Source: Serratia marcescens
Lineage (GTDB): Bacteria > Pseudomonadota > Gammaproteobacteria > Enterobacterales > Enterobacteriaceae
Length of the DNA: 64,000 nucleotides
Direction: 5' to 3'
Assembly (NCBI RefSeq): GCF_029846115.1
Contig: NZ_JARVZZ010000001.1
Coordinates: 2,418,001-2,482,000, forward strand
A program made the position numbers and the translations under genes. The notes below the pieces were generated by a model, which worked only from the letters and a program-made list of their open reading frames with translations, did not search any database and was not told the origin of the DNA. This document shows positions 1 through 64,000 of the stretch, piece by piece. Position 1 is the stretch's first letter, and each line of letters starts with the position of its first letter.

Positions 1-83
1 TGATGGTGGTGATCACCACCACCCAGTTGGACGAGTGGTCGTTCAGCGCCGGGCGCGCCTCGATGATCGATCCGCAGACGTAA
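1..83 (+). CDS. C-terminal end of an unidentified upstream gene (partial)
   Basis: An open frame enters from the left edge and ends at TAA 81-83. Its last residues read ...QLDEWSFSAGRASMIDPQT, with a codon pattern typical of real coding sequence in this window. I do not recognise the protein. It is not the C-terminus of RhlE, which I would expect upstream of dinG from E. coli gene order. About 66 bases separate it from dinG. Only 27 codons are visible, so the call rests on the open frame and stop position. Confidence 0.35.
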   Translation, partial: MVVITTTQLDEWSFSAGRASMIDPQT

Positions 84-149
84 CTCGGGCTGACGCCGCG
101 AGCGGTCTGTGGGACAATAGCGCCATCATTTCGTTTAGATAAGAGTTGA

Positions 150-2348
150 ATGGCGCTCTCCTCCGCAGTTAAAGATCAGATTGGCCAGTGGTACAAAGCC
201 CTGCAGCAGCAAATACCGGATTTTATTTCCCGCGCGCCCCAGCGCCAGATGATCGCCGAGGTGGCGAAGACGCTGGCCGGTGACTACCCGCGCCATCTGG
301 CGATCGAGGCGCCGACCGGCGTCGGCAAAACGCTGTCTTACCTGATCCCGGGCATCGCCGTCGGGCGGGCGGAGAGCAAGCCGCTGGTGGTCAGCACCGC
401 CAACGTGGCGCTGCAGGACCAGATCTACAGCAAAGATTTGCCGCTGCTGAAGAAGATTATCCCCGATCTGAAATTTACCGGCGCCTTTGGCCGCGGGCGT
501 TACGTCTGCCCGCGCAACCTGGCGGCGATGAGCACCGACGTCAGTCAACAGGGCGATCTGACGCTGTTCCTCGACGACGAACTGGCGCCGTCCAGCGGCG
601 AAGAGCAGGCGCTGTGCCAGAAACTGGCCAAGGCGTTGGCCCGCTTCGAGTGGGACGGGCTGCGCGATCACTATCAACAGAGCATCGACGATCCGCTGTG
701 GGCCAAGCTGAGCACCGACAAGGCCAACTGCCTGGGGCGCAACTGCCATTACATCCGTGAATGCCCGTTCTATATCGCCCGCAAAGAGATCGAGAGCGCC
801 GACGTGGTGGTGGCCAACCACGCCCTGGTGATGGCGGCGCTGGAGACGGAATCGGTGCTGCCGAACCCGAAAGAGCTGCTGCTGGTGCTGGACGAAGGCC
901 ACCATTTGCCGGAGGTGGCGCGCGATGCGCTGGAGATCGACGGGGAAATCACCGCGCTCTCGACCAACCTGCAGTTGGACATGATCGTGCGCCAGGTCGA
1001 GCAGTGCATGACCCAATACCGGCCGAAGAATCCGCCGGGGCTGGCCAACAGCGAGCGGCTGAAGAACCATTGCGAGGAGCTGCGTGAGCTGGTGCAGATC
1101 TTCGAGCATCAGGTCAGTGCCTACCTGCCCGGCGACAGCGTGGCGGCCGAGCACCGTTTTGAAATGGGCGAGCTGCCGGCGGAGATGGTGGAGAGTTGCG
1201 CGCGGCTGTTCAAACTGACCGATGCGCTGCGCGGGCTGGCGGAGTTCGTGCTTAACGATCTCACCGAGCAGACCGGCAAGCATGACATCGTGCGCCTGCA
1301 CCGGTCGATCATTCAGATGAGCCGCACGCTGGGCTATCTGGAAGCGATGAGCAAGCTGTGGCGGCTGGCGGCGCTCGACAAGTCGTCCAACGCGCCGATC
1401 TCCAAATGGGTCACGCGCGAGCTGCGCGATAACGTTACCCATCTCTACCTGCACTGCGTCGGCATCCGCGTCAGCGACCAGCTGGAGAAGCTGCTGTGGC
1501 GCAAGGTGCCGCACGTGGTGGTCACCTCGGCCACGCTGCGTTCGCTGAACAGCTTCGCGCGTTTGCAGGAGATGAGCGGGTTGAGCGAGAAGGCCGGCGA
1601 TCGCTTCGAAACGCTCTCTTCGCCGTTCAATCATGTCGAACAGGGCAAGATTGTCATTCCGCAGATGCGCTACGAACCGGCGCTCGCCAACGAGGCGGAG
1701 CACCTTGAGGAGATGGCGCGATGTTTCCGCGCCGAGCAGGCGAGCGGCAAACACAAAGGCATGCTGATCCTGTTCAGCAGCCACCGGGCGATGCAGACTT
1801 TCCTCAGCTACGTGACCGATCTGCGGCTGATGCTGCTGGTGCAGGGCGACCAGCCGCGCTACCGGCTGGTGGAAGAACACCGCAAGCGGGTGGAGAAGGG
1901 CGTCGCCAGCGTGCTGGTGGGGCTGCAATCGTTCGCCGAAGGGTTGGATCTGAAAGGCGAGCTGCTGACCCAGGTACACATTCACAAAATTGCGTTCCCG
2001 CCGATCGACAGCCCGGTGATCATTACCGAAGGCGAGTGGCTGAAATCGCTGAAGCGCTATCCTTTCGAAGTGCAGAGCCTGCCGAGCGCCTCGTTCAACC
2101 TGATCCAGCAGGTCGGTCGCCTGATCCGCAGCAACCAATGCTACGGCGAGATCGTGATCTACGATCGTCGGCTGTTGACCAAAAACTACGGTTCGCGGCT
2201 GTTGGCGTCGCTGCCGGTGTTCCCGATCGAACAGCGCGCGGTGCCGGAGGCCGACAAGGCGCATCTGGCGGCGCTGAAATCCGCCGCCGACGCGGCCAAA
2301 AAAGAGAAGAAGCGCGGCAACCCGTTTGCCCGCAAGCGGCGGCGTTAA
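150..2348 (+). CDS. dinG: ATP-dependent DNA helicase DinG (Fe-S, 5'-3')
   Basis: A 732-aa superfamily 2, XPD-like helicase that unwinds DNA 5' to 3' and acts on D-loops, R-loops and forked structures. Walker A APTGVGKT lies at residues 54-61 and the DEGH box at 248-251. Four cysteines at 120, 194, 199 and 205 match the [4Fe-4S] ligands of E. coli DinG position for position. The C-terminal half holds the motif V/VI region (QQVGRLIR). The tail is lysine/arginine rich. The ATG at 150 begins the conserved N-terminus. No canonical LexA box (CTGT-N8-ACAG) is visible in the short upstream gap, unlike the SOS-regulated E. coli gene. The gene ends one base before the convergent Lrp-type gene. Confidence 0.97.
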   Translation: MALSSAVKDQIGQWYKALQQQIPDFISRAPQRQMIAEVAKTLAGDYPRHLAIEAPTGVGKTLSYLIPGIAVGRAESKPLVVSTANVALQDQIYSKDLPLLKKIIPDLKFTGAFGRGRYVCPRNLAAMSTDVSQQGDLTLFLDDELAPSSGEEQALCQKLAKALARFEWDGLRDHYQQSIDDPLWAKLSTDKANCLGRNCHYIRECPFYIARKEIESADVVVANHALVMAALETESVLPNPKELLLVLDEGHHLPEVARDALEIDGEITALSTNLQLDMIVRQVEQCMTQYRPKNPPGLANSERLKNHCEELRELVQIFEHQVSAYLPGDSVAAEHRFEMGELPAEMVESCARLFKLTDALRGLAEFVLNDLTEQTGKHDIVRLHRSIIQMSRTLGYLEAMSKLWRLAALDKSSNAPISKWVTRELRDNVTHLYLHCVGIRVSDQLEKLLWRKVPHVVVTSATLRSLNSFARLQEMSGLSEKAGDRFETLSSPFNHVEQGKIVIPQMRYEPALANEAEHLEEMARCFRAEQASGKHKGMLILFSSHRAMQTFLSYVTDLRLMLLVQGDQPRYRLVEEHRKRVEKGVASVLVGLQSFAEGLDLKGELLTQVHIHKIAFPPIDSPVIITEGEWLKSLKRYPFEVQSLPSASFNLIQQVGRLIRSNQCYGEIVIYDRRLLTKNYGSRLLASLPVFPIEQRAVPEADKAHLAALKSAADAAKKEKKRGNPFARKRRR

Positions 2349-2783
2349 TCAGAGCAGCGGCGGCAGGCGGCGTTTAACCGGCGTGGTTTTCACGATCGAG
2401 GTGTTGCTCTGTGCGTGTTCGGCCAGCCGATCGAGGGTGTGATCGAGCTGCTCCATCGAATGCGCCACCAGCCGTACGATAAAGCAGTCTTCACCGGTCA
2501 CCTTATCGCATTCGACCACTTCCGGGATCGCCTGAATCAGCTGTTCGACCTTTTTCAGCATGCCCGGCAGCGGCTTGATGCGCACCAGCGACTCGAAGGC
2601 GTAGCCCACCGCCTGCAGATTGACGTTCAGGGTATAGCCCTGGATCACGCCGTTTTCCTCCAGCCGCCGCAGCCTTTCCGAGGTGCTCGGCGACGACAGC
2701 CCCACCTGCGCGCTCAGCGTCTTCAACGATGCACGCGCATCTTCCGCCAGAATGGTCAGGATTTGGCGATCGATATCATCCAT
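2349..2783 (-). CDS. Lrp/AsnC family transcriptional regulator
   Basis: A 144-aa protein with the classic Lrp/AsnC layout. The N-terminal winged helix (starting MDDIDRQILTIL, with recognition region SPSTSERLRRLEENGVI) is followed by a RAM/AsnC ligand-binding domain (PEVVECDKVTGEDCFIVRL). I chose the ATG at 2781-2783 because the longer open frame upstream has no Lrp-like sequence and this start gives the canonical family N-terminus. It is divergent from the EamA exporter starting at 2920. That arrangement is common for Lrp-type regulators controlling amino-acid exporters, so the exporter is a likely target (inference). The ligand cannot be read from the sequence. Confidence 0.92.
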   Translation of the reverse strand: MDDIDRQILTILAEDARASLKTLSAQVGLSSPSTSERLRRLEENGVIQGYTLNVNLQAVGYAFESLVRIKPLPGMLKKVEQLIQAIPEVVECDKVTGEDCFIVRLVAHSMEQLDHTLDRLAEHAQSNTSIVKTTPVKRRLPPLL

Positions 2784-2919
2784 AACGCCTCCATTAGGTA
2801 TTTTATTTGTTATAGCTACGAGAAAAAGGCAGTTAAGCATATCTGCCTTCTTTATGCTATGGAAAGCAGTGCCGTGAAGCCGCAAGCTATGCCTCTGGGC
2901 AAGTTTGGAGGAACGCAAA

Positions 2920-3828
2920 ATGAATGCAGAGATAAAACGCGGATCGCTGGAGATGGCGGCGGCGATGTTGATTTCCGGCTCTATCGGCTGGTTTGTGTTG
3001 ATGTCCGGCCAGCCGGTTATCAACGTGGTGTTTTGGCGCTGCGCGGTGGGGGCGCTGGTGCTGCTGGCGGTGTGCGGCGCGCTGGGGCAACTGCGGCGCG
3101 ATGCGTTGACGCGCGCCACGCTGCTGCTGGCGATCGCCGGCGGCGTCGCGCTGGTGATCAACTGGCTGCTGCTGTTTGCCGCCTACTCCTATGCGTCTAT
3201 CTCCATCGCCACGGCGGTGTACAACACCCAGCCGTTTATGCTGGTGGGGCTGGGGGCGCTGTTTCTGGGGGAGCGGCTGACCGCCCGCAAACTGCTGTGG
3301 CTGGGGCTGGCGTTCGGCGGCATGATGCTGGTGGTGCTGGCGCAGCCGCGGCAGGCGGGGGAACAGAGTCATTATCTGGCGGGCATCGCGCTGGCGCTCG
3401 GGGCGGCGTTTTTCTACGCCCTGATGGCGCTGGCGGCCAAGCGGCTGAAGGGCACGCCGCCGCATCTTATCGCGCTGATCCAGGTGGCGGTGGGGGCAGT
3501 GATGCTGTTGCCGCTGGTGGATTTCCACGTTTCGGCCAGCGCTGGGCAGTGGGGAATGCTGGCGACGCTCGGCGTGCTGCACACCGGCCTGATGTATGTG
3601 TTGATGTACGGCGCCCTGCAGAAGCTGCCGACTAACCTGATCGGTTCGCTGTCGTTCATCTACCCGATCGCCGCCATGCTGGTGGATCGCCTGGCGTTTG
3701 GCCACCGGCTGTCTGCATGGCAGCTGCTGGGCGCGGCGATCATTCTGCTGGCGGCGGCGGGCATGAACCTGCTGGGCGAGCGGCGAGCGCGGCTGCTGCC
3801 GGCCTCAGACGGCCGGCGCGCCGGCTGA
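2920..3828 (+). CDS. EamA/DMT family transporter (10 TM)
   Basis: A 302-aa inner-membrane protein made almost entirely of hydrophobic segments, with two EamA repeats (about 10 helices), of the drug/metabolite transporter superfamily. These proteins usually export amino acids or small metabolites. The ATG at 2920 sits nine bases after a GGAGG Shine-Dalgarno at 2907-2911, which decides against an in-frame TTG at 2905. It is divergent from an Lrp/AsnC regulator, suggesting Lrp-controlled export of an amino acid or related compound (inference). It ends just before the convergent prpR stop. Confidence 0.9.
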   Translation: MNAEIKRGSLEMAAAMLISGSIGWFVLMSGQPVINVVFWRCAVGALVLLAVCGALGQLRRDALTRATLLLAIAGGVALVINWLLLFAAYSYASISIATAVYNTQPFMLVGLGALFLGERLTARKLLWLGLAFGGMMLVVLAQPRQAGEQSHYLAGIALALGAAFFYALMALAAKRLKGTPPHLIALIQVAVGAVMLLPLVDFHVSASAGQWGMLATLGVLHTGLMYVLMYGALQKLPTNLIGSLSFIYPIAAMLVDRLAFGHRLSAWQLLGAAIILLAAAGMNLLGERRARLLPASDGRRAG

Positions 3829-3831
3829 TGC

Positions 3832-5421
3832 TCAGTTCGTTTTTTTCAGCCGGCGCCATAACGTGGTGCGGCTGATCCCGAGCAACCGGGCGGCGGCGGC
3901 GTGGTCGCCCCCGCACCGCGCCAGCGCCTCATGAGCGGAGACGGGCGCTACCGGCGTCTCGGGCGGTGTGGCCGCCGCCAGCTCCGGCAACAGCCAGCGC
4001 AGCGTCTCGCCGCTCGGCGCGGCGCCGGTGCTCAGCATCAGCGCCACCCGCTCCATCATGTTGCGCAGTTCGCGCAGGTTGCCGGGCCAGGCGTAATGAC
4101 TCAGCGCGGCGTAACAGCCGGCCAGGGCGGCGCGCAGCGGCTCCGTCAGCGGCACGTCGAGCGCCGCCAGTGACCGTTTCAGAAAGTGTTCCGCCAACAT
4201 CGCGATATCGTCGCCGCGCGCCCGCAGCGGCGGCAGCTGCAGCCGCAGGGCGCTCAGGCGGTAGAACAGATCGGCGCGAAAGTCGCCCCGTTGAATCGCC
4301 TGCTCCAGGTGGCTGTGGGTGGCGCTGATGACGCGAAAGTCGACCGTTACCGGCTGTTGCCCACCCACCCGGGTGACAGTTTTCTCTTCCAGCGCGCGCA
4401 ACAACCGGGTTTGCAGGTGCAGCGGCATTTCGCCGATCTCATCCAGAAACAGGGTGCCGCCGTTGGCGGTTTCCAGCAGCCCACGTCGGCCGCCGCGCCG
4501 TGAGCCGGTAAAGGCGCCTTCCTCATAGCCGAACAGCTCCGCCTCCAGCAGCGATTCGGTGATGGCGCCGCAGTTGATGGCGACGAACGGCGGCGTCGCG
4601 CCCCTGGACGGTGCGCCGCGTCGGGAAAAGTATTCCCGGTGGATCGCCTGCGCCGCCAGCTCCTTGCCGGTGCCGGTTTCTCCTTCAATTAATACCGCGG
4701 CCGGCGAGCGGGCGTACAGCATGATGGTGCGCCGCGCCTGCTCCATCTGCGGGGACTCGCCCTGCAAATCGCCCAGCCCGTAGCGCGGCTGCAGGGTATT
4801 GCGCGCGGCGTAGTCACCGCCGCGTTTGCCGCCGCCCAGCATCAGGCGCGTTACGTCCAGCGCATCGCTGAAGGCGGCGCGCAGGGTGGCGGCGGAATAG
4901 AGAAAAATGGCGGTGAGCCCGGCCTCTTCCGCCAGATCGCTGATGAGGCCGGCGCCGACCACGGCCTGAATGCCGACGGCTTTCAGCTCGGCGATCTGGC
5001 CGCGGGCGTCCTCTTCGGTGACGTAACTGCGCTGCTCCAGCGGCAGATCGAAGGTCTGCTGGAACTCCAGCAGCGCGGGCAGGGGGGTTTTATAGGTGAT
5101 GACGCCGATCCGATCGGCGGTTCTGCGCGCCTTGCTCAGCGCCTGCAGCAGGTCGAAGCCGCCGGGCTTGACCAAAATGACCGGCACCGACAGGCGGCTT
5201 TTCAGGTAGGCGCCGTTGGAGCCGGCGGCGATGATGGCGTCGCAAGGCTCGGTAGCCAGGCGAGCGCGGATGTGCTGCACCGCCTCCTCAAAGCCGAGGC
5301 GGATCGGGGTGATGGTCGCCAGATGGTCGAACTCGAGGCTGATGTCCCGGAACAGATCGAACAGGCGGGTGATGGAGACGGTCCAGATCACCGGTTTGTC
5401 CGGCGTAATGTGATCGCTCAT
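3832..5421 (-). CDS. prpR: Propionate catabolism sigma-54 activator PrpR
   Basis: A 529-aa bacterial enhancer-binding protein (E. coli PrpR is 528 aa). The N-terminal PrpR_N sensory domain (about 1-210) responds to 2-methylcitrate in the known family members. The central AAA+ sigma-54 interaction domain has Walker A GETGTGKE at 247-254, the GAFTGS loop at 302-307 and Walker B GGTLFLDE at 321-328. A Fis-type helix-turn-helix closes the C-terminus (about 495-529, [14 protein letters not shown]). It is transcribed divergently from prpBCD across a 245-bp gap holding GTTTCA/TGAAAC repeats and a sigma-54 promoter, so it is the expected activator of that operon. Confidence 0.96.
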
Positions 5422-5463
5422 GGCGGGTTACCGAATGGAAGAGACTGCATTAGGTGTAGCCCG

Positions 5464-5522
5464 GTTTCAGCTATGTTTCAAATTCGCTACGTGCAACAGC
5501 AATTGAAACGTTAACTGAAACG
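5464..5522. promoter_or_regulatory. Candidate PrpR operator: paired GTTTCA / TGAAAC repeats
   Basis: GTTTCAG at 5464 and GTTTCAA at 5475 are spaced 11 bp. TTGAAAC at 5503 and CTGAAAC at 5515 are spaced 12 bp on the opposite strand, making a symmetric array of four sites one helical turn apart in each pair. It lies about 95-150 bp upstream of the prpB sigma-54 promoter, the usual position for an enhancer. Assignment to PrpR is inference from position. Confidence 0.6.
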
Positions 5523-5615
5523 TTTTTTATTCCTTTGCCTGGCCAATGGCGCTGCAGATTTTTTAACTCACTTATTTTTAACGTTTTTAATTTTTCTCCT
5601 CACCGAAGTACAACC

Positions 5616-5631
5616 TGGCCCGCCCTTTGCT
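5616..5631 (+). promoter_or_regulatory. Sigma-54 (-24/-12) promoter of prpBCD
   Basis: TGGCCCG-CCCT-TTGCT matches the sigma-54 consensus TGGCACG-N4-TTGCW, with the invariant GG and GC dinucleotides separated by exactly 10 bases. Transcription would start near 5642, about 25 bases before the prpB ATG. PrpR is a sigma-54 activator, so promoter and regulator agree. Confidence 0.85.
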
Positions 5632-5666
5632 CTGTCTGTTTCATCTAGCTAATCGGAGAGAACGTC

Positions 5667-6557
5667 ATGACGCTGCGCTCACCCGGGCTCGCCTTTCGTC
5701 AGGCCCTGAGTAAAGAAAAACCTCTGCAAATCGCCGGCGCGATCAACGCCAACCATGCGCTGCTGGCCCAGCGGGCCGGGTTCCAGGCCATCTACCTTTC
5801 CGGCGGCGGCGTGGCGGCCGGTTCGTTGGGGCTGCCGGATTTGGGCATTTCGACCCTGGACGATGTGCTGACCGACATTCGCCGCATCACCGACGTTTGC
5901 CCGCTGCCGCTGCTGGTGGATGTCGACAGCGGTTTCGGCGCTTCGGCGTTCAACGTCGCCCGCACGGTGCGCTCGGTGAGCAAGGCCGGGGCGGCGGCGC
6001 TGCATATCGAAGATCAGGTCGGCGCCAAGCGCTGCGGCCATCGCCCCAATAAGGCCATCGTCTCCACCGAAGAGATGGTGGATCGCATCAAGGCGGCGGT
6101 GGATGCGCGCAGCGATCCGGACTTCGTGATCATGGCGCGCACCGATGCGCTGGCGGTGGAGGGGCTGGAGGCGGCCATCGAGCGCGCTCAGGCTTATGTG
6201 GCGGCTGGGGCCGACATGCTGTTCCCGGAAGCGATCACCGAATTGGGCATGTATCGCCGTTTCGCCGAAGCGACGCAGGTGCCGATCCTCGCCAACATCA
6301 CCGAATTCGGCGCGACGCCGCTGTTTACCATCGACGAGCTGCGCAGCGCTCGGGTGGATATGGCGCTGTATCCGCTGTCGGCCTTCCGGGCGATGAACCG
6401 CGCGGCGGAGCGGGTATACCGCGCCCTGCGCGAGGAGGGCACGCAGAAAAGCGTCATCGACACCATGCAGACCCGCAACGAGCTGTACGAAAGCATCAAC
6501 TACTATTTGTTCGAAGAGAAACTCGACGCCCTGTTCGCTCGCCAGCGCGACGAATAG
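5667..6557 (+). CDS. prpB: 2-methylisocitrate lyase PrpB
   Basis: A 296-aa member of the isocitrate lyase/PEP mutase superfamily (TIM barrel, Mg2+-dependent, cytoplasmic). It cleaves (2R,3S)-2-methylisocitrate to pyruvate and succinate, the last step of the methylcitrate cycle for propionate. The catalytic loop KRCGHRPNK lies at 121-129 with the active-site Cys123, and metal-binding acidic residues are in LVDVDSGFG (83-91). An ATG at 5667 follows a GGAGAG ribosome site. It is the first gene of prpBCD, 25 bases after the predicted start of the sigma-54 transcript. Confidence 0.97.
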
Positions 6558-6590
6558 GCGCCATTCACGCAGAAGCCAAATGAGGACAGT

Positions 6591-7754
6591 ATGAGCCAAG
6601 CGATCCCCCCGCAAAGCCCGACTGGCGTTAAGCCGAAAAAATCCGTGGCGTTATCCGGCGTACCCGCCGGGAATACCGCGCTGTGCTCCGTAGGGCGCAG
6701 CGGCAACGATCTGCACTACCGCGGTTACGACATTCTCGATCTTGCGCGCCACTGCGAGTTTGAAGAGGTCGCCCACCTGCTGATCCACGGCAAGTTGCCC
6801 AACCGCGACGAGCTGCAGGCCTATAAACACCGTCTCAAAGCGCTGCGCGGCCTGCCGGCCAGCGTGCGCACGGTGTTGGAGGCGCTGCCTGCGGCGTCTC
6901 ACCCGATGGACGTGATGCGCACCGGCGTCTCGGCCCTTGGCTGCACGCTGCCGGAAAAAGAGCAGCACGGCGCGGCCGGCGCGCGCGACATCGCCGACCG
7001 GCTGCTGGCGTCGCTGGGATCGATGCTGCTGTATTGGTATCACTACAGCCACAACGGCGAGCGCATTCAGCCGGAGACCGACGACGATTCCATCGGCGGC
7101 CACTTTCTGCACCTGTTGCACGGCGAAACGCCTTCCGCCAGCTGGGAACAGGCGATGCACGCTTCCTTGATCCTGTACGCCGAGCATGAGTTCAACGCCT
7201 CGACCTTCGCCGGCCGGGTGATCGCCGGCACCGGATCCGACGTCTATTCGGCGATTGTCGGCGCCATTGGCGCGCTGCGCGGGCCGAAACACGGCGGCGC
7301 CAACGAGGTGTCGCTGGAGATCCAGCAACGTTATGAAACGCCGGACGAAGCGGAAGCCGACATTCGCCGCCGCATCGACAACAAAGAGGTGGTGATTGGC
7401 TTCGGGCACCCGGTGTACACCGTCTCCGATCCGCGCCATCAGGTGATCAAAGAGATCGCGTTGCGCCTGTCGCAGGAGGCGGGCGCGATGAAGCTGTATG
7501 ACATCGCCGATCGGCTGGAAAGCGTCATGCGCGACACCAAAAACATGTTCCCCAACCTCGACTGGTTCTCGGCGGTGTCTTATCACCAACTGGGGGTGCC
7601 CACCGAAATGTTCACGCCGCTGTTTGTTATGGCGCGGGTGAGCGGCTGGTCGGCGCACATCATCGAGCAACGGCAGGACAACAAAATCATTCGCCCGTCC
7701 GCCAACTATACCGGGCCGGAAGCGCGGGCGTTCGTACCGCTGGATCAGCGCTGA
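6591..7754 (+). CDS. prpC: 2-methylcitrate synthase PrpC
   Basis: A 387-aa citrate-synthase-fold enzyme that condenses propionyl-CoA with oxaloacetate to 2-methylcitrate. The expected citrate synthase active-site histidines sit in GPKHGGANE and GFGHPVY, followed by the catalytic aspartate region [11 protein letters not shown]. The length equals the usual 2-methylcitrate synthases and is shorter than hexameric GltA, which is about 430 aa. It starts 33 bases after prpB behind a GAGGA site. It needs propionyl-CoA, yet no prpE (propionyl-CoA synthetase) lies in this cluster. Confidence 0.97.
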
Positions 7755-7791
7755 GCGCCGATTGTTATTCACTATGGAGTCTTCGGGAATC

Positions 7792-9246
7792 ATGATGCTT
7801 GAGTCTGCCAATACCCGCCGTCCGCCGTTCGATCGCGAAATGATCGATATCGTCGATTATGTGATGAAAGAGGCCGTCGATACCCCGGCGGCGTACCGCA
7901 CCGCCCACTATTGCCTGCTCGATACCCTCGGCTGCGGGCTGGAGGCGCTGAGCTATCCGGCCTGCAAGAAACTGATGGGGCCGGTGGTGCCGGGCGCCGA
8001 GGTGCTGAACGGCAGCCGGGTGCCGGGCACCCGCTTCCAGTTGGATCCGGTGCAGGCGGCGTTCAATATCGGCGCCATGATTCGCTGGCTCGACTTCAAT
8101 GACACCTGGCTGGCGGCGGAGTGGGGCCACCCGTCGGACAACCTGGGCGGGATCCTGGCGGTGGCCGACTGGCTCTCGCGCCAGGCGGTGGCGGCGGGCA
8201 AGGCGCCGCTGACCATGCGGCAGGTGTTGATCGCCATGATCAAGGCGCATGAGATCCAGGGCTGCCTGGCGCTGGAAAATGCCTTCAACCGGGTGGGGTT
8301 GGATCACGTGCTGCTGGTGAAGGTGGCGTCCACCGCGGTGGTGGCGCAGCTGCTCGGCCTGAGCCGGGCGGAGATCCTGAACGCGGTGTCGCTGGCGTGG
8401 GTGGACGGGCAGTCGCTGCGTACCTATCGCCACGCGCCGAACGCCGGCACCCGCAAATCCTGGGCGGCGGGGGATGCGACCGCCCGCGCGGTGCGGCTGG
8501 CGCTGATGGCCGCCACCGGCGAAATGGGCTATCCCTCGGCGCTGACGGCGCCGACCTGGGGGTTTTACGACGTTTCATTCAACGGCAAACCCTTCCGCTT
8601 CCAGCGGCCGTACGGCGCGTACGTGATGGAGAACGTGCTGTTTAAAATTTCGTTCCCGGCGGAGTTCCATGCCCAGACCGCCGTGGAGGCGGCCATGACG
8701 CTGCACCGCCAGATGCAGGCCGCCGGCAAAACCGCCGCCGACATCGCCAGGGTGAGCATCCGCACCCACGAGGCCTGCCTGCGCATTATCGACAAGCAGG
8801 GGCCGCTGGATAACCCGGCGGATCGCGATCACTGCATTCAGTATATGGTGGCGATCCCGCTGCTGTTCGGCCGGCTGACGGCGGGGGACTACGAGGATCG
8901 GGTGGCCGAGGATCCGCACATCGACGCATTGCGCGGCAAGATCCATTGCCATGAAGATCCCGCCTTCACCCGCGATTATCACGATCCGGAAAAACGATCG
9001 ATCGCCAATGCGCTGACGGTAGAGTTCGCTGATGGCAGCCGCCTGGATGAGGTGGCGGTGGAGTACCCTATCGGCCATGCGCGGCGGCGCGAAGAGGGCA
9101 TCCCACTGCTGATCGAGAAGTTCAAAACCAACCTGGCGCGCCAGTTCCCGGCCCTGCAGCAGCAGCGCATTCTCGAGGTGTCGCTGGACCGGCAGCGGCT
9201 GGCGCAGATGCCGGTCAACGAATACCTCGATCTGTGGGTGATCTGA
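7792..9246 (+). CDS. prpD: 2-methylcitrate dehydratase PrpD
   Basis: A MmgE/PrpD-family enzyme of about 484 aa (E. coli 483) that dehydrates 2-methylcitrate to 2-methyl-cis-aconitate. The conserved N-terminal block [15 protein letters not shown] and the family segments [19 protein letters not shown] and [14 protein letters not shown] are present. Four in-frame ATGs exist at 7762, 7774, 7792 and 7795. I chose 7792, giving the family length with a GGGA ribosome site just upstream, but 7774 is not excluded. It starts 37 bases after prpC and is the last prp gene. The next gene is an unrelated LysE exporter, and a hairpin follows at 9251-9281. Confidence 0.95.
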
Positions 9247-9250
9247 CGCG

Positions 9251-9281
9251 AGCGACGCTGACAAGCCACGTCGGCGTCGCT
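9251..9281 (+). terminator. Hairpin after prpD (candidate terminator)
   Basis: AGCGACGCTGAC at 9251-9262 pairs with GTCGGCGTCGCT at 9270-9281, a 12-bp stem with one G-T pair and a 7-base loop, five bases after the prpD stop. There is no T-run, so Rho-independent function is uncertain. It would separate prpBCD from the LysE gene. Confidence 0.4.
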
Positions 9282-9325
9282 ATGATGGACGCTCCATTCC
9301 CGTCCATCTTCTTATCAGGTGATTC

Positions 9326-9955
9326 ATGATTGATGCCGCAACGCTGTTGTTGTTTTCCGGTGCCTGCGTGGCGCTGGCGCTGACCCCCGGCCCGGATATG
9401 CTGCTGATCGCTTCGCGCAGCGTCAGCCAGGGGCGGCGCGCCGGTTTCGCTTCGCTGGCGGGCATTCAGCTCGGCACGTATTGCCACGCGTTGGCGGCGG
9501 CGCTGGGGTTGTCGCAACTGTTCGTCGCCGTGCCGCTGGCCTACGACGCGGTGAGAATGCTGGGCGCCGCCTATCTGCTCTATCTGGCGTGGAAAACGCT
9601 GCGATCCGGCAGCAGTTTGCAGGCTTCTGCCGGATTGCAGGCGGTGCCGACGGCGCGCATCTTCCGCCAGGGGCTGTTCACCAACATCCTCAACCCGAAA
9701 ATGGCGCTGTTCGTGCTGGCGCTGTTCCCGCAGTTTATCGATCCGCGTTCAGGCTCGGTGGTGGTGCAGATGCTGGCGCTGGCGACGGTGCTGAATCTGG
9801 TGGGGTTGCTGATTAACGGCGGGGTGATCCTGGCGGTCAGCGGCATGAAAAGCCGCTTCGCCGGCCGCCGCTTCAGCGCCCGCTGGCCGAACTACCTGCT
9901 GAGCGGGGTGTTCGCCGGGCTGGCCTGCAAGCTCATTTTCGACAGCCGCCGCTAA
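9326..9955 (+). CDS. LysE/RhtB family amino-acid exporter
   Basis: A 209-aa inner-membrane protein with five to six hydrophobic segments. It has the LysE-family N-terminal signature ALTPGPDMLLIASRSVSQGRRAGF (about residues 17-40, motif TPGPD) and a conserved NPKMALF segment in the middle. Family members export lysine, homoserine, threonine or related amino acids. The substrate here is not evident. The ATG at 9326 follows CAGGTG. The gene is convergent with the XRE regulator downstream, their ends overlapping by four bases. Confidence 0.9.
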   Translation: MIDAATLLLFSGACVALALTPGPDMLLIASRSVSQGRRAGFASLAGIQLGTYCHALAAALGLSQLFVAVPLAYDAVRMLGAAYLLYLAWKTLRSGSSLQASAGLQAVPTARIFRQGLFTNILNPKMALFVLALFPQFIDPRSGSVVVQMLALATVLNLVGLLINGGVILAVSGMKSRFAGRRFSARWPNYLLSGVFAGLACKLIFDSRR

Positions 9956-10791
9956 CCCTCGCGCAGCAGCGCTTCAAACGCCGCGCTGGCCGGTTCGTCC
10001 GGCAGCGCGCTGTACATCACCAGCCGCAGGTGATTCTCTTCGTCGACGATGAAAGAGGCGTGGTCAAAGGTGACCGGGCCGATTTCCGGGAGGGTGAAGC
10101 TGCGCCGCCCCTGGCAGCGCCCGTGGATATCGTGCTGCCGCCAGAGCCGGCGGAACGGCGGCGATAACCGCTCCAGCGCCTGTACCCGTTGGCGCATTAC
10201 CTCATCCTCCGGCGCGCGGGCATAGTCGCGGCGGAAGCTGGCCAGGATTTGCGGTGCCTGCGCCTCCCACTCCAACAGGCGTTCATTGAGCTGCGGATCG
10301 GCAAACAGCATCCACAACATGTTGCGCTCTTCCGCCGGGCGTTCGCCGATGGCGAACAGTCGCTGCGCCGCCGGGTTCCAGGCGATGATGTCCCAACTCA
10401 GGTTCATGACGTAGGCCGGCCGCAGCACAAGGTCGTCCAGCAGCCGCCGCACCAGCGGCGAGACCTGGCACCACTGATGGCCGACCGGCACCGGCGGCCG
10501 CTGATGCGCCAATAAAAACAGGTGGTAGCGGCCGGCGGCGTCGAGCTGCAGCACCCGCGCCAGGTTTTCCAAAAATGCCACCGACGCATTGATTTCCCTG
10601 CCTTGTTCCAGCCAGGTGTACCAGGTGAGGCCGACGCCGGCCAGCGCCGCGACCTCCTCGCGCCGCAACCCCGGCGTGCGGCGGCGGCTGCCGCTCGGCA
10701 AACCGACCGCCTCCGGCGACAGCTGTTCTCGCTTTTGACGTAGAAAATCCGCCAGTTCGTGGCGGGTGCGCTCGAGGGTGCGTGGGGGCAT
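9952..10791 (-). CDS. XRE-family regulator with MmyB-like ligand-binding domain
   Basis: A 279-aa protein with an N-terminal Cro/C1-type helix-turn-helix (about 10-85, containing TPGLRREEVAALAGVGLTWY and EQGRE) and a C-terminal PAS-like MmyB domain (YVMNLSWDIIAWNPAAQRLF onward) that is thought to bind small ligands. I chose the ATG at 10789-10791 (MPPRTLERTRHEL). The open frame extends 23 codons upstream but that extension looks non-coding. It is divergent from an MFS exporter at 10891, so it is the probable local repressor of that exporter (inference). Confidence 0.9.
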   Translation of the reverse strand: MPPRTLERTRHELADFLRQKREQLSPEAVGLPSGSRRRTPGLRREEVAALAGVGLTWYTWLEQGREINASVAFLENLARVLQLDAAGRYHLFLLAHQRPPVPVGHQWCQVSPLVRRLLDDLVLRPAYVMNLSWDIIAWNPAAQRLFAIGERPAEERNMLWMLFADPQLNERLLEWEAQAPQILASFRRDYARAPEDEVMRQRVQALERLSPPFRRLWRQHDIHGRCQGRRSFTLPEIGPVTFDHASFIVDEENHLRLVMYSALPDEPASAAFEALLREG

Positions 10792-10812
10792 GTCGGCCGT
10801 CCTGTTGCTGTC

Positions 10813-10843
10813 AGTAATAGTATAAATGGCTATATAGTAACAG
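10813..10843. promoter_or_regulatory. Divergent regulator/MFS intergenic repeats
   Basis: The AT-rich segment between the XRE regulator and the MFS gene carries direct repeats AGTAATAG (10813-10820) and AGTAACAG (10836-10843), 23 bases apart, around promoter-like TATAAAT/TATACT sequences. They are candidate binding sites for the XRE protein. The call rests on position and repetition only. Confidence 0.3.
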
Positions 10844-10890
10844 TTTAAACCCTGTTCCATACTGCGACCATCATAATCTCTGGAGGTGGT

Positions 10891-12315
10891 ATGGAATATT
10901 CATTATCTCGTGAGCGGCGAGCGCTGCCCGGCCTGCCGGTACTGCTGTTGGGCGGCTTCGTCACGGTGTTCGATCTGTTTGTGGTCAACGTGGCGGCGCC
11001 GGTGATCCAGCGGCAGTTCGCTGCCGATTTCGCCGGTGTCGGTCTGATCGTCGCCGGCTATGAGCTGGCGTTCGGGGTGCTGCTGATCGCCGGTGGGCGC
11101 CTGGGGGATCGCTTCGGGCGTCGGCGTCTGTTCAGCCTAGGCATGCTGGGATTCACGCTGAGCTCCCTGCTGTGCGGGTTGGCGGGATCGCTCAACCTGT
11201 TGATCGCCGCGCGTATCCTGCAGGGGGCGACGGCGGCGTTGCTGTTTCCGCAAATTTACGCCTTGATGCGGGTGCTGTATGCGCCGCAACAGCGGCGGCG
11301 CGCCTTCGCCTGGCTGGGCATGACGCTGGGGCTGGCGGCGATCTTCGGCCAGATCCTCGGCGGATTTATCATCGAGGCCAACCTGTTCGGCAGCGGCTGG
11401 CGCATGATATTTCTCATCAATTTGCCGATCGGTGCATTGGCGCTGTGGGCGGCGCGGCGCATTCCCGAATCGCGGGTGGCGCAGGCGCAGCGGCTGGACG
11501 GCGTTGGCCTGTGGCTGGCGGCGACCGGCCTGTCGCTGTTGCTGATGCCGCTGCTGGAGGGGCCGGCGCGCGGCTGGCCGTGGTGGATAGCGCCGATGCT
11601 GGCGTTGGCGATGGTGACGCTGTGGGGCTTCCTGCGTTGGGAGCGCCGTCTGGCGCGGCGCGGCGGTGATGCGGTGCTCGATCCGGCGCTGTTATGCCAG
11701 GCAGGCTTCACGCCGGGCATGGCGGTGGTGCTGGCGATTTATGCCACCGCCTCCTCGTTTTTCTTGTGCTTCGCGCTGCTGCTGCAGGCGGGGGCGGGGC
11801 TGACGCCTTTTCAAGCGGGCAGCCTGTTCGCCCCGGCCAGCGCGGCCTTTATGCTGGCGTCGATGCTCGCGCCTCGGCTGGCGCTGCGTTGGGGCAACGG
11901 CGTACTGAGCGTGGGCGTGGCGATTTACGCCGCCGGGTTGGCGCTGTTGATGGCCCAGGCGCTGTGGGGCGCGGCGCTGGCGCATCCGCTGCGGCTGCTG
12001 CCGGGGTTAGTGGTGCTGGGATTCGGCCAGGCGCTGAGCATGACGCCGCTGCTGAATCTGGTGCTCGGTTTGGCGCCGGAGCGGCAGGCGGGCATGGCGG
12101 CGGGCTTGGTCGCCACCGTGCAGCAGGTGGGAGGCGCGCTGGGCATCGTGGTCAGCGGCGTCGGCTTCGTGCCGCTGCTGGCGAACGGCGGCGCGGCGGA
12201 ACGCTATGCGCAGGCCTTTGCCGGCGCCATGGTATTTAATCTGTTGGCGATGGGCATTGCCCTGATCTTGTTAAACCGGATCACGCGAAATAGTCAGAAA
12301 GCGGATCTTAAGTAG
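10891..12315 (+). CDS. MFS transporter, DHA2 (EmrB/QacA-like) family
   Basis: A 474-aa inner-membrane protein with about 14 hydrophobic segments. It has the MFS signature GGRLGDRFGRRRLF between TM2 and TM3 and the drug-efflux motif C region (ALGLAAIFGQILGGFII). DHA2 proteins exchange protons for drugs or other amphiphiles. The ATG at 10891 follows TGGAGGTGGT. It is divergent from the XRE/MmyB regulator 99 bases away, a common efflux-pump arrangement. The substrate cannot be inferred. Confidence 0.9.
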   Translation: MEYSLSRERRALPGLPVLLLGGFVTVFDLFVVNVAAPVIQRQFAADFAGVGLIVAGYELAFGVLLIAGGRLGDRFGRRRLFSLGMLGFTLSSLLCGLAGSLNLLIAARILQGATAALLFPQIYALMRVLYAPQQRRRAFAWLGMTLGLAAIFGQILGGFIIEANLFGSGWRMIFLINLPIGALALWAARRIPESRVAQAQRLDGVGLWLAATGLSLLLMPLLEGPARGWPWWIAPMLALAMVTLWGFLRWERRLARRGGDAVLDPALLCQAGFTPGMAVVLAIYATASSFFLCFALLLQAGAGLTPFQAGSLFAPASAAFMLASMLAPRLALRWGNGVLSVGVAIYAAGLALLMAQALWGAALAHPLRLLPGLVVLGFGQALSMTPLLNLVLGLAPERQAGMAAGLVATVQQVGGALGIVVSGVGFVPLLANGGAAERYAQAFAGAMVFNLLAMGIALILLNRITRNSQKADLK

Positions 12316-12371
12316 GCCGCCGGCGGGTGCTTTACTGTCGTCATCATGAGAGAGCGTAAGGAGCCACACTG

Positions 12372-13001
12372 ATGTTTCAACCCGCCGCATTTCGCGAAGA
12401 CGATCTGGATGCCCAACTGGCGCTGGTGCGCGCCCACCCGCTGGGGCTATTGGTCAGCCACGGCGAGCAGGGATTGACGGCCGATCCGCTGCCGTTTCTG
12501 GCCGATGTCGAACAGGGGCAGATCCGGCTGCGGGCGCACCTGTCGCGCGCCAACGAGCACTGGCGGCGGCTGCAGCACGCGGCGGAATGCCTGGTGATTT
12601 TTCAGGGTTTGGAAGGTTATGTGTCGCCCGGCTGGTACCCGAGCAAGCGCCAGACCGGCAAAGTGGTGCCGACCTGGAATTACAGCGTGGTGCAGCTGTA
12701 TGGCGTGCCGACGGTGATGGACGACCCGGCCTGGCTGCGCCGCCAGCTGATCGACCTGACGGTACAACAGGAAGGGCGCCGCCCGGCGCCCTGGCGGCTC
12801 AACGACGCGCCGGCCAACTACATCGCCGCGCAGCTTAACGGCATCGTCGGTATCGAGATCGCCGTCACCCGGCGCGAAGGCAAATGGAAGATGAGCCAAA
12901 ACCGCAGCGCCGACGATGTCGATGGGGTGATCGCCGGGCTGCGCGATGGCGATGAAACGCAGCGGCGGCTGGCGGCGGAGGTTGAGCGGCGGCGCGGATA
13001 G
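12372..13001 (+). CDS. FMN-binding PaiB family protein
   Basis: A 209-aa protein of the PaiB/protease-synthase negative-regulator family, a split-barrel FMN-binding fold. Typical family segments are MFQPAAFRE at the N-terminus, LLVSHGEQGLTADPLPF, and the strongly conserved VSPGWYPSKRQTGKVVPTWNY. Bacillus PaiB was linked to sporulation and protease control, but the role in enterobacteria is not established, and the protein may act on a flavin-dependent substrate. AAGGAG at 12359-12364 precedes the ATG. It starts 56 bases after the MFS gene on the same strand, so co-transcription is possible. Confidence 0.9.
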   Translation: MFQPAAFREDDLDAQLALVRAHPLGLLVSHGEQGLTADPLPFLADVEQGQIRLRAHLSRANEHWRRLQHAAECLVIFQGLEGYVSPGWYPSKRQTGKVVPTWNYSVVQLYGVPTVMDDPAWLRRQLIDLTVQQEGRRPAPWRLNDAPANYIAAQLNGIVGIEIAVTRREGKWKMSQNRSADDVDGVIAGLRDGDETQRRLAAEVERRRG

Positions 13002-13039
13002 GGTATGCTAACCGAAGAGTGAGCAAGGGGAACCTTCGG

Positions 13040-13999
13040 ATGGATTACACCAAAATTATCAAAGAAATAGGCCGCGGCAAAAATCATGCGCGCGACCTGG
13101 ACCGGCAGACCGCTTTTGAGCTGTATCAGGCGATGCTGGCCGGGGCGGTCCCCGAGCTGGAGCTGGGCGGCATTCTGATCGCGCTGCGCATCAAGGGTGA
13201 GGCCGAAGAGGAGATGCTGGGCTTCTACCAGGCGATGCAGCAGCAGGTGTTGCCGCTGCAGGCGCCGCAGGGGCGGCCATTGCCGGTGGTGCTGCCGAGC
13301 TACAACGGCGCGCGCAAGCAGGCCAACCTGACGCCGCTGCTGGCGCTGCTGCTCGCGAAAGTGGGCCTGCCGGTGGTGGTGCACGGCGTGCTGGACGACA
13401 GTACCCGCGTGACCAGCGCCGAGATTTTCCGCGCCCTGGGGCTGCCGTGGTCGGAACAGGCCGTTCACGCCCAGCAGCGTCTCGATAACGGCGAGGCGGT
13501 ATTCATGCCGGTTTCTGCGCTGTCGGCGCCGCTGGCGCGGCAGCTCGGGTTGCGTTGGCGCATGGGGGTGCGCAACAGCGCGCATACGCTGGCCAAGCTG
13601 GCGACGCCGTTCGGCGAACAGGATGCGCTGCGCCTCGCCAGCGTCTCACACCCGGAGTATGTCGGCCGGGTAGCGTCGTTTTTCCGCCAGATCGGCGCCC
13701 GCGGGCTGTTGATGCACGGCACCGAAGGCGAAGCCTACGCCAACCCGCTGCGCTGCCCGCAGATTCATTATATTGCCGGCGGCGAACAGCGCGTGTTGCT
13801 GGAGCGCACCTTGCAGGATGAAACGCCGACGTTGCCGGCGGCGAAAGACGCGGAAACTACCGCGCGCTGGACCGAGCGCTGCCTGGCGGGCGAGGTGGCG
13901 ATCCCGCAGGCCATCCAGCGGCAGATCGCCTGTTGCCTGGTGGCCGCCGGCGAGAGCGAGACGCTGGAACAGGGGCTGCAGCGCCTGCATCAGGCCTGA
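13040..13999 (+). CDS. ybiB: YbiB, TrpD2-type glycosyltransferase-family protein
   Basis: A 319-aa protein (E. coli YbiB 320 aa) related to anthranilate phosphoribosyltransferase TrpD. The family binds nucleic acid rather than making tryptophan, and its cellular role is unclear. The N-terminus MDYTKIIKEIGRGKNHARDLDRQTA is diagnostic, so I chose the ATG at 13040 over an in-frame GTG at 13019. The N-terminal helical domain contains LELGGILIALRIKGE and the C-terminal half carries the phosphoribosyltransferase-like region. In E. coli it follows dinG directly; here about 10.7 kb intervenes. Confidence 0.95.
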   Translation: MDYTKIIKEIGRGKNHARDLDRQTAFELYQAMLAGAVPELELGGILIALRIKGEAEEEMLGFYQAMQQQVLPLQAPQGRPLPVVLPSYNGARKQANLTPLLALLLAKVGLPVVVHGVLDDSTRVTSAEIFRALGLPWSEQAVHAQQRLDNGEAVFMPVSALSAPLARQLGLRWRMGVRNSAHTLAKLATPFGEQDALRLASVSHPEYVGRVASFFRQIGARGLLMHGTEGEAYANPLRCPQIHYIAGGEQRVLLERTLQDETPTLPAAKDAETTARWTERCLAGEVAIPQAIQRQIACCLVAAGESETLEQGLQRLHQA

Positions 14000-14045
14000 G
14001 CGCGACTATACTGGGATATTTCCTCATCGGCTGAGAAGGACGGTT

Positions 14046-15902
14046 ATGCAACAGGCTCTCGATTACTTCAATCAATTGAACCAGGATTACCTCGACGTAC
14101 ACCGCGCCAAAGAAGAGCTGTTCTGGCAAAACTACATGGGCACCGGCGGTGAAGACCTGTCGGCGCGCTTTTCCGCCGCGGAAAGCGCCTATAAGCGCTT
14201 TATCGCCGAACCGCGTCGTCTGGCGGAGATCCGCAATCTGCTGGCCGGATTGGAAGCGCTGCCGCAGGAGGCGCAGCGCGATGCGCTGATCCACGGCCTG
14301 CAAGGTTGGCTGCGTTTCTTCGACTGCAACGCCATCGAAGATCCGCAGGCGCAGGCGCTGTTGGATCAGATCATTCACGCCGAATCCGATCTCTACTCGC
14401 GCCGCAAGGGCTACCAGGTCACGCACCTGAACGCCGAGGGCCGGCGGGTGGCGGCCTCGCTCGGCGAGCTGTTGACCAACCAGGCGACCAACCCGAACGA
14501 AGACTACCGCCGCAGCTCGCAGCAGGCGCTGCGCGATCTGGAGCAATGGCTGCTGCATAACGGCCTGCCGGAGCTGATCGGCTTGCGCAACCGTTTTGCG
14601 CGCCAGATGGGCTATCGCAACTATTTCGACTACAAGGTGAACAAAACCGAGCGCATGACGCCGGAGCAGCTGTTCGCCATTCTGGATCGTTTCGAGCGGG
14701 AAACCCGCGAGGCCAACGCGCGCAGCCTGCAGCAGCTGGCGGCCGACAAGGGTAGCCAGGCGCTGGAGCCGTGGAACGTGCGCTTCGCCAGCGCCGGCGA
14801 CGTCACCCGCCAACTGGATCCTTACTTCCCGTTCTCTCGTTCGCTGGAACGCTGGATCGACAGCTTCAAACGTCTGCACATTGGCTTTGGCGGCGCCGAG
14901 ATGAACCTCGATCTGTTGGTGCGCAAAGGCAAATATGAGAACGGCTTTATGCACGGCCCGATACCGCCGTTTGTGCGCCAGGGGGAATGGGTGCCGGCGC
15001 GCATCAACTTCACCAGCCTGGCGCAGCCGGAGCAGGTGGGCAGCGGCGCTTACGGGCTCAACACCCTGTTCCACGAAGGCGGCCACGCGGCGCATTTCGC
15101 CAACATTCGCCAGAATGCGCCGTGCTTCTCGCAGGAGTTCCCGCCGACCTCGATGGCCTATGCCGAAACCCAGTCGATGTTCTGCGACAGCCTGCTGGAC
15201 GACGCCGACTGGCTGAAACGCTATGCGAAAAACGCCGCCGGTGAAGCGGTGCCCGATGCGCTGATCGAAGCCGGCATCGCGGCGCGCCAGCCGATGCGCG
15301 CGTTCAACGAACGCCATATCCTGCTGGTGCCGTACTTCGAGTGGGCGCTGTATCAGTGGGATGACGAGCAGCGCACGCCGGAAGCCATCACCGCGCTGGC
15401 GCGCGAGGTCGAGCAAAAGATCCTCGGCATCAGCGGCAGCCCGCGCCCGACGCTGGCGATCCCGCACCTGCTGTCGCTGGAGTCCGCCTGCTCTTACCAG
15501 GGCTATCTGCTGGCGATGATGGCGGTGGAACAAACCCGCCAGTTCTTCCTGCAGCGCGACGGTTACCTGACGGACAATCCGGCCATCGGCCCGGATCTGG
15601 CGCAACACTATTGGTTGCCGGGCAACAGCGTCAGCCATGACGACACGCTGCGCAGCCTGACCGGCGAAGGGTTCAACCCGGACTCTCTGGCGCAGGCCTG
15701 TAACCAGACGGTGGCACAGGCGTGGCATGAGGCGCAGCAGACGATGGCCGCCGCCGCCACGCGCCCGCAGCCGCCGGCGGATTTCGATTTGGAGGCGCAC
15801 ATTCGGGTGGTAGACGGCGAGACGGTATTGGCGGACAACGCCGACGGTGACGAACGGATGTGCCGCGACTTCGCCGCGGCGATAGAGGCGCGTTTGGTTT
15901 AA
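14046..15902 (+). CDS. M3-like zinc metallopeptidase
   Basis: A 618-aa cytoplasmic protein without a signal peptide. The zinc motif HEGGH at residues 343-347 (in LFHEGGHAAHF) identifies a gluzincin metallopeptidase, and a downstream glutamate-containing helix (LSLESACSYQGYL) fits the M3/oligopeptidase F fold. The N-terminal half is helical and highly charged. The open frame extends upstream into ybiB, but MQQALDYFNQL at 14046, behind GAAGGACGG, is the natural start. Substrates are probably short peptides (inference). It is followed by a perfect 13-bp terminator hairpin. Confidence 0.88.
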   Translation: MQQALDYFNQLNQDYLDVHRAKEELFWQNYMGTGGEDLSARFSAAESAYKRFIAEPRRLAEIRNLLAGLEALPQEAQRDALIHGLQGWLRFFDCNAIEDPQAQALLDQIIHAESDLYSRRKGYQVTHLNAEGRRVAASLGELLTNQATNPNEDYRRSSQQALRDLEQWLLHNGLPELIGLRNRFARQMGYRNYFDYKVNKTERMTPEQLFAILDRFERETREANARSLQQLAADKGSQALEPWNVRFASAGDVTRQLDPYFPFSRSLERWIDSFKRLHIGFGGAEMNLDLLVRKGKYENGFMHGPIPPFVRQGEWVPARINFTSLAQPEQVGSGAYGLNTLFHEGGHAAHFANIRQNAPCFSQEFPPTSMAYAETQSMFCDSLLDDADWLKRYAKNAAGEAVPDALIEAGIAARQPMRAFNERHILLVPYFEWALYQWDDEQRTPEAITALAREVEQKILGISGSPRPTLAIPHLLSLESACSYQGYLLAMMAVEQTRQFFLQRDGYLTDNPAIGPDLAQHYWLPGNSVSHDDTLRSLTGEGFNPDSLAQACNQTVAQAWHEAQQTMAAAATRPQPPADFDLEAHIRVVDGETVLADNADGDERMCRDFAAAIEARLV

Positions 15903-15910
15903 GGCTGACA

Positions 15911-15943
15911 ATAAAATCCACGCGGCAGCGTGGATTTTATTTA
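15911..15943. terminator. Bidirectional Rho-independent terminator
   Basis: ATAAAATCCACGC (15911-15923) pairs perfectly with GCGTGGATTTTAT (15928-15940) around a GGCA loop. A-rich and T-rich flanks lie on both sides, so it can serve both the peptidase gene and the convergent carbonic anhydrase gene. Confidence 0.85.
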
Positions 15944-15965
15944 AGGGTTAAAACCGGGCGTTATT

Positions 15966-16601
15966 TTATTCGAAATAGACGTCGGGATTATCGGCCAGGG
16001 ACACGAAGCTCTTGGTGTTTCTATCCAGCGTACGAATCTCGCCGCTTTCGATGTCGTACACCCAGCCGTGCAGGCGCAGCCCGCTGTTACGCAGACCCAC
16101 CGCAACAGAAGGGTGGGTTTTGATATTATTTAGCTGGGCGATAACGTTCTCTTCCACCATAGCGTTAACTTTGTCTGTTTCGCTATTCCAGGTTTTCTTC
16201 TCGACCACCGCTTTGGCCGCATCCGCGTAGTGCAGCCAGTGGGCTACCGCAGGCATAGGGTCGAGACATTGGCAGGACGCGATAGCCTTCATGGCGCCGC
16301 AGTTCGAGTGGCCACAAATCACGATATCAGTCACGCCCAGTGCCACCACCGCGTATTCGATCGTCGCAGAAACCCCACCCGGCTCCGGGCCAAAGGAAGG
16401 GACGATGTTACCGGCGTTGCGGATAACGAACAGTTGCCCAGGCTCTTGCTGAGTCACCAGCTCGGGCACCAGGCGGCTGTCAGAACAGGAGATAAACAGC
16501 GCTTTAGGATTTTGGCTGGAGGCCAGGCTGCGAAAGAGTTCCTTACGCTGCGGGAAAATCTCTTTCTGGAAACTGAGGAAACCTTCAATGATATGTTGCA
16601 T
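15966..16601 (-). CDS. Beta-class carbonic anhydrase (CynT-like)
   Basis: A 211-aa cytoplasmic zinc enzyme that interconverts CO2 and bicarbonate. The beta-class ligands are present: Cys39 and Asp41 in FISCSDSR, His98 and Cys101 in CGHSNCGAM. The sequence resembles E. coli CynT more than Can ([31 protein letters not shown]), although no cyanase genes (cynR, cynS) are nearby, so a cyanate role is not implied. The C-terminus is shorter than CynT by about 8 residues. It is convergent with the M3 peptidase. Confidence 0.93.
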
Positions 16602-16835
16602 ACAACGCTCTCTGCATCTGTAGTCTGCGTAACATGATAATCATCCTCTCCCGTTAGTCCAGCAATGGGGTGGTAAAAAAATGTGTGCTCATCCCCCCTG
16701 CAAACCCCATTAAATACGGGGTTTATACCTATTTCCGGCAGCATTATCCGGTTCGTTTACGCGTGGGTTGCTGACAAAGCAGACGGTAAGAAACTCGCTG
16801 TCGTACCCATTCGGCGCTAATGCACTTGAACATAA

Positions 16836-16871
16836 AAAAAGCCCGCCGGGGTGATAGCCGGCGGGCTTTTT
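16836..16871. terminator. Rho-independent terminator of the YhcN-type gene
   Basis: GCCCGCCGG (16841-16849) pairs with CCGGCGGGC (16858-16866), flanked by AAAAA on the left and TTTTT on the right. It lies immediately downstream of the minus-strand gene ending at 16889 and could also act in the other direction. Confidence 0.85.
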
Positions 16872-16888
16872 GACGTCTGGGGCGGTGA

Positions 16889-17149
16889 TTATTTGTAGAT
16901 AACCGCGGTGGCGTGCATCAGGTTGTTGCCGCTGGTGGAGGTGATGGTGAAGGCCTTGGCGCCTGCCGCGTCGGCTTTGGCGGCCAGCTGAGAGGTCAGG
17001 CTGCTCAGGTCGGTTGAGCCACTGGCGACGATCACGCCGGCTTTTTCGAATTGGGCGGCATCCTGGGCGCTAACGTGCTCAGCGGCGAAAGTGGTGAAAG
17101 AAACGGTGGCCAGGGCGATAGCAGCAGCAAAAGTTTTGATGGTTTTCAT
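16889..17149 (-). CDS. YhcN/BhsA-type DUF1471 small periplasmic protein
   Basis: An 86-aa protein with a clear signal peptide (MKTIKTFAAAIALATVSFTTFAA, cleavage after FAA) followed by a YdgH/BhsA/McbA-like (DUF1471) domain ending in HATAVIYK, the typical family C-terminus. Family members are small periplasmic or outer-membrane proteins induced by stress (acid, oxidants, copper) that affect biofilm formation. I chose the ATG at 17147-17149 over a longer start at 17167 because it begins the signal peptide. It is monocistronic with its own terminator. The exact paralogue cannot be assigned. Confidence 0.9.
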   Translation of the reverse strand: MKTIKTFAAAIALATVSFTTFAAEHVSAQDAAQFEKAGVIVASGSTDLSSLTSQLAAKADAAGAKAFTITSTSGNNLMHATAVIYK

Positions 17150-17316
17150 GTTCGTTATTCCTGTCAAAGTGAATTAGGGAGAAAGGGGGTTGCCTTTCGA
17201 TGGGAAGATTATTGCGCAGTGACAGGCGGGATGAAATCGGAGAGTGTTGATGGTTTCTTTCAGATTTTTTGATTATTTATTCCCCCGTTCATCTTCTACC
17301 TAAACGGGGGAGACGA

Positions 17317-17946
17317 TCAGCGCGTCGGGCGCGCCAGATCGAAACGGTGCTGTTCGGAAATGCCATAGTAGGCGGTCGGGCCGCCGGCACGCAGGATCGG
17401 TTCGGCGGCGGCGGTTTGGTAGACGCCGTGTTCGTCCAGCAGCGCCGGATCGAGGTGTACCGCCACCACCTCGCCCAATACCAGCCAGGTTTCCACCTGT
17501 TCCCCGGCGGCGGTTTGCAACTGAATGTACTGGGTCAGCCGGCATTCGAAGTTCACCGGGCTTTCGGCCACGCGCTCGGCTTTGACCCGGCGCCCGGGCA
17601 GCGGCGTGACGCCGGCGAAGGCAAACTCGTCCTCACCGCGCGGCAGGTTGATGGAACTGTTGTTCATCGCTTCCGCCAGCGGGCGCGTCGCGAGGTTCCA
17701 AACGAACTCGCCGGTTTCCACGATATTCGCCACGCTGTCTTTCCAGCCGGTGCTGGCGAAACCGATGATGGGTGGACGATAGTTGAAGCAGTTGAAAAAG
17801 CTGTAGGGCGCCAGATTGCGCAAGCCGGCGGCGCTGCGGGAAGAAATCCAGCCGATGGGGCGCGGGCCGACGATGGCGTTCAGCGGATCGTGCGGCAGGC
17901 CGTGGCCGGCGGCGGGTTCATAATAATAACGAGATTCACGGCTCAT
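17317..17946 (-). CDS. Flavin reductase family protein
   Basis: A 209-aa FMN-binding split-barrel protein of the flavin-reductase-like family. Supporting segments are NAIVGPRPIGWISS and NLAPYSFFNCFNYRPPIIGFAS near the N-terminus and NFECRLTQYIQL in the middle. Proteins of this type either reduce FMN for a partner monooxygenase or bind FMN tightly; no monooxygenase is adjacent. The ATG at 17944-17946 gives the normal N-terminus (MSRESRYYYEP). It is divergent from rlmF with a 118-bp gap. Confidence 0.85.
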   Translation of the reverse strand: MSRESRYYYEPAAGHGLPHDPLNAIVGPRPIGWISSRSAAGLRNLAPYSFFNCFNYRPPIIGFASTGWKDSVANIVETGEFVWNLATRPLAEAMNNSSINLPRGEDEFAFAGVTPLPGRRVKAERVAESPVNFECRLTQYIQLQTAAGEQVETWLVLGEVVAVHLDPALLDEHGVYQTAAAEPILRAGGPTAYYGISEQHRFDLARPTR

Positions 17947-18064
17947 GGGGGACCCTGTGGCAATCGATGAAGCTTTCATTGTGCCGGGTTTCCCGCCGCT
18001 GCGCCATTCCGGGCCGGATGTGTTATCTTACGCGCCGGAAATACCTTCAAGAGAGCCCGTCACG

Positions 18065-19030
18065 GTGGAAAAAAAGAAAACCTTCCCGCAGCAGAAAAGC
18101 GGCCTGCATCCGCGTAACCGTCATCGTTCGCGCTACGACTTTCCGGCGCTGATCGCCAGTTGCCCGGCGCTGGCGCCGTTCGTGAAACCGAACGCCTGGG
18201 GCGATGTCTCGGTGGACTTCGCCGATCCGGCGGCGGTGAAAATGCTCAACCGTGCGTTGCTGCAACACTTTTACGGCATCGAACACTGGGATATTCCGGC
18301 GGACTACCTGTGCCCGCCGATCCCCGGCCGCGCCGACTATCTGCACCACCTGGCGGATCTGCTGGCGACCAGCAACGGCGGTGAGATCCCGCGCGGCAAG
18401 GGCGTGGCGATCCTCGACGTCGGCGTCGGCGCCAACTGCATCTATCCGATTGTCGGCCTGCGCGAATACGGCTGGCGTTTCACCGGGTCTGAAATCGATC
18501 CTGTGTCGCTCAACGCGGCCAAGATGATCGTCGAGATGAACCCGACGCTGCGCAACAGCGTGCGTCTGCGGCTGCAAAAACAGCCTGAGCTGATTTTTAG
18601 CGGCATCATCGGCGCGGCCGAGAAATTCGATGCCACCCTGTGCAATCCGCCGTTCCATTCGTCCGAGCAGGAAGCGCGCGCCAGCACCCGCCGCAAGCTG
18701 CATAAACTGGGCAAAGGGGAAGTGGCCGACAAGCCGGTGCAAAACTTCGGCGGCAAGAACAACGAGCTGTGGTGCGAAGGCGGCGAAGGAGCCTTCGTGC
18801 GCAAGATGGTGGAAGAGAGCGTCGGCAAGGCCAACAACTGCCTGTGGTTTACCTCGCTCATTTCGAAAAACACCACGCTGCCGGCCATCTACCATGCGTT
18901 GAACGTGGCGGGCGCGGCCGAGGTACGCACCATCGAGATGGCGCAAGGGCAGAAGATCAGCCGCTTCGTCGCCTGGACCTTCCACGACGCCGAGCAACAA
19001 GCCGCCTGGGCAGCCGAACGCTGGCGTTAA
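18065..19030 (+). CDS. rlmF: 23S rRNA (adenine(1618)-N6)-methyltransferase RlmF
   Basis: A SAM-dependent methyltransferase that modifies A1618 of 23S rRNA. The family block SGLHPRNRHRSRYDF at the N-terminus, the SAM-binding loop ILDVGVGANCIYP, and the catalytic NPPF (residues 194-197) are present. I propose the GTG at 18065, giving 321 aa against 308 aa in E. coli; the first 12 lysine-rich residues are an extension. The open frame runs 40 codons further upstream but that part is unlike the family. It is the E. coli ybiN position, upstream of ybiO. A G+C-rich inverted repeat follows at 19038-19061. Confidence 0.92.
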   Translation: MEKKKTFPQQKSGLHPRNRHRSRYDFPALIASCPALAPFVKPNAWGDVSVDFADPAAVKMLNRALLQHFYGIEHWDIPADYLCPPIPGRADYLHHLADLLATSNGGEIPRGKGVAILDVGVGANCIYPIVGLREYGWRFTGSEIDPVSLNAAKMIVEMNPTLRNSVRLRLQKQPELIFSGIIGAAEKFDATLCNPPFHSSEQEARASTRRKLHKLGKGEVADKPVQNFGGKNNELWCEGGEGAFVRKMVEESVGKANNCLWFTSLISKNTTLPAIYHALNVAGAAEVRTIEMAQGQKISRFVAWTFHDAEQQAAWAAERWR

Positions 19031-19213
19031 TCTCCCCGGCGCCGGTTATCCTGCCGGCGCCGACAAAAATCCGCATTTTACCTTTCAATTTTCATCACTT
19101 ACGTTATTCTCAATACGGGTTTAATAATAAAAATCTTAGGCTGTTGGTTTATTTAAATTCTAATAATTACTTTACTGAATAAATAAATTTAATCCGGTTA
19201 ATAGCAATAACCA

Positions 19214-19239
19214 GAAGGAACGGCGCTGCCCGTTCCTTC
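19214..19239. other. Perfect 10-bp inverted repeat before the chemoreceptor gene
   Basis: GAAGGAACGG (19214-19223) pairs with CCGTTCCTTC (19230-19239) around a CGCTGC loop. It has no T-run and lies in the otherwise AT-rich 295-bp gap between rlmF and the chemoreceptor gene. It may be a 5'-UTR hairpin or a weak terminator. Confidence 0.4.
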
Positions 19240-19325
19240 CGCGATGGCACGTCTGCGTGTGGGCGCGGTATGTGGCCAGGCAAAAATAAGAAAAGCGCCA
19301 TCATCTGCCACAAGGATTACACCTT

Positions 19326-20630
19326 ATGCTGTTACGATTCAGTCAGTTAACTACCCACAAAGGCGCCGAGTTGAGCGCGATAGAACACGCCGTTCCCATG
19401 ATCGTATTCTCGCCGGACGGCACGGTATTGCGCGCCAACGATCTTTTCCTCAGCACGCTGGGATTTCAACGCGATGACGTGATTGGCCGGCATCACCGTA
19501 TTTTCTGCGATCCGAACTATGTCGCCAGCCCGCAGTACCGCAAACATTGGGAGACGCTGAATAAGGGCCAACCCATCACGGACACCATAAAACGCATCGC
19601 GAAAAACGGCGAGGCGCTATGGCTGCAGGGCACCTACGCGCCGGTGCTGAATAAACAGGGTAAGGTGGTGGAAATCGTCAAGATCGCCAGCGAAGTGACC
19701 GAGCGTGTGACCCAGGCGCAGGAACACCGCAGCCTGCTGGCGGCGCTGAATCGCTCGATGGCGATGATCGCTTTCTCGCCGCAGGGCACCATTGTCAGCG
19801 CCAACGACAATATGCTGGCGCTGATGGGCTATCGGCTGGAAGAGGCGTGCGGGCAGTCGCATGCGGTGCTGTGCCCGCCGGCGTTCGCCAATTCCGACGA
19901 TTATCGGCGGCACTGGCAGCGCTTGGCGCGCGGCGAGTTCATTACCGGGCGTTTTGAGCGCCTCAACCGGCGCGGCGAACGGGTATGGCTGGAGGCCAGC
20001 TACAACCCGATCCTCGACAACGAAGGCCAGGTGGTGAAAGTGGTGAAGATTGCCCAGGACATCACCCGGCTGATGCAACAGCAGCAGCACGAAGAAGAGA
20101 TGGTGCGTAACGCGCATCATCTGTCGCTCGATACCGATCGGCAGGCGGCGCAGGGCGCGATCATCGTGCAGCAGGCGGTGAAAGGCATGCAGCAGGTCGA
20201 AGCGGCGGCGCGCGAAACCTCGGACGTGGTCACCGAGCTCGGTAAGTGTTCTCAGCAGATCGGCACCATCGTCGAAGCCATTCGTAAAATCGCCTCCCAA
20301 ACCAACCTGCTGGCGATTAACGCCTCCATCGAAGCCGCCCACGCCGGTGAGCACGGGCGCGGTTTTGCCGTGGTGGCCAATGAAGTGCGCACGCTGGCGG
20401 AACAGTCGCGCAAGGCGGCGACCGAGATCGAACGCATGACCAAGTCCATCCAGCAAGGCGTGGCGGCGGCGATTGCCGGCATGGCGACCTGCGTAGAGCA
20501 GGCCGGCGGCGGCGTGGCGCTGACCCACGATGCCGGGGAAGTGATCAATCAGGTCAACATCGGCATGCACGACGTCGTGAAACTGATGCAGGCGTTTACG
20601 TCGGTGAAGCAGGGCGACGCGCTGCACTGA
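19326..20630 (+). CDS. Soluble methyl-accepting chemotaxis protein with two PAS domains (BdlA-like)
   Basis: A 434-aa protein with two tandem PAS domains (about 20-130 and 140-255, each beginning with a PMIVFSPDG / AMIAFSPQG strand and ending in a VVEIVKIA / VVKVVKIA strand), then a short MCP signalling domain with the conserved hairpin tip [21 protein letters not shown] (about 320-340) and [16 protein letters not shown]. It has no transmembrane segment, so it is cytoplasmic. The layout matches Pseudomonas BdlA, which links redox/nutrient sensing to biofilm dispersal, and Aer-type sensors. The ligand or cofactor is unknown. It is flanked by its own terminator at 20641-20672. Confidence 0.9.
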
Positions 20631-20640
20631 GTTTTCATCG

Positions 20641-20672
20641 CGCCGCCCGCCGAAAATGAGGGCGGCGTTTTT
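20641..20672 (+). terminator. Rho-independent terminator after the chemoreceptor gene
   Basis: CGCCGCCC (20641-20648) pairs with GGGCGGCG (20660-20667), followed by TTTTT, eleven bases after the stop codon. Confidence 0.85.
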
Positions 20673-20740
20673 ATCTTCCCACCGATTCACACGCCGTTGA
20701 GCCGCGGTTCAATTTTACCGGCCTATGCTATCCTTAAATA

Positions 20741-20758
20741 TGAACGAACGTTCATTCA
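20741..20758. promoter_or_regulatory. TetR-type operator (near-perfect palindrome)
   Basis: TGAACGAAC and GTTCATTCA abut as an 18-bp inverted repeat with one mismatched pair, 55 bp upstream of the TetR start. The GAAC/GTTC core and position are typical of an autoregulatory TetR operator. Confidence 0.7.
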
Positions 20759-20812
20759 TTAATGTTTATTCGATGGCGCCAGGCGCCCCCTTCACCGTTT
20801 CGGGAGTTGCCG

Positions 20813-21382
20813 ATGGGAAACCGAGAAAAGATTGTCGAGGCCGCGCTGCACAGCTTTACCCACAGGGGATTTCACCAGACCAGTATGCGGGATATCGCGC
20901 AGGCGGCGGGCGTCAGCGTCGGCAACCTCTATAACCACTTTACCGGCAAGGAGGCGTTGATCGGCGAAATTGCGCTGCTGGAAAACGGCGTATTCGCCGA
21001 GTTTGCCGCCGGGCTGCGGGCCGACAGAACGCGGCCGAAACAGGCGCTGTCGGCCTTTTTTACCGCCTATCACGCCTTTGTCGCCGAACCGGCCAATGTG
21101 CAGCTGTCGGCGGAGATCGTGGCGGAGGTGGCACGCAACCCGGCGTTGGCCGAGCCGTTCAGCGCCAACCAGCGGCAGCTGATTGAGGCGCTGGCGACGG
21201 TTATCGCCGAGGCGCAGCAAACCGGTGAGATCGCACCGGCGATAGCGCCGTTGCCGCTCGCGCAGCTGGTGCTGGACGTGATCGAAAGTCAGGCCTGGCG
21301 GCAGGCGATCTTTACGTCGCCTGCGCCGGAGGAGACCACGCCGGTGCGGCTGTTGGAACAGCTGCTCTACCGGCATCCCTAG
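20813..21382 (+). CDS. TetR/AcrR family regulator
   Basis: A 189-aa regulator with an N-terminal TetR helix-turn-helix (REKIVEAALHSFTHRGFHQTSMRDIAQAAGVSVGNLYNHF, about residues 4-43; core GVSVGNLYNHF) and a helical ligand-binding domain. I chose the ATG at 20813 behind a CGGGAG site; a longer frame from 20762 would place coding sequence over the palindromic operator. It is the first gene of an apparent three-gene unit with a GNAT enzyme and a membrane-anchored hydrolase, all probably under its own control (inference). Confidence 0.93.
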   Translation: MGNREKIVEAALHSFTHRGFHQTSMRDIAQAAGVSVGNLYNHFTGKEALIGEIALLENGVFAEFAAGLRADRTRPKQALSAFFTAYHAFVAEPANVQLSAEIVAEVARNPALAEPFSANQRQLIEALATVIAEAQQTGEIAPAIAPLPLAQLVLDVIESQAWRQAIFTSPAPEETTPVRLLEQLLYRHP

Positions 21383-21393
21383 TCGAGGTGGAT

Positions 21394-22032
21394 ATGCTGC
21401 ACATTGAGCCGTACCGGGATGCTGACCGCCGGCAAACGGCGGCGCTGATCTACGCCGCGTTCTGCGACAAGTTTCAGCGCGCACGCCGTCTGAGCGCCCG
21501 CCTTCAGTGGCGTTTGTTCTATCGGCTATGGTGTTGGAAGCAAAGCGGCAGCCGGGAGCGCAGCTTTGTGGTGAAGCAGGATGAACAGGTGGTGGCGGCC
21601 TTTGCCCTCAATGCGGCCGCTGGCGAGAATAACGCCGGGCGGCGTCCGTGCACCTTGCCGATTTGGCGGCTGTGCCGCCGCTATGGCTGGCTGAACGTTT
21701 GGCGCATGTATCTGCAAATGGCGGTGTTGCAGCACACCCCGGCGGCCGATGAGCTGTATCTCTCCTACCTGGCGGTGGCCGAGAGTCAGCGTGGCAAAGG
21801 GGTGGGCAAGCGGCTGCTGCAGTGGATGAACGACTATGCTGCTGAACAAGGCGCGGGCCGGCGTCTGAGCCTGCACGTCAGCCGGCGCAACGTGGATGCG
21901 CAGCGCCTGTACCGGCGCTGCGGTTTTCAGGTGCGGCGCGAAGAGCATTACGCTTCGTTGGGATGGCTGTTCGGTCAGGCCGACTGGGTGTTGATGGAGA
22001 GACGCTGCGGGGAGGCGACGTGCGCAAAATAG
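21394..22032 (+). CDS. GNAT family N-acetyltransferase
   Basis: A 212-aa protein with a C-terminal GNAT fold. Acetyl-CoA binding motif A is SQRGKGVGKRLLQW, preceded by ELYLSYLAV and followed by LSLHVSRRNVDAQRLYRRCGF, a typical GNAT C-terminal segment. The substrate is unknown. I prefer the ATG at 21394, five bases after GAGG, over the in-frame GTG at 21388. It starts 12 bases after the TetR stop and overlaps the hydrolase start by 13 bases, so the three genes are translationally linked. Confidence 0.9.
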   Translation: MLHIEPYRDADRRQTAALIYAAFCDKFQRARRLSARLQWRLFYRLWCWKQSGSRERSFVVKQDEQVVAAFALNAAAGENNAGRRPCTLPIWRLCRRYGWLNVWRMYLQMAVLQHTPAADELYLSYLAVAESQRGKGVGKRLLQWMNDYAAEQGAGRRLSLHVSRRNVDAQRLYRRCGFQVRREEHYASLGWLFGQADWVLMERRCGEATCAK

Positions 22033-23024
22033 GACTGTGCTGCGTGGCGCTGCTCCTGCTGGCGCTCGGGTGGGTCATTTACGTCAACGACTTTCGTTTT
22101 GTCACTGAACCGGTCACGGTGACCGCCGGCGGCAACCGGCTGACCGGCACGCTGGTGTTGCCGCAGCATGCGCCGATCAAGCCCGGCGTCGTGGTGTTCG
22201 TGCACGGCGATGGGCCGGCCAACGCCAGCCGCGACGAAGGCTATTACGGCATTTGGGAGGCGATGGCGCAGCAGGGCTACGCGGTTTTATCCTTCGATAA
22301 GCCGGGCGTTGGCGGCTCCGGCGGCAACTGGCTGCATCAGACCATGGCGGATCGCGCGCGGGAAACCGCTGATATCATCGACTGGGCACGGCGGGACGGG
22401 CGCTTTGATGCGCGCTGCGTGGGGCTGTGGGGCACCAGCCAGGCGGGATGGGTGATGCCGGAGGTGGCGCGTTTGCGCCCCGACATCGCCTTCACGCTGG
22501 CGCTGGCGCCGGCGATCAACTGGCTGCGGCAGGGGCGCTATAACACCCGGGCGGCGATGGCGGCGGCGGGGGACGATGAAGCGCAAATCCAGGCGCGCGA
22601 GGCGCATTGGCGCCATATCCAGACGCTGCTCGAGCAACCGGACGGCTACGCGCAGTACCGCCGCGAGTATGGCGCCGCCGCTGCATTGAGCGCCGACCGC
22701 TGGCGCTTTATCCGCGCTAACATGGCCAGCGACGCGACGGCGGGATTGCGGTATTTCACTACGCCGGTGCACCTGATCCTGGGCGGGCGCGACGTCAACG
22801 TGGACGCGGACGAAACCGAGCGCGTGTATCGGCAGACGATCCCGGCCTCGCTGCTGACGGTGACGCGCATCGATGAAGCCGATCATGTGATGATCAAACC
22901 GCTGTTCGCCCGCCATCCGTGGCTGATCAACGTGGTGGGTCTGTTTGCCCCGCGCTCGGTGCAATACGACGCCTACCGACAGGACGTGGCGGCCTTCCTG
23001 GCCGCTCAGCCCTGCGGGCGCTAA
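22020..23024 (+). CDS. Membrane-anchored alpha/beta hydrolase
   Basis: A 334-aa protein with an N-terminal hydrophobic anchor (IGLCCVALLLLALGWVIYV) and an alpha/beta hydrolase domain facing the periplasm. The oxyanion-hole HGDGPANAS region, nucleophile elbow GTSQAG, acid GGRDVNVDADE and the late histidine in IDEADHVM form a complete catalytic set. The start is a GTG at 22020 behind GGGGAGG, inside the GNAT gene; the longer open frame upstream is the GNAT shadow. It is an esterase or acylhydrolase of unknown substrate and the last gene of the TetR unit. It ends convergently with ybiO, overlapping by four bases. Confidence 0.88.
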   Translation: MRKIGLCCVALLLLALGWVIYVNDFRFVTEPVTVTAGGNRLTGTLVLPQHAPIKPGVVVFVHGDGPANASRDEGYYGIWEAMAQQGYAVLSFDKPGVGGSGGNWLHQTMADRARETADIIDWARRDGRFDARCVGLWGTSQAGWVMPEVARLRPDIAFTLALAPAINWLRQGRYNTRAAMAAAGDDEAQIQAREAHWRHIQTLLEQPDGYAQYRREYGAAAALSADRWRFIRANMASDATAGLRYFTTPVHLILGGRDVNVDADETERVYRQTIPASLLTVTRIDEADHVMIKPLFARHPWLINVVGLFAPRSVQYDAYRQDVAAFLAAQPCGR

Positions 23025-25246
23025 CCGCCGGGAGCAGCGGGCGGCGCCTGTTCTTCGTGCAGCTGCGGCGCGCGGGAGATCTGCATCGCCTGCTGAGGCA
23101 TGCCGATGCCGGCCCGATCGAAATGAATTTTCACCAGCCGATCGAGGGCGTACTGCACCACCCACTGTTTCAGCGCCTGCGTGCGCACCGTCACGCGGGT
23201 GGTGAACGAGCGGTCGCCCAGCGCCACCACGCCGTTGAAGACCGGCTCGCCAATCAGGAAATGCTTCACCTGTTCATCTTGCTTCAGCGCCGCGATGGCC
23301 TGATGCAGCACCTCATTGACCCGATCGATATCCTCGTCGCGGCTGACAGTATAGTTGGCGCGGTATACCCCGAATTCGCGCGCATAGTTGGCCAGCGTAG
23401 TGATCGAGGAGTACGGCACGATGTGGTAGACGCCGTAATCGTCGCGCAGGCCGATCGAGCGGATGGTCATGCGTTCCACGGTGCCGGTGATGCCGCTGAC
23501 GGTGACGTATTCGCCGGTGTTCATGCCGTTTTCGAACTGGATGAACACGCCGGTGATCACGTCTTTCACCAGCGTCTGGGCGCCGAAGCTGATAGCCAGC
23601 CCCAGCGCGCCGGCGCCCGCCAGCAGCGGCGCGATGTTCAACCCCACCTGCGACAGCACGATCATCACGGTAATGGTGCTGATAACGATAGCCAGCACGT
23701 TGCGAAACAGCGTCAGCAGCGTGCGTTCGCGCGCGCTCGGCCGCACGCCATTGCTCAGTTCCAGCGCCAGGCGGTGCTCGATGATGCTGGCCATCAGCGT
23801 CCAACTGAAGACGGCGATCAGCAGGATCAGCAGGATATGCACCAGCCCGCCGAGCGTCCGCTGGCCATTTTCGCTGCCCGCCCACTGGTACAGATTAATC
23901 AGGTGCCAGGCGTCGAGCAGGAACAGCGTCACCGCCAGCACCACCATCACCCGCAGTATCTTCAACCCGTTGGGGATATAGGAGTTGATGCGCCGCTCGA
24001 GCATCGGATAGCGCAGATTGACGTCGGTTGGCAGCGAAATGCGGCGGAAAATCCAGCGGGTCAGCATGCCGGACAGCAGGGCGCCGACGCCGACCACCAG
24101 CAGGCTTTTCACCGTGGCGCTCATCATAAAGCGCAGGCTGTTGCCGATGTCGAACTGGGACAGCACGAACAACACCAGAAAATAGGCGATCGCCAGCAGA
24201 TGCCAGATATGCCCCAGGCCGCGCAGGATCACGCTGAAAAACGCCATCGACCGCTCGGCCAGCAGATTGATTTGTTGCTGTATCGGCTTGCGGTTGTGCA
24301 GGATCAGCCAAATGGCGTACAGCGTCAGCGCCAGCATCACCACCAGGTTGACGGCGGCGGCGGCCGGGTAGCTTATTTGTACCGCCACCACAGGCACCAC
24401 CACCATCAGGCCGTAGCCGATCAGCCCGCTGAGCCAGGCGAGGCGCGTGTTCCAGTAGCGCGCGCTCTGGTCGCTGAAGGGGAAGGGGCGCAGGTAGTCG
24501 AAGTTGGGGGCGAAAATCAGTCGCAGCACCGCTTTGAAAAACTCAATCACCGCGAAGGCGCTGAGAAACAGGGTCTGCAGCCGCAGAATGGTGGCGCTGT
24601 CGGCGTGGACGTGGCGGGCGAACAGGTTGCCAGCCGCCAGCGCCAGCAGCAGTACCAGCAGATCGACGGCGAAAGCGCCGAGAATGGCGGCGGGGCGTTT
24701 ATACCACGGGCCGCGCTGCAGCCGGGCGTTGTGCCCCCAACTGCCCATGCGTTTGTACAGCGGCGCGATCAGCCGCCGGATCAGGTGGAACAGCGCAAAG
24801 GTGACCGCCACCGTCAGCAGAAAGTAGCCCAGCGCGCGGAAAAAGCCGGCGGGATTGAAAACGCGCTTCGGGCCGGAGTCGATCAGCTTTTGCAGCGCGC
24901 CGAGCTTCTGGTTAAAGGTGCCGATGCCTTCCTGCGCCAGCGAGTTCAGGCTGTCGCTCAGCGTGGCCGGCGTTGATTCCTCCGGCGTTGCCGGGGCGGC
25001 GGCGGGGGCGTCGCCGGCGGCCTGTTTCAGGTGGTTGATGAGTTCCGCGCGCGCTTGGTCGTCTTGCAGCAGATCGGCCAGCGCGGCATAGGCGGCCTTC
25101 TGCTGCTCGCTTTTGTCGGCGGGCGCCGGCGGCGCGTTTTGCGCCAGCGCCGGTGGTGCGAAGACGCCTAGGGTCAGCAACAGCAGCAGGGAAAGCAGGT
25201 GTTCTCGCAGATGAGAACCTCGTCGGGAGTATGCGTTTGGCGGCAT
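23021..25246 (-). CDS. ybiO: Mechanosensitive channel YbiO (MscS family)
   Basis: A 741-aa inner-membrane protein, exactly the E. coli YbiO length. A signal-like N-terminus (LLSLLLLLTLGVFAPPALA) precedes a periplasmic alanine-rich region, several hydrophobic helices, and a C-terminal MscS channel module: pore helix LLAGAGALGLAISFGAQTLVKD, then the beta domain FENGMNTGEYVTVSGITGTVE. It releases solutes on hypo-osmotic shock. The C-terminus ends in a proline/alanine tail. The position between rlmF and glnHPQ is the same as in E. coli. A convergent four-base overlap with the hydrolase gene is visible. Confidence 0.95.
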   Translation of the reverse strand: MPPNAYSRRGSHLREHLLSLLLLLTLGVFAPPALAQNAPPAPADKSEQQKAAYAALADLLQDDQARAELINHLKQAAGDAPAAAPATPEESTPATLSDSLNSLAQEGIGTFNQKLGALQKLIDSGPKRVFNPAGFFRALGYFLLTVAVTFALFHLIRRLIAPLYKRMGSWGHNARLQRGPWYKRPAAILGAFAVDLLVLLLALAAGNLFARHVHADSATILRLQTLFLSAFAVIEFFKAVLRLIFAPNFDYLRPFPFSDQSARYWNTRLAWLSGLIGYGLMVVVPVVAVQISYPAAAAVNLVVMLALTLYAIWLILHNRKPIQQQINLLAERSMAFFSVILRGLGHIWHLLAIAYFLVLFVLSQFDIGNSLRFMMSATVKSLLVVGVGALLSGMLTRWIFRRISLPTDVNLRYPMLERRINSYIPNGLKILRVMVVLAVTLFLLDAWHLINLYQWAGSENGQRTLGGLVHILLILLIAVFSWTLMASIIEHRLALELSNGVRPSARERTLLTLFRNVLAIVISTITVMIVLSQVGLNIAPLLAGAGALGLAISFGAQTLVKDVITGVFIQFENGMNTGEYVTVSGITGTVERMTIRSIGLRDDYGVYHIVPYSSITTLANYAREFGVYRANYTVSRDEDIDRVNEVLHQAIAALKQDEQVKHFLIGEPVFNGVVALGDRSFTTRVTVRTQALKQWVVQYALDRLVKIHFDRAGIGMPQQAMQISRAPQLHEEQAPPAAPGG

Positions 25247-25354
25247 TGTTCCTCTCTTTGGCGTTCTGTGATCGGCGGATGTCAGAGCAATACGATGAAA
25301 ACAATGAATATAGTAGGAAAGGAAACGCGATGGGGCGTGGGAACGCGTGCGGAA

Positions 25355-25385
25355 TGAAAGCGGCGGGCGCGTGGCGCGCCCGCCG
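25355..25385 (-). terminator. Hairpin downstream of glnHPQ
   Basis: CGGCGGGCGCG (25361-25371) pairs perfectly with CGCGCCCGCCG (25375-25385) around a TGG loop, 15 bases beyond the glnQ stop. In the minus direction it is followed by CTTT, so the T-run is weak, but an 11-bp G+C stem here is a likely operon terminator. Confidence 0.6.
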
Positions 25386-25399
25386 TTAAACCGCCAGGA

Positions 25400-26122
25400 T
25401 CAGGACACGTGCTGCAGGAACTCCTGCAGACGCGGGCTTGGCGGATGGTTGATCAGGTCGTGCGGGTTGCCGTCTTCGGCAATCCGGCCTTTATCGATAA
25501 AGATCAGGCGCGACGCCACTTTTTCGGCAAAGCCGACTTCATGGGTGACGATGACCATCGTCATCCCTTCCTCGGCCAGATCCTGCATCACCTTCAGCAC
25601 TTCGTGGCGCAATTCCGGATCGAGCGCGGAGGTCGGCTCGTCGAACAGCATCATTTTCGGCTTCACCGCCAGCGCGCGCGCAATCGCCACGCGCTGCTGC
25701 TGCCCGCCCGACAGTTCGGACGGGTAGTGGTGGGCACGCTCCGCCAGACCGACCTTGGCCAGCAGTTCGCGCGCCAGCTTTTCCGCATCGGACTTCTTCG
25801 CGCCGCGTACGCGGATCGGGCCAAAAGCGACGTTTTCCAGCGCCGTCAGGTGCGGGAACAGGTAGAACTGCTGGAACACCATGCCGGCTTCCTGGCGGAT
25901 CAACCGATCGTCCACTTTCGGATCGTTGGCTTTCAGGCCGTCGACGATCAGATCGCCGCTAGTGACCTCTTCCAGCTTGTTGATGCAGCGCAGCAGGGTG
26001 GATTTGCCTGAGCCGGACGGCCCGATGATCACCACCACTTCGCCTTTGTCGATCTTCAAATCGATGTTGTGCAGCACCTGGGTTTGGCCAAAATGCTTGG
26101 AGACGTTTTTAAATTCAATCAC
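25400..26122 (-). CDS. glnQ: Glutamine ABC transporter ATP-binding protein GlnQ
   Basis: A 240-aa ABC ATPase that energises the high-affinity glutamine importer. Walker [10 protein letters not shown] is at 34-42, the Q-loop in [11 protein letters not shown], the signature LSGGQ at 137-141, and Walker B/D-loop FDEPTSALD at 160-168. The length matches E. coli GlnQ. The start codon overlaps the glnP stop by four bases, indicating translational coupling. It is the last gene of the nitrogen-regulated operon glnHPQ. Confidence 0.98.
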
Positions 26123-26778
26123 AGGATTTTCATCCTTCTTTCCAGACGACGCAGCACGAAGCTCAGCACCAGGGTAATAATCAGATAGATAACCGCCACG
26201 GCGCTCCAGATTTCCAGCGCGCGGAAGTTACCGGCAATAATTTCCTGACCCTGACGGGTCAGCTCCGCCACGCCGATCACGATGAACAGCGAGGTGTCTT
26301 TGATGCTGATGATCCACTGGTTGCCCAACGGCGGCAGCATGCGGCGCAGCGCCAGCGGCATAATGACGTAGCGGATGGTTTCGCGGCGCGACAGGCCGAG
26401 CGCCAAGCCAGCTTCGCGGAAACCGTTATGAATCGACAGCACCGCGCCGCGGGTGATTTCCGCGATGTAGGCGCCGGAGTTGATCATGATGGTCACCACC
26501 GCCGCGGTGAACGGATCGATGCGCAAGTCGCTAAATGCCATCGGCAGGGCGAAGTAGATGAACATCACCTGCACCACGATCGGCGTGCCGCGGATCACCT
26601 CGATAAACACCAACGCGATGTGGTTGGCGATCCAACCGCCGTAGGTGCGGGCAAAGCCGGCGACGAGGCCGATGATCAGGCCACCAATCAGACCGAGGAC
26701 CGAAATCCACAGGGTCATTTTGGCGCCCTCTAACAAGATAGGAATGGCGGGCCAGATGGCGCTCCAGTCGAACTGCAT
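26119..26778 (-). CDS. glnP: Glutamine ABC transporter permease GlnP
   Basis: A 219-aa inner-membrane permease (E. coli 219 aa) of the His/Glu/Gln family with about five transmembrane segments. It has the EAA cytoplasmic loop ([33 protein letters not shown], core EAGLALG...LP) that contacts GlnQ. The start [15 protein letters not shown] is the ATG at 26776-26778; a longer frame to 26820 reads into the intergenic region after glnH. It lies about 100 bases downstream of glnH. Confidence 0.97.
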
Positions 26779-26879
26779 GATATTTCTCCCGGTGATCCCA
26801 AACGTGGGTATCAGATACAACGAAGCGCAGGGGGTAAGCGCCCCCTGTGCTTAAGTTAATAACTTGCCAAATTCACAGC

Positions 26880-27650
<771 letters not shown>

Positions 27651-27681
27651 TTACCCATTTTTTATATTGCAGTTGGTGCCA

Positions 27682-27697
27682 TGAAAAAATCGTGCCA
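27682..27697 (-). promoter_or_regulatory. Sigma-54 promoter of glnHPQ
   Basis: On the minus strand, TGGCACGATTTTTTCA fits the -24/-12 consensus except that the usual -12 GC reads TC. Transcription would start near 27670, about 47 bases before glnH. From memory, E. coli glnHp2 shares this weak -12 element. Confidence 0.7.
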
Positions 27698-27769
27698 TGT
27701 TTTCAACTACCATAAAAACAAAGAGTTATTGCGTGATGTTGTGCCGGAAAGGCGAATTGTTATGGTTGT

Positions 27770-27797
27770 GCACCACAATGAGGCACCGAAATGGTGC
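27770..27797 (-). promoter_or_regulatory. NtrC (NRI) enhancer sites upstream of glnH
   Basis: GCAC-CGAAA-TGGTGC at 27783-27797 is a perfect match to the NtrC consensus GCAC-N5-TGGTGC. A second, weaker site, GCAC-CACAA-TGAGGC, overlaps it at 27770-27784. Both lie about 100-125 bp upstream of the predicted transcription start, as at E. coli glnHp2. Confidence 0.8.
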
Positions 27798-27961
27798 GTA
27801 AGAATTATCTTGGTGCACGGGGCTATCATTAACCAAATTTTGGCTGTGAAACAACCGTTCTTTAACGTTTTTGCTTCAATATTGATAACTAACTCTAACT
27901 TTCATGATGCACTGACGGTGCACGCGGGGCCGCGAAGGGAGAAAAGGGGGAGCAGATAATG

Positions 27962-28228
27962 CTAGCGCAACTGGCTGTCTTTGCTGCCGCGCCGGTTGTA
28001 CAGGCTGGCGGCCGCGTGTTTTTTGTCTTGTTCGGCCTGGCAGGCGAGGCAAAAACGCACGCCCGTTAATGCCTGGCGGCGCGCCTCGGGGATCGGTTCC
28101 CCGCATTCCTGGCAATAGCGTTCGCTCTCGCCGTGCCCGAGCGCTTCACGCGCGCGCTGCACCGCATCGTCGACGGTGGAATCAATCTGATCCTGTACGG
28201 CGCCGTCCGCCGCCCAGCCACTGGCCAT
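27962..28228 (-). CDS. ybiI: DksA/TraR-type zinc-finger protein YbiI
   Basis: An 88-aa protein, the same length as E. coli YbiI. It has a C4 zinc finger (CQECG ... CLACQ, spacing CxxC-17-CxxC) and the conserved ending NRRGSKDSQLR. Such short DksA relatives lack most of the coiled coil that enters the RNA polymerase secondary channel, and the function of YbiI is not established. I chose the ATG at 28226-28228 (MASGWAADGA) behind CAGGAGGTAA; an in-frame extension of nine codons lacks a ribosome site. Confidence 0.92.
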   Translation of the reverse strand: MASGWAADGAVQDQIDSTVDDAVQRAREALGHGESERYCQECGEPIPEARRQALTGVRFCLACQAEQDKKHAAASLYNRRGSKDSQLR

Positions 28229-28298
28229 CGTTACCTCCTGACAAAGGAACCTCACCGTTTAATATGGGGCGTTTTTTGTACAATGCAACGGTCGCGCA

Positions 28299-28331
28299 AA
28301 AGAAAACAGGCCGGGCAAAGCCCAGCCTGTT
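28299..28331 (-). terminator. Terminator of dps
   Basis: AACAGGCCGGGC (28305-28316) pairs with GCCCAGCCTGTT (28320-28331), one mismatch. In the minus direction it is followed by TTTTCTTTT, 37 bases beyond the dps stop. Confidence 0.8.
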
Positions 28332-28368
28332 CTGCCCGGAACGACGGGCGCGCTGCAACGCTTTCGCG

Positions 28369-28872
28369 TTATTCGATGTTGGATTCGATGAACCACAGGA
28401 ACTTGTCCAGATCGCGCGAGGCGGCGGTGAACATATCGGCGGTGTCTTCATCTTCCACTTCGGTAATGGCTTTGCGGATGTCATTCGCGACCGCGCCGTA
28501 GCGATCGGCCAGCGCCTTCAGATGCTCTTGCACGCTGTGGATATTGGTCGGATAGCTTTTCAGCGGTGTCCGATCGTTGACCACCTGTACGGTGCCCAGT
28601 GCCACGCCGCCCAGTTGCACCACGCGTTCGGCGAAGGTGTCCTGATGCTCGATGATGGCGGTGCGGAAGCCGTCCAGCATTTCATGGACCGCGATGAAAT
28701 TCGCGCCGCGCATGTTCCAGTGCGCCTGTTTGGTGATCAACGAAAGATCGATGAATTGCACGACCTGATGGTTCAGCGCCTTGATGGCGGCCAGTTTAAC
28801 TTTTTCGTCCAGATCGTTACGGGTATACAGCAGATCAGAAGATTTCGTTTTCACCAGTTTAGCGGTACTCAT
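28369..28872 (-). CDS. dps: DNA protection during starvation protein Dps
   Basis: A 167-aa ferritin-like protein (E. coli 167 aa) that forms a dodecamer, oxidises Fe2+ with H2O2 and coats DNA in stationary phase. Ferroxidase ligands His51, His63, Asp67, Asp78 and Glu82 are all present ([27 protein letters not shown]). The lysine-containing N-terminal tail ([13 protein letters not shown]) is the DNA-binding part. The upstream extended -10 TGCTATAAT without a good -35 suggests sigma-38 dependence. Confidence 0.98.
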
Positions 28873-29227
28873 ATCAGATATCCTCTTGATTAGTCGTTGT
28901 CCTATTTCGTTACGGGATCAATTATAGCAGGGGTATTTATTTTTGCCGCACGAAAATGGCTATTGCACAAATAGGAGTGGCCTAATGGCACTATTTTTAT
29001 TTGATTTTTGTTTTTGTGTAATTTGATGAATTTTATTGCGATTTTTTTTTTGGTTATTATTTAGATCAGTGACGATTTATCCCTGTTATCTTATTTTCTA
29101 CAGGCATACTGCTCCGGATAAATATCCACTTTGTTATCGTGGTGTTAATTCCAAGCCTATTCAGATTGATAGCCGTAATAGATACGGCTAAAGTAAGAGA
29201 ATTATCCCCAGTCTTTATTGGCGAGTG
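28873..29227. promoter_or_regulatory. dps promoter region and AT-rich gap
   Basis: This 355-bp gap separates divergent dps and the P-loop kinase gene. On the minus strand TATAAT (28921-28926) is preceded by TG-C, an extended -10, with no good -35 17 bp upstream, giving a leader of about 42 bases. The rest is AT-rich (T-runs near 29040) and holds no convincing gene. Confidence 0.6.
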
Positions 29228-29779
29228 ATGAAAATTAACGTCGTCGGCACCAGCGGCAGCGGTAAAAGCACCCTGGCGCGTCAACTGGCGGAACGCCTTG
29301 ACGTTCCCTATATCGAGATGGACAGACTCTATTGGCGGCCTGAGTGGCAGGGGACGCCCGATGACGCGTTCCTGGCGCGGCTTGAGCAGGCGCTGGCCGA
29401 AGCGGGAGGAGGCTGGGTGCTGGACGGCAACTACAGCCGCACGCAACCGCTCAAGTGGCGCGAGGTCGATTATATCCTGTGGCTGGACTACGGTTTCTGC
29501 CGCACGCTGTGGCAGGCCGTGCGCCGTGCGTGCCGTCGCGCGGCCAGCAAAAGCGAGCTGTGGCCGGGCACCGGCAATCGGGAAAGTTTCCGCCGTTCTT
29601 TCTTTAGCCGCGAGTCGATCGTGCTGTGGACGATCCGCACTTACTCGAAGAACCGGCGAAAATACCTGGCGGAGATGGCCCGTACCGATGTAGGGCGCCG
29701 TTTCAAGCGCTTGCGCTCTCCCCGCCAGGCCGCCGATTTTCTACGGACGCTGCCGCAGGTTCACAGCAGCAGACGGTGA
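29228..29779 (+). CDS. P-loop adenylate-kinase-like ATPase
   Basis: A 183-aa cytoplasmic protein with Walker A GTSGSGKST at residues 7-15 and an adenylate/shikimate-kinase-like arrangement (YIEMDRLYWRPEW, VLDGNYSRTQPL, YILWLDYGF). It resembles the 'topology modulation protein' group of small nucleoside/adenylate-kinase-like ATPases, whose substrates are unknown. I take the ATG at 29228 rather than the adjoining GTG at 29225. The C-terminal 19 bases overlap the convergent YhcH-like gene. Confidence 0.85.
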   Translation: MKINVVGTSGSGKSTLARQLAERLDVPYIEMDRLYWRPEWQGTPDDAFLARLEQALAEAGGGWVLDGNYSRTQPLKWREVDYILWLDYGFCRTLWQAVRRACRRAASKSELWPGTGNRESFRRSFFSRESIVLWTIRTYSKNRRKYLAEMARTDVGRRFKRLRSPRQAADFLRTLPQVHSSRR

Positions 29780-30228
29780 TGGATCCTCACCACCGCTTTC
29801 TTGATTTGCTGCGGGCGCTGCCACAGGCAGCCGGTCTTGTGCGGTTCCATCTGGAAAAAGATCGCGAACATGCCGTGCGTCATGTGCAGCGTTTGCGGGT
29901 GGCGTTTGATATCCAGCAGCAGAAGGTCGCTATTTTCTGCGTGCGGATGTTCGCGATGCCAGTCGCCCGCCAGGCCGTATTCGATGCGTTCTTCGCCGCT
30001 GATCAGCAGATGCAGCGCGATGTACTCCTGATGCATTTCGGCGCGCTTTTCCGCCGTAGGCACGGTGGTCAGCGTCATCACGTCCATAAAGATGTTGTCG
30101 CCGTCGATCGGGTGATGGCCCAGCGCCAGTTCGGGCAGGTCGCATCGGCGCAACTCGGTCAGGGTTGAAACCAGCGCCGGCGCGAGTCCGCGGCCGAAGC
30201 GTGGGTTGAACAGGCTGTTGTGAATCAC
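29761..30228 (-). CDS. YhcH/YjgK/YiaL family protein
   Basis: A 155-aa beta-sandwich protein of the YhcH/YjgK/YiaL (DUF386) family. Characteristic segments are GHHPIDGDNIFMDVMTLTT, EMHQEYIALHLLISGEERIEY and FAIFFQMEPHKTGC, containing the metal-binding histidine/glutamate set. Relatives are associated with sialic acid or biofilm-related sugar metabolism, probably as anomerases or sugar-acid binding proteins, but the substrate here is unknown and no sugar operon adjoins it. Confidence 0.88.
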   Translation of the reverse strand: MIHNSLFNPRFGRGLAPALVSTLTELRRCDLPELALGHHPIDGDNIFMDVMTLTTVPTAEKRAEMHQEYIALHLLISGEERIEYGLAGDWHREHPHAENSDLLLLDIKRHPQTLHMTHGMFAIFFQMEPHKTGCLWQRPQQIKKAVVRIHHRLLL

Positions 30229-30360
30229 TGTTATTCTCCATGTGAGCGAAAGTCCAAAGAGCCTGCGATACAGGCTAAGGGGAAGTATGCCGATTTGTCA
30301 CGAGGAAAACAGTTAACCCGCCTGCATTCCGGCGTTGCGGTCGGCAGGCGAGTCAGGCGA

Positions 30361-31248
30361 TCAGGAAAGGCTTTCGAGGCGCGGCTTGGGGCGAATGGTC
30401 AGGGCGGAGCCCATGGAGGCGGCGATAATCGCCGCCAGCGCCAACCATTGCACGCCGCTCAGGTGTTCGCCGAGGAACAGCATGCCGGACAGCGCCGCCA
30501 TCGCCGGTTCCAGGCTCATTAAGGTGCCGAAGGTGCGCGCCGGAATTTTGGGCAGCGCGATGATCTCCAGCGAATAAGGCAGCGCGGTGGAGAGGATCGC
30601 CACCGCCAGCGCCACCGGCAGAATATCGAGGTTGAACAGCACGCTGCCGGTTTGCCAGGCGCCGATCGGGCAGAACACCAGCGCGGCGATCAAGGAACCG
30701 AGCGCCACCGTGCCGGGGCCGTGATCGCCGCCGGCCTTTTGGCCGAAAATGATATAGACCGCCCAGCAGGCGCCGGCGCCGAGCGCACAGGCGGCACCGA
30801 ACGGATCGATCCCGCCCACGCCGTGGCCGAGCGGCAACAGGAACCACAGCCCGGCGATCGCCAATGCCACCCAGAGGAAGTCTATCGGCCGCCGCGAAGA
30901 GAACATGGCCACCGCCAACGGGCCGGTAAACTCCAGCGCTACGGCGATGCCGAGCGGCACGGTGCGCAGCGACAGGTAGAACAGGTAGTTCATCGCGCCG
31001 AGCGACAGGCCGTAAATCAGCAGCGGCAAGCGGCTGCCGGCGACGATGCGCATACGCCACGGGCGGAAGATAATGAACAGAATCAGGGTGCCGATGAAAA
31101 GACGCAACGTCGTAATGCCTTCTGCGCCCACGATCGGGAACAGGCTTTTGGCCAACGAGGCACCGCTTTGGATAGACACCATGGCGATGATTAACAGACA
31201 GATGGGCAGCAGCGCGGAGGGCGCTCTGCCGGAAGTAGATAACGACAT
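30361..31248 (-). CDS. rhtA: Threonine/homoserine exporter RhtA
   Basis: A 295-aa inner-membrane protein (E. coli RhtA 295 aa) of the EamA/DMT superfamily with about 10 transmembrane helices. The N-terminal block LLIIAMVSIQSGASLAKSLFP and the second EamA repeat (ALPYSLEIIALPKIPARTFGTLMSLEPAMAA, core) match RhtA. It exports L-threonine and homoserine. The gene order dps-rhtA-ompX is the E. coli one, though here two extra genes lie between dps and rhtA. Confidence 0.95.
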   Translation of the reverse strand: MSLSTSGRAPSALLPICLLIIAMVSIQSGASLAKSLFPIVGAEGITTLRLFIGTLILFIIFRPWRMRIVAGSRLPLLIYGLSLGAMNYLFYLSLRTVPLGIAVALEFTGPLAVAMFSSRRPIDFLWVALAIAGLWFLLPLGHGVGGIDPFGAACALGAGACWAVYIIFGQKAGGDHGPGTVALGSLIAALVFCPIGAWQTGSVLFNLDILPVALAVAILSTALPYSLEIIALPKIPARTFGTLMSLEPAMAALSGMLFLGEHLSGVQWLALAAIIAASMGSALTIRPKPRLESLS

Positions 31249-31648
31249 CCTTAACGGGCCTTTTTTGCGCCGTTCCTCAGCCTTGAGAAAACGGTCGAAA
31301 CGGGGATGCGAGCAGTGTAAATGAAATGGCGAAAATCTGTCTGAGAAAAGCGCGCATCGCGGTGAAATCCGCCGATCCTCGGATGAGATGTGGCGAATTT
31401 GGTCAAAAAGTGCGCTTTTTCTTAAGAATTATCTGGATATTAAATTGGTGATTTTTGTCACAGAAAGCCGTAGAATACGGCCGAAAATAGAGCGAAAAGA
31501 AGCAGATACACTGTTCTTGAAATCTTCTGTTACACGATATAAAGCATTAGACACTCATTTCAAGGCAGAGTTTCACGCTAATTTTTGTTATATTTTCAAA
31601 GCATGAACAAATGGATGTACTTAATAATAAAACGCGTTTGAGGTGGTT
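31249..31648. promoter_or_regulatory. rhtA-ompX divergent intergenic region
   Basis: A 400-bp AT-rich region between divergent rhtA and ompX. It holds a short hairpin AAAAAG-TGCG-CTTTTT (31405-31420), a GTGA-N6-TCAC-like element near 31448, and GAGG before the ompX ATG. Several A/T-rich promoter-like segments exist but none is unambiguous. An open frame of 72 codons at 31388-31606 looks random and was not called. Confidence 0.4.
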
Positions 31649-32167
31649 ATGAAAAAAATTGCATGTCTTTCCGCAGTAGCAGCTTGCGTATTAGCAGTTA
31701 GCGCAGGTACCGCATTCGCTGGTCAGAGCACCGTATCCGCTGGCTATGCGCAGGGTGATCTCCAAGGCGTTGCTAACAAGGCCGACGGTTTCAACCTGAA
31801 ATACCGTTACGAGTTCGACAACAACCCACTGGGTGTGATCGGCTCTTTCACCCACCTGGAAAAAAATCGTTCTGAAAACGGTTTCTACAAGAAATCTCAG
31901 TACGATTCCATCACCGCAGGTCCAGCTTACCGCTTCAACGACTGGGCGAGCATCTACGGTGTGATCGGTGTTGGCTACGGCAAAAACATCGACAACGCCC
32001 AGGCTGGCGGTAACAAAGGTGGCAACAGCGACTACGGCTTCACCTACGGTGCCGGTCTGCAGTTCAACCCAATCGAAAACGTTGCCCTGGACGTTGGCTA
32101 CGAGCAGAGCCGCATCCGCAGCGTGGACGTTGGCAGCTGGAACGTTGGCGTAGGCTACCGCTTCTAA
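31649..32167 (+). CDS. ompX: Outer membrane protein OmpX
   Basis: A 172-aa protein (E. coli 171) with a signal peptide (MKKIACLSAVAACVLAVSAGTAFA) and an eight-stranded beta-barrel of the Ail/Lom/OmpX family. Alternating aromatic strands (STVSAGYAQGD, FNLKYRYEF) and the C-terminal WNVGVGYRF needed for BAM recognition are present. It belongs to a family involved in adhesion and serum resistance. The codon usage is strongly biased (few rare codons), consistent with a highly expressed gene. The ATG at 31649 follows GAGGTGG. A strong terminator follows. Confidence 0.97.
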   Translation: MKKIACLSAVAACVLAVSAGTAFAGQSTVSAGYAQGDLQGVANKADGFNLKYRYEFDNNPLGVIGSFTHLEKNRSENGFYKKSQYDSITAGPAYRFNDWASIYGVIGVGYGKNIDNAQAGGNKGGNSDYGFTYGAGLQFNPIENVALDVGYEQSRIRSVDVGSWNVGVGYRF

Positions 32168-32220
32168 GATTTCTTCATGCCTGCGGGCGTGAATGCGCGG
32201 CACAGGTTGCTGCGCGGATA

Positions 32221-32249
32221 AAAAATCCGCCTTCGGGCGGATTTTTTTT
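32221..32249 (+). terminator. Rho-independent terminator of ompX
   Basis: AAAAATCCGCC (32221-32231) pairs perfectly with GGCGGATTTTT (32236-32246) around a TTCG loop, followed by more T residues. It lies 54 bases after the ompX stop and just before the end of the convergent nitrilase gene. Confidence 0.9.
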
Positions 32250-32257
32250 ATCTGTCA

Positions 32258-33238
32258 TTAGCCGCCGCGCCCCGTCGGCTGCGTCGAAAAGCGCGCGCTG
32301 CGGGCATCGCGCTCATAGCCTTGCGGTTCGGTTAGTGAACCGTACAGCTCGGGGCGGCGTCCATAAATCCAGCGGCGGCCGGTGCTGAGCGGGATCAGCG
32401 CCAGGTCGAGATCGGCGCTGACCATCCGATCTTCCGCCGCCCAGGTCTCCGCCACGATGCGGCCGTAGGGATCGAGGATCATCGCATTGCCGGTGCGTAC
32501 CTCATCGTCATCGCGGCCCACGCCGTTGCTGAACAGCAAAAACAGCCCGTTGTCGTGAGCGCGCGAGGGCAGCCAGCGCATCAGCCAGCCGCGGCCGTGC
32601 TCACCGCGAAAGGCGGCTTCTATTGCCTGCGGATCTTCCGCCCGCCGCTGCCACAGCGCCTGTGGGATCGGCTTCATGCCGTGCGGGCTGCGCGAATGAG
32701 TGCCGCCGGTCTGGTGCGGGGCCATCAGCACTTCCGCGCCCATCAGCGCCGTTGCACGCACATTCTCCACCAGATTGTTGTCCCAGCAGATCAATACGCC
32801 TACGCGCACGCCCCAGGGGGTGTCGAACACCGTATAGCGATCGCCGCTGGCGATAGCCGGGTGTTCGAAGGCGTGCAGTTTACGGTGCACATGCAGCGCG
32901 CCGTCCGGCAGGCATACGGCGTAGGCGTTGTAGCAACGGCCGTCGTCGCCCAGCTCGATCAGCCCGACGCCGATCGCCATGTTGTAACGCTCCGCCAGTG
33001 GGCGAATACGCGCCAGCGAAGGGCTGGCGGCGATCGGTTCCGCCAGCGCCCGCACTTCGGCGTCGGAAAGATGGCGCACGTGCCAGTAGCCGGTGATGCA
33101 CATTTCTGGGAAGGCCAGCAGCTGTACCTGCTGCTCGGCCGCCTGAGCGATAAAGCGCTCAATGGTCGACAGGTTGTAATTCTTATCGTTGGCGCGATGC
33201 TGGAATTGCACCGTGGCGGCGCGCAATGAGATGGTCAT
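32258..33238 (-). CDS. Carbon-nitrogen hydrolase (nitrilase superfamily)
   Basis: A 326-aa cytoplasmic enzyme with the nitrilase catalytic triad: Glu45 (FPEM), Lys120 (HRKLHAF) and Cys151 (LICWDNN). It hydrolyses amides or nitriles; the substrate is unknown. Length fits an aliphatic amidase or N-carbamoyl hydrolase-type member. I chose the ATG at 33236-33238 (MTISLRAATVQFQH); a longer frame would run across the divergent promoter. It faces a LysR regulator across a 91-bp gap holding a palindrome, so the LysR protein probably controls it. Confidence 0.88.
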   Translation of the reverse strand: MTISLRAATVQFQHRANDKNYNLSTIERFIAQAAEQQVQLLAFPEMCITGYWHVRHLSDAEVRALAEPIAASPSLARIRPLAERYNMAIGVGLIELGDDGRCYNAYAVCLPDGALHVHRKLHAFEHPAIASGDRYTVFDTPWGVRVGVLICWDNNLVENVRATALMGAEVLMAPHQTGGTHSRSPHGMKPIPQALWQRRAEDPQAIEAAFRGEHGRGWLMRWLPSRAHDNGLFLLFSNGVGRDDDEVRTGNAMILDPYGRIVAETWAAEDRMVSADLDLALIPLSTGRRWIYGRRPELYGSLTEPQGYERDARSARFSTQPTGRGG

Positions 33239-33280
33239 GGTATCTCTCCGGTTAGGGTCTGCGTTGATTACAGCAGGTAG

Positions 33281-33301
33281 ATTGATTACTGTATAATCAA
33301 T
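33281..33301. promoter_or_regulatory. Palindromic operator between nitrilase and LysR genes
   Basis: ATTGATTA (33281-33288) and TAATCAAT (33294-33301) form a perfect 8-bp inverted repeat with a 5-bp spacer. An extra TTGATTAC copy lies just upstream at 33264. The layout and position in a LysR divergent promoter suggest the LysR-binding site. Confidence 0.65.
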
Positions 33302-33329
33302 TAAATTCCCTATTCGATAACCTAATGGA

Positions 33330-34202
33330 ATGGATATAAAACAACTGCGCGCCCTGGTGGCGCTGGCCGAACAGGGCAACTATCGGCAGGCGGCGAGCCG
33401 GCTGTACATCAGCCAACCGGCGCTGAGCAAGCAGATTCAGGCGCTGGAAACCCAGCTCGGCGTTCGGCTGTTCGAGCGTGGCCGACAGGGGGCGGTGCTC
33501 ACCGCCGGCGGCCAGCGGCTCTACCCGGAGGCGCAGGCGCTGGTGGAACAGTACCAGCAGTTTCAGCGGCGCGCCCGGCGGGTGGCACTCGGGGAGGCGG
33601 GGCGGCTGGCGTTGGGGTTTGGCCTTTCCAGCTTTCATCTGGCGCCGCAGTTGGTAGCCGCCTTTCGCCGGCGTTTTCCCGAGGTGGCGATCGGCCTGGA
33701 GGATATCCCGTCGGAACGGCAGTATCAGCTGCTGTTACAGGGGGAGTTGCAGGCGGGCTTCGTGCGTTTGCCGGTCAATACGCCGCTGTGCGGCGTGGCA
33801 ATGCTGAGTGACCGGTTGGTGCTGGCTGCGCCGGGTGCGCTGGCGCTGTGCGCCGACGATCTGATGGCGCGTTTCAATCAGCTGCCGCTGCTGCAGTTGA
33901 CCCCTAAACGTGGGCGTGGGCTGAGCGATCAGTCGCTGCGGTTTATCGCCGCTCACCGGTTGACGCCGACCGTGGTGCAGCAGGCCGGCGATATCCAGAC
34001 GCTGCTGGCGCTGGTCGCCGCCGGCGTCGGCGTCGCGCTGTTGCCGCACAGCATCACGCATATCGCGCCGGCCGGCATCGACATTCTGCCGCTGAGCGGC
34101 GAGGAAACGGAGTGGCAGGTCGGCATCGCCTGGGACCCGCAACGCACCGACGCGCTGCGGGACAACTTCATTCAGACGGCGTTGGCGATGCAACGCGGTT
34201 AG
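33330..34202 (+). CDS. LysR family transcriptional regulator
   Basis: A 290-aa regulator with the LysR winged helix-turn-helix at the N-terminus (MDIKQLRALVALAEQGNYRQAASRLYISQPALSKQIQALE, core AASRLYISQPALSKQ) and a two-lobed co-inducer domain. It lies divergent to the carbon-nitrogen hydrolase gene, its likely target. The effector is probably a substrate or product of that enzyme (inference). The C-terminus ends within four bases of the convergent GNAT gene. Confidence 0.92.
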   Translation: MDIKQLRALVALAEQGNYRQAASRLYISQPALSKQIQALETQLGVRLFERGRQGAVLTAGGQRLYPEAQALVEQYQQFQRRARRVALGEAGRLALGFGLSSFHLAPQLVAAFRRRFPEVAIGLEDIPSERQYQLLLQGELQAGFVRLPVNTPLCGVAMLSDRLVLAAPGALALCADDLMARFNQLPLLQLTPKRGRGLSDQSLRFIAAHRLTPTVVQQAGDIQTLLALVAAGVGVALLPHSITHIAPAGIDILPLSGEETEWQVGIAWDPQRTDALRDNFIQTALAMQRG

Positions 34203-34205
34203 GTT

Positions 34206-34736
34206 TTAGAGTGGGCAATGCAGCACGACGATCGGGCTCTGGTGATACTCGCTGCGGTGGCTTTCGCTAAAGCCGACTTTATTCGCCAGCGCCAGCGAGG
34301 CCTGGTTTTCCGGCGAGATGATGCAGACGGTTTTCTCGCCCGGCAGGTGCGTCTTACCCCAGGCCAGCGCCGCCCGCAAAGCCTCGGTGGCGTAGCCTTT
34401 GCCGTGCGCCGAGCTCACCAGCGTCCAGCCCATTTCCGGCGCGTCGAGCGCCGGGGTGATGTCGCGCAGGAAGTTGGAGAAGCCGATGCTGCCGAGATAC
34501 TCGCCGCTCTGTTTGTCACGCACCGCCCAATACCCGTACCCCAACAGCGCCCAGTGGCCGACGTAGCGCATCAGGCGCCCCCAGGAGTCTTCCCGGTTGC
34601 GCGGCGTGCCGCCGATATAGCGTACCACCAGCGGATCGGCCCACAGAGCGGCCAGCGAGTCGAAGTCGTCCAGCGTGTGCGCGTCCAGCCGCAGGCGTTC
34701 GGTGACAAGCGTTGGCGCGGTGTTGATTACGGTCAT
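34206..34736 (-). CDS. GNAT acetyltransferase (RimJ/RimL-type)
   Basis: A 176-aa GNAT protein of the ribosomal-protein-alanine acetyltransferase-like group (TERLRLDAHTLDDFDSLAALWADPLVVRYIGG, then the motif A SAHGKGYATEALRAAL, and ENQASLALANKVGFSES). The substrate is unknown; such paralogues acetylate amino groups of proteins or small molecules. It is isolated on the minus strand, convergent with the LysR gene. The short, variable C-terminus lacks any second domain. Confidence 0.88.
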   Translation of the reverse strand: MTVINTAPTLVTERLRLDAHTLDDFDSLAALWADPLVVRYIGGTPRNREDSWGRLMRYVGHWALLGYGYWAVRDKQSGEYLGSIGFSNFLRDITPALDAPEMGWTLVSSAHGKGYATEALRAALAWGKTHLPGEKTVCIISPENQASLALANKVGFSESHRSEYHQSPIVVLHCPL

Positions 34737-34799
34737 GTTGCTGCTCCTGCACAGGGTGAAAGGCGATGAAAAACAATGGCATTCAGTATGCCAGAGAAA

Positions 34800-36170
34800 T
34801 CACACTGCCAGCCACAACAGCCAGGTGAGCAGAAAGCCGCTCAGGCCGAGCAAGGTGGTCAGCACCGTCCAGGTCTTCAGGCCATCGGCCACCGACAGCC
34901 CCAGATAGCGCGTGACGATCCAAAAACCGGAGTCGTTGACGTGGGAAAGCCCCAGTCCGCCGAAACAGGTCGCCAGCGTCACCAGCACCAGCTGTAGCTG
35001 ATTCAAGCCGCTGACCGCTTCCGACAACAGGCCACCGGTGGTCAGGATCGCCACGGTGGCGGACCCTTGCGAAGCGCGAAGCGCCAGCGAAATGATAAAG
35101 GCGGCGGGCACCAGCGGCAGGCCGATGGCTGTCAGTACTTCTGCCAGCGCTTTGCCGACGCCAGATTCCACCAGCACCTTGCCGAACACGCCGCCCGCGC
35201 CAGTCACCAGGATCACCACTGCGGCGGTCGGCAGCGCGGCGCCCATCACGTCGCTGGCGTGCTGCAGGCTCCAGCCGCGGCGCAGCGCCAGGAAATAGAA
35301 GGCCAGCAGCAGGGCGATCATCAGCGCCACCGCCGGTGAGCCCAGCAGCGACAGCGTATCGCGCAGCGCCGAGCCGGCCGGCAACAGCGTAGCGGAGACG
35401 GTGCCGAGCATGATGATGGCGATCGGGATGACGATCAGCGCCGCCACCAGGCCGGCGCCGGGCGGGTTGATGCGATCGCTGAGCGGCGCTTGCCCTTCCG
35501 GACGCGGTTCCGGCGCCGCCAGCTGCAGTTGTTCCAGCACCTCTATCGATAACGGATAGGTTTTGCGGTTGAGGTAGTTGGCGGCGAAATAGCCGATCGC
35601 GCCGACCGGAATACAGATCGCGAGGCCGATGATGGTCAGCCAACCGATGTCGGCGTTGAGCAAACCGGCGGCGGCGACCGGGCCGGGGTGCGGCGGCAGC
35701 GCGACGTGTACCGTCAACATCACGCCGGCCATCGGCAGGCCGAACTTCAGCGGCGACACTTTGGCGACCTTGGCGAAGCCATAGATAATCGGCGCCAGAA
35801 TGATAAAACCGACGTCGAAGAATACCGGAATGCCGAGAATGAATGCGGCGAGGGTCAGTGCGGCGACGGTATGTTTCGGCCCCAGCCCCTGGCTGAAGCG
35901 TTGCGCCAGCGACTCGGCGCCGCCCGAGTGTTCGATCATGCGGCCAAGCATCGCCCCCAGGCCGATGATGATGGTCACCGAGCCAAGCACGCCGCCCATC
36001 CCGGCGGTCATCACTTTCATCACTTCGCCGGTCGGAATGCCGCTGGCCAACGCCACCAGCAGACTGACCACCAACAGCGCGACGAAGGGCTGCACCTTCG
36101 CCTTGATGACCATCAATAACAGCAGCACCACGCCGAGTACGGCAATCAGCAACAGCAGAGAGGTAGACAT
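34800..36170 (-). CDS. ygbN: GntP-family transporter of the tetronate locus (YgbN-like)
   Basis: A 456-aa inner-membrane permease of the GntP gluconate:H+ symporter family with about 12-14 hydrophobic segments (PVFFDVGFIILAPIIYGFAK and SHVNDSGFWIV are family blocks). It is the last gene of the ltnD-otnK-otnC-otnI locus. Position and family match E. coli YgbN, so import of L-threonate, D-threonate/erythronate or a related acid sugar is the inferred role. I chose the ATG at 36168-36170; the longer frame adds a basic, non-membrane leader. A 105-bp gap separates it from otnI, so it may have a promoter of its own. Confidence 0.88.
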   Translation of the reverse strand: MSTSLLLLIAVLGVVLLLLMVIKAKVQPFVALLVVSLLVALASGIPTGEVMKVMTAGMGGVLGSVTIIIGLGAMLGRMIEHSGGAESLAQRFSQGLGPKHTVAALTLAAFILGIPVFFDVGFIILAPIIYGFAKVAKVSPLKFGLPMAGVMLTVHVALPPHPGPVAAAGLLNADIGWLTIIGLAICIPVGAIGYFAANYLNRKTYPLSIEVLEQLQLAAPEPRPEGQAPLSDRINPPGAGLVAALIVIPIAIIMLGTVSATLLPAGSALRDTLSLLGSPAVALMIALLLAFYFLALRRGWSLQHASDVMGAALPTAAVVILVTGAGGVFGKVLVESGVGKALAEVLTAIGLPLVPAAFIISLALRASQGSATVAILTTGGLLSEAVSGLNQLQLVLVTLATCFGGLGLSHVNDSGFWIVTRYLGLSVADGLKTWTVLTTLLGLSGFLLTWLLWLAV

Positions 36171-36275
36171 GAAAAAAGCCTTTCGTTGGGTAAGCGTTGG
36201 GCACCGCGATCGCCGCGTGGCGATACGGGTGCGTTTCATTGTTATAAAATCGATTTCCTGGTGTCGGCGACGGCG

Positions 36276-37052
36276 TTAGCGGTAAGGCTTCAGCCAGCCG
36301 AGCCCGGCGGCGGTATCGCCGCGCGGCCGGTATTCGCAACCTATCCAACCCTGATAGCCGAGCGCATCCAGCCTGTCGAACAGCCACGGATAATTCAGTT
36401 CGCCCTCGTCCGGCTCATGGCGATCCGGCACGGAGGCTATCTGGATATGCGCGTAGCACCCAGCCAGCGTCTCCAGCAGCCCGCTGATATTGCCATCCAC
36501 TAACTGCGCGTGGAAAAAGTCGAACTGAATGAACACGTTCGGTCTCCCGATCGCCGCCACGGCTTCCGCCACCTGGTGTTGGCTGGCAAACAGGTAGTCG
36601 GGCTTGACCGGCGGGCTGAGCGCTTCGAGCAGCACCTTGACGCCGTGCGGGGCGAAGGCGTCGGCGGCATAGCGCGCATTGGCGATAAAGGTGTCGAGAT
36701 AACGCTGTCGATCCGCGCCTGCGGGCACCACGCCGGCCATCAGGTGCACGCAGGGGCAGGAAAGGGCGATGGCGTAGGCCAGCGCGCGATCGATATCGGC
36801 GCGCGCGTCCTGCTCGCGGCCCGGCAGCGCCGCCAGCCCCCATTCGCCGGCGACGGCATCGCCGGGCGCGGTGTTGAACAGCACCTGTTGCAGGCCGTGT
36901 TCGCGCAGCTTTTCGGCCAACAGCTCGGCGGGATAGTCGTAAGGGAACAGGAACTCCACCGCGCTGAAGCCCTGTGCGGCAGCGGCGGCGAAGCGCTCGA
37001 GGAACGGCACTTCGTTAAACATCATCGATAAATTGGCGGCAAATTTAGGCAT
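36276..37052 (-). CDS. otnI: 2-oxo-tetronate isomerase OtnI
   Basis: A 258-aa TIM-barrel enzyme of the hydroxypyruvate isomerase family (xylose-isomerase-like). Segments such as [34 protein letters not shown] and [13 protein letters not shown] and the C-terminal IGCEYRP are family features. In the known pathway it converts 2-oxo-tetronate to 3-oxo-tetronate before phosphorylation. It sits three bases downstream of otnC. Confidence 0.93.
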
Positions 37053-37055
37053 GGT

Positions 37056-37688
37056 TCAGCTCCGTAATTCGGCAATTTCATCATCGGTCAAATAGCGGAT
37101 AGGACGATCGCCGAGGGTGAAGATCAGCCGCGCCGCATCTTCCATCTCTTCGGCATTGTCCGCCGCCGCTCGCAGGTCTTTACCGGTCACCACCGGCCCG
37201 TGGTTGGCCAGCAAAAAGGCGCGGTGGGTGGGCGCCAGGCGGGCCAGATCCTGCGCCAGCCTTTCGTCGCCGGGGCGGTAGTAGGGCACCACCGGCACCT
37301 TGCCGACGCGCATCACCACATAGGGGGTGAACGGTTTGATAGCGTTGTTGACGTCCAGCCCCTGCAGGCAAGAGAGCGCCGTGAGGTAGGTGCAATGCAA
37401 GTGCACCACCGCTTTGCATTCCGGATTGTTCAGATACAGCGCTCGGTGAAAGCTGATCTCTTTCGACGGCTTGTCGCCGGAGAGCCAGTCGCCGTTCAGG
37501 CTCACTTTAGACAGGCGATCGGCCTGCAGCTCGCCGAGACAGGAGCCGGTCGGTGTCGCCAACAGCGCGCCGTCCGGCAGCAGCAGCGAGAGGTTGCCGG
37601 CAGAGCCGGTGGCGTAACCGCGTTGGAAAAACGAAGCGCCCAGGCGCACCATCTCTTCTCGTGCCTGCTGCTCGATGGTCATGGTCAT
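37056..37688 (-). CDS. otnC: 3-oxo-tetronate 4-phosphate decarboxylase OtnC
   Basis: A 210-aa class II aldolase/adducin-family enzyme. Zinc-binding His residues appear in VVHLHCTYLTALS and ANHGPVVTG. In the pathway it decarboxylates 3-oxo-tetronate 4-phosphate to dihydroxyacetone phosphate. The start at 37686-37688 overlaps the otnK stop as ATGA, so the genes are translationally coupled. A downstream in-frame ATG (37682) lacks a well-placed ribosome site, while GGAG lies eight bases before 37688. Confidence 0.94.
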   Translation of the reverse strand: MTMTIEQQAREEMVRLGASFFQRGYATGSAGNLSLLLPDGALLATPTGSCLGELQADRLSKVSLNGDWLSGDKPSKEISFHRALYLNNPECKAVVHLHCTYLTALSCLQGLDVNNAIKPFTPYVVMRVGKVPVVPYYRPGDERLAQDLARLAPTHRAFLLANHGPVVTGKDLRAAADNAEEMEDAARLIFTLGDRPIRYLTDDEIAELRS

Positions 37689-38944
37689 ACTGGAAACTCC
37701 GTTTGCGCGCGCGTGAAGAAGGCTTCATCGCCAAAATTGCCTGACTTCAATGCCAGTGAAATGGCCCGGTCGTTGGCGCGCACCCAGGGAACGCCGGGGG
37801 AAATGCTGGGGCCGATATGGAAGCCGCGAATGCCCAGCGCCTGCGTGACCACGCCGGAGGTTTCGCCGCCGGCGACAATAAAGCGGCTGAATCCCAACTG
37901 GCACAGCTGCACCGCCAGCTCGGCGAACAACGCCTCCACCGCCTCGCTGGCGGCGCTACCGTACTGCCGTTGCGTTTGCTGCAGCGCTTCCGGCGCTGCG
38001 GTGGCGTAGATCAGCGGGGCAAGCGCCTCCCCGGCGTGGCGCTGCGCCCAGTGCGCCAACTCGGCGGCGTAGGCGGTGCGCGCCTGTGGCTCGAGGCAGC
38101 GGCCGATATCGATGGCCTGCGCCGAAGCGCGTTCTCGATAGTGCGCCACCTGCCGGTTGGTCATCACAGAACACGAGCCCGACAGCACCGCCGCTTTTTC
38201 CCCCTGCGGCGCACCGGCCGCCTCTGCCGAACGTTCGCCGTTCTGCGCCCATTGCCGCGCCAGGCCGATCGCCAGGCCCGAACCACCGGTCACCAGCTTC
38301 ATCGTTTTCAACGCTTCACCCTGGATGAGCAGATGCCGTTCGTTGAGCGTATCCAGCACCGCGTAGCGCACGCCGTCCTGCGCCAATTGCCGCAGTTTCT
38401 CGCTGACTGCCTCGGCGCCGCGATCCATTTCCGCCGCCGTTACCAGCCCGCAGCGCCCGGCGGCCTGGGACGCCATCAGGCGCAGCAGGTTGCTCTCGGT
38501 CATCGGCGTGACCGGGTGATGACGCATGCCGGATTCAGACAGCAACTGTTCCCCGACGAACAGATGGCCCTGATAGACCGTGCGGCCGTTTACCGGCAGC
38601 GCCGGTGAGACAACCGTGAAACTTTCTCCCAGCGCGGCGAGCAGGGCGTCGGTCACCGGGCCGATATTGCCTTGTGCGGTACTGTCGAAAGTGGAGCAGT
38701 ATTTGAAGTAGAACTGGCGGCAGCCCTGTTTTTGCAACCAGGTCAGCGCCTGCAACGACTGTTCGACCGCCTGTTCTGCCGGGCAGGAGCGCGATTTCAG
38801 GCTAATGACCGCCGCCTGTGCGTTTACCTGCGTTTCGTCTTGCGGCACGCCGTTCAGCTGCACCGTCGGCAGGCCGTTTTGCACCAGAAAACTGGCGATG
38901 TCGGTCGCGCCGGTAAAGTCATCCGCGATTACGCCGAGCAGCAT
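37685..38944 (-). CDS. otnK: 3-oxo-tetronate kinase OtnK
   Basis: A 419-aa member of the four-carbon acid sugar kinase family (DUF1537). N-terminal nucleotide/substrate region GVIADDFTGATDIASFL and C-terminal FIVAGGETSGVVTQALGI are diagnostic. It phosphorylates 3-oxo-tetronate using ATP. The start overlaps the ltnD stop by one base (TGATG). A glycine-rich SGLAIGLARQ segment lies in the middle. Confidence 0.95.
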   Translation of the reverse strand: MLLGVIADDFTGATDIASFLVQNGLPTVQLNGVPQDETQVNAQAAVISLKSRSCPAEQAVEQSLQALTWLQKQGCRQFYFKYCSTFDSTAQGNIGPVTDALLAALGESFTVVSPALPVNGRTVYQGHLFVGEQLLSESGMRHHPVTPMTESNLLRLMASQAAGRCGLVTAAEMDRGAEAVSEKLRQLAQDGVRYAVLDTLNERHLLIQGEALKTMKLVTGGSGLAIGLARQWAQNGERSAEAAGAPQGEKAAVLSGSCSVMTNRQVAHYRERASAQAIDIGRCLEPQARTAYAAELAHWAQRHAGEALAPLIYATAAPEALQQTQRQYGSAASEAVEALFAELAVQLCQLGFSRFIVAGGETSGVVTQALGIRGFHIGPSISPGVPWVRANDRAISLALKSGNFGDEAFFTRAQTEFPV

Positions 38945-39858
38945 CAGATTGACTCCTTTTTCTGCGGCAGATCGATGCCGGCAAAGATTTTGATCACCGC
39001 ACTGTCGTCTTCTTTACCGTAACCGGCGTTGCTGGCGGCGGTAAACATGGTGAAAGCGGTGGAGGCCAGCGGCAGCGGGAAGTGCAGCGCCTTGGCGGTA
39101 TCCGCTACCAGTCCCAGATCCTTGACGAAGATATCCACCGCCGACTTGGGCGCATAGTCGCCGTCGACCACGTGACGCATGCGGTTTTCGAACATCCAGG
39201 AGTTGCCGGCGGCGTGCGTGACCACGTCGTACATCACGTCCAGCGGGATGCCGGCGCGGGCGGCCAGCGCCATGGCCTCGGCTCCGGCGGCGATGTGTAC
39301 ACCAGCCAACAGCTGGTGGATGATTTTTACCGTCGCGCCCAGGCCGATCGTCTCGCCGATGCGGTACACTTTGCCGGCAATGGCGTCCAGCACGGGGTGC
39401 AGACGCTCGAAGGTGGCGTCGTCGCCGGCGGCCATCACCGTCATCTGGCCTTCCTCCGCCTTGGCCGCTCCGCCGGAAACCGGCGCATCCAGCATCGGCA
39501 GCCCATAGTCCAGCAGGCGTTGTTCGATCTGTTTGGCGTCATCGGCGGAAATGGTCGAAGAGACCATCACCGCGGTGCCCGGCTTGAGCTTTGGCGCCAG
39601 GCCTTGTTCACCGAACAGGATCTGCTTCACTTGGGCGGCGTTCACCACCAGCAGCAGCACGGCGTCCAGCTCGGCCGCGAAGTCGCGCGCGCTGGTAGAT
39701 GTTTGTTTCGCGCCGGCCTGTTGCAGCGCCGCCAGCGCCTGCGGATTCAGGTCCGCCCCGTAGGTGGTCAATCCGGCGCGGAGGCACGAGCGCGCCGCGC
39801 CCATGCCCATCGCGCCCAGCCCAATGATGCAGACGGCATATTTCCTTGGGTGTGTCAT
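38944..39858 (-). CDS. ltnD: L-threonate dehydrogenase LtnD
   Basis: A 304-aa NAD-dependent beta-hydroxyacid dehydrogenase that oxidises L-threonate to 2-oxo-tetronate, the first step of the pathway. The Rossmann motif GLGAMGMGAA is near the N-terminus, the substrate-binding DAPVSGGAAKAEEG lies near 120-135, and the catalytic lysine is in GATVKIIHQLLAG. It is the first gene of the operon, divergent from the DeoR-type regulator. Confidence 0.94.
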   Translation of the reverse strand: MTHPRKYAVCIIGLGAMGMGAARSCLRAGLTTYGADLNPQALAALQQAGAKQTSTSARDFAAELDAVLLLVVNAAQVKQILFGEQGLAPKLKPGTAVMVSSTISADDAKQIEQRLLDYGLPMLDAPVSGGAAKAEEGQMTVMAAGDDATFERLHPVLDAIAGKVYRIGETIGLGATVKIIHQLLAGVHIAAGAEAMALAARAGIPLDVMYDVVTHAAGNSWMFENRMRHVVDGDYAPKSAVDIFVKDLGLVADTAKALHFPLPLASTAFTMFTAASNAGYGKEDDSAVIKIFAGIDLPQKKESI

Positions 39859-39879
39859 ACTGCACTCCTGTTAATTTTA

Positions 39880-40121
39880 GTGATAATTTGTTTTGTTGTG
39901 TTAAATGTAAGCGCTTGGCGGCCGTTAATCCGCGATCGTTATCACAATAATTAACAATGCGCGAGACGGGTTTTTTGTGCGGCTTCTGGCCTGTATCAAC
40001 ATTACTATTATGTTTTTAAATAAGTTTATGCTTGTCTGGCGTCACTGCGCTCACCGTCACGCCGTGAAAAATTAGGGCTATCGGCGAACGAAAATTGACG
40101 TAAAATCACAATTATTATCAC
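39880..40121. promoter_or_regulatory. Candidate DeoR-type operators in the ltnD/ygbI gap
   Basis: GTGATAAT (39880-39887) is the reverse complement of ATTATCAC at 40114-40121. TCACAAT occurs at 39942-39948 and again at 40106-40112. These A/T-rich repeats lie between divergent ltnD and the DeoR gene and are plausible binding sites for that regulator. The rest of the 283-bp gap is AT-rich promoter DNA. Confidence 0.45.
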
Positions 40122-40141
40122 CGCAGCAACGAGAGGGAACC

Positions 40142-40912
40142 GTGATACCTGTAGAACGCCATCAACAAATTCTTGCGCTGGTATCCGAACGCGGCGTCGT
40201 CAGCATTGCCGAGCTGACCGAACGGCTGGGGGTCTCGCACATGACGATCCGCCGCGATGTGCAAAAGCTGGAGGAACAGGGCGCGGTGCAGTCGGTCTCG
40301 GGCGGCGTGCAGGCGCCTGAGCGGGTGGCGAGCGAACCTTCGCACCAGGCCAAGGAAGGGATGTTCAGCCGGCAGAAAATCGCCATCGGCCGGCTGGCGG
40401 CGCGGCATATTCCCGCCAATAGCTGTATTTATCTGGATGCCGGTACCACCACGCTGGCGCTGGCGAAACAGATCGGTGAACGTGACGATTTGACGGTGGT
40501 GACCAACGACTTTGTCATCGCCGGCTTCCTGATCGAACACAGCCAGTGCAGAATCATCCACACCGGCGGCACCGTGTGCCGGGAAAATCGTTCCTGCGTC
40601 GGCGAAGCGGCAGCGCAGGCGCTGCGTGCTCTGTTTATCGATTTGGCGTTTATCTCCGCCTCTTCGTGGAGCATGCGCGGCCTGTCGACGCCGAACGAAG
40701 ACAAGGTGATGGTAAAGAAGGCCATCGTCGAGGCCAGCCGCCGCTGCATTCTGCTCAGCGACACCTCGAAATACGGCAAGATCGCGACCTACCTGGCGCT
40801 GCCGATCGCCGCCTTTGACGCCATCATTACCGACGAAGGGTTGCCCGCCGCTGCGCGGGAGGCCATCGAGCAGGCGGGGCTTGCGTTGTTGACGGCAGGG
40901 GAAGAAGAGTAA
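40142..40912 (+). CDS. ygbI: DeoR family regulator of the tetronate locus (YgbI-like)
   Basis: A 256-aa DeoR/GlpR-family repressor. The N-terminal winged helix (RHQQILALVSERGVVSIAELTERLGVSHMTIRRDVQKLE, core GVSHMTIRRDV) precedes a sugar-phosphate-binding DeoRC domain (YLDAGTTTLALA, LFIDLAFISASSWSMRGLST). It is divergent from ltnD, the same arrangement as E. coli ygbI/ygbJ. It probably represses the operon until a pathway intermediate appears (inference). Confidence 0.92.
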   Translation: MIPVERHQQILALVSERGVVSIAELTERLGVSHMTIRRDVQKLEEQGAVQSVSGGVQAPERVASEPSHQAKEGMFSRQKIAIGRLAARHIPANSCIYLDAGTTTLALAKQIGERDDLTVVTNDFVIAGFLIEHSQCRIIHTGGTVCRENRSCVGEAAAQALRALFIDLAFISASSWSMRGLSTPNEDKVMVKKAIVEASRRCILLSDTSKYGKIATYLALPIAAFDAIITDEGLPAAAREAIEQAGLALLTAGEEE

Positions 40913-40925
40913 GAACGAACCGGAA

Positions 40926-41120
40926 TCAGGATGAAAGTTCGGTATCGATGCCACTGGCGGGCAGTTCACTTGCTTCAGCACCGCCGCGTTCGCGCCATTC
41001 GCGGCGTCTTTGTTCAGCCCATTCTTCGTGGAAGGCTTGCATTTCTCTTTGGTGCCGTTCCTTTATGCTCATAGGAGTTGGGTGGGATTCTGCCGTTAAC
41101 AGGCGGTATTTCGATGACAT
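40926..41120 (-). CDS. Unrecognised small charged protein
   Basis: A 64-aa ORF (ATG 41118-41120, weak GGAT upstream) starting MSSKYRLLTAESHPTP and holding a highly charged, probably helical stretch rich in Glu, Arg and Gln with tryptophans (FHEEWAEQRRREWRERGG). It has no signal or membrane segment. I do not recognise a family. It lies downstream of another orphan ORF on the same strand (41192-41449) and may be co-transcribed with it. Confidence 0.45.
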   Translation of the reverse strand: MSSKYRLLTAESHPTPMSIKERHQREMQAFHEEWAEQRRREWRERGGAEASELPASGIDTELSS

Positions 41121-41191
41121 ATCATCCGTCCTCAATAAGCGCTTGGTTGTACAAATAATGTACGTGATGCGCATGTTTTTTCACGAGCGAG

Positions 41192-41449
41192 TCATAAATT
41201 CTGGCTAACGCTGGCCTGAGCGGTACGCTGAAAATCAATCTCGCTTGGGTATTGCACCACAAACGTGACAATCGCCAGGCCGATGCCATAGAGTTGTTCT
41301 CGTTCATCTCGGGTGTACGCCATCCTGGTATAGGTATCAAATAAGGATTTGGTTACTTCGGCGCGGGTTTCCAACGCCCTTACATCGTACAGTTCCATGA
41401 CGTAAGCATTGTCCAATACTTCCGAGGCAGGAAAGCCCCAATAAGCCAT
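41192..41449 (-). CDS. Unrecognised small protein
   Basis: An 85-aa ORF beginning MAYWGFPASEVLDNAYVM, behind AAGGA, with a protein-like composition: a charged helical middle (DVRALETRAEVTKSLF) and a hydrophobic segment (YGIGLAIVTFVVQYPS). No family is recognised. Its 5' end overlaps another minus-strand frame (41380-41583), which could be a separate small gene or the other side of a frameshift. Confidence 0.45.
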   Translation of the reverse strand: MAYWGFPASEVLDNAYVMELYDVRALETRAEVTKSLFDTYTRMAYTRDEREQLYGIGLAIVTFVVQYPSEIDFQRTAQASVSQNL

Positions 41450-41583
41450 TGACGCATCCTTAACGTCGCTTTTTTAAAATCAAGGTAATACGCAGCAACG
41501 CTGCCGGCATTTTTATAAACTGTTATTTGGTACCTATATTCCGTGACAGGTCGCGCATTGATCTCCCTCACATCAATCTCCAT
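41380..41583 (-). CDS. Doubtful small ORF overlapping its neighbour
   Basis: A 67-aa frame starting MEIDVREINARPVTEYRYQI in a different reading frame from the 41192-41449 ORF, overlapping it by 70 bases. It has no clear ribosome site. The upstream half looks somewhat protein-like, the overlapped half does not. It could be a small gene of its own or a 5' fragment if a frameshift lies in the overlap. Confidence 0.2.
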   Translation of the reverse strand: MEIDVREINARPVTEYRYQITVYKNAGSVAAYYLDFKKATLRMRQWLIGAFLPRKYWTMLTSWNCTM

Positions 41584-41705
41584 GATAAAATCATTTTTAC
41601 TATTACTTTTCCTATAGTTATCCCCGTTGTGACGAACAAATTATTAACCGCGGCGGAGAAGATCCTCCAGCCGCCGATGAGGCTTATGCGCAGCGCTGCG
41701 CAAAA

Positions 41706-42482
41706 CTAAATGCCGCTGAACCAGTTATAGCCCTGATCCTCCCAATACCCGCCCGGATTGACGTCGCTGACGAAGATCGCGGCGATATGTTTGGCATTTT
41801 TGAACCCCAGCTTGGTGGGCACCCGCAGCCGCAGCGGGTAGCCATAGTCCGCCGGCAGGGCCTTGCCGCCGAAATCCAGTGCCAGGATGGTCTGCGGATG
41901 CAGCGCGGTGGCCATGTCGAGGCTGGAGTAGTAGCGATCGGCGCATTTGAAGCCGACGTAACCGGCATTCAGATCCGCGCCGACGTGCTGCAGAAAGGTG
42001 CGCAGCGGCACGCCGCCCCATTGGCCGATGGCGCTCCAGCCCTCAATGCAGATCAGGCGAGTGATCTGGCTTTGCTGCGGCAGCCGCTGCAGCTGTTCCA
42101 GCGTCCAGGGGGCTTTTTTCTCCACCTTCCCGGCGACCTCAAGCCGGTAGCCGGCGAGATCGATCTCGGGGACGTTGTATTCCGGGTAAAACGCGTTGAA
42201 AGGGAAAGGGTGGGTAATCTGATCGGGCCGGTAAGTTTGCGCCAGCCGCTGGCCGCTGAACAGCCAGGCCTGCACCCGGTCGTTCCAGCGCGACATGGCC
42301 CACAGCACCTTATCCACCCGATCGCCGTCTTGCAGGTTGCAACCGGTGAGCATGGCGATACCGCCCAGCGTCAGGCCGGAACGCAGCATCAGGCGGCGCT
42401 GCAGATTGACCAGCTGCTTTTTTTGGTCCGGTTCCAGTTTTGGCGCGGCTGCCCGCGGCTTTTTCTCATTCATGTTTGCCAC
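41706..42482 (-). CDS. MsrP/YedY-like molybdopterin-dependent oxidoreductase, Tat lipoprotein (cassette A)
   Basis: A 258-aa protein of the sulfite-oxidase/MsrP fold. A twin-arginine-like N-terminus (QRRLMLRSG) leads into a hydrophobic segment ending in a lipobox, LTGC, so it is likely a Tat-exported lipoprotein. The Mo-coordinating cysteine lies in CIEGWSAIG, followed by WGGVPLRTFL, and the C-terminus is NPGGYWEDQGYNWF. The family repairs oxidised methionine or reduces other sulfoxides in the periplasm. It overlaps the cytochrome b gene by 17 bases. The protein is a clear paralogue of the one at 57685-58461. Confidence 0.88.
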   Translation of the reverse strand: MANMNEKKPRAAAPKLEPDQKKQLVNLQRRLMLRSGLTLGGIAMLTGCNLQDGDRVDKVLWAMSRWNDRVQAWLFSGQRLAQTYRPDQITHPFPFNAFYPEYNVPEIDLAGYRLEVAGKVEKKAPWTLEQLQRLPQQSQITRLICIEGWSAIGQWGGVPLRTFLQHVGADLNAGYVGFKCADRYYSSLDMATALHPQTILALDFGGKALPADYGYPLRLRVPTKLGFKNAKHIAAIFVSDVNPGGYWEDQGYNWFSGI

Positions 42483-43071
42483 CCGTTATCATCGCCCACA
42501 GCGTTTTGGGCACGACGATCACCATGAAAACGTGGATCGCCACGAACAGGCCGATGCCGGCCATGGCGAAGAAATGCACGTAGCGCGCAAAATCGAAGCC
42601 GCCGAACAGGGCGACCAATCCCTGCAGCTGAACCGGCTTCCAAATCGCCAGGCCGGACAGCACCAGCAATAGGCCCAGCGCCAGCACGCCGAGGTACATC
42701 AGTTTCTGAATGGCGTTGTAGTGGCCATGCCGGTGGCGCAGGCGCAGCGTCAACGCCAGCCAGATATCCTGCCGCAGCGCGCCGACGCGCAGCGGCAACA
42801 GATCGCGGCGAAAATGGCCGCTGAACAGGCTCCACAGCAAATAGCAGACGGCGTTCAGCGCCAATAGCCACATCACCGCCAAATGCCAACCAATCGCGCC
42901 GCCCAGCCAACCGCCCAGCGTCATCTGCGGCGGAAAGCGGAAATCGAACAGCGGCGAGGCGTTATAGATCTCCCAACCGCTCATGAACATGCACACCATG
43001 GCGAACAGGTTGATCCAATGAGTGATTCGAACCGGCCAGCGATGCACCGGCCGCGACGCGTTGGTTTTCAT
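42466..43071 (-). CDS. Cytochrome b/b6-type membrane subunit (cassette A)
   Basis: A 201-aa inner-membrane protein of the cytochrome b561/Ni-hydrogenase b-type family with four hydrophobic segments. Heme-ligand histidines are expected in VRITHWINLFAM, the WHLAVMWLL helix, and ARYVHFFAMAGIGLFVAIHVFM. It is the likely electron donor to the neighbouring molybdopterin protein, in place of the unrelated MsrQ. It is upstream of and overlaps the oxidoreductase gene. The counterpart in cassette B is at 57063-57674. Confidence 0.9.
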   Translation of the reverse strand: MKTNASRPVHRWPVRITHWINLFAMVCMFMSGWEIYNASPLFDFRFPPQMTLGGWLGGAIGWHLAVMWLLALNAVCYLLWSLFSGHFRRDLLPLRVGALRQDIWLALTLRLRHRHGHYNAIQKLMYLGVLALGLLLVLSGLAIWKPVQLQGLVALFGGFDFARYVHFFAMAGIGLFVAIHVFMVIVVPKTLWAMITGGKHE

Positions 43072-43083
43072 GGCTTTCTCCGG

Positions 43084-43707
43084 TTACATCGGCGGCACGG
43101 TGCCGTCTTTGCCGGCGGAGATGCGGGTGGCGATGCGCTCGCCCTTATCGTTGACGGCGGAGAACAGCACGATGTGCACGCCCGGCTTGAGCAGGCTCAA
43201 ATCGCCCGGATCCAGCGTCACGATCGGCACGTCTTCCGGCACGATGACGGTTTTCTGCTGGTTGCCGTAGGTGACGGTCAGGGTGCGGCCGTTGGATTTC
43301 ACCAGTTTACCGACGGTGCCGTTGGTCATGGTGTCTACTTTGCCGTCGGCGGATTCCCAGGCCGAGTGCCCTTCACCGGTGCCGCGTAGGCTGGCGGCGA
43401 ATACGTGCACCTCCAGCGCTTTGAGCGTGCCGTCCGGCTGCGGCACGGCGGCGGTGCCGATAAAGCTGTCCGGTTTTATGTCGTCCAGCGTGGCTTTGGA
43501 CACGCTGAGCACGTTGGTCTGATTGTTCAGCTTGACGCTGAGTGTCTCGCCCTTGCGATCGGTCAGCTGCAGATTGCCGTCGGCCACCTGGCTGATGGTG
43601 CCGCGCAGCGGCGCGATGACTTTGCCCGGCGTTTGGGCGGCGGCCAGGCCGCTGGACAGCAGCAAGGTGGATAACAGTAAACCGGCTATACGATGACGGG
43701 TAATCAT
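43084..43707 (-). CDS. Periplasmic DUF5666-like protein (cassette A)
   Basis: A 207-aa protein with a signal peptide (MITRHRIAGLLLSTLLLSSGLAAA) and two similar beta-rich modules, one starting RGTISQVADGNLQLTDRKGE and one GTVGKLVKSNGRTLTVTYG. These look like tandem OB-type strands of the DUF5666 type. No function is known. It is the first gene of the divergent operon that includes the cytochrome and oxidoreductase, and sits next to the palindrome that probably binds the response regulator. Confidence 0.75.
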   Translation of the reverse strand: MITRHRIAGLLLSTLLLSSGLAAAQTPGKVIAPLRGTISQVADGNLQLTDRKGETLSVKLNNQTNVLSVSKATLDDIKPDSFIGTAAVPQPDGTLKALEVHVFAASLRGTGEGHSAWESADGKVDTMTNGTVGKLVKSNGRTLTVTYGNQQKTVIVPEDVPIVTLDPGDLSLLKPGVHIVLFSAVNDKGERIATRISAGKDGTVPPM

Positions 43708-43773
43708 AACGTTCTCCTGAAATGAGTTTGCCGGTTAAGCATGGTTGAGCCATTGGGTCAGCGCCATGGCCGT

Positions 43774-43795
43774 TTGATGACATTAATGTCATCAA
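43774..43795. promoter_or_regulatory. Perfect 22-bp palindrome (response-regulator box)
   Basis: TTGATGACATT is followed directly by AATGTCATCAA, a perfect 22-bp inverted repeat between divergent cassette A and its response regulator. The shape (TGACA-type arms) resembles heavy-metal/oxidant response-regulator boxes such as those of CusR/HprR. The regulator starting at 43848 is the likely binder. Confidence 0.75.
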
Positions 43796-43847
43796 GTTTG
43801 TCCGCCGAAGCTGCTAGTATTTTTGCAGACGTAACGAGGTGGCGAGC

Positions 43848-44519
43848 ATGCGAATACTGGTAGTTGAAGACGATATCGGCACAGGGGATTACCTGAAGAA
43901 AGGGTTGGGTGAAGCGGGGTACGGCGTCGATTTGGCGCGCAACGGCACCGACGGGCTGTTTCGCGCGTTGGAGCAGGATTACGACGCGATCGTGCTCGAT
44001 GTGATGCTGCCAGGGCTGGACGGTTGGCAGATCATCGAGGTGCTGCGCAAGAAAAGCGACGTGCCGATTCTGTTTCTCACCGCCCGCGACGGCGTGCAGG
44101 ACCGCATCCACGGCCTGGAGCTGGGCGCGGACGATTATCTGATTAAACCGTTTTCGTTTACCGAGCTGGTGCTGCGTTTGCGCACCTTGCTGCGCCGCGG
44201 GCCGGCGCGCGAAGCCGATCATTACGCCATCGCCGATCTGCAGCTGGACGTGCTGCGCCGCCGGGCGGTGCGCCAGGATCAGGTGATCCCGTTGACCAAC
44301 AAGGAGTTCATGCTGCTGCATCTGCTGGTGCGGCGCGAGGGCGAAGTGCTGTCGCGCACGCAAATAGCCTCTCAGGTGTGGGACATGAATTTTGACAGCG
44401 ACACCAATGTGGTTGACGTGGCCATCAAACGCCTGCGTGCCAAAATAGACCGGCCGTTCGACGTCAAGCTGATCCACAGCGTGCGCGGCATTGGCTATGT
44501 CTGCGAGCCACGCTCGTGA
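43848..44519 (+). CDS. OmpR-family response regulator (CusR/HprR-like), cassette A
   Basis: A 223-aa two-domain response regulator. The receiver begins [19 protein letters not shown] with the phosphoacceptor Asp51 ([11 protein letters not shown]) and Lys in YLIKPFSF; the C-terminal winged helix has [20 protein letters not shown] and [13 protein letters not shown]. This subgroup includes the metal/redox regulators CusR, PcoR and HprR (YedW). E. coli HprR controls msrPQ next to it, which parallels the divergent oxidoreductase here. The ATG at 43848 follows GAGGTGG; it overlaps the kinase start by four bases. Confidence 0.92.
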
Positions 44520-45937
44520 GCGGGCGCACGTCACGTCGGCCGGTGTCGCTGACGCTGCGCACCGCCACGCTGTTCGCACTGGTAGCCGCTTTGGTGGTGA
44601 GCGGAACGGGCGGGTATCTGTATAGCGCCATGCGCCAGGAAATGACGCTGCGCAGCGATCTACAGGTGACCGGGCGCGTAGAATATTTCCGCCATTTGCT
44701 GGGGCAGCGCTTTCCTTTGGCGCGCCTGACCGCCAATAACGGCCTGTTTGAAAACATGCTGGGCAATGAACAGGACGTGCTGATTTTCCAAATTCCGGGA
44801 CAAAAACCGCTCATCAACGTGAATCCGGCCGGGGTGAACCTACCGCCGATCGCGCCGACGCCGGCCGGCCAGGCGCAGACGCTGGCCGCCGTCCGCGGTG
44901 GGGAAACGGCGCAGGGGGTGCCGCTGCGCGCGGCTTCGGCGATGGTGCGCCTGGAAGACGGCGGCCTGTTGCAGATCTCCGCCGCGCACGTGATGGTCAA
45001 CGAACAGAAAATGCTGGCGCGCTACCTGTGGCGCATCGTCGCGGCGGTGGCGGTGGCTTTCCTGCTGATTGCGCTCCTGGGGTATGGGGTCATGCGCCGG
45101 GGATTGAAGCCGTTATGGCGCATGGCGGCGCAGGCGTCGCAGATTGCGCCCAATACGCTGTCGACACGCCTCAGCGAGCAGGGGGCGCCGAAGGAGTTGC
45201 AGCAGCTGATCCGTTCGTTTAATGCGATGCTCGATCGGTTGAATGAAGGCTACCAGCGGCTGACGCAGTTTTCCGCCGATCTGGCCCATGAAATCCGCAC
45301 CCCGGTAGGGGCGTTGATGGGCCAGTGCCAGGTGGCGCTTTACCAGCCCCGCAGCGTGGAAGAGTACGAAACCCTGCTGTCGAACAATATGGATGAGCTG
45401 GAGCGTATTTCCCGCATGGTGGAAAATATCCTGTTCCTGGCGCGCGCCGGCGAGGCGCAGTCTGCGCTGAACTACAGTCGGCTGGATGTGGCGCTGGAGC
45501 TGCGGCGGGTGGCGGATTACTTCGAGGGGCTGGCGGAAGAACGCGGCATCGCGCTGAGCTGCGAAGGGGAAGGCGGGCTGAAGGCGGACGCGATGCTGTT
45601 CCAGCGCGCGTTGAGCAACCTGGTGGCTAACGCAGTGCGTTATGCCGACGAAAACAGCCGGATCGTCCTGCGGGCTGAACGGCGCGCCGATGCCTGGTGG
45701 GTACAGGTTATCAATCAGGGGCCGCCGATCGCGCCGGCACAGCTGGAAAAATTGTTCGATCGCTTTTATCGCGCCGATCCCGCACGCAGCGCTGGCAATC
45801 ATGCCAGTGGGCTGGGGCTGTCTATCGTGCGCGCCATCATGACGCTGCACGGTGGTGAAGTTCGCGCGCAGTGTTCCGTTAGCCGGGGTTCCGCTTGTTT
45901 GACCTTTAGCCTGGTTTTCCCTTCATCAGTTCAATGA
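44516..45937 (+). CDS. Sensor histidine kinase, cassette A
   Basis: A 473-aa two-transmembrane sensor kinase. A first helix ([19 protein letters not shown]), a periplasmic domain of about 130 residues, a second helix ([21 protein letters not shown]), a HAMP domain, the phosphoacceptor H-box [16 protein letters not shown] and an ATPase domain ([32 protein letters not shown]) follow in order. The start is a GTG at 44516 coupled to the response regulator (GTGA). It belongs to the CusS/HprS type, so it probably detects periplasmic metal or oxidant stress (inference). Confidence 0.92.
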
Positions 45938-46457
45938 GCTGCAGCGAATGTTTTCGCCTGTTGCGGAAAGCGCGACAGGCGTCATTCGTAAGTTTTTCCT
46001 TTCATTATTGTTTCCCATCAACCTCGGCTGAACCTAAAATTTAACATTTGCGTCGCGGCAAACGCGTTAATTCATCGGGCTAATGCAGATGGACTGCGGT
46101 CTGTGATTACGCTCAACATTCACGTGTTATTATTTTTTTATTAAAATTTAGTTCTGTGGTCTTTTTTTGAGATGTTTTTCCTTAAAATGGATGATTTGCG
46201 ACACAAAAAACTAACTTTGTGGTTTTTGTCGCGTCAATATATCAATGAATGAGGTGATTGGTTAACCTTTGGTTATGGTTTACAAGAAAAATCCTATATA
46301 AACGGTGGTGAGGTGACAAAGCGTATTTCGTGGCGTTAATTGAGTGGTTTTTCTTGCCTGTGCTTGGGTATTTTCGCGAATTACCTGATTAAATATTTAT
46401 TTAATATTTCATTAACATTTGACGCCAAACTATAAATGATCGCTATAGTGAAAACAT
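45938..46457. other. AT-rich 520-bp intergenic region upstream of the CadC-like gene
   Basis: A long AT-rich stretch with no convincing gene. It holds an imperfect inverted repeat, GCGACACAAAAAAC (46198-46211) with GGTTTTTGTCGC (46221-46232), and promoter-like A/T tracts. The composition contrasts with the flanking GC-rich genes, which suggests a horizontally acquired or H-NS-bound region. Confidence 0.5.
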
Positions 46458-47306
46458 GTGAATAAAATGAAATATAGATTTAATGACCATATTCTCTTTG
46501 ACGCAGACACCAGAACCCTTAGCCCAACAGATTTTTCTGACGATCCCATATCCATATCCGGTCCTTCCAAACGGTTGTTGCTGCTGTTGATTGCCCATCA
46601 TGGCGAGGCCGTAGGGCGTGAACTGATATTCAAGAAGGTCTGGGACGATTACGGCATGGTGTCCAGCAATAATAATCTTAATCAGTGCGTCAGCAAATTG
46701 CGTCGGGTGATTAAAAACCTTGGCGTCGAGGATGAGGTCATTGTTACGGTTCCTAAAGTGGGTTTTATGTTGCGTGATGAGATTACCATCGAGTCTTATG
46801 AGGACGCGGAAGATATTCACGACGCGGAACCTGCCGCGGCTGTGCCTGGATCTGCGCCCGCAGCGGCGGTCAATCCGGCGTCCGACACCGTCATCGACGG
46901 GGCCTCTTCTCATCTTGGTTATTCCCGCCGTGGGTGGCTGATGTTCAGCGCGATGGTTCTGGGGGGGATCCTCATGGCTATTGCTGTCACGGCCTATTTC
47001 AGCGGCTCGGGGGCCCGGCAGGAGAGCTACCTGGGAAAGTCGGGCAACTGTAAGGTTTTCATGTCGTTGCCTGATGCCTCGGCGACGGTCAACGCCAGCC
47101 TGAATCGGGACATTCTGGCTTACGCCGCGCACCAAACGGGAGAATGCAGCGGCGATGAGTTTTTGCTGGTGGTGCGCAGCAATCAGGTCAGGGCTTACAT
47201 TTCCGGCATTTCCCGCTTATTCCTGCTGCGCTGCAAGATCTTGCGCGAACATAAAATGGAGATCTGTTCAGGATTGGAAAGCGACAATGCCGAGTTTATT
47301 AATTGA
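46458..47306 (+). CDS. CadC/ToxR-type membrane-anchored transcriptional regulator
   Basis: A 282-aa one-component regulator. A cytoplasmic OmpR-type winged helix is at the N-terminus (SKRLLLLLIAHHGEAVGRELIFKKVWDDYGMVSSNNNLNQCVSKLRRVIKNLG, core VSSNNNLNQCVSKLR and VTVPKVGFML), followed by an alanine/proline-rich linker, a transmembrane segment (WLMFSAMVLGGILMAIAVTAYF) and a short periplasmic domain with several cysteines (NCKVF, GEC, RCKIL, EICSG) that could form disulfides. The ligand is unknown. It precedes a LuxR-type regulator and the ecp fimbrial operon. The start may instead be the ATG at 46467. Confidence 0.85.
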   Translation: MNKMKYRFNDHILFDADTRTLSPTDFSDDPISISGPSKRLLLLLIAHHGEAVGRELIFKKVWDDYGMVSSNNNLNQCVSKLRRVIKNLGVEDEVIVTVPKVGFMLRDEITIESYEDAEDIHDAEPAAAVPGSAPAAAVNPASDTVIDGASSHLGYSRRGWLMFSAMVLGGILMAIAVTAYFSGSGARQESYLGKSGNCKVFMSLPDASATVNASLNRDILAYAAHQTGECSGDEFLLVVRSNQVRAYISGISRLFLLRCKILREHKMEICSGLESDNAEFIN

Positions 47307-47472
47307 CCATTGATAGCCGCTGCCCAACGCGATTGAAGGGCGGTGGATATGACAAAAATATTACAGTGTTGAAATAGAACGTTCGACTTTCATTTGGCGG
47401 GCTGCCGTGTGGCGTTTATCGAGAGGTATTTCCCTTTCTCTACCGCTTTCTACCTCATTATGGTGATTATGT

Positions 47473-48102
47473 ATGGTTAAAGCCGATTTCGGTGATGCGC
47501 TGCTATTTTTTGAACCCAGCTATTTAGTGAGAAGAGGAATGGAAGCATTTCTCGTTACCCAATCAAGTGACAGCTATTTTATCGACACCTTGAGGGAGCT
47601 GGAGGGGGTATTGAAAGAGGGAAAACCTCGCGCGCTTATTATGGAGTTATATCATCAGAGAGAATATTTGTATGATGTATTACGGTTCGTTCTGACGGCA
47701 AAAAATATTTGGCCGGAAATTCCCTTGGTGATTTTCACCGCGGTAGAACACCCCTGCATATTAGCGTTGTTGGCGGCAGATGCGCGCATAGCTATAGTGG
47801 CAAAGGAGGAGCCTTTGCATTGCCTGAGTGATGCCATTGCGGCTGCGGGTGAGTTCTCCGGCTATCGTTCCCCGCATATTCGCGCCCGGCTGGTGCACTC
47901 TGCAGCCGCATTATCTGACAGTGAATGGCGAGTTTTGGCCATGATGGTTGCCGGCGCATCTGCACGAAGCATCGCCAACGTGACCCGGCGAAGTTACAAA
48001 ACCATAAGCTCCCATAAACTGAATATTATGCGAAAACTGGGCCTCAATCAGGCCGGCTTTATGCGGCTTATTCTTACCCTGAGAACCCGATACCCTTCCT
48101 GA
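47473..48102 (+). CDS. LuxR-family regulator with a degenerate receiver (positional analogue of EcpR)
   Basis: A 209-aa protein with an N-terminal receiver-like domain and a C-terminal LuxR helix-turn-helix (LSDSEWRVLAMMVAGASARSIANVTRRSYKTISSHKLNIMRKLG, core SARSIANVTRRSYKTISSHK). At the phosphoacceptor strand the expected Asp is replaced (RALIMELYHQ) and the acidic pocket is also reduced, so phosphorylation is doubtful. It is directly upstream of ecpA, the place of ecpR, but I see little similarity to E. coli EcpR. It probably regulates ecpA through sites in the 425-bp gap (inference). Confidence 0.85.
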   Translation: MVKADFGDALLFFEPSYLVRRGMEAFLVTQSSDSYFIDTLRELEGVLKEGKPRALIMELYHQREYLYDVLRFVLTAKNIWPEIPLVIFTAVEHPCILALLAADARIAIVAKEEPLHCLSDAIAAAGEFSGYRSPHIRARLVHSAAALSDSEWRVLAMMVAGASARSIANVTRRSYKTISSHKLNIMRKLGLNQAGFMRLILTLRTRYPS

Positions 48103-48527
48103 CACGTGGCGATAAGCCCCCCTTTTCTCTACAGCGGCCGATCTTGATTGGCTGCTGCCCCCTGCGTAAATCCAATCAATCCCCCCTCAGCGAACAACGC
48201 CGGCGCTGAAATTTTGCACCGACATGAGAAGGGCGAACAGAGCGTATTTGTGGTTAAACAATAACCGCCTTGCCGGGGTTAAACCACAATGTGATTGTGC
48301 TTTCATCAAAGGCTTAACCCGCTTTTTAATGTGATTTATGGGGGTTAAAACATTAATGGCGGGATTTAAATCTAAATATTTGAACTTTAATAGTTAATGA
48401 TTCTTTTTTGATCGGTCGGGGATATTCTTGTGGCGTCAAGCAGACTGGCTAAACGCAGTGATGCAAACGGCTGGCTGAGAATGGACGAAAGAAAGAAAAC
48501 ATATTCAACATTGAAGGGAGTTATACC
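48103..48527. promoter_or_regulatory. ecpA upstream region with repeated GGTTAAA motifs
   Basis: A 425-bp AT-rich gap. GGTTAAA occurs at 48252, 48277 and 48343, and GGCTTAACCC (its inverse type) at 48311. AATGTGATT occurs at 48288 and 48328. Such repeated elements before a fimbrial major-subunit gene are candidate sites for the LuxR or CadC-like regulator. No ORF was seen. Confidence 0.55.
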
Positions 48528-49115
48528 ATGAAGAAAATGACACTGGCTCTGGCGATCGTTTCCGCCTTTGCAGCGGTCAGCACTGCTCAAGCCGCCGACG
48601 TTACCGCTCAGGCGCTGGCAACCTGGTCTGCGACCGCCAAGAAAGACACCACCAGCAAACTGGTTGTGACGCCGATTGGCAGCCTGGCCTTCAACTATGC
48701 AGAAGGCATTAAGGGTTTCAACAGCCAGAAAGGCCTGTTTGACGTCACCGTGGAAGGCGATACCACGGCCACCGCTTTCAAACTGACCTCAAAACTGGTC
48801 TCCAATACGCTGACTCAGCTGGATACTTCCGGTTCTACGCTGGAAGTCGGGGTGAACTATAACGGTGCGGTGGTCGGGAAAACGGCTGAAACCACCATGA
48901 TCGACACCACCGCCGGCATTTTGGGCGGCAATTTGAGCGCCTTGTCCAACGCCTACAACCAAGCCGGCCGCACCAGCGCGCAGGATCAGTTCACCTTCAG
49001 CATCATCGGCGCGACGTCAAACGGCACTACCGCCGTCACGGATTTCAGCACGCTGCCGGAAGGTATCTGGAGCGGCGACGTCAGCGTCGAATTCAACGCG
49101 ACCTGGACTTCCTAA
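48528..49115 (+). CDS. ecpA: Common pilus major subunit EcpA (MatB)
   Basis: A 195-aa fimbrial subunit with a signal peptide ([22 protein letters not shown]) and a mature part starting [25 protein letters not shown], closely matching E. coli EcpA from memory; it ends [10 protein letters not shown]. It forms the E. coli common pilus/Mat fimbria shaft. It is the first gene of ecpABCDE behind AAGGGAG. The ecpC usher gene downstream is frameshifted, so whether the shaft reaches the surface is uncertain. Confidence 0.96.
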
Positions 49116-49192
49116 TCCCCCGAACGATCTGCATCTGGCAGGGGGGAGACCTCCTGCTATTTATCGCTCATCAACGCCAGTGGAATACCGCA

Positions 49193-49861
49193 ATGACACG
49201 CTTTTCTCTCGCCGTCACCCTGATGTTAATGCTGCTGCGGCCGGCTTTGGCGCTCGATGTGGGTGAGATCAGCGCCTTCATGCCTGGCGACAGCGCGCGC
49301 CTGAGCAAGGAAATCAAAAACACCACCGACAGCGGCCGGCTGGTGACCATCAAGATCGAACGCATTTCCAGTCCCCTGGCCTCCGGCACGGTGATCCCGA
49401 TGAGCAGTCGGGATGAAATGCTGCTGTCGCCCGCCAGCCTGATCTTGCCGGCCAACGCCAGCGATGTGATCCGCTTTTACTACAAGGGGCCGAATGATGC
49501 CCAGGAGCGTTACTACCGCATCGTTTGGTTCGATCAGGCGTTGAGCGAGGCGGGGCAAAATTCGGCTCGGCGTAATGCCGTGGCCACCACGTCGGCGCGC
49601 ATCGGCACCATTTTGGTGGTGGCGCCTCGGCAGGATCGCTTCGCCTATCAGTTCGCCAACGGACGGATCAAAAACACCGGCAACGCCACGTTCAAAGTGG
49701 TGGCCTACGGCAATTGCAGGAACAAGCAAGACGGCAGCGACTGCAAGGAAAACTATTTCGTGATGCCGGGGAAGGATCGCGCCTTCAACAAGGTTGACGT
49801 CAACGATAAAAAAGGACGCGTCGCGCTGTGGCACGGCGAACAGTTTATCCCGGTGAAGTAA
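49193..49861 (+). CDS. ecpB: Fimbrial chaperone EcpB
   Basis: A 222-aa periplasmic chaperone of the EcpB/Mat type with a signal peptide ([20 protein letters not shown]) and two immunoglobulin-like domains ([22 protein letters not shown] at the start, [18 protein letters not shown] in the middle). It stabilises EcpA and related subunits before assembly. The pair of cysteines in the second domain ([11 protein letters not shown]) may form a disulfide. It overlaps no gene, and ends 51 bases before the ecpC start. Confidence 0.94.
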
Positions 49862-49911
49862 TGCGCGCGTTATCCACGATGGATGCAAAACAATCACGCA
49901 AGGAGTGGCAT

Positions 49912-52430
49912 GTGAACGCTGTGCTGTTGAGAACGCTTTTGGCTGCCGGTGCGCTGGCGCTCCCGACGCTGTTGCCTGGCCGGATGGCGATGGCGGCCGG
50001 TTTGACGCAGATTAACGGCGTGCTGATCCCGCACACTTTCAGCCTGGCGTTGCGCGAGGGGATGAGTATTCCGCTGTTGTTGCATTATGAAAAGAGCGAT
50101 GGCGTCAAAGACGACAGCCGCATCGGCCATGCCTTTCTCTACCTGGATCAGGACAGGCTAAAGATTCGTCGGGTGACGCTGGAGGATAACGACGACGGTG
50201 CCCCGCTGACGACGGCGATTGCCGGCCAGCTGCAGGCTTTGCAGGATGCGCCATTCGATCGGCAGCAGCATATCCGGGTCGCGGACGACGCCTGGCTGGC
50301 GCTGGATTTCCGGCAGCTCAACCTGCAACTGGTGGTGAAGGAATCCGCGTTGGGGACGGTGCTGCGCGCTCGCTCCAGCGACATCGGCGCGTCCAGCGTG
50401 GATGCCGTAAGCAGCACGCTGGATTATAACCTCGGGGTCTACGATAACCGGGCCCGCGCCAGCGAAGGCAACACCTCCAGTTATTTATCGCTCAACAGCG
50501 TCACGGCGTTGCGTGAGCACCACGTGGAGTTGAACGGTTCAATCTACGGTATCGGCAGCGGCGATGAAAACGCCACGCTGTACAAAGCGATGTACGAGCG
50601 TGATTTCGCCGGCCGCCGTTTCGCCGCCGGCATGCTGGACAGTTGGAATCTGCAGTCGCTGGGGCCGGTCACCACCATCAACTCGAGCAAGATTTATGGT
50701 CTGTCCTACGGCAACCGCGCCAACTCGACGGTATTGATAATTCCCAATCGCTGACGCCGATCGTGGTTTTTTTCCCCTCGGCCGGCGAGGTGCATCTGTC
50801 GCGCGACGGGCGGCTGCTCAGCGTACAAAACTTCACGATGGGCAACCATGAAGTGGACACCGGCAGTTTGCCCTACGGTATCTATGACGTAGAGGTGGAG
50901 ATCGTGGTCAACGGCAAAGTGGTCGATAAACGCATGCAGCGAGTGAATAAATTGTTCAGCCCCAATCGCGGCGCCAATGCGCCGCTGGCCTGGCAATTCT
51001 GGGGCGGGATGCTGCGCATGGACGACTGGCGCGGCGAACGGGAGCGCCACCGCCCGGCAAAGGACTCTTATTTGCTTGGCGCTTCGGCTACCGGCAATCT
51101 GCAAACGCTTAATTGGGCGCTGTCGGGGTATTCGTTTGACGGCAACGCCGTCGGCGAGAGCCGCGTCAGCCTGCCGGTGACCGAGTCGATTCAGATCAAC
51201 CTGCAAAACATGGCGGCCTCCGATCGCTCCTGGAGCCTGGTCAACAGCGTCAGCGCCGCGTTGCCCGGCGGCTTCAGCAGCGTATGGATCAATCAGGAGA
51301 AAACGCAGATTGGCGATCGTCTGTTGCAAAATGACGCCTATAACCGCGCCGTTGGCGGCAGCCTTAATCTGGGGGCGCTGTGGTCTCCGCTGGGCACCCT
51401 GAGCGCCAGCTACAACGACGATAAGAAGAACGACAGTCACTATTACAACGCCGACTATTACCAGAACATCTTTACCGGCCGCTTCGGCACGCTGGGCGTA
51501 CGGGCGGGCGTGCAACGCTACAACAACGGCAGCAGCAACGCCAATACCGGCAAGTACATCGCGCTCGATTTTTCACTGCCGATGGGCAACTGGCTCAGCG
51601 CCGGCGTTTCCAATCAAAACGGCTACACCACCGCCAACCTGGCGGCGCGCAAGGACATCAAGGACGGGCCGATCCGCACCTTGGGCGCCAACCTGTCGCG
51701 GGCGATTTCCGGTGATACCCGCGGCGACAACCGTTTCAACGGTGGCGGCTATGCGCGCTTCGACACCAAGTATTCTGCCGGCACGCTCAACGTCAGCAGC
51801 TCCGCCGACGGCTACGTTAACAGCAGCCTGACCGCGAGCGGCAGCATGGGCTGGCAAGGGCGTGATATTGCCATCAGCGGCCGCAACGAAGGCAACGCCG
51901 GGATTATCTTCAATACCGGCATTGAAAACGACGGCCTGCTGACCGCACGGGTTGACGGCCGGATGGTGAAGCTGAGCGGCAATAAGAATTACCTGCCTTT
52001 GTCGCCTTACGGTCAGTACGACGTTGAGTTGATGAACAACAAAAACTCAGCGGAGAGCTTCGACATCGTCACCAAGCGCAAGAGCAAGCTCACCCTGTAT
52101 CCGGGCAACGTGGCGGTGATCTCGCCGGAGATAAAACAGATGGTGACGGTGTTCGGCCGCATCAAAGCGGAGGACGGCACGCTGCTGGCCAACGCCTATA
52201 TCAAGAACCATATCGGCCGCACCCGCACCGATGAGAAAGGCGAATTTATCATGGATGTCGACAAGAAATTCCCGGTTATCGATTTTACCCACAGCGGCAA
52301 TCAGACATGCGAAGTGGATTTGGATCTCAGCAAGGCGCAAGGCGCCGTGTGGGTCGGCGACGTGATCTGCACCGGGCTGAAAACCTATGCGGGCAATATG
52401 TCATCCGGGGAGTCTGACCATGAGAGCTAA
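49912..52430 (+). pseudogene. ecpC: Fimbrial usher EcpC, broken by a one-base deletion
   Basis: The reading frame is split. The first part (49912-50754) ends in NRANSTV followed by shifted residues and a TGA. The second part continues in another frame with [21 protein letters not shown] (from about 50736). E. coli EcpC has an uninterrupted STIFDSSQSATP here, so a T seems missing from a GTATTTGAT run at 50731-50738. With one base restored the product would be about 839 aa (E. coli 841). The start is a GTG at 49912, six bases after AGGAG; it leads into a signal peptide. The rest of the usher is intact, so the lesion is recent or a sequencing error. Confidence 0.85.
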
Positions 52431-54054
52431 CGTTGTGCTGTTGTTGTTGGCGCTGGTCGCCCCCGCGCTGCAGGCGGCGGTCAGCCAGACCAACTGGCCG
52501 GATGCGGCGGTAATGAAATTTGTCTTCGTGGAGAACAACGCCGACGACAACTTTTTCGTCACGCCGGCCGGCGGGCTGGATCCGCGCATGACCGGCGCCA
52601 ATAAGTGGACCGGGCTGAAATACGGCGGTTCCGGCACTGTCTATCAGCAGAGCCTGGGGTACGTGGATAATGGTTACAACACGGGGCTGAATGCCAACTG
52701 GCGCTATGACATGTGGCTGGAAAATGCGCCGATAAAGAATCCGTTTCTCGGCCTGCGCTGCATCAACTGGTATGCCGGTTGCAATATGGATACCAGCTTG
52801 ATTCTGCCGCAGACCACCGACGAAAAGGGATTTTACGGTGCCGTGGTCACGCCCGGCGGCGCAAAATGGATGCACGGCATGATGTCGCCGAGCTTCTATC
52901 AGTATCTGAAGCAGATGGCGGCGGGTGACGCATTCAGCATGCAGATCAACGGCTGCCAAACGTCGGTGGCTTACGACGCCGCGACCGGCGGCCGCTGTCG
53001 GGATCAGGCCAGCGGCAGCTGGTATAAGCGCACCGTCACGCACAGCAAGGCTGCCCACCTGCGCTTTATCAATACCAACGCCGTATCGGAGGTGTTCGTC
53101 AACAGCGATGGGGTGCCGATCATCGGTGAGGGCAATGCCGATTGCAAGAACCAGACCATCGGCGCCCGCTCAGGCATCATGTGCAAGATGGTCAGCTACG
53201 ATTTGCAGACCGACGGCAGCGTGAGCAATACCTCGATTCATATTTTCCCGGCGATTAACCATGCGGCGCTGTCATCCGCGGTGAACGCCGCCGATCTGCA
53301 GTTCAGTCTGAACGGCAACACCTGGAAAAATACGTCGGGCACCGGCAGCTACTATACGTTTAACGAGTTGAAGAGCAGCAACGCCGTGTATGTGTTCTTC
53401 TCCAGTAACTTCTTCAAACAGATGGTCGCGCTGGGGATTTCCGACAGCGGCACTCGCGATCTGATCAATTTCCGTTTTCAGAACACCACCTCGCCGGAGT
53501 CGGGATGGTATGAGTTTTCCACCTCAAACCAGCTGATTATCAAGCCGCGCGATTTCAGCATCAGCATTATTTCCGATGATTACGACAACAGCCCACACCG
53601 TGAAGGTTATGTCGGCCCGGCGGAACCGGCGCTGGAGTTCGGCTACTTCGTGACCACCAGCGGCAAAACCGCCGCCGATCAGGTGAGGGTGATGGCGACC
53701 GGGCCGACTCAGGCGATCAACGGGGTGAACTATTGCCTCTTTTCTTCTGCGGATAACAGTACCCAGGTACCGTTCCCCGCCACCCTCGGCATCACCACCA
53801 GCACCAACGGCCAGCAGAGCTTCGCCGCCGGCTGCGATGGCCAGTGGCACGACATGACCAATGCGCTCTGGAGCAGCACGCCGTGGAATGATATCTCCGG
53901 TGAAGTGGGAGTGCTGAACAAGACCCGCGTGACCTTTAGCATTCCGATGAACAATCCGATCTCGCTGAGAACCGTCGACGGCAACGGTTGGTATGGCGAC
54001 GTCAGCGCCGCCGGTGAAATTCATGTCGAAGCCACCTGGCGCAACATCAATTGA
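52420..54054 (+). CDS. ecpD: Fimbrial tip adhesin/minor subunit EcpD
   Basis: A 544-aa secreted protein (E. coli 547) with a signal peptide ([20 protein letters not shown]) and long beta-rich body typical of the EcpD polymerised tip adhesin. Segments include [22 protein letters not shown] and the C-terminal donor-acceptor region [13 protein letters not shown]. The ATG at 52420 follows GGGGAG and overlaps the ecpC stop by 11 bases. The gene is intact even though ecpC is broken. Confidence 0.93.
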
Positions 54055-54063
54055 GGACAAGGC

Positions 54064-54732
54064 GTGAAACTTGTGCTGATAGGGTTGCTGTGTTTGTCCT
54101 TCCCCTTTACCGCCGCTGCAATCAATGTCGGTACCCTGACGTTTGCCATGGATCAGGATCGCTCATTCACCGCCAAGCGGGTGTTGAATAACAACCGTAG
54201 CGCGCGCCTGTATCAGGTGAGCATTCGCGCCATCGATCGGCCGGGAGAGCGCGAGGTGCGCAGCCGGCCGGCGGATGGCGAGCTGCTGTTTGCGCCGCGC
54301 CAGCTGACGCTGCAGGCCGGGCAGGCGGAGTACTATAAGTTTTTCTACCGCGGGCCGCAGGATAATCGCGAGCGTTATTACCGGGTATCATTTCGCGAAG
54401 TGCCGACCCGATTGTTCGAACCGGGGCCGCGTCGGGGCGCCGGCGTCAACCTGGAGCCGATCGTGGTGATGGACACCATTCTGGTGGTGCGCCCGCGTCA
54501 GGTAAACTTTGCCTATCGGCTCGATACCCAGCGCGGTACGCTCACCAACACCGGCAACACCTATTTCAAGTTCCTGCTCAAGCCGGGCTGCAACAGCACA
54601 GATGAAGAGGGTGTCACCGAATACCTGCGCCCCGGCGATACGCTGACCCATGCCGGTATTCGGCTGAAGGGGCAGAAATTCATTATCTATAACGACAAAT
54701 TTATCAGCGTCGATCGCAGCTGCCTCGATTAA
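54064..54732 (+). CDS. ecpE: Fimbrial chaperone EcpE
   Basis: A 222-aa periplasmic chaperone of the ecp system with a signal peptide (MKLVLIGLLCLSFPFTAAA) and two immunoglobulin-like domains (FKQ-like FFYRGPQDNRERYYRVSFREVP, ILVVRPRQVNFAYRL), ending with a CxnC pair (PGCNST, SCLD). The start is a GTG at 54064 behind GAGG. It is paralogous to EcpB. The final gene of the operon, it is convergent with the cassette B kinase gene, their ends overlapping by four bases. Confidence 0.93.
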   Translation: MKLVLIGLLCLSFPFTAAAINVGTLTFAMDQDRSFTAKRVLNNNRSARLYQVSIRAIDRPGEREVRSRPADGELLFAPRQLTLQAGQAEYYKFFYRGPQDNRERYYRVSFREVPTRLFEPGPRRGAGVNLEPIVVMDTILVVRPRQVNFAYRLDTQRGTLTNTGNTYFKFLLKPGCNSTDEEGVTEYLRPGDTLTHAGIRLKGQKFIIYNDKFISVDRSCLD

Positions 54733-56195
54733 CGCGGCGGAATGGCAAAGCGGAAACAGGCGCCGCTTTGCGCTTGTTCGATCAGCTGAATATCGCTGTC
54801 GTGCAGCTGCAGAATGCGCCGCACGATCATCAAGCCCAGTCCGCCGGAAGGGCGCCGGGCGCCGCTCAGGACAGACGGGCGTACGAACAGATCGGCGCGC
54901 AGCGTCTGCGGAATGCCGGGGCCGCTGTCGCTGACCTGCACCATCACCCGATCGTCCTGCCGCCACAGCCGCACGCCGATGTCTCCGCCGGGCGGCGTAT
55001 GGCGAATGGCGTTGTCCAACAGGTTAGTCAGTACCCGCTCAATCATGCTGAGATCGGCGAACACCGGCGGAATGCCGGGGGGAATGTCGGCGTGCAGCCG
55101 CTGGTTGCGCGCCTCCGCCGCCAGCTCGAACTTTTGGAACACGTCCTGCAACAGCTCGCTGAGGGAAAAAGGCTCTTTCTGCGGTTTCACCACGCCGTAC
55201 TCCAGCCGCGCCAGCTCGAACAGCTCCTGCGCCAGCTTGCCCACCTTGCGGCTCTGCGCCAGCGCGATCTCCAGATAGCGCCGCCGATCGGCTTCGCTCA
55301 GGGTGGCAGCCTTGACCGACAGCGTCTCCAGATAGCCGTGCAGCGAGGTGAGCGGGGTGCGCAGATCGTGCGAGACGTTGGCGATGAACTCACGCCGCAG
55401 CCGATCCTGCTGCGCCAGCGTTTGCCACTGATCGGCAAGGCGCTGCGCCATGCGGTGGAAAGCCTGCTGCAGCTGGCTGACTTCGTCGCGCCCGGCCCGT
55501 ACCGCAGGCAGCGCCGCGTAGGCCTGCACCGCCTCGATGCCGCCGCTGTCCAGCGCGCTGACCTGCCGGGTCAGGCGACGGATAGGGCGCGTCACCCAAT
55601 AAAACGCGAAACCGCCGGCCAGCAGGCTGAACAGCACCATCAGCCCGGAGGTCCACAGCGCCATCCTGACCGCCGAGTTGAACTGGGCGTTGCTGGCCAG
55701 CGCCGTGTACTCTTCGCCGAGCAGCACCACGTACAGATAGCCTTCGATCCGGCCATCGACCTTAAGCGGCGCGACGCTGAACACCTTGCGCCCGTCCGCG
55801 CTGCGCGGATCGTCGCCATACACCGGCATCGGCGCGCCACCGAGCAGCGCCTGCAGCGGCGGCAGCGCGACCCGCTGCCGCTTCAGATGCCCGGCCGGCG
55901 CGGCGTTGCCGATAATCGCGCCCTGTTTGTCGAGAAGGTAAACCTCAACGCTGGGATTCACCGCCATCAGCTGATCGAACAGGGTATGCACCGCCTGCGG
56001 ATCCGGCCCGTTCACCCCCAGCAGCGGGTTGCTGTCGGCAATATGCTGCGCCAGGTTGCCGGACAGGCGCTGGATCACCGCCTGGCTGTACTGGGTGCTG
56101 CTGCGCACCTGCATCCAGCCGGAAAAGGCGCAGCCGATGACGATCAGCAGCGCGAAGATCAGCGTGAGGCGTTGCGCTAACGTAAGGTTTTTCAT
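54729..56195 (-). CDS. Sensor histidine kinase, cassette B
   Basis: A 488-aa two-transmembrane sensor kinase: first helix (LTLIFALLIVIGCAFSGWM), periplasmic domain of about 140 residues, second helix (LMVLFSLLAGGFAFYWV), HAMP, H-box FIANVSHDLRTPLTSLHGYLE, and ATPase domain (LLDNAIRHTPPGGD, GGLGLMIVRRILQLH). It is of the BaeS/ResE-like type. It follows the response regulator at a three-base gap, so the pair is one operon, divergent from the cytochrome/oxidoreductase genes it probably controls. Confidence 0.92.
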   Translation of the reverse strand: MKNLTLAQRLTLIFALLIVIGCAFSGWMQVRSSTQYSQAVIQRLSGNLAQHIADSNPLLGVNGPDPQAVHTLFDQLMAVNPSVEVYLLDKQGAIIGNAAPAGHLKRQRVALPPLQALLGGAPMPVYGDDPRSADGRKVFSVAPLKVDGRIEGYLYVVLLGEEYTALASNAQFNSAVRMALWTSGLMVLFSLLAGGFAFYWVTRPIRRLTRQVSALDSGGIEAVQAYAALPAVRAGRDEVSQLQQAFHRMAQRLADQWQTLAQQDRLRREFIANVSHDLRTPLTSLHGYLETLSVKAATLSEADRRRYLEIALAQSRKVGKLAQELFELARLEYGVVKPQKEPFSLSELLQDVFQKFELAAEARNQRLHADIPPGIPPVFADLSMIERVLTNLLDNAIRHTPPGGDIGVRLWRQDDRVMVQVSDSGPGIPQTLRADLFVRPSVLSGARRPSGGLGLMIVRRILQLHDSDIQLIEQAQSGACFRFAIPPR

Positions 56196-56198
56196 GGC

Positions 56199-56918
56199 TC
56201 ACTCTTGCGGCGCGGCCGCGAATTTATAGCCCATGCCCCACACCGTGAGGATGCGCTCGGGTTCCGCCGGGTTGCGCTCGATCTTGATGCGCAGCCGGTT
56301 GATATGGGTGTTGACGGTGTGCTCATACCCCTCGTGCTGATAGCCCCAAACCTGATTCAACAGGCTCAGGCGTGAGAACACCTGGCCCGGGTGGCGGGCG
56401 AAAAAGTACAGCAGGTCGAATTCGCGCGGCGTCAGCTCGACCGGCTGCTGATGCAGGTGCACTTCGCGGGCGATGGGGTCGATGGTCAGATCGTTGAAGC
56501 TGAGCACGCCAGCGTCCATGCGCAGGTTGCGGCTCATCGCTTCCTGGCGGCGAAACAGCGCCTTGACCCGCGCCACCAGCTCCAGCATGGAGAAGGGCTT
56601 GGCCAGATAGTCGTCGGCACCCAGCTCCAGCCCCAGCACGCGGTGCACCTCGCTGGAGCGCGCGCTGGTGATGATGATTGGCGTGTAGCGCGTCATGGTG
56701 CGCGCTCGGCGGCAAATTTCCAATCCGTCCACGCCCGGCAGCATCAGATCGAGGATCAAGGCATCCCAGCCGCCCTGTTCCAACATCGCCATGCCCCGAT
56801 TGCCGTCGGCGGCGTGGCTGATGGCGTAACCTTCGTCGCGCAGATGCAGTTGCAGCAGCTCGGCGATGTCGCCGTCGTCCTCGACGATCAAAATTCGTTT
56901 TGGCTTGTCCATTCTCAT
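56199..56918 (-). CDS. OmpR-family response regulator, cassette B
   Basis: A 239-aa response regulator: receiver (RILIVEDDGDIAELLQLHL, phosphoacceptor Asp57 in ALILDLMLPG, Lys in YLAKPFSM) and winged-helix output (TPREFDLLYFFARHPGQVFSR, VNTHINRLRIKIE). It is the first gene with the kinase at 54729-56195 and is divergent from the cytochrome b gene at 57063. The ATG at 56916-56918 is taken; another at 56912 is possible. Unlike cassette A I see no clear palindrome in the divergent gap. Confidence 0.9.
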   Translation of the reverse strand: MRMDKPKRILIVEDDGDIAELLQLHLRDEGYAISHAADGNRGMAMLEQGGWDALILDLMLPGVDGLEICRRARTMTRYTPIIITSARSSEVHRVLGLELGADDYLAKPFSMLELVARVKALFRRQEAMSRNLRMDAGVLSFNDLTIDPIAREVHLHQQPVELTPREFDLLYFFARHPGQVFSRLSLLNQVWGYQHEGYEHTVNTHINRLRIKIERNPAEPERILTVWGMGYKFAAAPQE

Positions 56919-57062
56919 TACCGCTGATTGCCCGTTTCTCTCTGAAGTCTACACAACCCCCATCGGCGGAGTTATCACATTTTATTTAACTTTGCGTGAG
57001 GTCTTGGGGAACAAATCCGGCGAATACTTGGCTCATCGCATCGTTAGCTGGCAGGAATCTTT

Positions 57063-57674
57063 ATGAGCCTCACTTTCACTCCGGAACAACGACAGACGGT
57101 GCATCCGCTGTGGCTGCGGTTGACGCACTGGCTGAATGCGCTGGCGATGCTGATCATGGTGACCAGCGGCTGGCGCATCTACAACGCCTCGCCGCTGTTC
57201 AACTTCAGCTTTCTCAATGAGCTGACGCTCGGCGGTTGGCTGGGCGGCGCGCTGCAGTGGCACTTCACCGGCATGTGGCTGTTCGGCGTCAACGGGCTGT
57301 GCTACCTGCTGATCAACCTGGCCAGCGGGCGTTTCAAACGCAAATATTGGCCGCTCAGCCCACGGCAGTTTCTCGCCGATATAGGCGCCGCGTTGCGCGG
57401 CAGGCTGCAACACGCCGACCTGCGCCACTACAACATGGTGCAACGCGTGGCTTATCTGTCGGTGATGATCCTCGGCGTGATGAGCGCGCTGTCCGGGCTG
57501 GTGCTGTGGAAATCGGTGCAGTTTCCGCTGCTGCGCACGCTGCTCGGCGGTTATGAGGCGGCGCGCTATATCCACTTTTTTGCCATGTCGGCGCTGGTGG
57601 CCTTCGTCGCGATTCACCTGGTGATGGTGGCGCTGGTGCCGCGGACGCTGCTGGCCATGCTGCGCGGACGCTAA
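57063..57674 (+). CDS. Cytochrome b/b6-type membrane subunit, cassette B (YedZ1-like)
   Basis: A 203-aa inner-membrane protein with four hydrophobic segments, closely related to the cassette A subunit (compare LRLTHWLNALAML, SGWRIYNASPLFNF, GGWLGGALQWHFTGMWLF and ARYIHFFAMSALVAFVAIHLVM). Conserved histidines in each helix pair are heme-ligand candidates. It would pass quinol electrons to the molybdopterin subunit. It starts 144 bases from the divergent response regulator gene and precedes the oxidoreductase by ten bases. Confidence 0.9.
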   Translation: MSLTFTPEQRQTVHPLWLRLTHWLNALAMLIMVTSGWRIYNASPLFNFSFLNELTLGGWLGGALQWHFTGMWLFGVNGLCYLLINLASGRFKRKYWPLSPRQFLADIGAALRGRLQHADLRHYNMVQRVAYLSVMILGVMSALSGLVLWKSVQFPLLRTLLGGYEAARYIHFFAMSALVAFVAIHLVMVALVPRTLLAMLRGR

Positions 57675-57684
57675 GGAGTGAATG

Positions 57685-58461
57685 ATGGAAAAGGATAAAC
57701 GGATCATGACGATCGGTGAAGGGCAGGCGATCGTCAAAGAAGCGCAGCGGCTGTTGAGCGCGCCTTCGCGCCGCCGCTTTCTGCGCAACGGCCTGACGCT
57801 GGGCGGCATCGCCATGCTCACCGGCTGCGATCTCAGCGATAACGCCAACGTCGAACAGGCGCTGAGCCGCATCTCGCGCTTCAACGATCGGGTACAGGGC
57901 TGGCTGTTCAACGGCGATCGCCTGGCGCCGGTCTACCCGGAATCGATGATCACTCGGCCGTTCCCGTTCAACGCTTTCTACGCCGAGGAGGACGCGCCGG
58001 ACATCAACGGCGACGATTACCGGCTGGAGGTGGCGGGACTGGTGCAGGACAAACGCGCCTGGAGCCTGCCGCAGCTGCACCGCATGGCGCAGGTCAGCCA
58101 GGTGACGCGCCATATTTGCGTCGAGGGCTGGAGCGCCATCGGCAAGTGGGGCGGCGTGCCGTTCGCGACCTTTCTCCAGGCGATTGGCGCGGATCTGAGC
58201 GCCCGCTACGTCAGCTTTACCTGTGCCGACGATTACTACACCAGCATCGACATGGCCACCGCGCTGCACCCGCAGACGATTATCGCGCTGACCTATGACG
58301 GGCAGGTCTTGCCGCGCAAATACGGCTACCCGATGAAGCTGCGCATGCCGACCAAGCTGGGCTACAAGAACCCGAAACACATTCAGGTGATCGAGGTCAC
58401 CAACCGCTTCCCGGGCGGTTACTGGGAAGACCAGGGTTACAACTGGTTTGGCGGCAGCTGA
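57685..58461 (+). CDS. MsrP/YedY1-like molybdopterin-dependent oxidoreductase, Tat lipoprotein (cassette B)
   Basis: A 258-aa protein with twin-arginine motif SRRRFLRNG, lipobox LTGC and the Mo-ligand cysteine in CVEGWSAIG, so it is probably an exported molybdoenzyme lipoprotein. It is clearly paralogous to the cassette A protein (shared LTLGGIAMLTGC, FPFNAFY, ATALHPQTI, GGYWEDQGYNWF). I take the ATG at 57685, six bases after GGAG, over an ATG at 57682. In relatives of this type it reduces methionine sulfoxide in the periplasm, which fits the methionine-rich peptide encoded next (inference). Confidence 0.9.
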   Translation: MEKDKRIMTIGEGQAIVKEAQRLLSAPSRRRFLRNGLTLGGIAMLTGCDLSDNANVEQALSRISRFNDRVQGWLFNGDRLAPVYPESMITRPFPFNAFYAEEDAPDINGDDYRLEVAGLVQDKRAWSLPQLHRMAQVSQVTRHICVEGWSAIGKWGGVPFATFLQAIGADLSARYVSFTCADDYYTSIDMATALHPQTIIALTYDGQVLPRKYGYPMKLRMPTKLGYKNPKHIQVIEVTNRFPGGYWEDQGYNWFGGS

Positions 58462-58520
58462 GGCAGCCACCGGCCATTCTCCGGCACCCCGGTGCCTTTG
58501 ACATGACGGAAGGAAATACC

Positions 58521-58811
58521 ATGAAAAAGTTATTCGCAATGATGATGTGCAGCGCGCTGATGCTGGGCGTGGCCGGCGCCAACGCCGCAGACGGCATGAG
58601 CAAAGACGCGATGAAAAAGGACGGCATGAGCCAGATGTCGCACGACGGCATGGCGAAAGATGGCATGAAGAAAGAGTGCATGGGCAAAGAGTGCATGAAG
58701 AAAGACAAGATGGGCAAAGACGCCATGAAAAAGGATGGCATGGCGAAAGACGGTATGGCCAAAGACGGTATGAAGAAAGACGAAATGAAGAAGGACGCGA
58801 TGGGGCACTAA
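58521..58811 (+). CDS. Methionine-rich MxKDx pentapeptide-repeat periplasmic protein
   Basis: A 96-aa precursor. A signal peptide of 22 residues (ends GANA) is followed by a 74-aa mature part built from about 13 near-identical five-residue units ending in Met (DGMSKDAMKKDGM, then units like AKDGM, KKDGM, GKDAM). Fifteen of the 74 mature residues are Met, with only two Cys (KECM, GKECM). The remainder is almost only Lys, Asp and Gly/Ala. Such peptides form the 'MXKDX' family; similar ones act as sacrificial methionine pools that absorb hypochlorite. The MsrP-like enzyme next to it could recycle the sulfoxides. Confidence 0.9.
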   Translation: MKKLFAMMMCSALMLGVAGANAADGMSKDAMKKDGMSQMSHDGMAKDGMKKECMGKECMKKDKMGKDAMKKDGMAKDGMAKDGMKKDEMKKDAMGH

Positions 58812-58876
58812 GCCGCCGCACCCCGCGGCCGCAAGCGGGCGATCCGCGGCGGCCGTGGGCAACATAAGGAGAGAGG

Positions 58877-59347
58877 ATGATGCTGGCGACATGGCTGCGG
58901 CGCTTTCAGCGCTCGAACGGGGACGTTATCTTTATGCGCGCGGCGCTGGTGGTGATCTTCGCCGCCTTCGGTTACGCCAAGTGGTTTGATTACGAGGCGC
59001 AGGGGCTGGTACCGCTGATCGGCAACAGCCCGCTGCTGAGCTGGATGCATCAGGCGTTCGGCATCCGCGGCGCCAGCTATGCGCTGGGCGTCGCCGAGTG
59101 GAGCTTCGGTTTGCTGCTGCTGGCGGGATTCTGGTCGCGGCGGCTGGGGTTGCTGGGGGCGATCGGTTCGACGGTGACCTACCTGACCACGCTGACGCTG
59201 ATCTTTTCCACGCCGGGTGCCTGGGAGCCTTCCGCCGGCGGTTTCCCGGCCATGGCCGGGGCCACCAGTTTTTTAATCAAGGATCTGGTGTTACTGGCCG
59301 GTTCCCTGGTGCTGCTGAAAGCCGACTTGCCGGCCGAGCAGGCATAA
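58877..59347 (+). CDS. DUF417 (YkgB/RclC-like) membrane protein
   Basis: A 156-aa inner-membrane protein with four hydrophobic segments (ALVVIFAAFGYAKWFDYEAQGLVPLIGNSPLLSW at the start, core AAFGYAKW and EAQGLVPLI). It belongs to the DUF417 family that includes RclC of the E. coli reactive-chlorine-resistance locus. The function is unknown. It follows the methionine-rich peptide gene by 65 bases and belongs to the same cassette. A strong hairpin separates it from the convergent betT. Confidence 0.85.
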   Translation: MMLATWLRRFQRSNGDVIFMRAALVVIFAAFGYAKWFDYEAQGLVPLIGNSPLLSWMHQAFGIRGASYALGVAEWSFGLLLLAGFWSRRLGLLGAIGSTVTYLTTLTLIFSTPGAWEPSAGGFPAMAGATSFLIKDLVLLAGSLVLLKADLPAEQA

Positions 59348-59374
59348 AAAAGGGCGTAGCCTGGCTACGCCCTC
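59345..59374 (-). terminator. Terminator of betT (and of cassette B)
   Basis: AGGGCGTAGC (59351-59360) pairs perfectly with GCTACGCCCT (59364-59373) around CTG. In the minus direction the stem is followed by a run of T (A-run at 59346-59351 on the plus strand), so it serves betT, and it also lies just after the DUF417 stop. Confidence 0.8.
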
Positions 59375-59391
59375 TCGTTATTTATCGACCG

Positions 59392-61431
59392 TCACATATC
59401 CGGGAAGGTCAGGGTGCCCCCCGGCGCTTCGCGATGAATGTGCAGGAAGTTCAGGTGCTTCTCGTACTGGTCGAGGATATCGCCAATCACCTGTTCCTTG
59501 CTGTAGTCCATCAGGTCGTTGCCCTGGGTGCCTTCCATCAGGAAGGTTTCCAGCCGGTAGTAGTGCGACTTGCCGGAGCGGGCGCGGTAGGTGAAGCCCG
59601 GCACCGAGTAGCGCATCGGCCAGATCTGATAGATGAAGTTCTGTTCCTCACCCAGGCGCACCAGCAGCTCCAGGTGGTTCAGGCGTTCGTCTTCGGTCGG
59701 TGGCACTTCGCTGAACTCCACTTTCGCGCCGCGCAGCTCCAGCTCGCGCGCCACGTCCTGCATCGCCGGGCGGCAGACTTTATCCAACATTTTCTGCGTG
59801 TACTGGGTGCCCGGGTAGTTCATCACCCGTGACAGGCGCTGTTTCCAGTTGAGCACGTCGTGGCTGGAGACCGGCACCGGCGCCAGTGTGCTGAGCGCGC
59901 TGGCCTTGCGGTAGTCTTCCACCCGCAGCGATTTATACAGCCCTGCCATCACGAAGAAGATCACGAAGCTGAACGGCAGGCCCATGATCACCGTGGTTTT
60001 CTGCAGCGCCGGCACGCCGTCGGTCATCAGCATGCCGATGGTCAACAGGCCGATGGCCACCGACCAGAAAATCCGCAGCCAGTTCGGCGCATCATTATTG
60101 ATGTCGGCCAGGCGCGAGGTGAAGTTGCCCAGCACCAGCGAGCCGGAGTCCGCCGAGGTGACGTAGAACAGCAGGCCGGTGATGGTGGCCACCGAGGCGC
60201 TGAAGGTGAAGCCGGGGTATTGCGCCAGCAGGCTGTAGAAACCGCGCTCCGGGAACTGCATCACTTCCTGAGCAAACTCGGCGTTGCCGTGAATGATCTG
60301 GTAGAGCGCACTGTTGCCGAAGATAGACAGCCACAGCAGGGTGAACACGAACGGTATAATCAGCGTGCCGACCACGAACTGACGAATGGTGCGCCCGCGC
60401 GAGATGCGCGCCAGGAACAGGCCGACGAACGGCGACCACGCCACCCACCAGGCCCAGAAGAACAGCGTCCAATTGTTCATCCACTCCACCGGCCGATCGA
60501 AGGCGAAGCTGTTGAGCGTCATGCCCATAAAGCGATTGACGTAATCGCCGACGTTGAGCACCAGCGCGTTGAGCAGGAACTCGGTGTCGCCAAAGAACAG
60601 CACGAACAGGATCAGGCCCAGCGCCAGCAGCACGTTCAGCTCGGACAGGATGCGGATGCCCTTGTTGACGCCGGAGGTGACCGAGATGGTGGCCATGATC
60701 ACCGACAGCAGGATCAGCGAGCCCTGCACCGTCAGGTTTTCCGGGATTTCGAACAGCACCTTGAGGCCGTAGTTGAGTTGCACCACGCCGATGCCCAGCG
60801 TGGTGGCGATGCCGAAGATGGTGCCGAGCACCGCGGCGATGTCCACGCTGTGGCCGATCGGCCCGTTGATGCGCTTACCGAAAATGGGGTACAACGCCGA
60901 GCGGATGGTCAGCGGCAGATTGTAGCGATAGCTGAAGTAGCCGAGGGCGATGCCCATCAGCGCATACATCGACCAGCCGGTCAGGCCGTAGTGGAACAGC
61001 GTCCAGACCATCGCCTGGCGCGCGGCTTCCAGCGTTTGCGCGTCGCCTTCCGGCGGCATCATGTACTGGGTCACCGGCTCGGCGACCGAGAAGAACATCA
61101 GGTCGATGCCGATGCCGGCGGCGAACAGCATCGCCGCCCAGCTCATCAGGCTGAACTCCGGCTTGGACTGCTCCGGCCCGAGCTTGATCGAACCGAAGCG
61201 CGAAGCGGCGATAAACACCACGAACACGATGTACAGCGTCGCCGCCAGCAGGTAGTACCAACCGAAGGTGGTCGACACCCAATTCAGCGTGCGGGTGATC
61301 CACTGCCCGGAGAAGTCGGTGAAAAAGATGGTCATCAGCGAGAAGGCCAGGATCAGCCCTGCCGAGGTGAAGAAAACCACAGGGTTGAGGCGGTCCTGCT
61401 GCGGTTTGGAGGAGGTTTCGTGGGTTGTCAT
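59392..61431 (-). CDS. betT: High-affinity choline transporter BetT (BCCT family)
   Basis: A 679-aa inner-membrane symporter (E. coli BetT 677) of the betaine/choline/carnitine family with 12 transmembrane segments (WAAMLFAAGIGIDLMFFSVAEP and WWVAWSPFVGLFLARISRGRTIRQF are family blocks) and a long cytoplasmic C-terminal tail involved in osmosensing. It takes up choline for glycine-betaine synthesis. I chose the ATG at 61429-61431, six bases after AGAGG, over 61437 (adjacent to the site) and a 58-codon longer frame. It is divergent from betI. Confidence 0.96.
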   Translation of the reverse strand: MTTHETSSKPQQDRLNPVVFFTSAGLILAFSLMTIFFTDFSGQWITRTLNWVSTTFGWYYLLAATLYIVFVVFIAASRFGSIKLGPEQSKPEFSLMSWAAMLFAAGIGIDLMFFSVAEPVTQYMMPPEGDAQTLEAARQAMVWTLFHYGLTGWSMYALMGIALGYFSYRYNLPLTIRSALYPIFGKRINGPIGHSVDIAAVLGTIFGIATTLGIGVVQLNYGLKVLFEIPENLTVQGSLILLSVIMATISVTSGVNKGIRILSELNVLLALGLILFVLFFGDTEFLLNALVLNVGDYVNRFMGMTLNSFAFDRPVEWMNNWTLFFWAWWVAWSPFVGLFLARISRGRTIRQFVVGTLIIPFVFTLLWLSIFGNSALYQIIHGNAEFAQEVMQFPERGFYSLLAQYPGFTFSASVATITGLLFYVTSADSGSLVLGNFTSRLADINNDAPNWLRIFWSVAIGLLTIGMLMTDGVPALQKTTVIMGLPFSFVIFFVMAGLYKSLRVEDYRKASALSTLAPVPVSSHDVLNWKQRLSRVMNYPGTQYTQKMLDKVCRPAMQDVARELELRGAKVEFSEVPPTEDERLNHLELLVRLGEEQNFIYQIWPMRYSVPGFTYRARSGKSHYYRLETFLMEGTQGNDLMDYSKEQVIGDILDQYEKHLNFLHIHREAPGGTLTFPDM

Positions 61432-61703
61432 CGTCATCCTCTGAACTGAGAAAATCGTGCCGCTCCGCATTCCGGGGCGCGTTGGCCTCTGGAAAACGGG
61501 CGAATGAAGGCGGCGGCCATCCCCGTGAGGAGGGCCTGAATGATACCGCTTTCGCCTGTTAATGAAGCGCCGGCGCGCTTCGCGGCGGGAACCGCTTACA
61601 GCCACTGATTTTGGTCAGATTCGTTAATTACCTCACAAAAATCAGCCAGTTCCACAACCAGATAGTACAAATTTTTAACCAGGCGGCAATAAAATATATG
61701 CAA

Positions 61704-61727
61704 TTTTTATTGAACGTTCAATCAAAA
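61704..61727. promoter_or_regulatory. BetI-type operator in the betT/betI gap
   Basis: ATTGAAC and GTTCAAT form a perfect 14-bp palindrome (61709-61722), extended by T- and A-runs to about 24 bp with one mismatched pair. It is close to the known BetI site of E. coli (ATTGAACGTnCAAT-type). The 397-bp gap is otherwise AT-rich and holds no gene. Confidence 0.8.
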
Positions 61728-61828
61728 AAAAGTTTAATGGTCCTCATGATGACCTGAATCACGGGCGAAACGGCAGTGAAATTTGCCCGCTGAGATAAGG
61801 CCGAAGTCGGTTTTGTGAGAGTCGAAAT

Positions 61829-62431
61829 ATGCCAAAGGTAGGAATGCAGCCAATCAGAAGGCAGCAGTTGATTGATGCCACGCTCGCCGCGGTAAACGAA
61901 GTGGGAATGCATGACGCCACCATCGCGCAGATCGCGCGGCGGGCCGGCGTTTCCAACGGCATCATCAGCCATTATTTCAAGGACAAGAACGGCCTGCTGG
62001 AAGCCACGATGCGCTATCTGATCAGCCATCTGGGCGAGGCGGTGAAGCTGCGTTTGCAGGCGCTGACCGATAACAGCCCGGCGGCGCGGCTGCAGGCGAT
62101 CGTCGCCGGCAACTTCGACGACAGCCAGATCAACAGCGCGGCGATGAAGACCTGGCTGGCCTTTTGGGCCAGCAGTCTGCACCAACCGCAGCTCAACCGG
62201 CTGCAGCAGGTGAACGGCCGCCGGCTCTATTCCAACCTGTGCGCCGAGTTTCGCCGCGTCATGCCGCAGCCGCAGGCGCGGTTGGCGGCCAAGGGGCTGG
62301 CGGCGCTGATCGACGGACTGTGGCTGCGCAGCGCGCTGCGCGGCTCGGCGTTCAATCAGGCGCAGGCGCTGGCGCTCACGACCGAATACATCACGTTCCA
62401 ACTCCGGGGGCAGACGCCGCCCGGAGGATAA
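61829..62431 (+). CDS. betI: HTH-type regulator BetI
   Basis: A 200-aa TetR-family repressor (E. coli BetI 195 aa) that represses the bet genes until choline is present. The N-terminal helix-turn-helix is [21 protein letters not shown]...[19 protein letters not shown]. It is divergent from betT, upstream of betB by 14 bases, and the candidate operator lies 100 bp upstream. The C-terminal ligand domain is intact. Confidence 0.96.
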
Positions 62432-62445
62432 CCCAAGGAGATCCT

Positions 62446-63918
62446 ATGTCCCGTTTTGGCTTGCAGAAGCTCTATATTCATGGCGCCTATGTAGACAGCA
62501 CCGCTGGAAAAACCTTCAACGCCATTAACCCGGCGAACGGCGAAGTTCTGGCTGAAGTCCAGTCCGCCGGCGCTGAAGACGTCGATCGTGCGGTGGCCAG
62601 CGCGGCCAGCGGGCAGAAGGTGTGGGCGGCGATGACGGCGATGGCGCGTTCGCGTATCCTGCGTCGCGCGGTGGATATTCTGCGCGAGCGCAACGATGAA
62701 CTGGCGGCGCTGGAAACGCTGGATACCGGCAAAGCGATGTCGGAAACCACCGCGGTGGATATCGTTACCGGCGCCGACGTGCTGGAGTATTACGCCGGCC
62801 TGATCCCGGCCATTGAAGGCGAACAGATCCCACTGCGCGAAACCTCATTCGTTTACACCCGCCGCGAACCGCTGGGCGTGGTGGCCGGCATCGGCGCCTG
62901 GAACTACCCGATTCAAATCGCGCTGTGGAAGTCCGCGCCGGCGCTGGCGGCGGGCAACGCGATGATCTTCAAACCGAGTGAAGTCACCTCGCTGACGGCG
63001 TTGAAGCTGGCGGAAATTTACACCGAAGCCGGCCTGCCGGACGGCGTTTTCAACGTGGTGACCGGCAGCGGCGCGGAAGTGGGGCAGTACCTGACCGACC
63101 ATCCGGGCATCGCCAAAGTCTCTTTCACCGGCGGGGTGAAAACCGGCAAGAAGGTAATGGCCAACGCGTCGGGGTCGACGCTGAAAGAAGTCACTATGGA
63201 GCTGGGCGGCAAGTCACCGCTGATTATTTTCGACGACGCCGATCTGGATCGCGCCGCCGATATCGCCATGATGGCCAACTTCTACAGCGCCGGCCAGGTG
63301 TGCACCAATGGCACCCGCGTCTTCGTGCCGGAGGCGCTGCAGGCGCAGTTTGAGGCGAAAATCCTCGAGCGCGTGAAGCGTATTCGCCTCGGCGATCCGA
63401 CCGATCCGCAGACCAACTTTGGGCCGCTGGTCAGCTTCGCGCACATGGAGTCGGTGCTGCGCTTTATCGAGAGCGGCAAGAACAGCGGCGCGCGCCTGCT
63501 GTGCGGCGGCGAACGCGTCACCCACGGTGAATTCGGCAAAGGCGCTTATGTGGCGCCGACGGTATTCAGCGACTGCCGCGACGACATGGAAATCGTGCGC
63601 GAGGAGATCTTCGGGCCGGTGATGAGCATTCTCCGCTACCAGAGCGAAGAGGAAGTGGTGCGCCGCGCCAACGACACCACCTTCGGCCTGGCCGCGGGCG
63701 TGGTGACCAACGATCTGGCACGCGCGCACCGCGTGATCCATCAGTTGGAAGCCGGCATTTGCTGGATCAACACCTGGGGCGAGTCGGCGGCGGAAATGCC
63801 GGTCGGCGGCTACAAGCAGTCCGGCGTCGGCCGCGAGAACGGCCTGACGACGCTGGAACACTACACCCAGATCAAATCGGTGCAGGTTGAGCTGGGCGAA
63901 TACGCCTCGGTATTTTAA
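62446..63918 (+). CDS. betB: Betaine-aldehyde dehydrogenase BetB
   Basis: A 490-aa NAD(P)-dependent aldehyde dehydrogenase (E. coli BetB 490) that oxidises betaine aldehyde to glycine betaine. The catalytic Cys286 (GQVCTNGTR) and general-base Glu252 (MELGGKS) are at the E. coli positions; [16 protein letters not shown] is a typical BetB segment. AAGGAG lies five bases before the ATG at 62446; the long upstream frame is the betI shadow. The next gene is expected to be betA beyond the edge, but 82 bases of non-coding sequence follow. Confidence 0.97.
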
Positions 63919-63967
63919 CTATCCCCGTCGTCTTTCAAGCTACAGCGTTGTTGGCTGCGAGCGCAGA

Positions 63968-63999
63968 CCCCAGTCACTTACTTGAGTAAGCTCCTGGGG
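63968..63999. repeat. Two-tier hairpin repeat after betB
   Basis: CCCCAG (63968-63973) pairs with CTGGGG (63994-63999), enclosing a second stem CTTACT (63977-63982) with AGTAAG (63985-63990), the two separated by symmetrical 3-base internal loops. The preceding 63930-63967 segment (TTTCAAGCTACAGCGTTGTTGGC) belongs to the same element. From memory, sequences of this type recur between genes in Serratia/Yersinia genomes. It continues to the window edge. Confidence 0.6.
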
Positions 64000-64000
64000 C

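Follow-up and report, generated by a model that had tools for sequence, protein, structure and literature searches.

The window analysed here is a 64,000-nucleotide stretch of Serratia marcescens DNA, in which all genes predicted between positions 54,729 and 59,347 were confirmed as present and intact by open reading frame, Pfam and NCBIfam profile checks, bearing out the gene set and divergent two-component system (TCS) described in an earlier sequence-only reading. The reverse strand carried an OrhK-type sensor histidine kinase of 488 aa (54729..56195; HAMP, HisKA and HATPase domains by Pfam) and an OrhR-type response regulator of the OmpR family (56199..56918; Pfam). On the forward strand, an operator between the divergent genes (TCACATTTTATTTAACTTTGCGTGA, 56975..56999) was followed by a cytochrome b561-type membrane subunit (57063..57674; PF01292, 88.6 bits), an MsrP/YedY1-like molybdoenzyme (57682..58461; PF00174, 106 bits), a methionine-rich secreted MXKDX peptide of 96 aa (58521..58811) and a DUF417 membrane protein distantly related to RclC (58877..59347; PF04224, 125 bits). 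A hairpin resembling an intrinsic terminator (59351..59373, forward strand) lay after DUF417 and before the convergent betT; the scan returned this single candidate against a shuffle mean of 1.9, which is weak on its own. A sigma-70 promoter search over 56900-59420 gave no match, which was counted against the explanation favoured below. The effector operon lay between the TCS and betT, and betT was 3′ of the locus in 23 of 24 Serratia loci. The same window also contains a paralogous cassette with a metal-type TCS, termed cassette A.

Enzyme, peptide and two-component system

The molybdoenzyme contained RRRFL and LTGC, which we take to be Tat and lipobox motifs, respectively, and residues R30, R31, C49 and C146 were invariant in all 20 aligned relatives. 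The PF00174 score placed the protein in the YedY-type superfamily, and C146 aligned with a cysteine of the solved chain 1xdq, presumably E. coli YedY with this residue as cofactor ligand. The earlier description of a Tat-lipoprotein of MsrP/YedY type was upheld, albeit for a protein below the MsrP equivalog cut-off. The cytochrome b561 is its presumed electron donor. E. coli MsrPQ with HprSR likewise places periplasmic methionine sulfoxide repair under a TCS; however, the window enzyme was MsrP-like but scored well below the MsrP model (NF003767, 79.9 versus 207 bits), the regulator scored below that for HprR (157.9 versus 353 bits), and a canonical MsrP was encoded elsewhere in the genome (C1:403574, 515 bits). 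Repair alone would therefore not need the locus, a point counted against the favoured explanation. To our knowledge, no peptide accompanies MsrPQ. At E 1e-60, the molybdoenzyme was detected class-wide in 5 of 369 genomes including its own, too thin a sample for statistics.

The peptide belongs to the 'pentapeptide MXKDX repeat protein' family (TIGR02953, 97.8 bits against a cut-off of 41). Its translation likely starts at the second ATG, 58521, rather than at 58503, because GGAAGGA lies just 5′ and E. coli relatives likewise begin with MKK. Cleavage after ANA, with signal peptide and site judged by eye, left 74 mature residues with 15 methionines, agreeing with the earlier account of 15 methionines in MxKDx units; computed cuts reached residue 27 and gave 75 residues with 15 methionines, the 74-residue cut lying one residue further. 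Two cysteines and two histidines were also present. The family occurred in 24 of the 60 searched genomes (own included), all of one genus, and the peptide is therefore a conserved gene rather than a chance reading frame. Across a wider set of 81 loci, 72 had a peptide of four or more MxK[DE] units near the molybdoenzyme; looser criteria applied to the remaining nine recovered four (L085, L089, L101 and L110) that the length and start rules of the first screen had lost, bringing the total to 76. Neither screen found a peptide beside cytochrome b and molybdoenzyme at L053, L093, L104 and L107, and at L044 the contig end cuts the locus. In the 72 peptides of the first screen, methionine accounted for 16–25% of the repeat region; cysteine was absent from 53 and both cysteine and histidine from 22. 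MsrA and MsrB genes were seen in 9 and 5 of the 81 loci, respectively (raw counts).

Identity of the kinase was 48% with the chromosomal homologue of E. coli ATCC 25922 and 51% with a plasmid-borne E. coli homologue, with corresponding values of 66% and 69% for the response regulator. In the periplasmic part of the kinase, M77 was invariant in 20 of 20 aligned sequences, and the position was methionine in all 26 distinct pattern matches. No ECF sigma factor or NrsF anti-sigma gene lay beside the operon, so that the locus was not classed with SigF/NrsF-controlled MrpX systems; a divergent homologous TCS adjoining cytochrome b, molybdoenzyme and Met-rich peptide is instead the layout of an OrhKR-type operon. 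Against heavy-metal TCS models of the CusRS/CopRS type (TIGR01386 and TIGR01387), the locus TCS fell below both cut-offs (148.3 versus 292.55 and 171.4 versus 279.2 bits), whereas that of cassette A exceeded them (478.8 and 331 bits). A copper- or metal-responsive reading of the locus TCS was rejected on these NCBIfam cut-offs, the metal type being that of cassette A.

Operator sequence and its distribution

The operator differed by a single base (CGTGA for the TGTGA half) from the inverted repeat reported for OrhR, TCACA-N15-TGTGA, while in E. coli ATCC 25922 the repeat was exact. Sixty-three bases separated it from the start of the cytochrome b gene. At up to three mismatches it was the sole copy in its own genome, and none of 100 shuffles matched. 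All 24 of the 60 genomes that hold the MXKDX family carried it with at most one mismatch, and beyond these only G033 did.

The 81 loci of the wider set included 26 with a TCS regulator and 18 with a sigma or anti-sigma gene; in three of the former, a full frame was seen for the regulator only, the kinase being cut or partial at L048 and L071, and the third being L043. In all 26 TCS-linked loci the operator lay 5′ of cytochrome b at no more than two mismatches. It preceded the effector operon in none of the 18 sigma-linked loci, where the best match always had at least seven mismatches, with the reservation that the pattern was derived partly from loci on which it was later counted. These counts suggest a simple wiring marker, with two mismatches or fewer denoting TCS-wired loci and six or more denoting sigma-wired ones.

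A broad scan at up to two mismatches returned nine hits in 9 of 369 class genomes, versus 17 hits in 16 genomes for a reversed control pattern, and a lone two-mismatch match therefore means nothing. Only the genome of the window matched with fewer than two mismatches. Two of the nine matches, the window and G223, adjoined an OrhKR-type TCS; no OrhR-type regulator was present among the frames shown for four others (L134, L135, L137 and L139), and L136, L138 and L140 fell outside this check. Within the family of G223 the operator was found at one mismatch in 3 of 119 genomes, all with one sequence, and the single region examined of those three (L147) contained no relevant gene. On the molybdoenzyme tree, two changes were required between rows with TCS or operator (48) and sigma rows (18), with 16 unlabelled rows omitted. 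A single TCS clade was not rejected (p-AU 0.377, the row window_A being a long branch), and therefore no claim is made on the number of regulatory switches.

Regulator and operator outside Serratia

Twenty Pseudomonas loci possessed the operator with no adjoining TCS. All nine genomes tested from this group encoded the regulator elsewhere (74–75% identity, with 37–42% for the next-best match listed), accompanied by the kinase and the operator. A closer look at four of these regions (L129–L132) showed MsrB and MsrA genes divergent from the regulator. The operator of Sodalis lay 5′ of a different Met-rich peptide adjoining MsrA, DsbD-like and MsrB genes, and the 12 kb examined contained no molybdoenzyme; this amounts to a natural experiment with a different peptide, other reductases and the same switch. 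Two observations were counted against the favoured explanation: 4 of 12 regulator orthologues from less biased scans had neither effector set within ~6 kb, and in Edwardsiella the operon and TCS were apart, with the operator at neither place.

Taken as comparisons of sequence, these data support a putative methionine-redox regulon in which reductases and peptides are interchangeable, and the shared operator before periplasmic msrB/msrA supplies a regulon-level reason to believe in a methionine-sulfoxide function. What appears to be new is that the operator tracks TCS-linked rather than sigma-linked loci and is common to other methionine-repair genes in other bacteria. A bolder proposal, which we hold at slightly less than even odds, sees in OrhK/OrhR a portable master control of periplasmic methionine redox. 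Different effectors (molybdoenzyme and MXKDX peptide, or exported MsrB/DsbD-like/MsrA, even the unrelated Met-rich peptide of Sodalis) would be exchanged behind one 25-base operator; the peptide sink would have been reinvented repeatedly as an antioxidant buffer instead of serving as a one-enzyme helper, and the invariant periplasmic Met77 of the kinase would read methionine oxidation itself. Among open papers, none was found that links an OrhKR-type TCS or operator to msrB/msrA or treats the locus in Serratia, which is weak evidence of absence. In two perchlorate-reduction islands, MsrA/MsrB predicted to be periplasmic occur alongside oxidative-stress genes of the yedYZ-mrpX kind, whereas the regulator named there is sigF/nrsF and the accessible text describes no OrhKR operator (PMC4623255).

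Proposed function and its alternatives

The locus very likely constitutes a methionine-sulfoxide system, as judged from its gene content, the identity and conservation of the operator, co-occurrence, and the operator common to msrB/msrA elsewhere; together with the conserved cysteine, the same evidence favours the peptide and MetO-reductase pairing suggested earlier. The gene set and arrangement are already known from UPEC, Azospira and Brucella. UPEC OrhK/OrhR with c3566-c3567-c3568 has the same order of divergent TCS, cytochrome b, MsrP-like molybdoenzyme and Met-rich peptide, and the same inverted-repeat operator 5′ of the cytochrome b gene (PMC8550376; ATCC 25922 was used here in place of CFT073). 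In contrast, identity between the window proteins and their compared E. coli homologues was 48–69%, and the UPEC operon continues into a toxin operon (PMC8550376), where that of Serratia is followed by DUF417 or betT. For UPEC, oxidant induction via the TCS, regulation, binding of the regulator to a promoter fragment, the operon and the hydroperoxide response have been demonstrated (PMC8550376). A TCS-controlled enterobacterial set, as put forward by the sequence-only reading, is thus not new as an arrangement (PMC8550376). Brucella BcrS/AbcS-BcrXQP shares an MXKDX peptide and an MsrQP-like pair and is HOCl-induced, but is under sigma/anti-sigma control (PMC8315932). The SigF/NrsF-YedY1-YedZ1-MrpX system of Azospira suillum likewise combines a Met-rich periplasmic peptide with a YedYZ-type pair, again under sigma/anti-sigma control as opposed to the TCS and operator of Serratia (via PMC4623255).

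We consider it probable that the TCS turns on a rechargeable oxidant sink. The OrhK/OrhR-type TCS would sense a periplasmic oxidant, or its effect on methionine, and the phosphorylated regulator would bind the operator to induce the genes for cytochrome b561, the molybdoenzyme and the Met-rich peptide, and in this lineage that for DUF417, which may take part in the response. Some 15 peptide methionines would then be oxidised to sulfoxide, sparing other envelope proteins, and the cytochrome would feed electrons to the molybdoenzyme, which would reduce the sulfoxides back and recharge the peptide; ordinary proteins of the envelope may be repaired by the enzyme as well. In Azospira, the Met-rich peptide reportedly acts as such an oxidant sink in hypochlorite scavenging (Melnyk 2015). 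No experiment known to us shows that an enterobacterial MXKDX peptide is oxidised or recycled, a further point against this explanation. The UPEC and Brucella experiments were counted in its favour (PMC8550376, PMC8315932), and the buffer question is now testable with few deletions.

The sequence-only reading had proposed a system specific for reactive chlorine, with DUF417 acting like RclC, which now seems unlikely. RclC does belong to Pfam family DUF417, the Azospira relative reportedly scavenges hypochlorite, the Brucella relative is induced by HOCl and protects from it (PMC8315932), and scavenging of HOCl is ascribed to the UPEC peptide and reductase with citation of the Azospira paper (PMC9600549). 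UPEC OrhKR, however, was tested with tert-butyl hydroperoxide and, via an inhibitor, host-derived oxidant, and the authors set it against MsrPQ, protective from chlorine species (PMC8550376); hypochlorite as the oxidant is thus not established for the TCS-type system. DUF417 itself scored far below the RclC cut-off (NF040476, 89.3 versus 275 bits), was present at 16 of 24 Serratia loci and not found at the other 8, nor at any of the 81 wider loci, and the genome has a genuine RclC at another place (332 bits). The RclC-type reading was rejected on score, distribution and this second gene, and DUF417 is weak evidence for reactive chlorine; of the co-occurrence anticipated earlier, that of molybdoenzyme and peptide was found and that of DUF417 was seen in part of Serratia only.

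It is still less probable that the molybdoenzyme only mends envelope proteins like MsrP, with the peptide in a lesser role (decoy, chaperone or charge factor) than that of main oxidant sink. The UPEC hydroperoxide phenotypes belong to the TCS and enzyme genes, stress assays having used c3564-c3567 mutants with no c3568 single mutant reported in the accessible text (PMC8550376), and four loci have cytochrome b and molybdoenzyme with no peptide beside them. Against this stand the peptide gene near 76 of 81 molybdoenzymes, the 16–25% methionine of the repeats, and the different Met-rich peptide behind the same operator in Sodalis, though there the adjoining reductases are MsrA/MsrB.

Met-rich periplasmic proteins often bind Cu(I). 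Copper tolerance through such binding under a metal-sensing TCS is nevertheless very improbable, since the locus TCS fell below the heavy-metal cut-offs that cassette A exceeded, most peptides lack the cysteines (and many also the histidines) seen in the window peptide, and the operator-sharing genes are methionine sulfoxide reductases, although in E. coli copper stress overlaps with repair by MsrPQ (PMC9302797).

The module was also carried on plasmids, at 76 plasmid sites within the E. coli set; in PLSDB, 134 of 72,556 records encoded the molybdoenzyme, 77 of them predicted to be conjugative.

Cassette B and its closest described relative

Every gene that the sequence-only reading had assigned to cassette B was found, and none was damaged. 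A histidine kinase and an OmpR-type regulator are encoded on the minus strand (54729–56918), left of a divergent promoter region. To its right lie genes for cytochrome b561, the molybdoenzyme, the MXKDX peptide and a DUF417 membrane protein, in this order, followed by a terminator-like hairpin (59351–59373) 3′ of the DUF417 gene and then by convergent betT. The operon stretch gave no sigma-70 match. By its nearest relatives, the window belongs to Serratia. The molybdoenzyme has a YedY fold, and what we take to be Tat and lipobox motifs. Canonical MsrP was ruled out as its identity (79.9 bits against a cut-off of 207), and is encoded elsewhere in the same genome (515 bits). The peptide passed the MXKDX family model (TIGR02953; 97.8 versus 41 bits), with a start at 58521 being more plausible than one at 58503. 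Given cleavage after ANA, a cut read by eye, its mature form has 74 residues, including 15 Met by computed composition. In the periplasmic part of the kinase, Met77 was invariant (20/20 aligned sequences and 26/26 pattern matches).

An enterobacterial version under two-component system (TCS) control had been thought new, which is no longer tenable because the OrhK/OrhR system of uropathogenic E. coli (UPEC) and its operon c3566–c3568 are already in print (PMC8550376). Gu and colleagues describe OrhK/OrhR as a direct activator of this divergent operon, which encodes cytochrome b, an MsrP-like enzyme and a Met-rich peptide; a promoter fragment was bound, with TCACA-N15-TGTGA as the potential site. 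They also report that the operon was induced by tert-butyl hydroperoxide and in macrophages, where an NADPH oxidase inhibitor lowered induction, and mutants in the TCS or the enzyme were hydroperoxide-sensitive (PMC8550376).

Identities were calculated against one E. coli chromosomal homologue (ATCC 25922, a stand-in for CFT073 on the basis of gene order and operator) and one plasmid homologue: 66–69% for the regulator, 64–68% for the molybdoenzyme, 48–51% for the kinase and likewise 48–51% for the peptide. The cytochrome was 63% identical to the plasmid homologue, the chromosomal copy being annotated as frameshifted and left out. Between the divergent genes, the window carries TCACATTTTATTTAACTTTGCGTGA and ATCC 25922 carries TCACATTTTTTTTAAACTCTTGTGA, which is exactly the published form.

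A five-gene plasmid module (e.g. locus L031) was present in 73 of 5426 E. coli genomes, always plasmid-borne (72 of the 73 at ≥80% of the query and ≥95% identity). It is distinct from the chromosomal form, whose genes are described as UPEC-associated (PMC8550376).

Conservation of the operator

Cassette B is thus a further case of a known kind of system, with a strongly conserved switch, and its operator (56975–56999) is the strongest new evidence. Candidate stretches were collected by scanning the molybdoenzyme alignment over species-level genomes, and the best 80 of at least 590 confirmed ones, together with the E. coli plasmid locus, made up a set of 81 loci. Cytochrome b and molybdoenzyme were present in all 81. 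A peptide carrying four or more MxK[DE] units lay no further than 4 kb away in 72, rising to 76 after a relaxed re-check of the nine misses. The orthologous regulator adjoined 26 loci (kinase frame full in 23), a sigma factor or anti-sigma was found in 18, and 37 had neither TCS nor sigma. DUF417 was found in 0/81 loci, Serratia L032 and L033 among them.

The 25-base pattern TCACRWWTWRTTTAAVHYHNCGTGA, built from part of this same set, was searched upstream of the cytochrome gene. It matched at 0–2 mismatches in 26/26 TCS loci, and the best match had at least seven mismatches in 18/18 sigma loci. The remaining 37 loci divided into 21 at 0–1 mismatches (20 Pseudomonas, one Citrobacter) and 16 at six or more, leaving a gap between two and six across the 81. 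Among 60 genomes around the window, an operator with at most one mismatch occurred in 25, namely all 24 MXKDX holders and the Sodalis genome G033; the two sets overlap (L033 = G011, L036 = G665, L057 = G763, L045 = G435). One locus, L047, filed as Chryseobacterium (Bacteroidota), grouped with Enterobacter in the tree and probably reflects a contaminated assembly.

Unlinked regulators and possibly exchangeable effectors

Should the operator be a mark of control by OrhR, a regulator gene would be expected at some other site in those Pseudomonas genomes that carry the operator without a TCS next to it. This was the case in 9/9 genomes tested of the 20 (74–75% identity, versus 37–42% for the next-best listed regulators). 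The same search recovered the regulator in an Edwardsiella genome (81%), and the kinase adjoined it in 10/10. An operator lay on the divergent side of all nine Pseudomonas regulators (20–21 of 25 letters of a narrower pattern), and in the four regions examined more fully (L129–L132) the divergent genes encoded MsrB and MsrA (by Pfam in L129 and L130, by tblastn in L131 and L132). In L129, the two flank a gene for a DsbD-like/redoxin protein. In a Telmatospirillum MAG (L108), cytochrome b and msrB-msrA are each preceded by an operator of their own. Pseudorhodoferax L101 carries TCS, operator, cytochrome b, molybdoenzyme, peptide, msrA and msrB consecutively; Bordetella L071 has these genes too, but with msrB ahead of msrA. 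Edwardsiella is counter-evidence to the rule: its TCS (L133) and operon (L045) lie apart, with no recognisable operator at either site.

Sodalis G033 had no MXKDX match genome-wide, and no molybdoenzyme within the 12 kb examined at its TCS locus (L145; regulator 84%, kinase 61% identity). There the operator (one mismatch) separates the TCS from a divergent gene for a different secreted Met-rich peptide (L145:5614–5907, minus strand) with MMMK runs. This peptide has 97 residues and 12 Met, ten of them past residue 24 (binomial tail ~1.6e-5, assuming a 2.5% background); one other relative was found in the protein database. MsrA, a DsbD-like protein and MsrB are encoded on the far side of the kinase, with no second operator 5′ of msrB at up to three mismatches.

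When, for a less biased tally, 257 genomes from the order and 340 from the class were searched for the regulator, 12 distinct orthologues turned up, counting the window's own. Six adjoin cytochrome b, molybdoenzyme and peptide (operator at 0–1 mismatch), two adjoin MsrB, DsbD-like protein and MsrA (two and three mismatches), and four (L165–L168 = G030, G773, G713, G691) have neither effector set within ~6 kb. The latter seem to be sensors whose targets are gone, with degraded operator matches (4, 4, 2 and >4 mismatches). Judged from frames, they appear to have a common chromosomal neighbourhood and may therefore reflect a single effector-loss event. One TCS and operator with exchangeable reductases and peptides is a regulon view that we did not find in the literature searched.

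Oxidant, DUF417 and cassette A

The best reading of cassette B is a TCS-induced, rechargeable methionine sink with its repair enzyme. The TCS would induce the cytochrome, molybdoenzyme and peptide operon, the peptide's Met residues would be oxidised and then recycled, and the molybdoenzyme would act in repair; the kinase signal and a role for DUF417 are parts that we infer. Operator, gene set, conserved Cys, export motifs and kinase Met77 were seen in the sequence. Elsewhere, regulation was shown in UPEC (PMC8550376), HOCl induces a Brucella relative that confers HOCl resistance (PMC8315932), and the peptide sink was reportedly shown in Azospira (cited in PMC4623255, PMC8315932, PMC8550376). 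The oxidant sink proposed by the sequence-only reading probably stands; its "hypochlorite" label goes too far because the nearest tested relative responds to hydroperoxide.

The DUF417 protein is not RclC itself (89.3 versus 275 bits); a real RclC is encoded elsewhere in the genome (332 bits). DUF417 lies between peptide and betT in 16/24 Serratia genomes, and the other eight had none in the stretch examined, betT being next in 8/8. The gene was apparently added in a particular lineage and may be co-transcribed. The family is large, and Pseudomonas is the source of many named matches (among the best 120 of 2610).

Cassette A (41706–45937), ~9 kb from cassette B, contains paralogues of its molybdoenzyme (60% identical) and cytochrome b (50%). 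No Met-rich peptide was among its listed frames; it encodes a 207-residue secreted-looking protein without a Pfam or NCBIfam match, and its divergent TCS passes heavy-metal (CusRS/CopRS-type) cut-offs. The two cassettes are alike in their enzyme pair but differ in partner protein and sensor.
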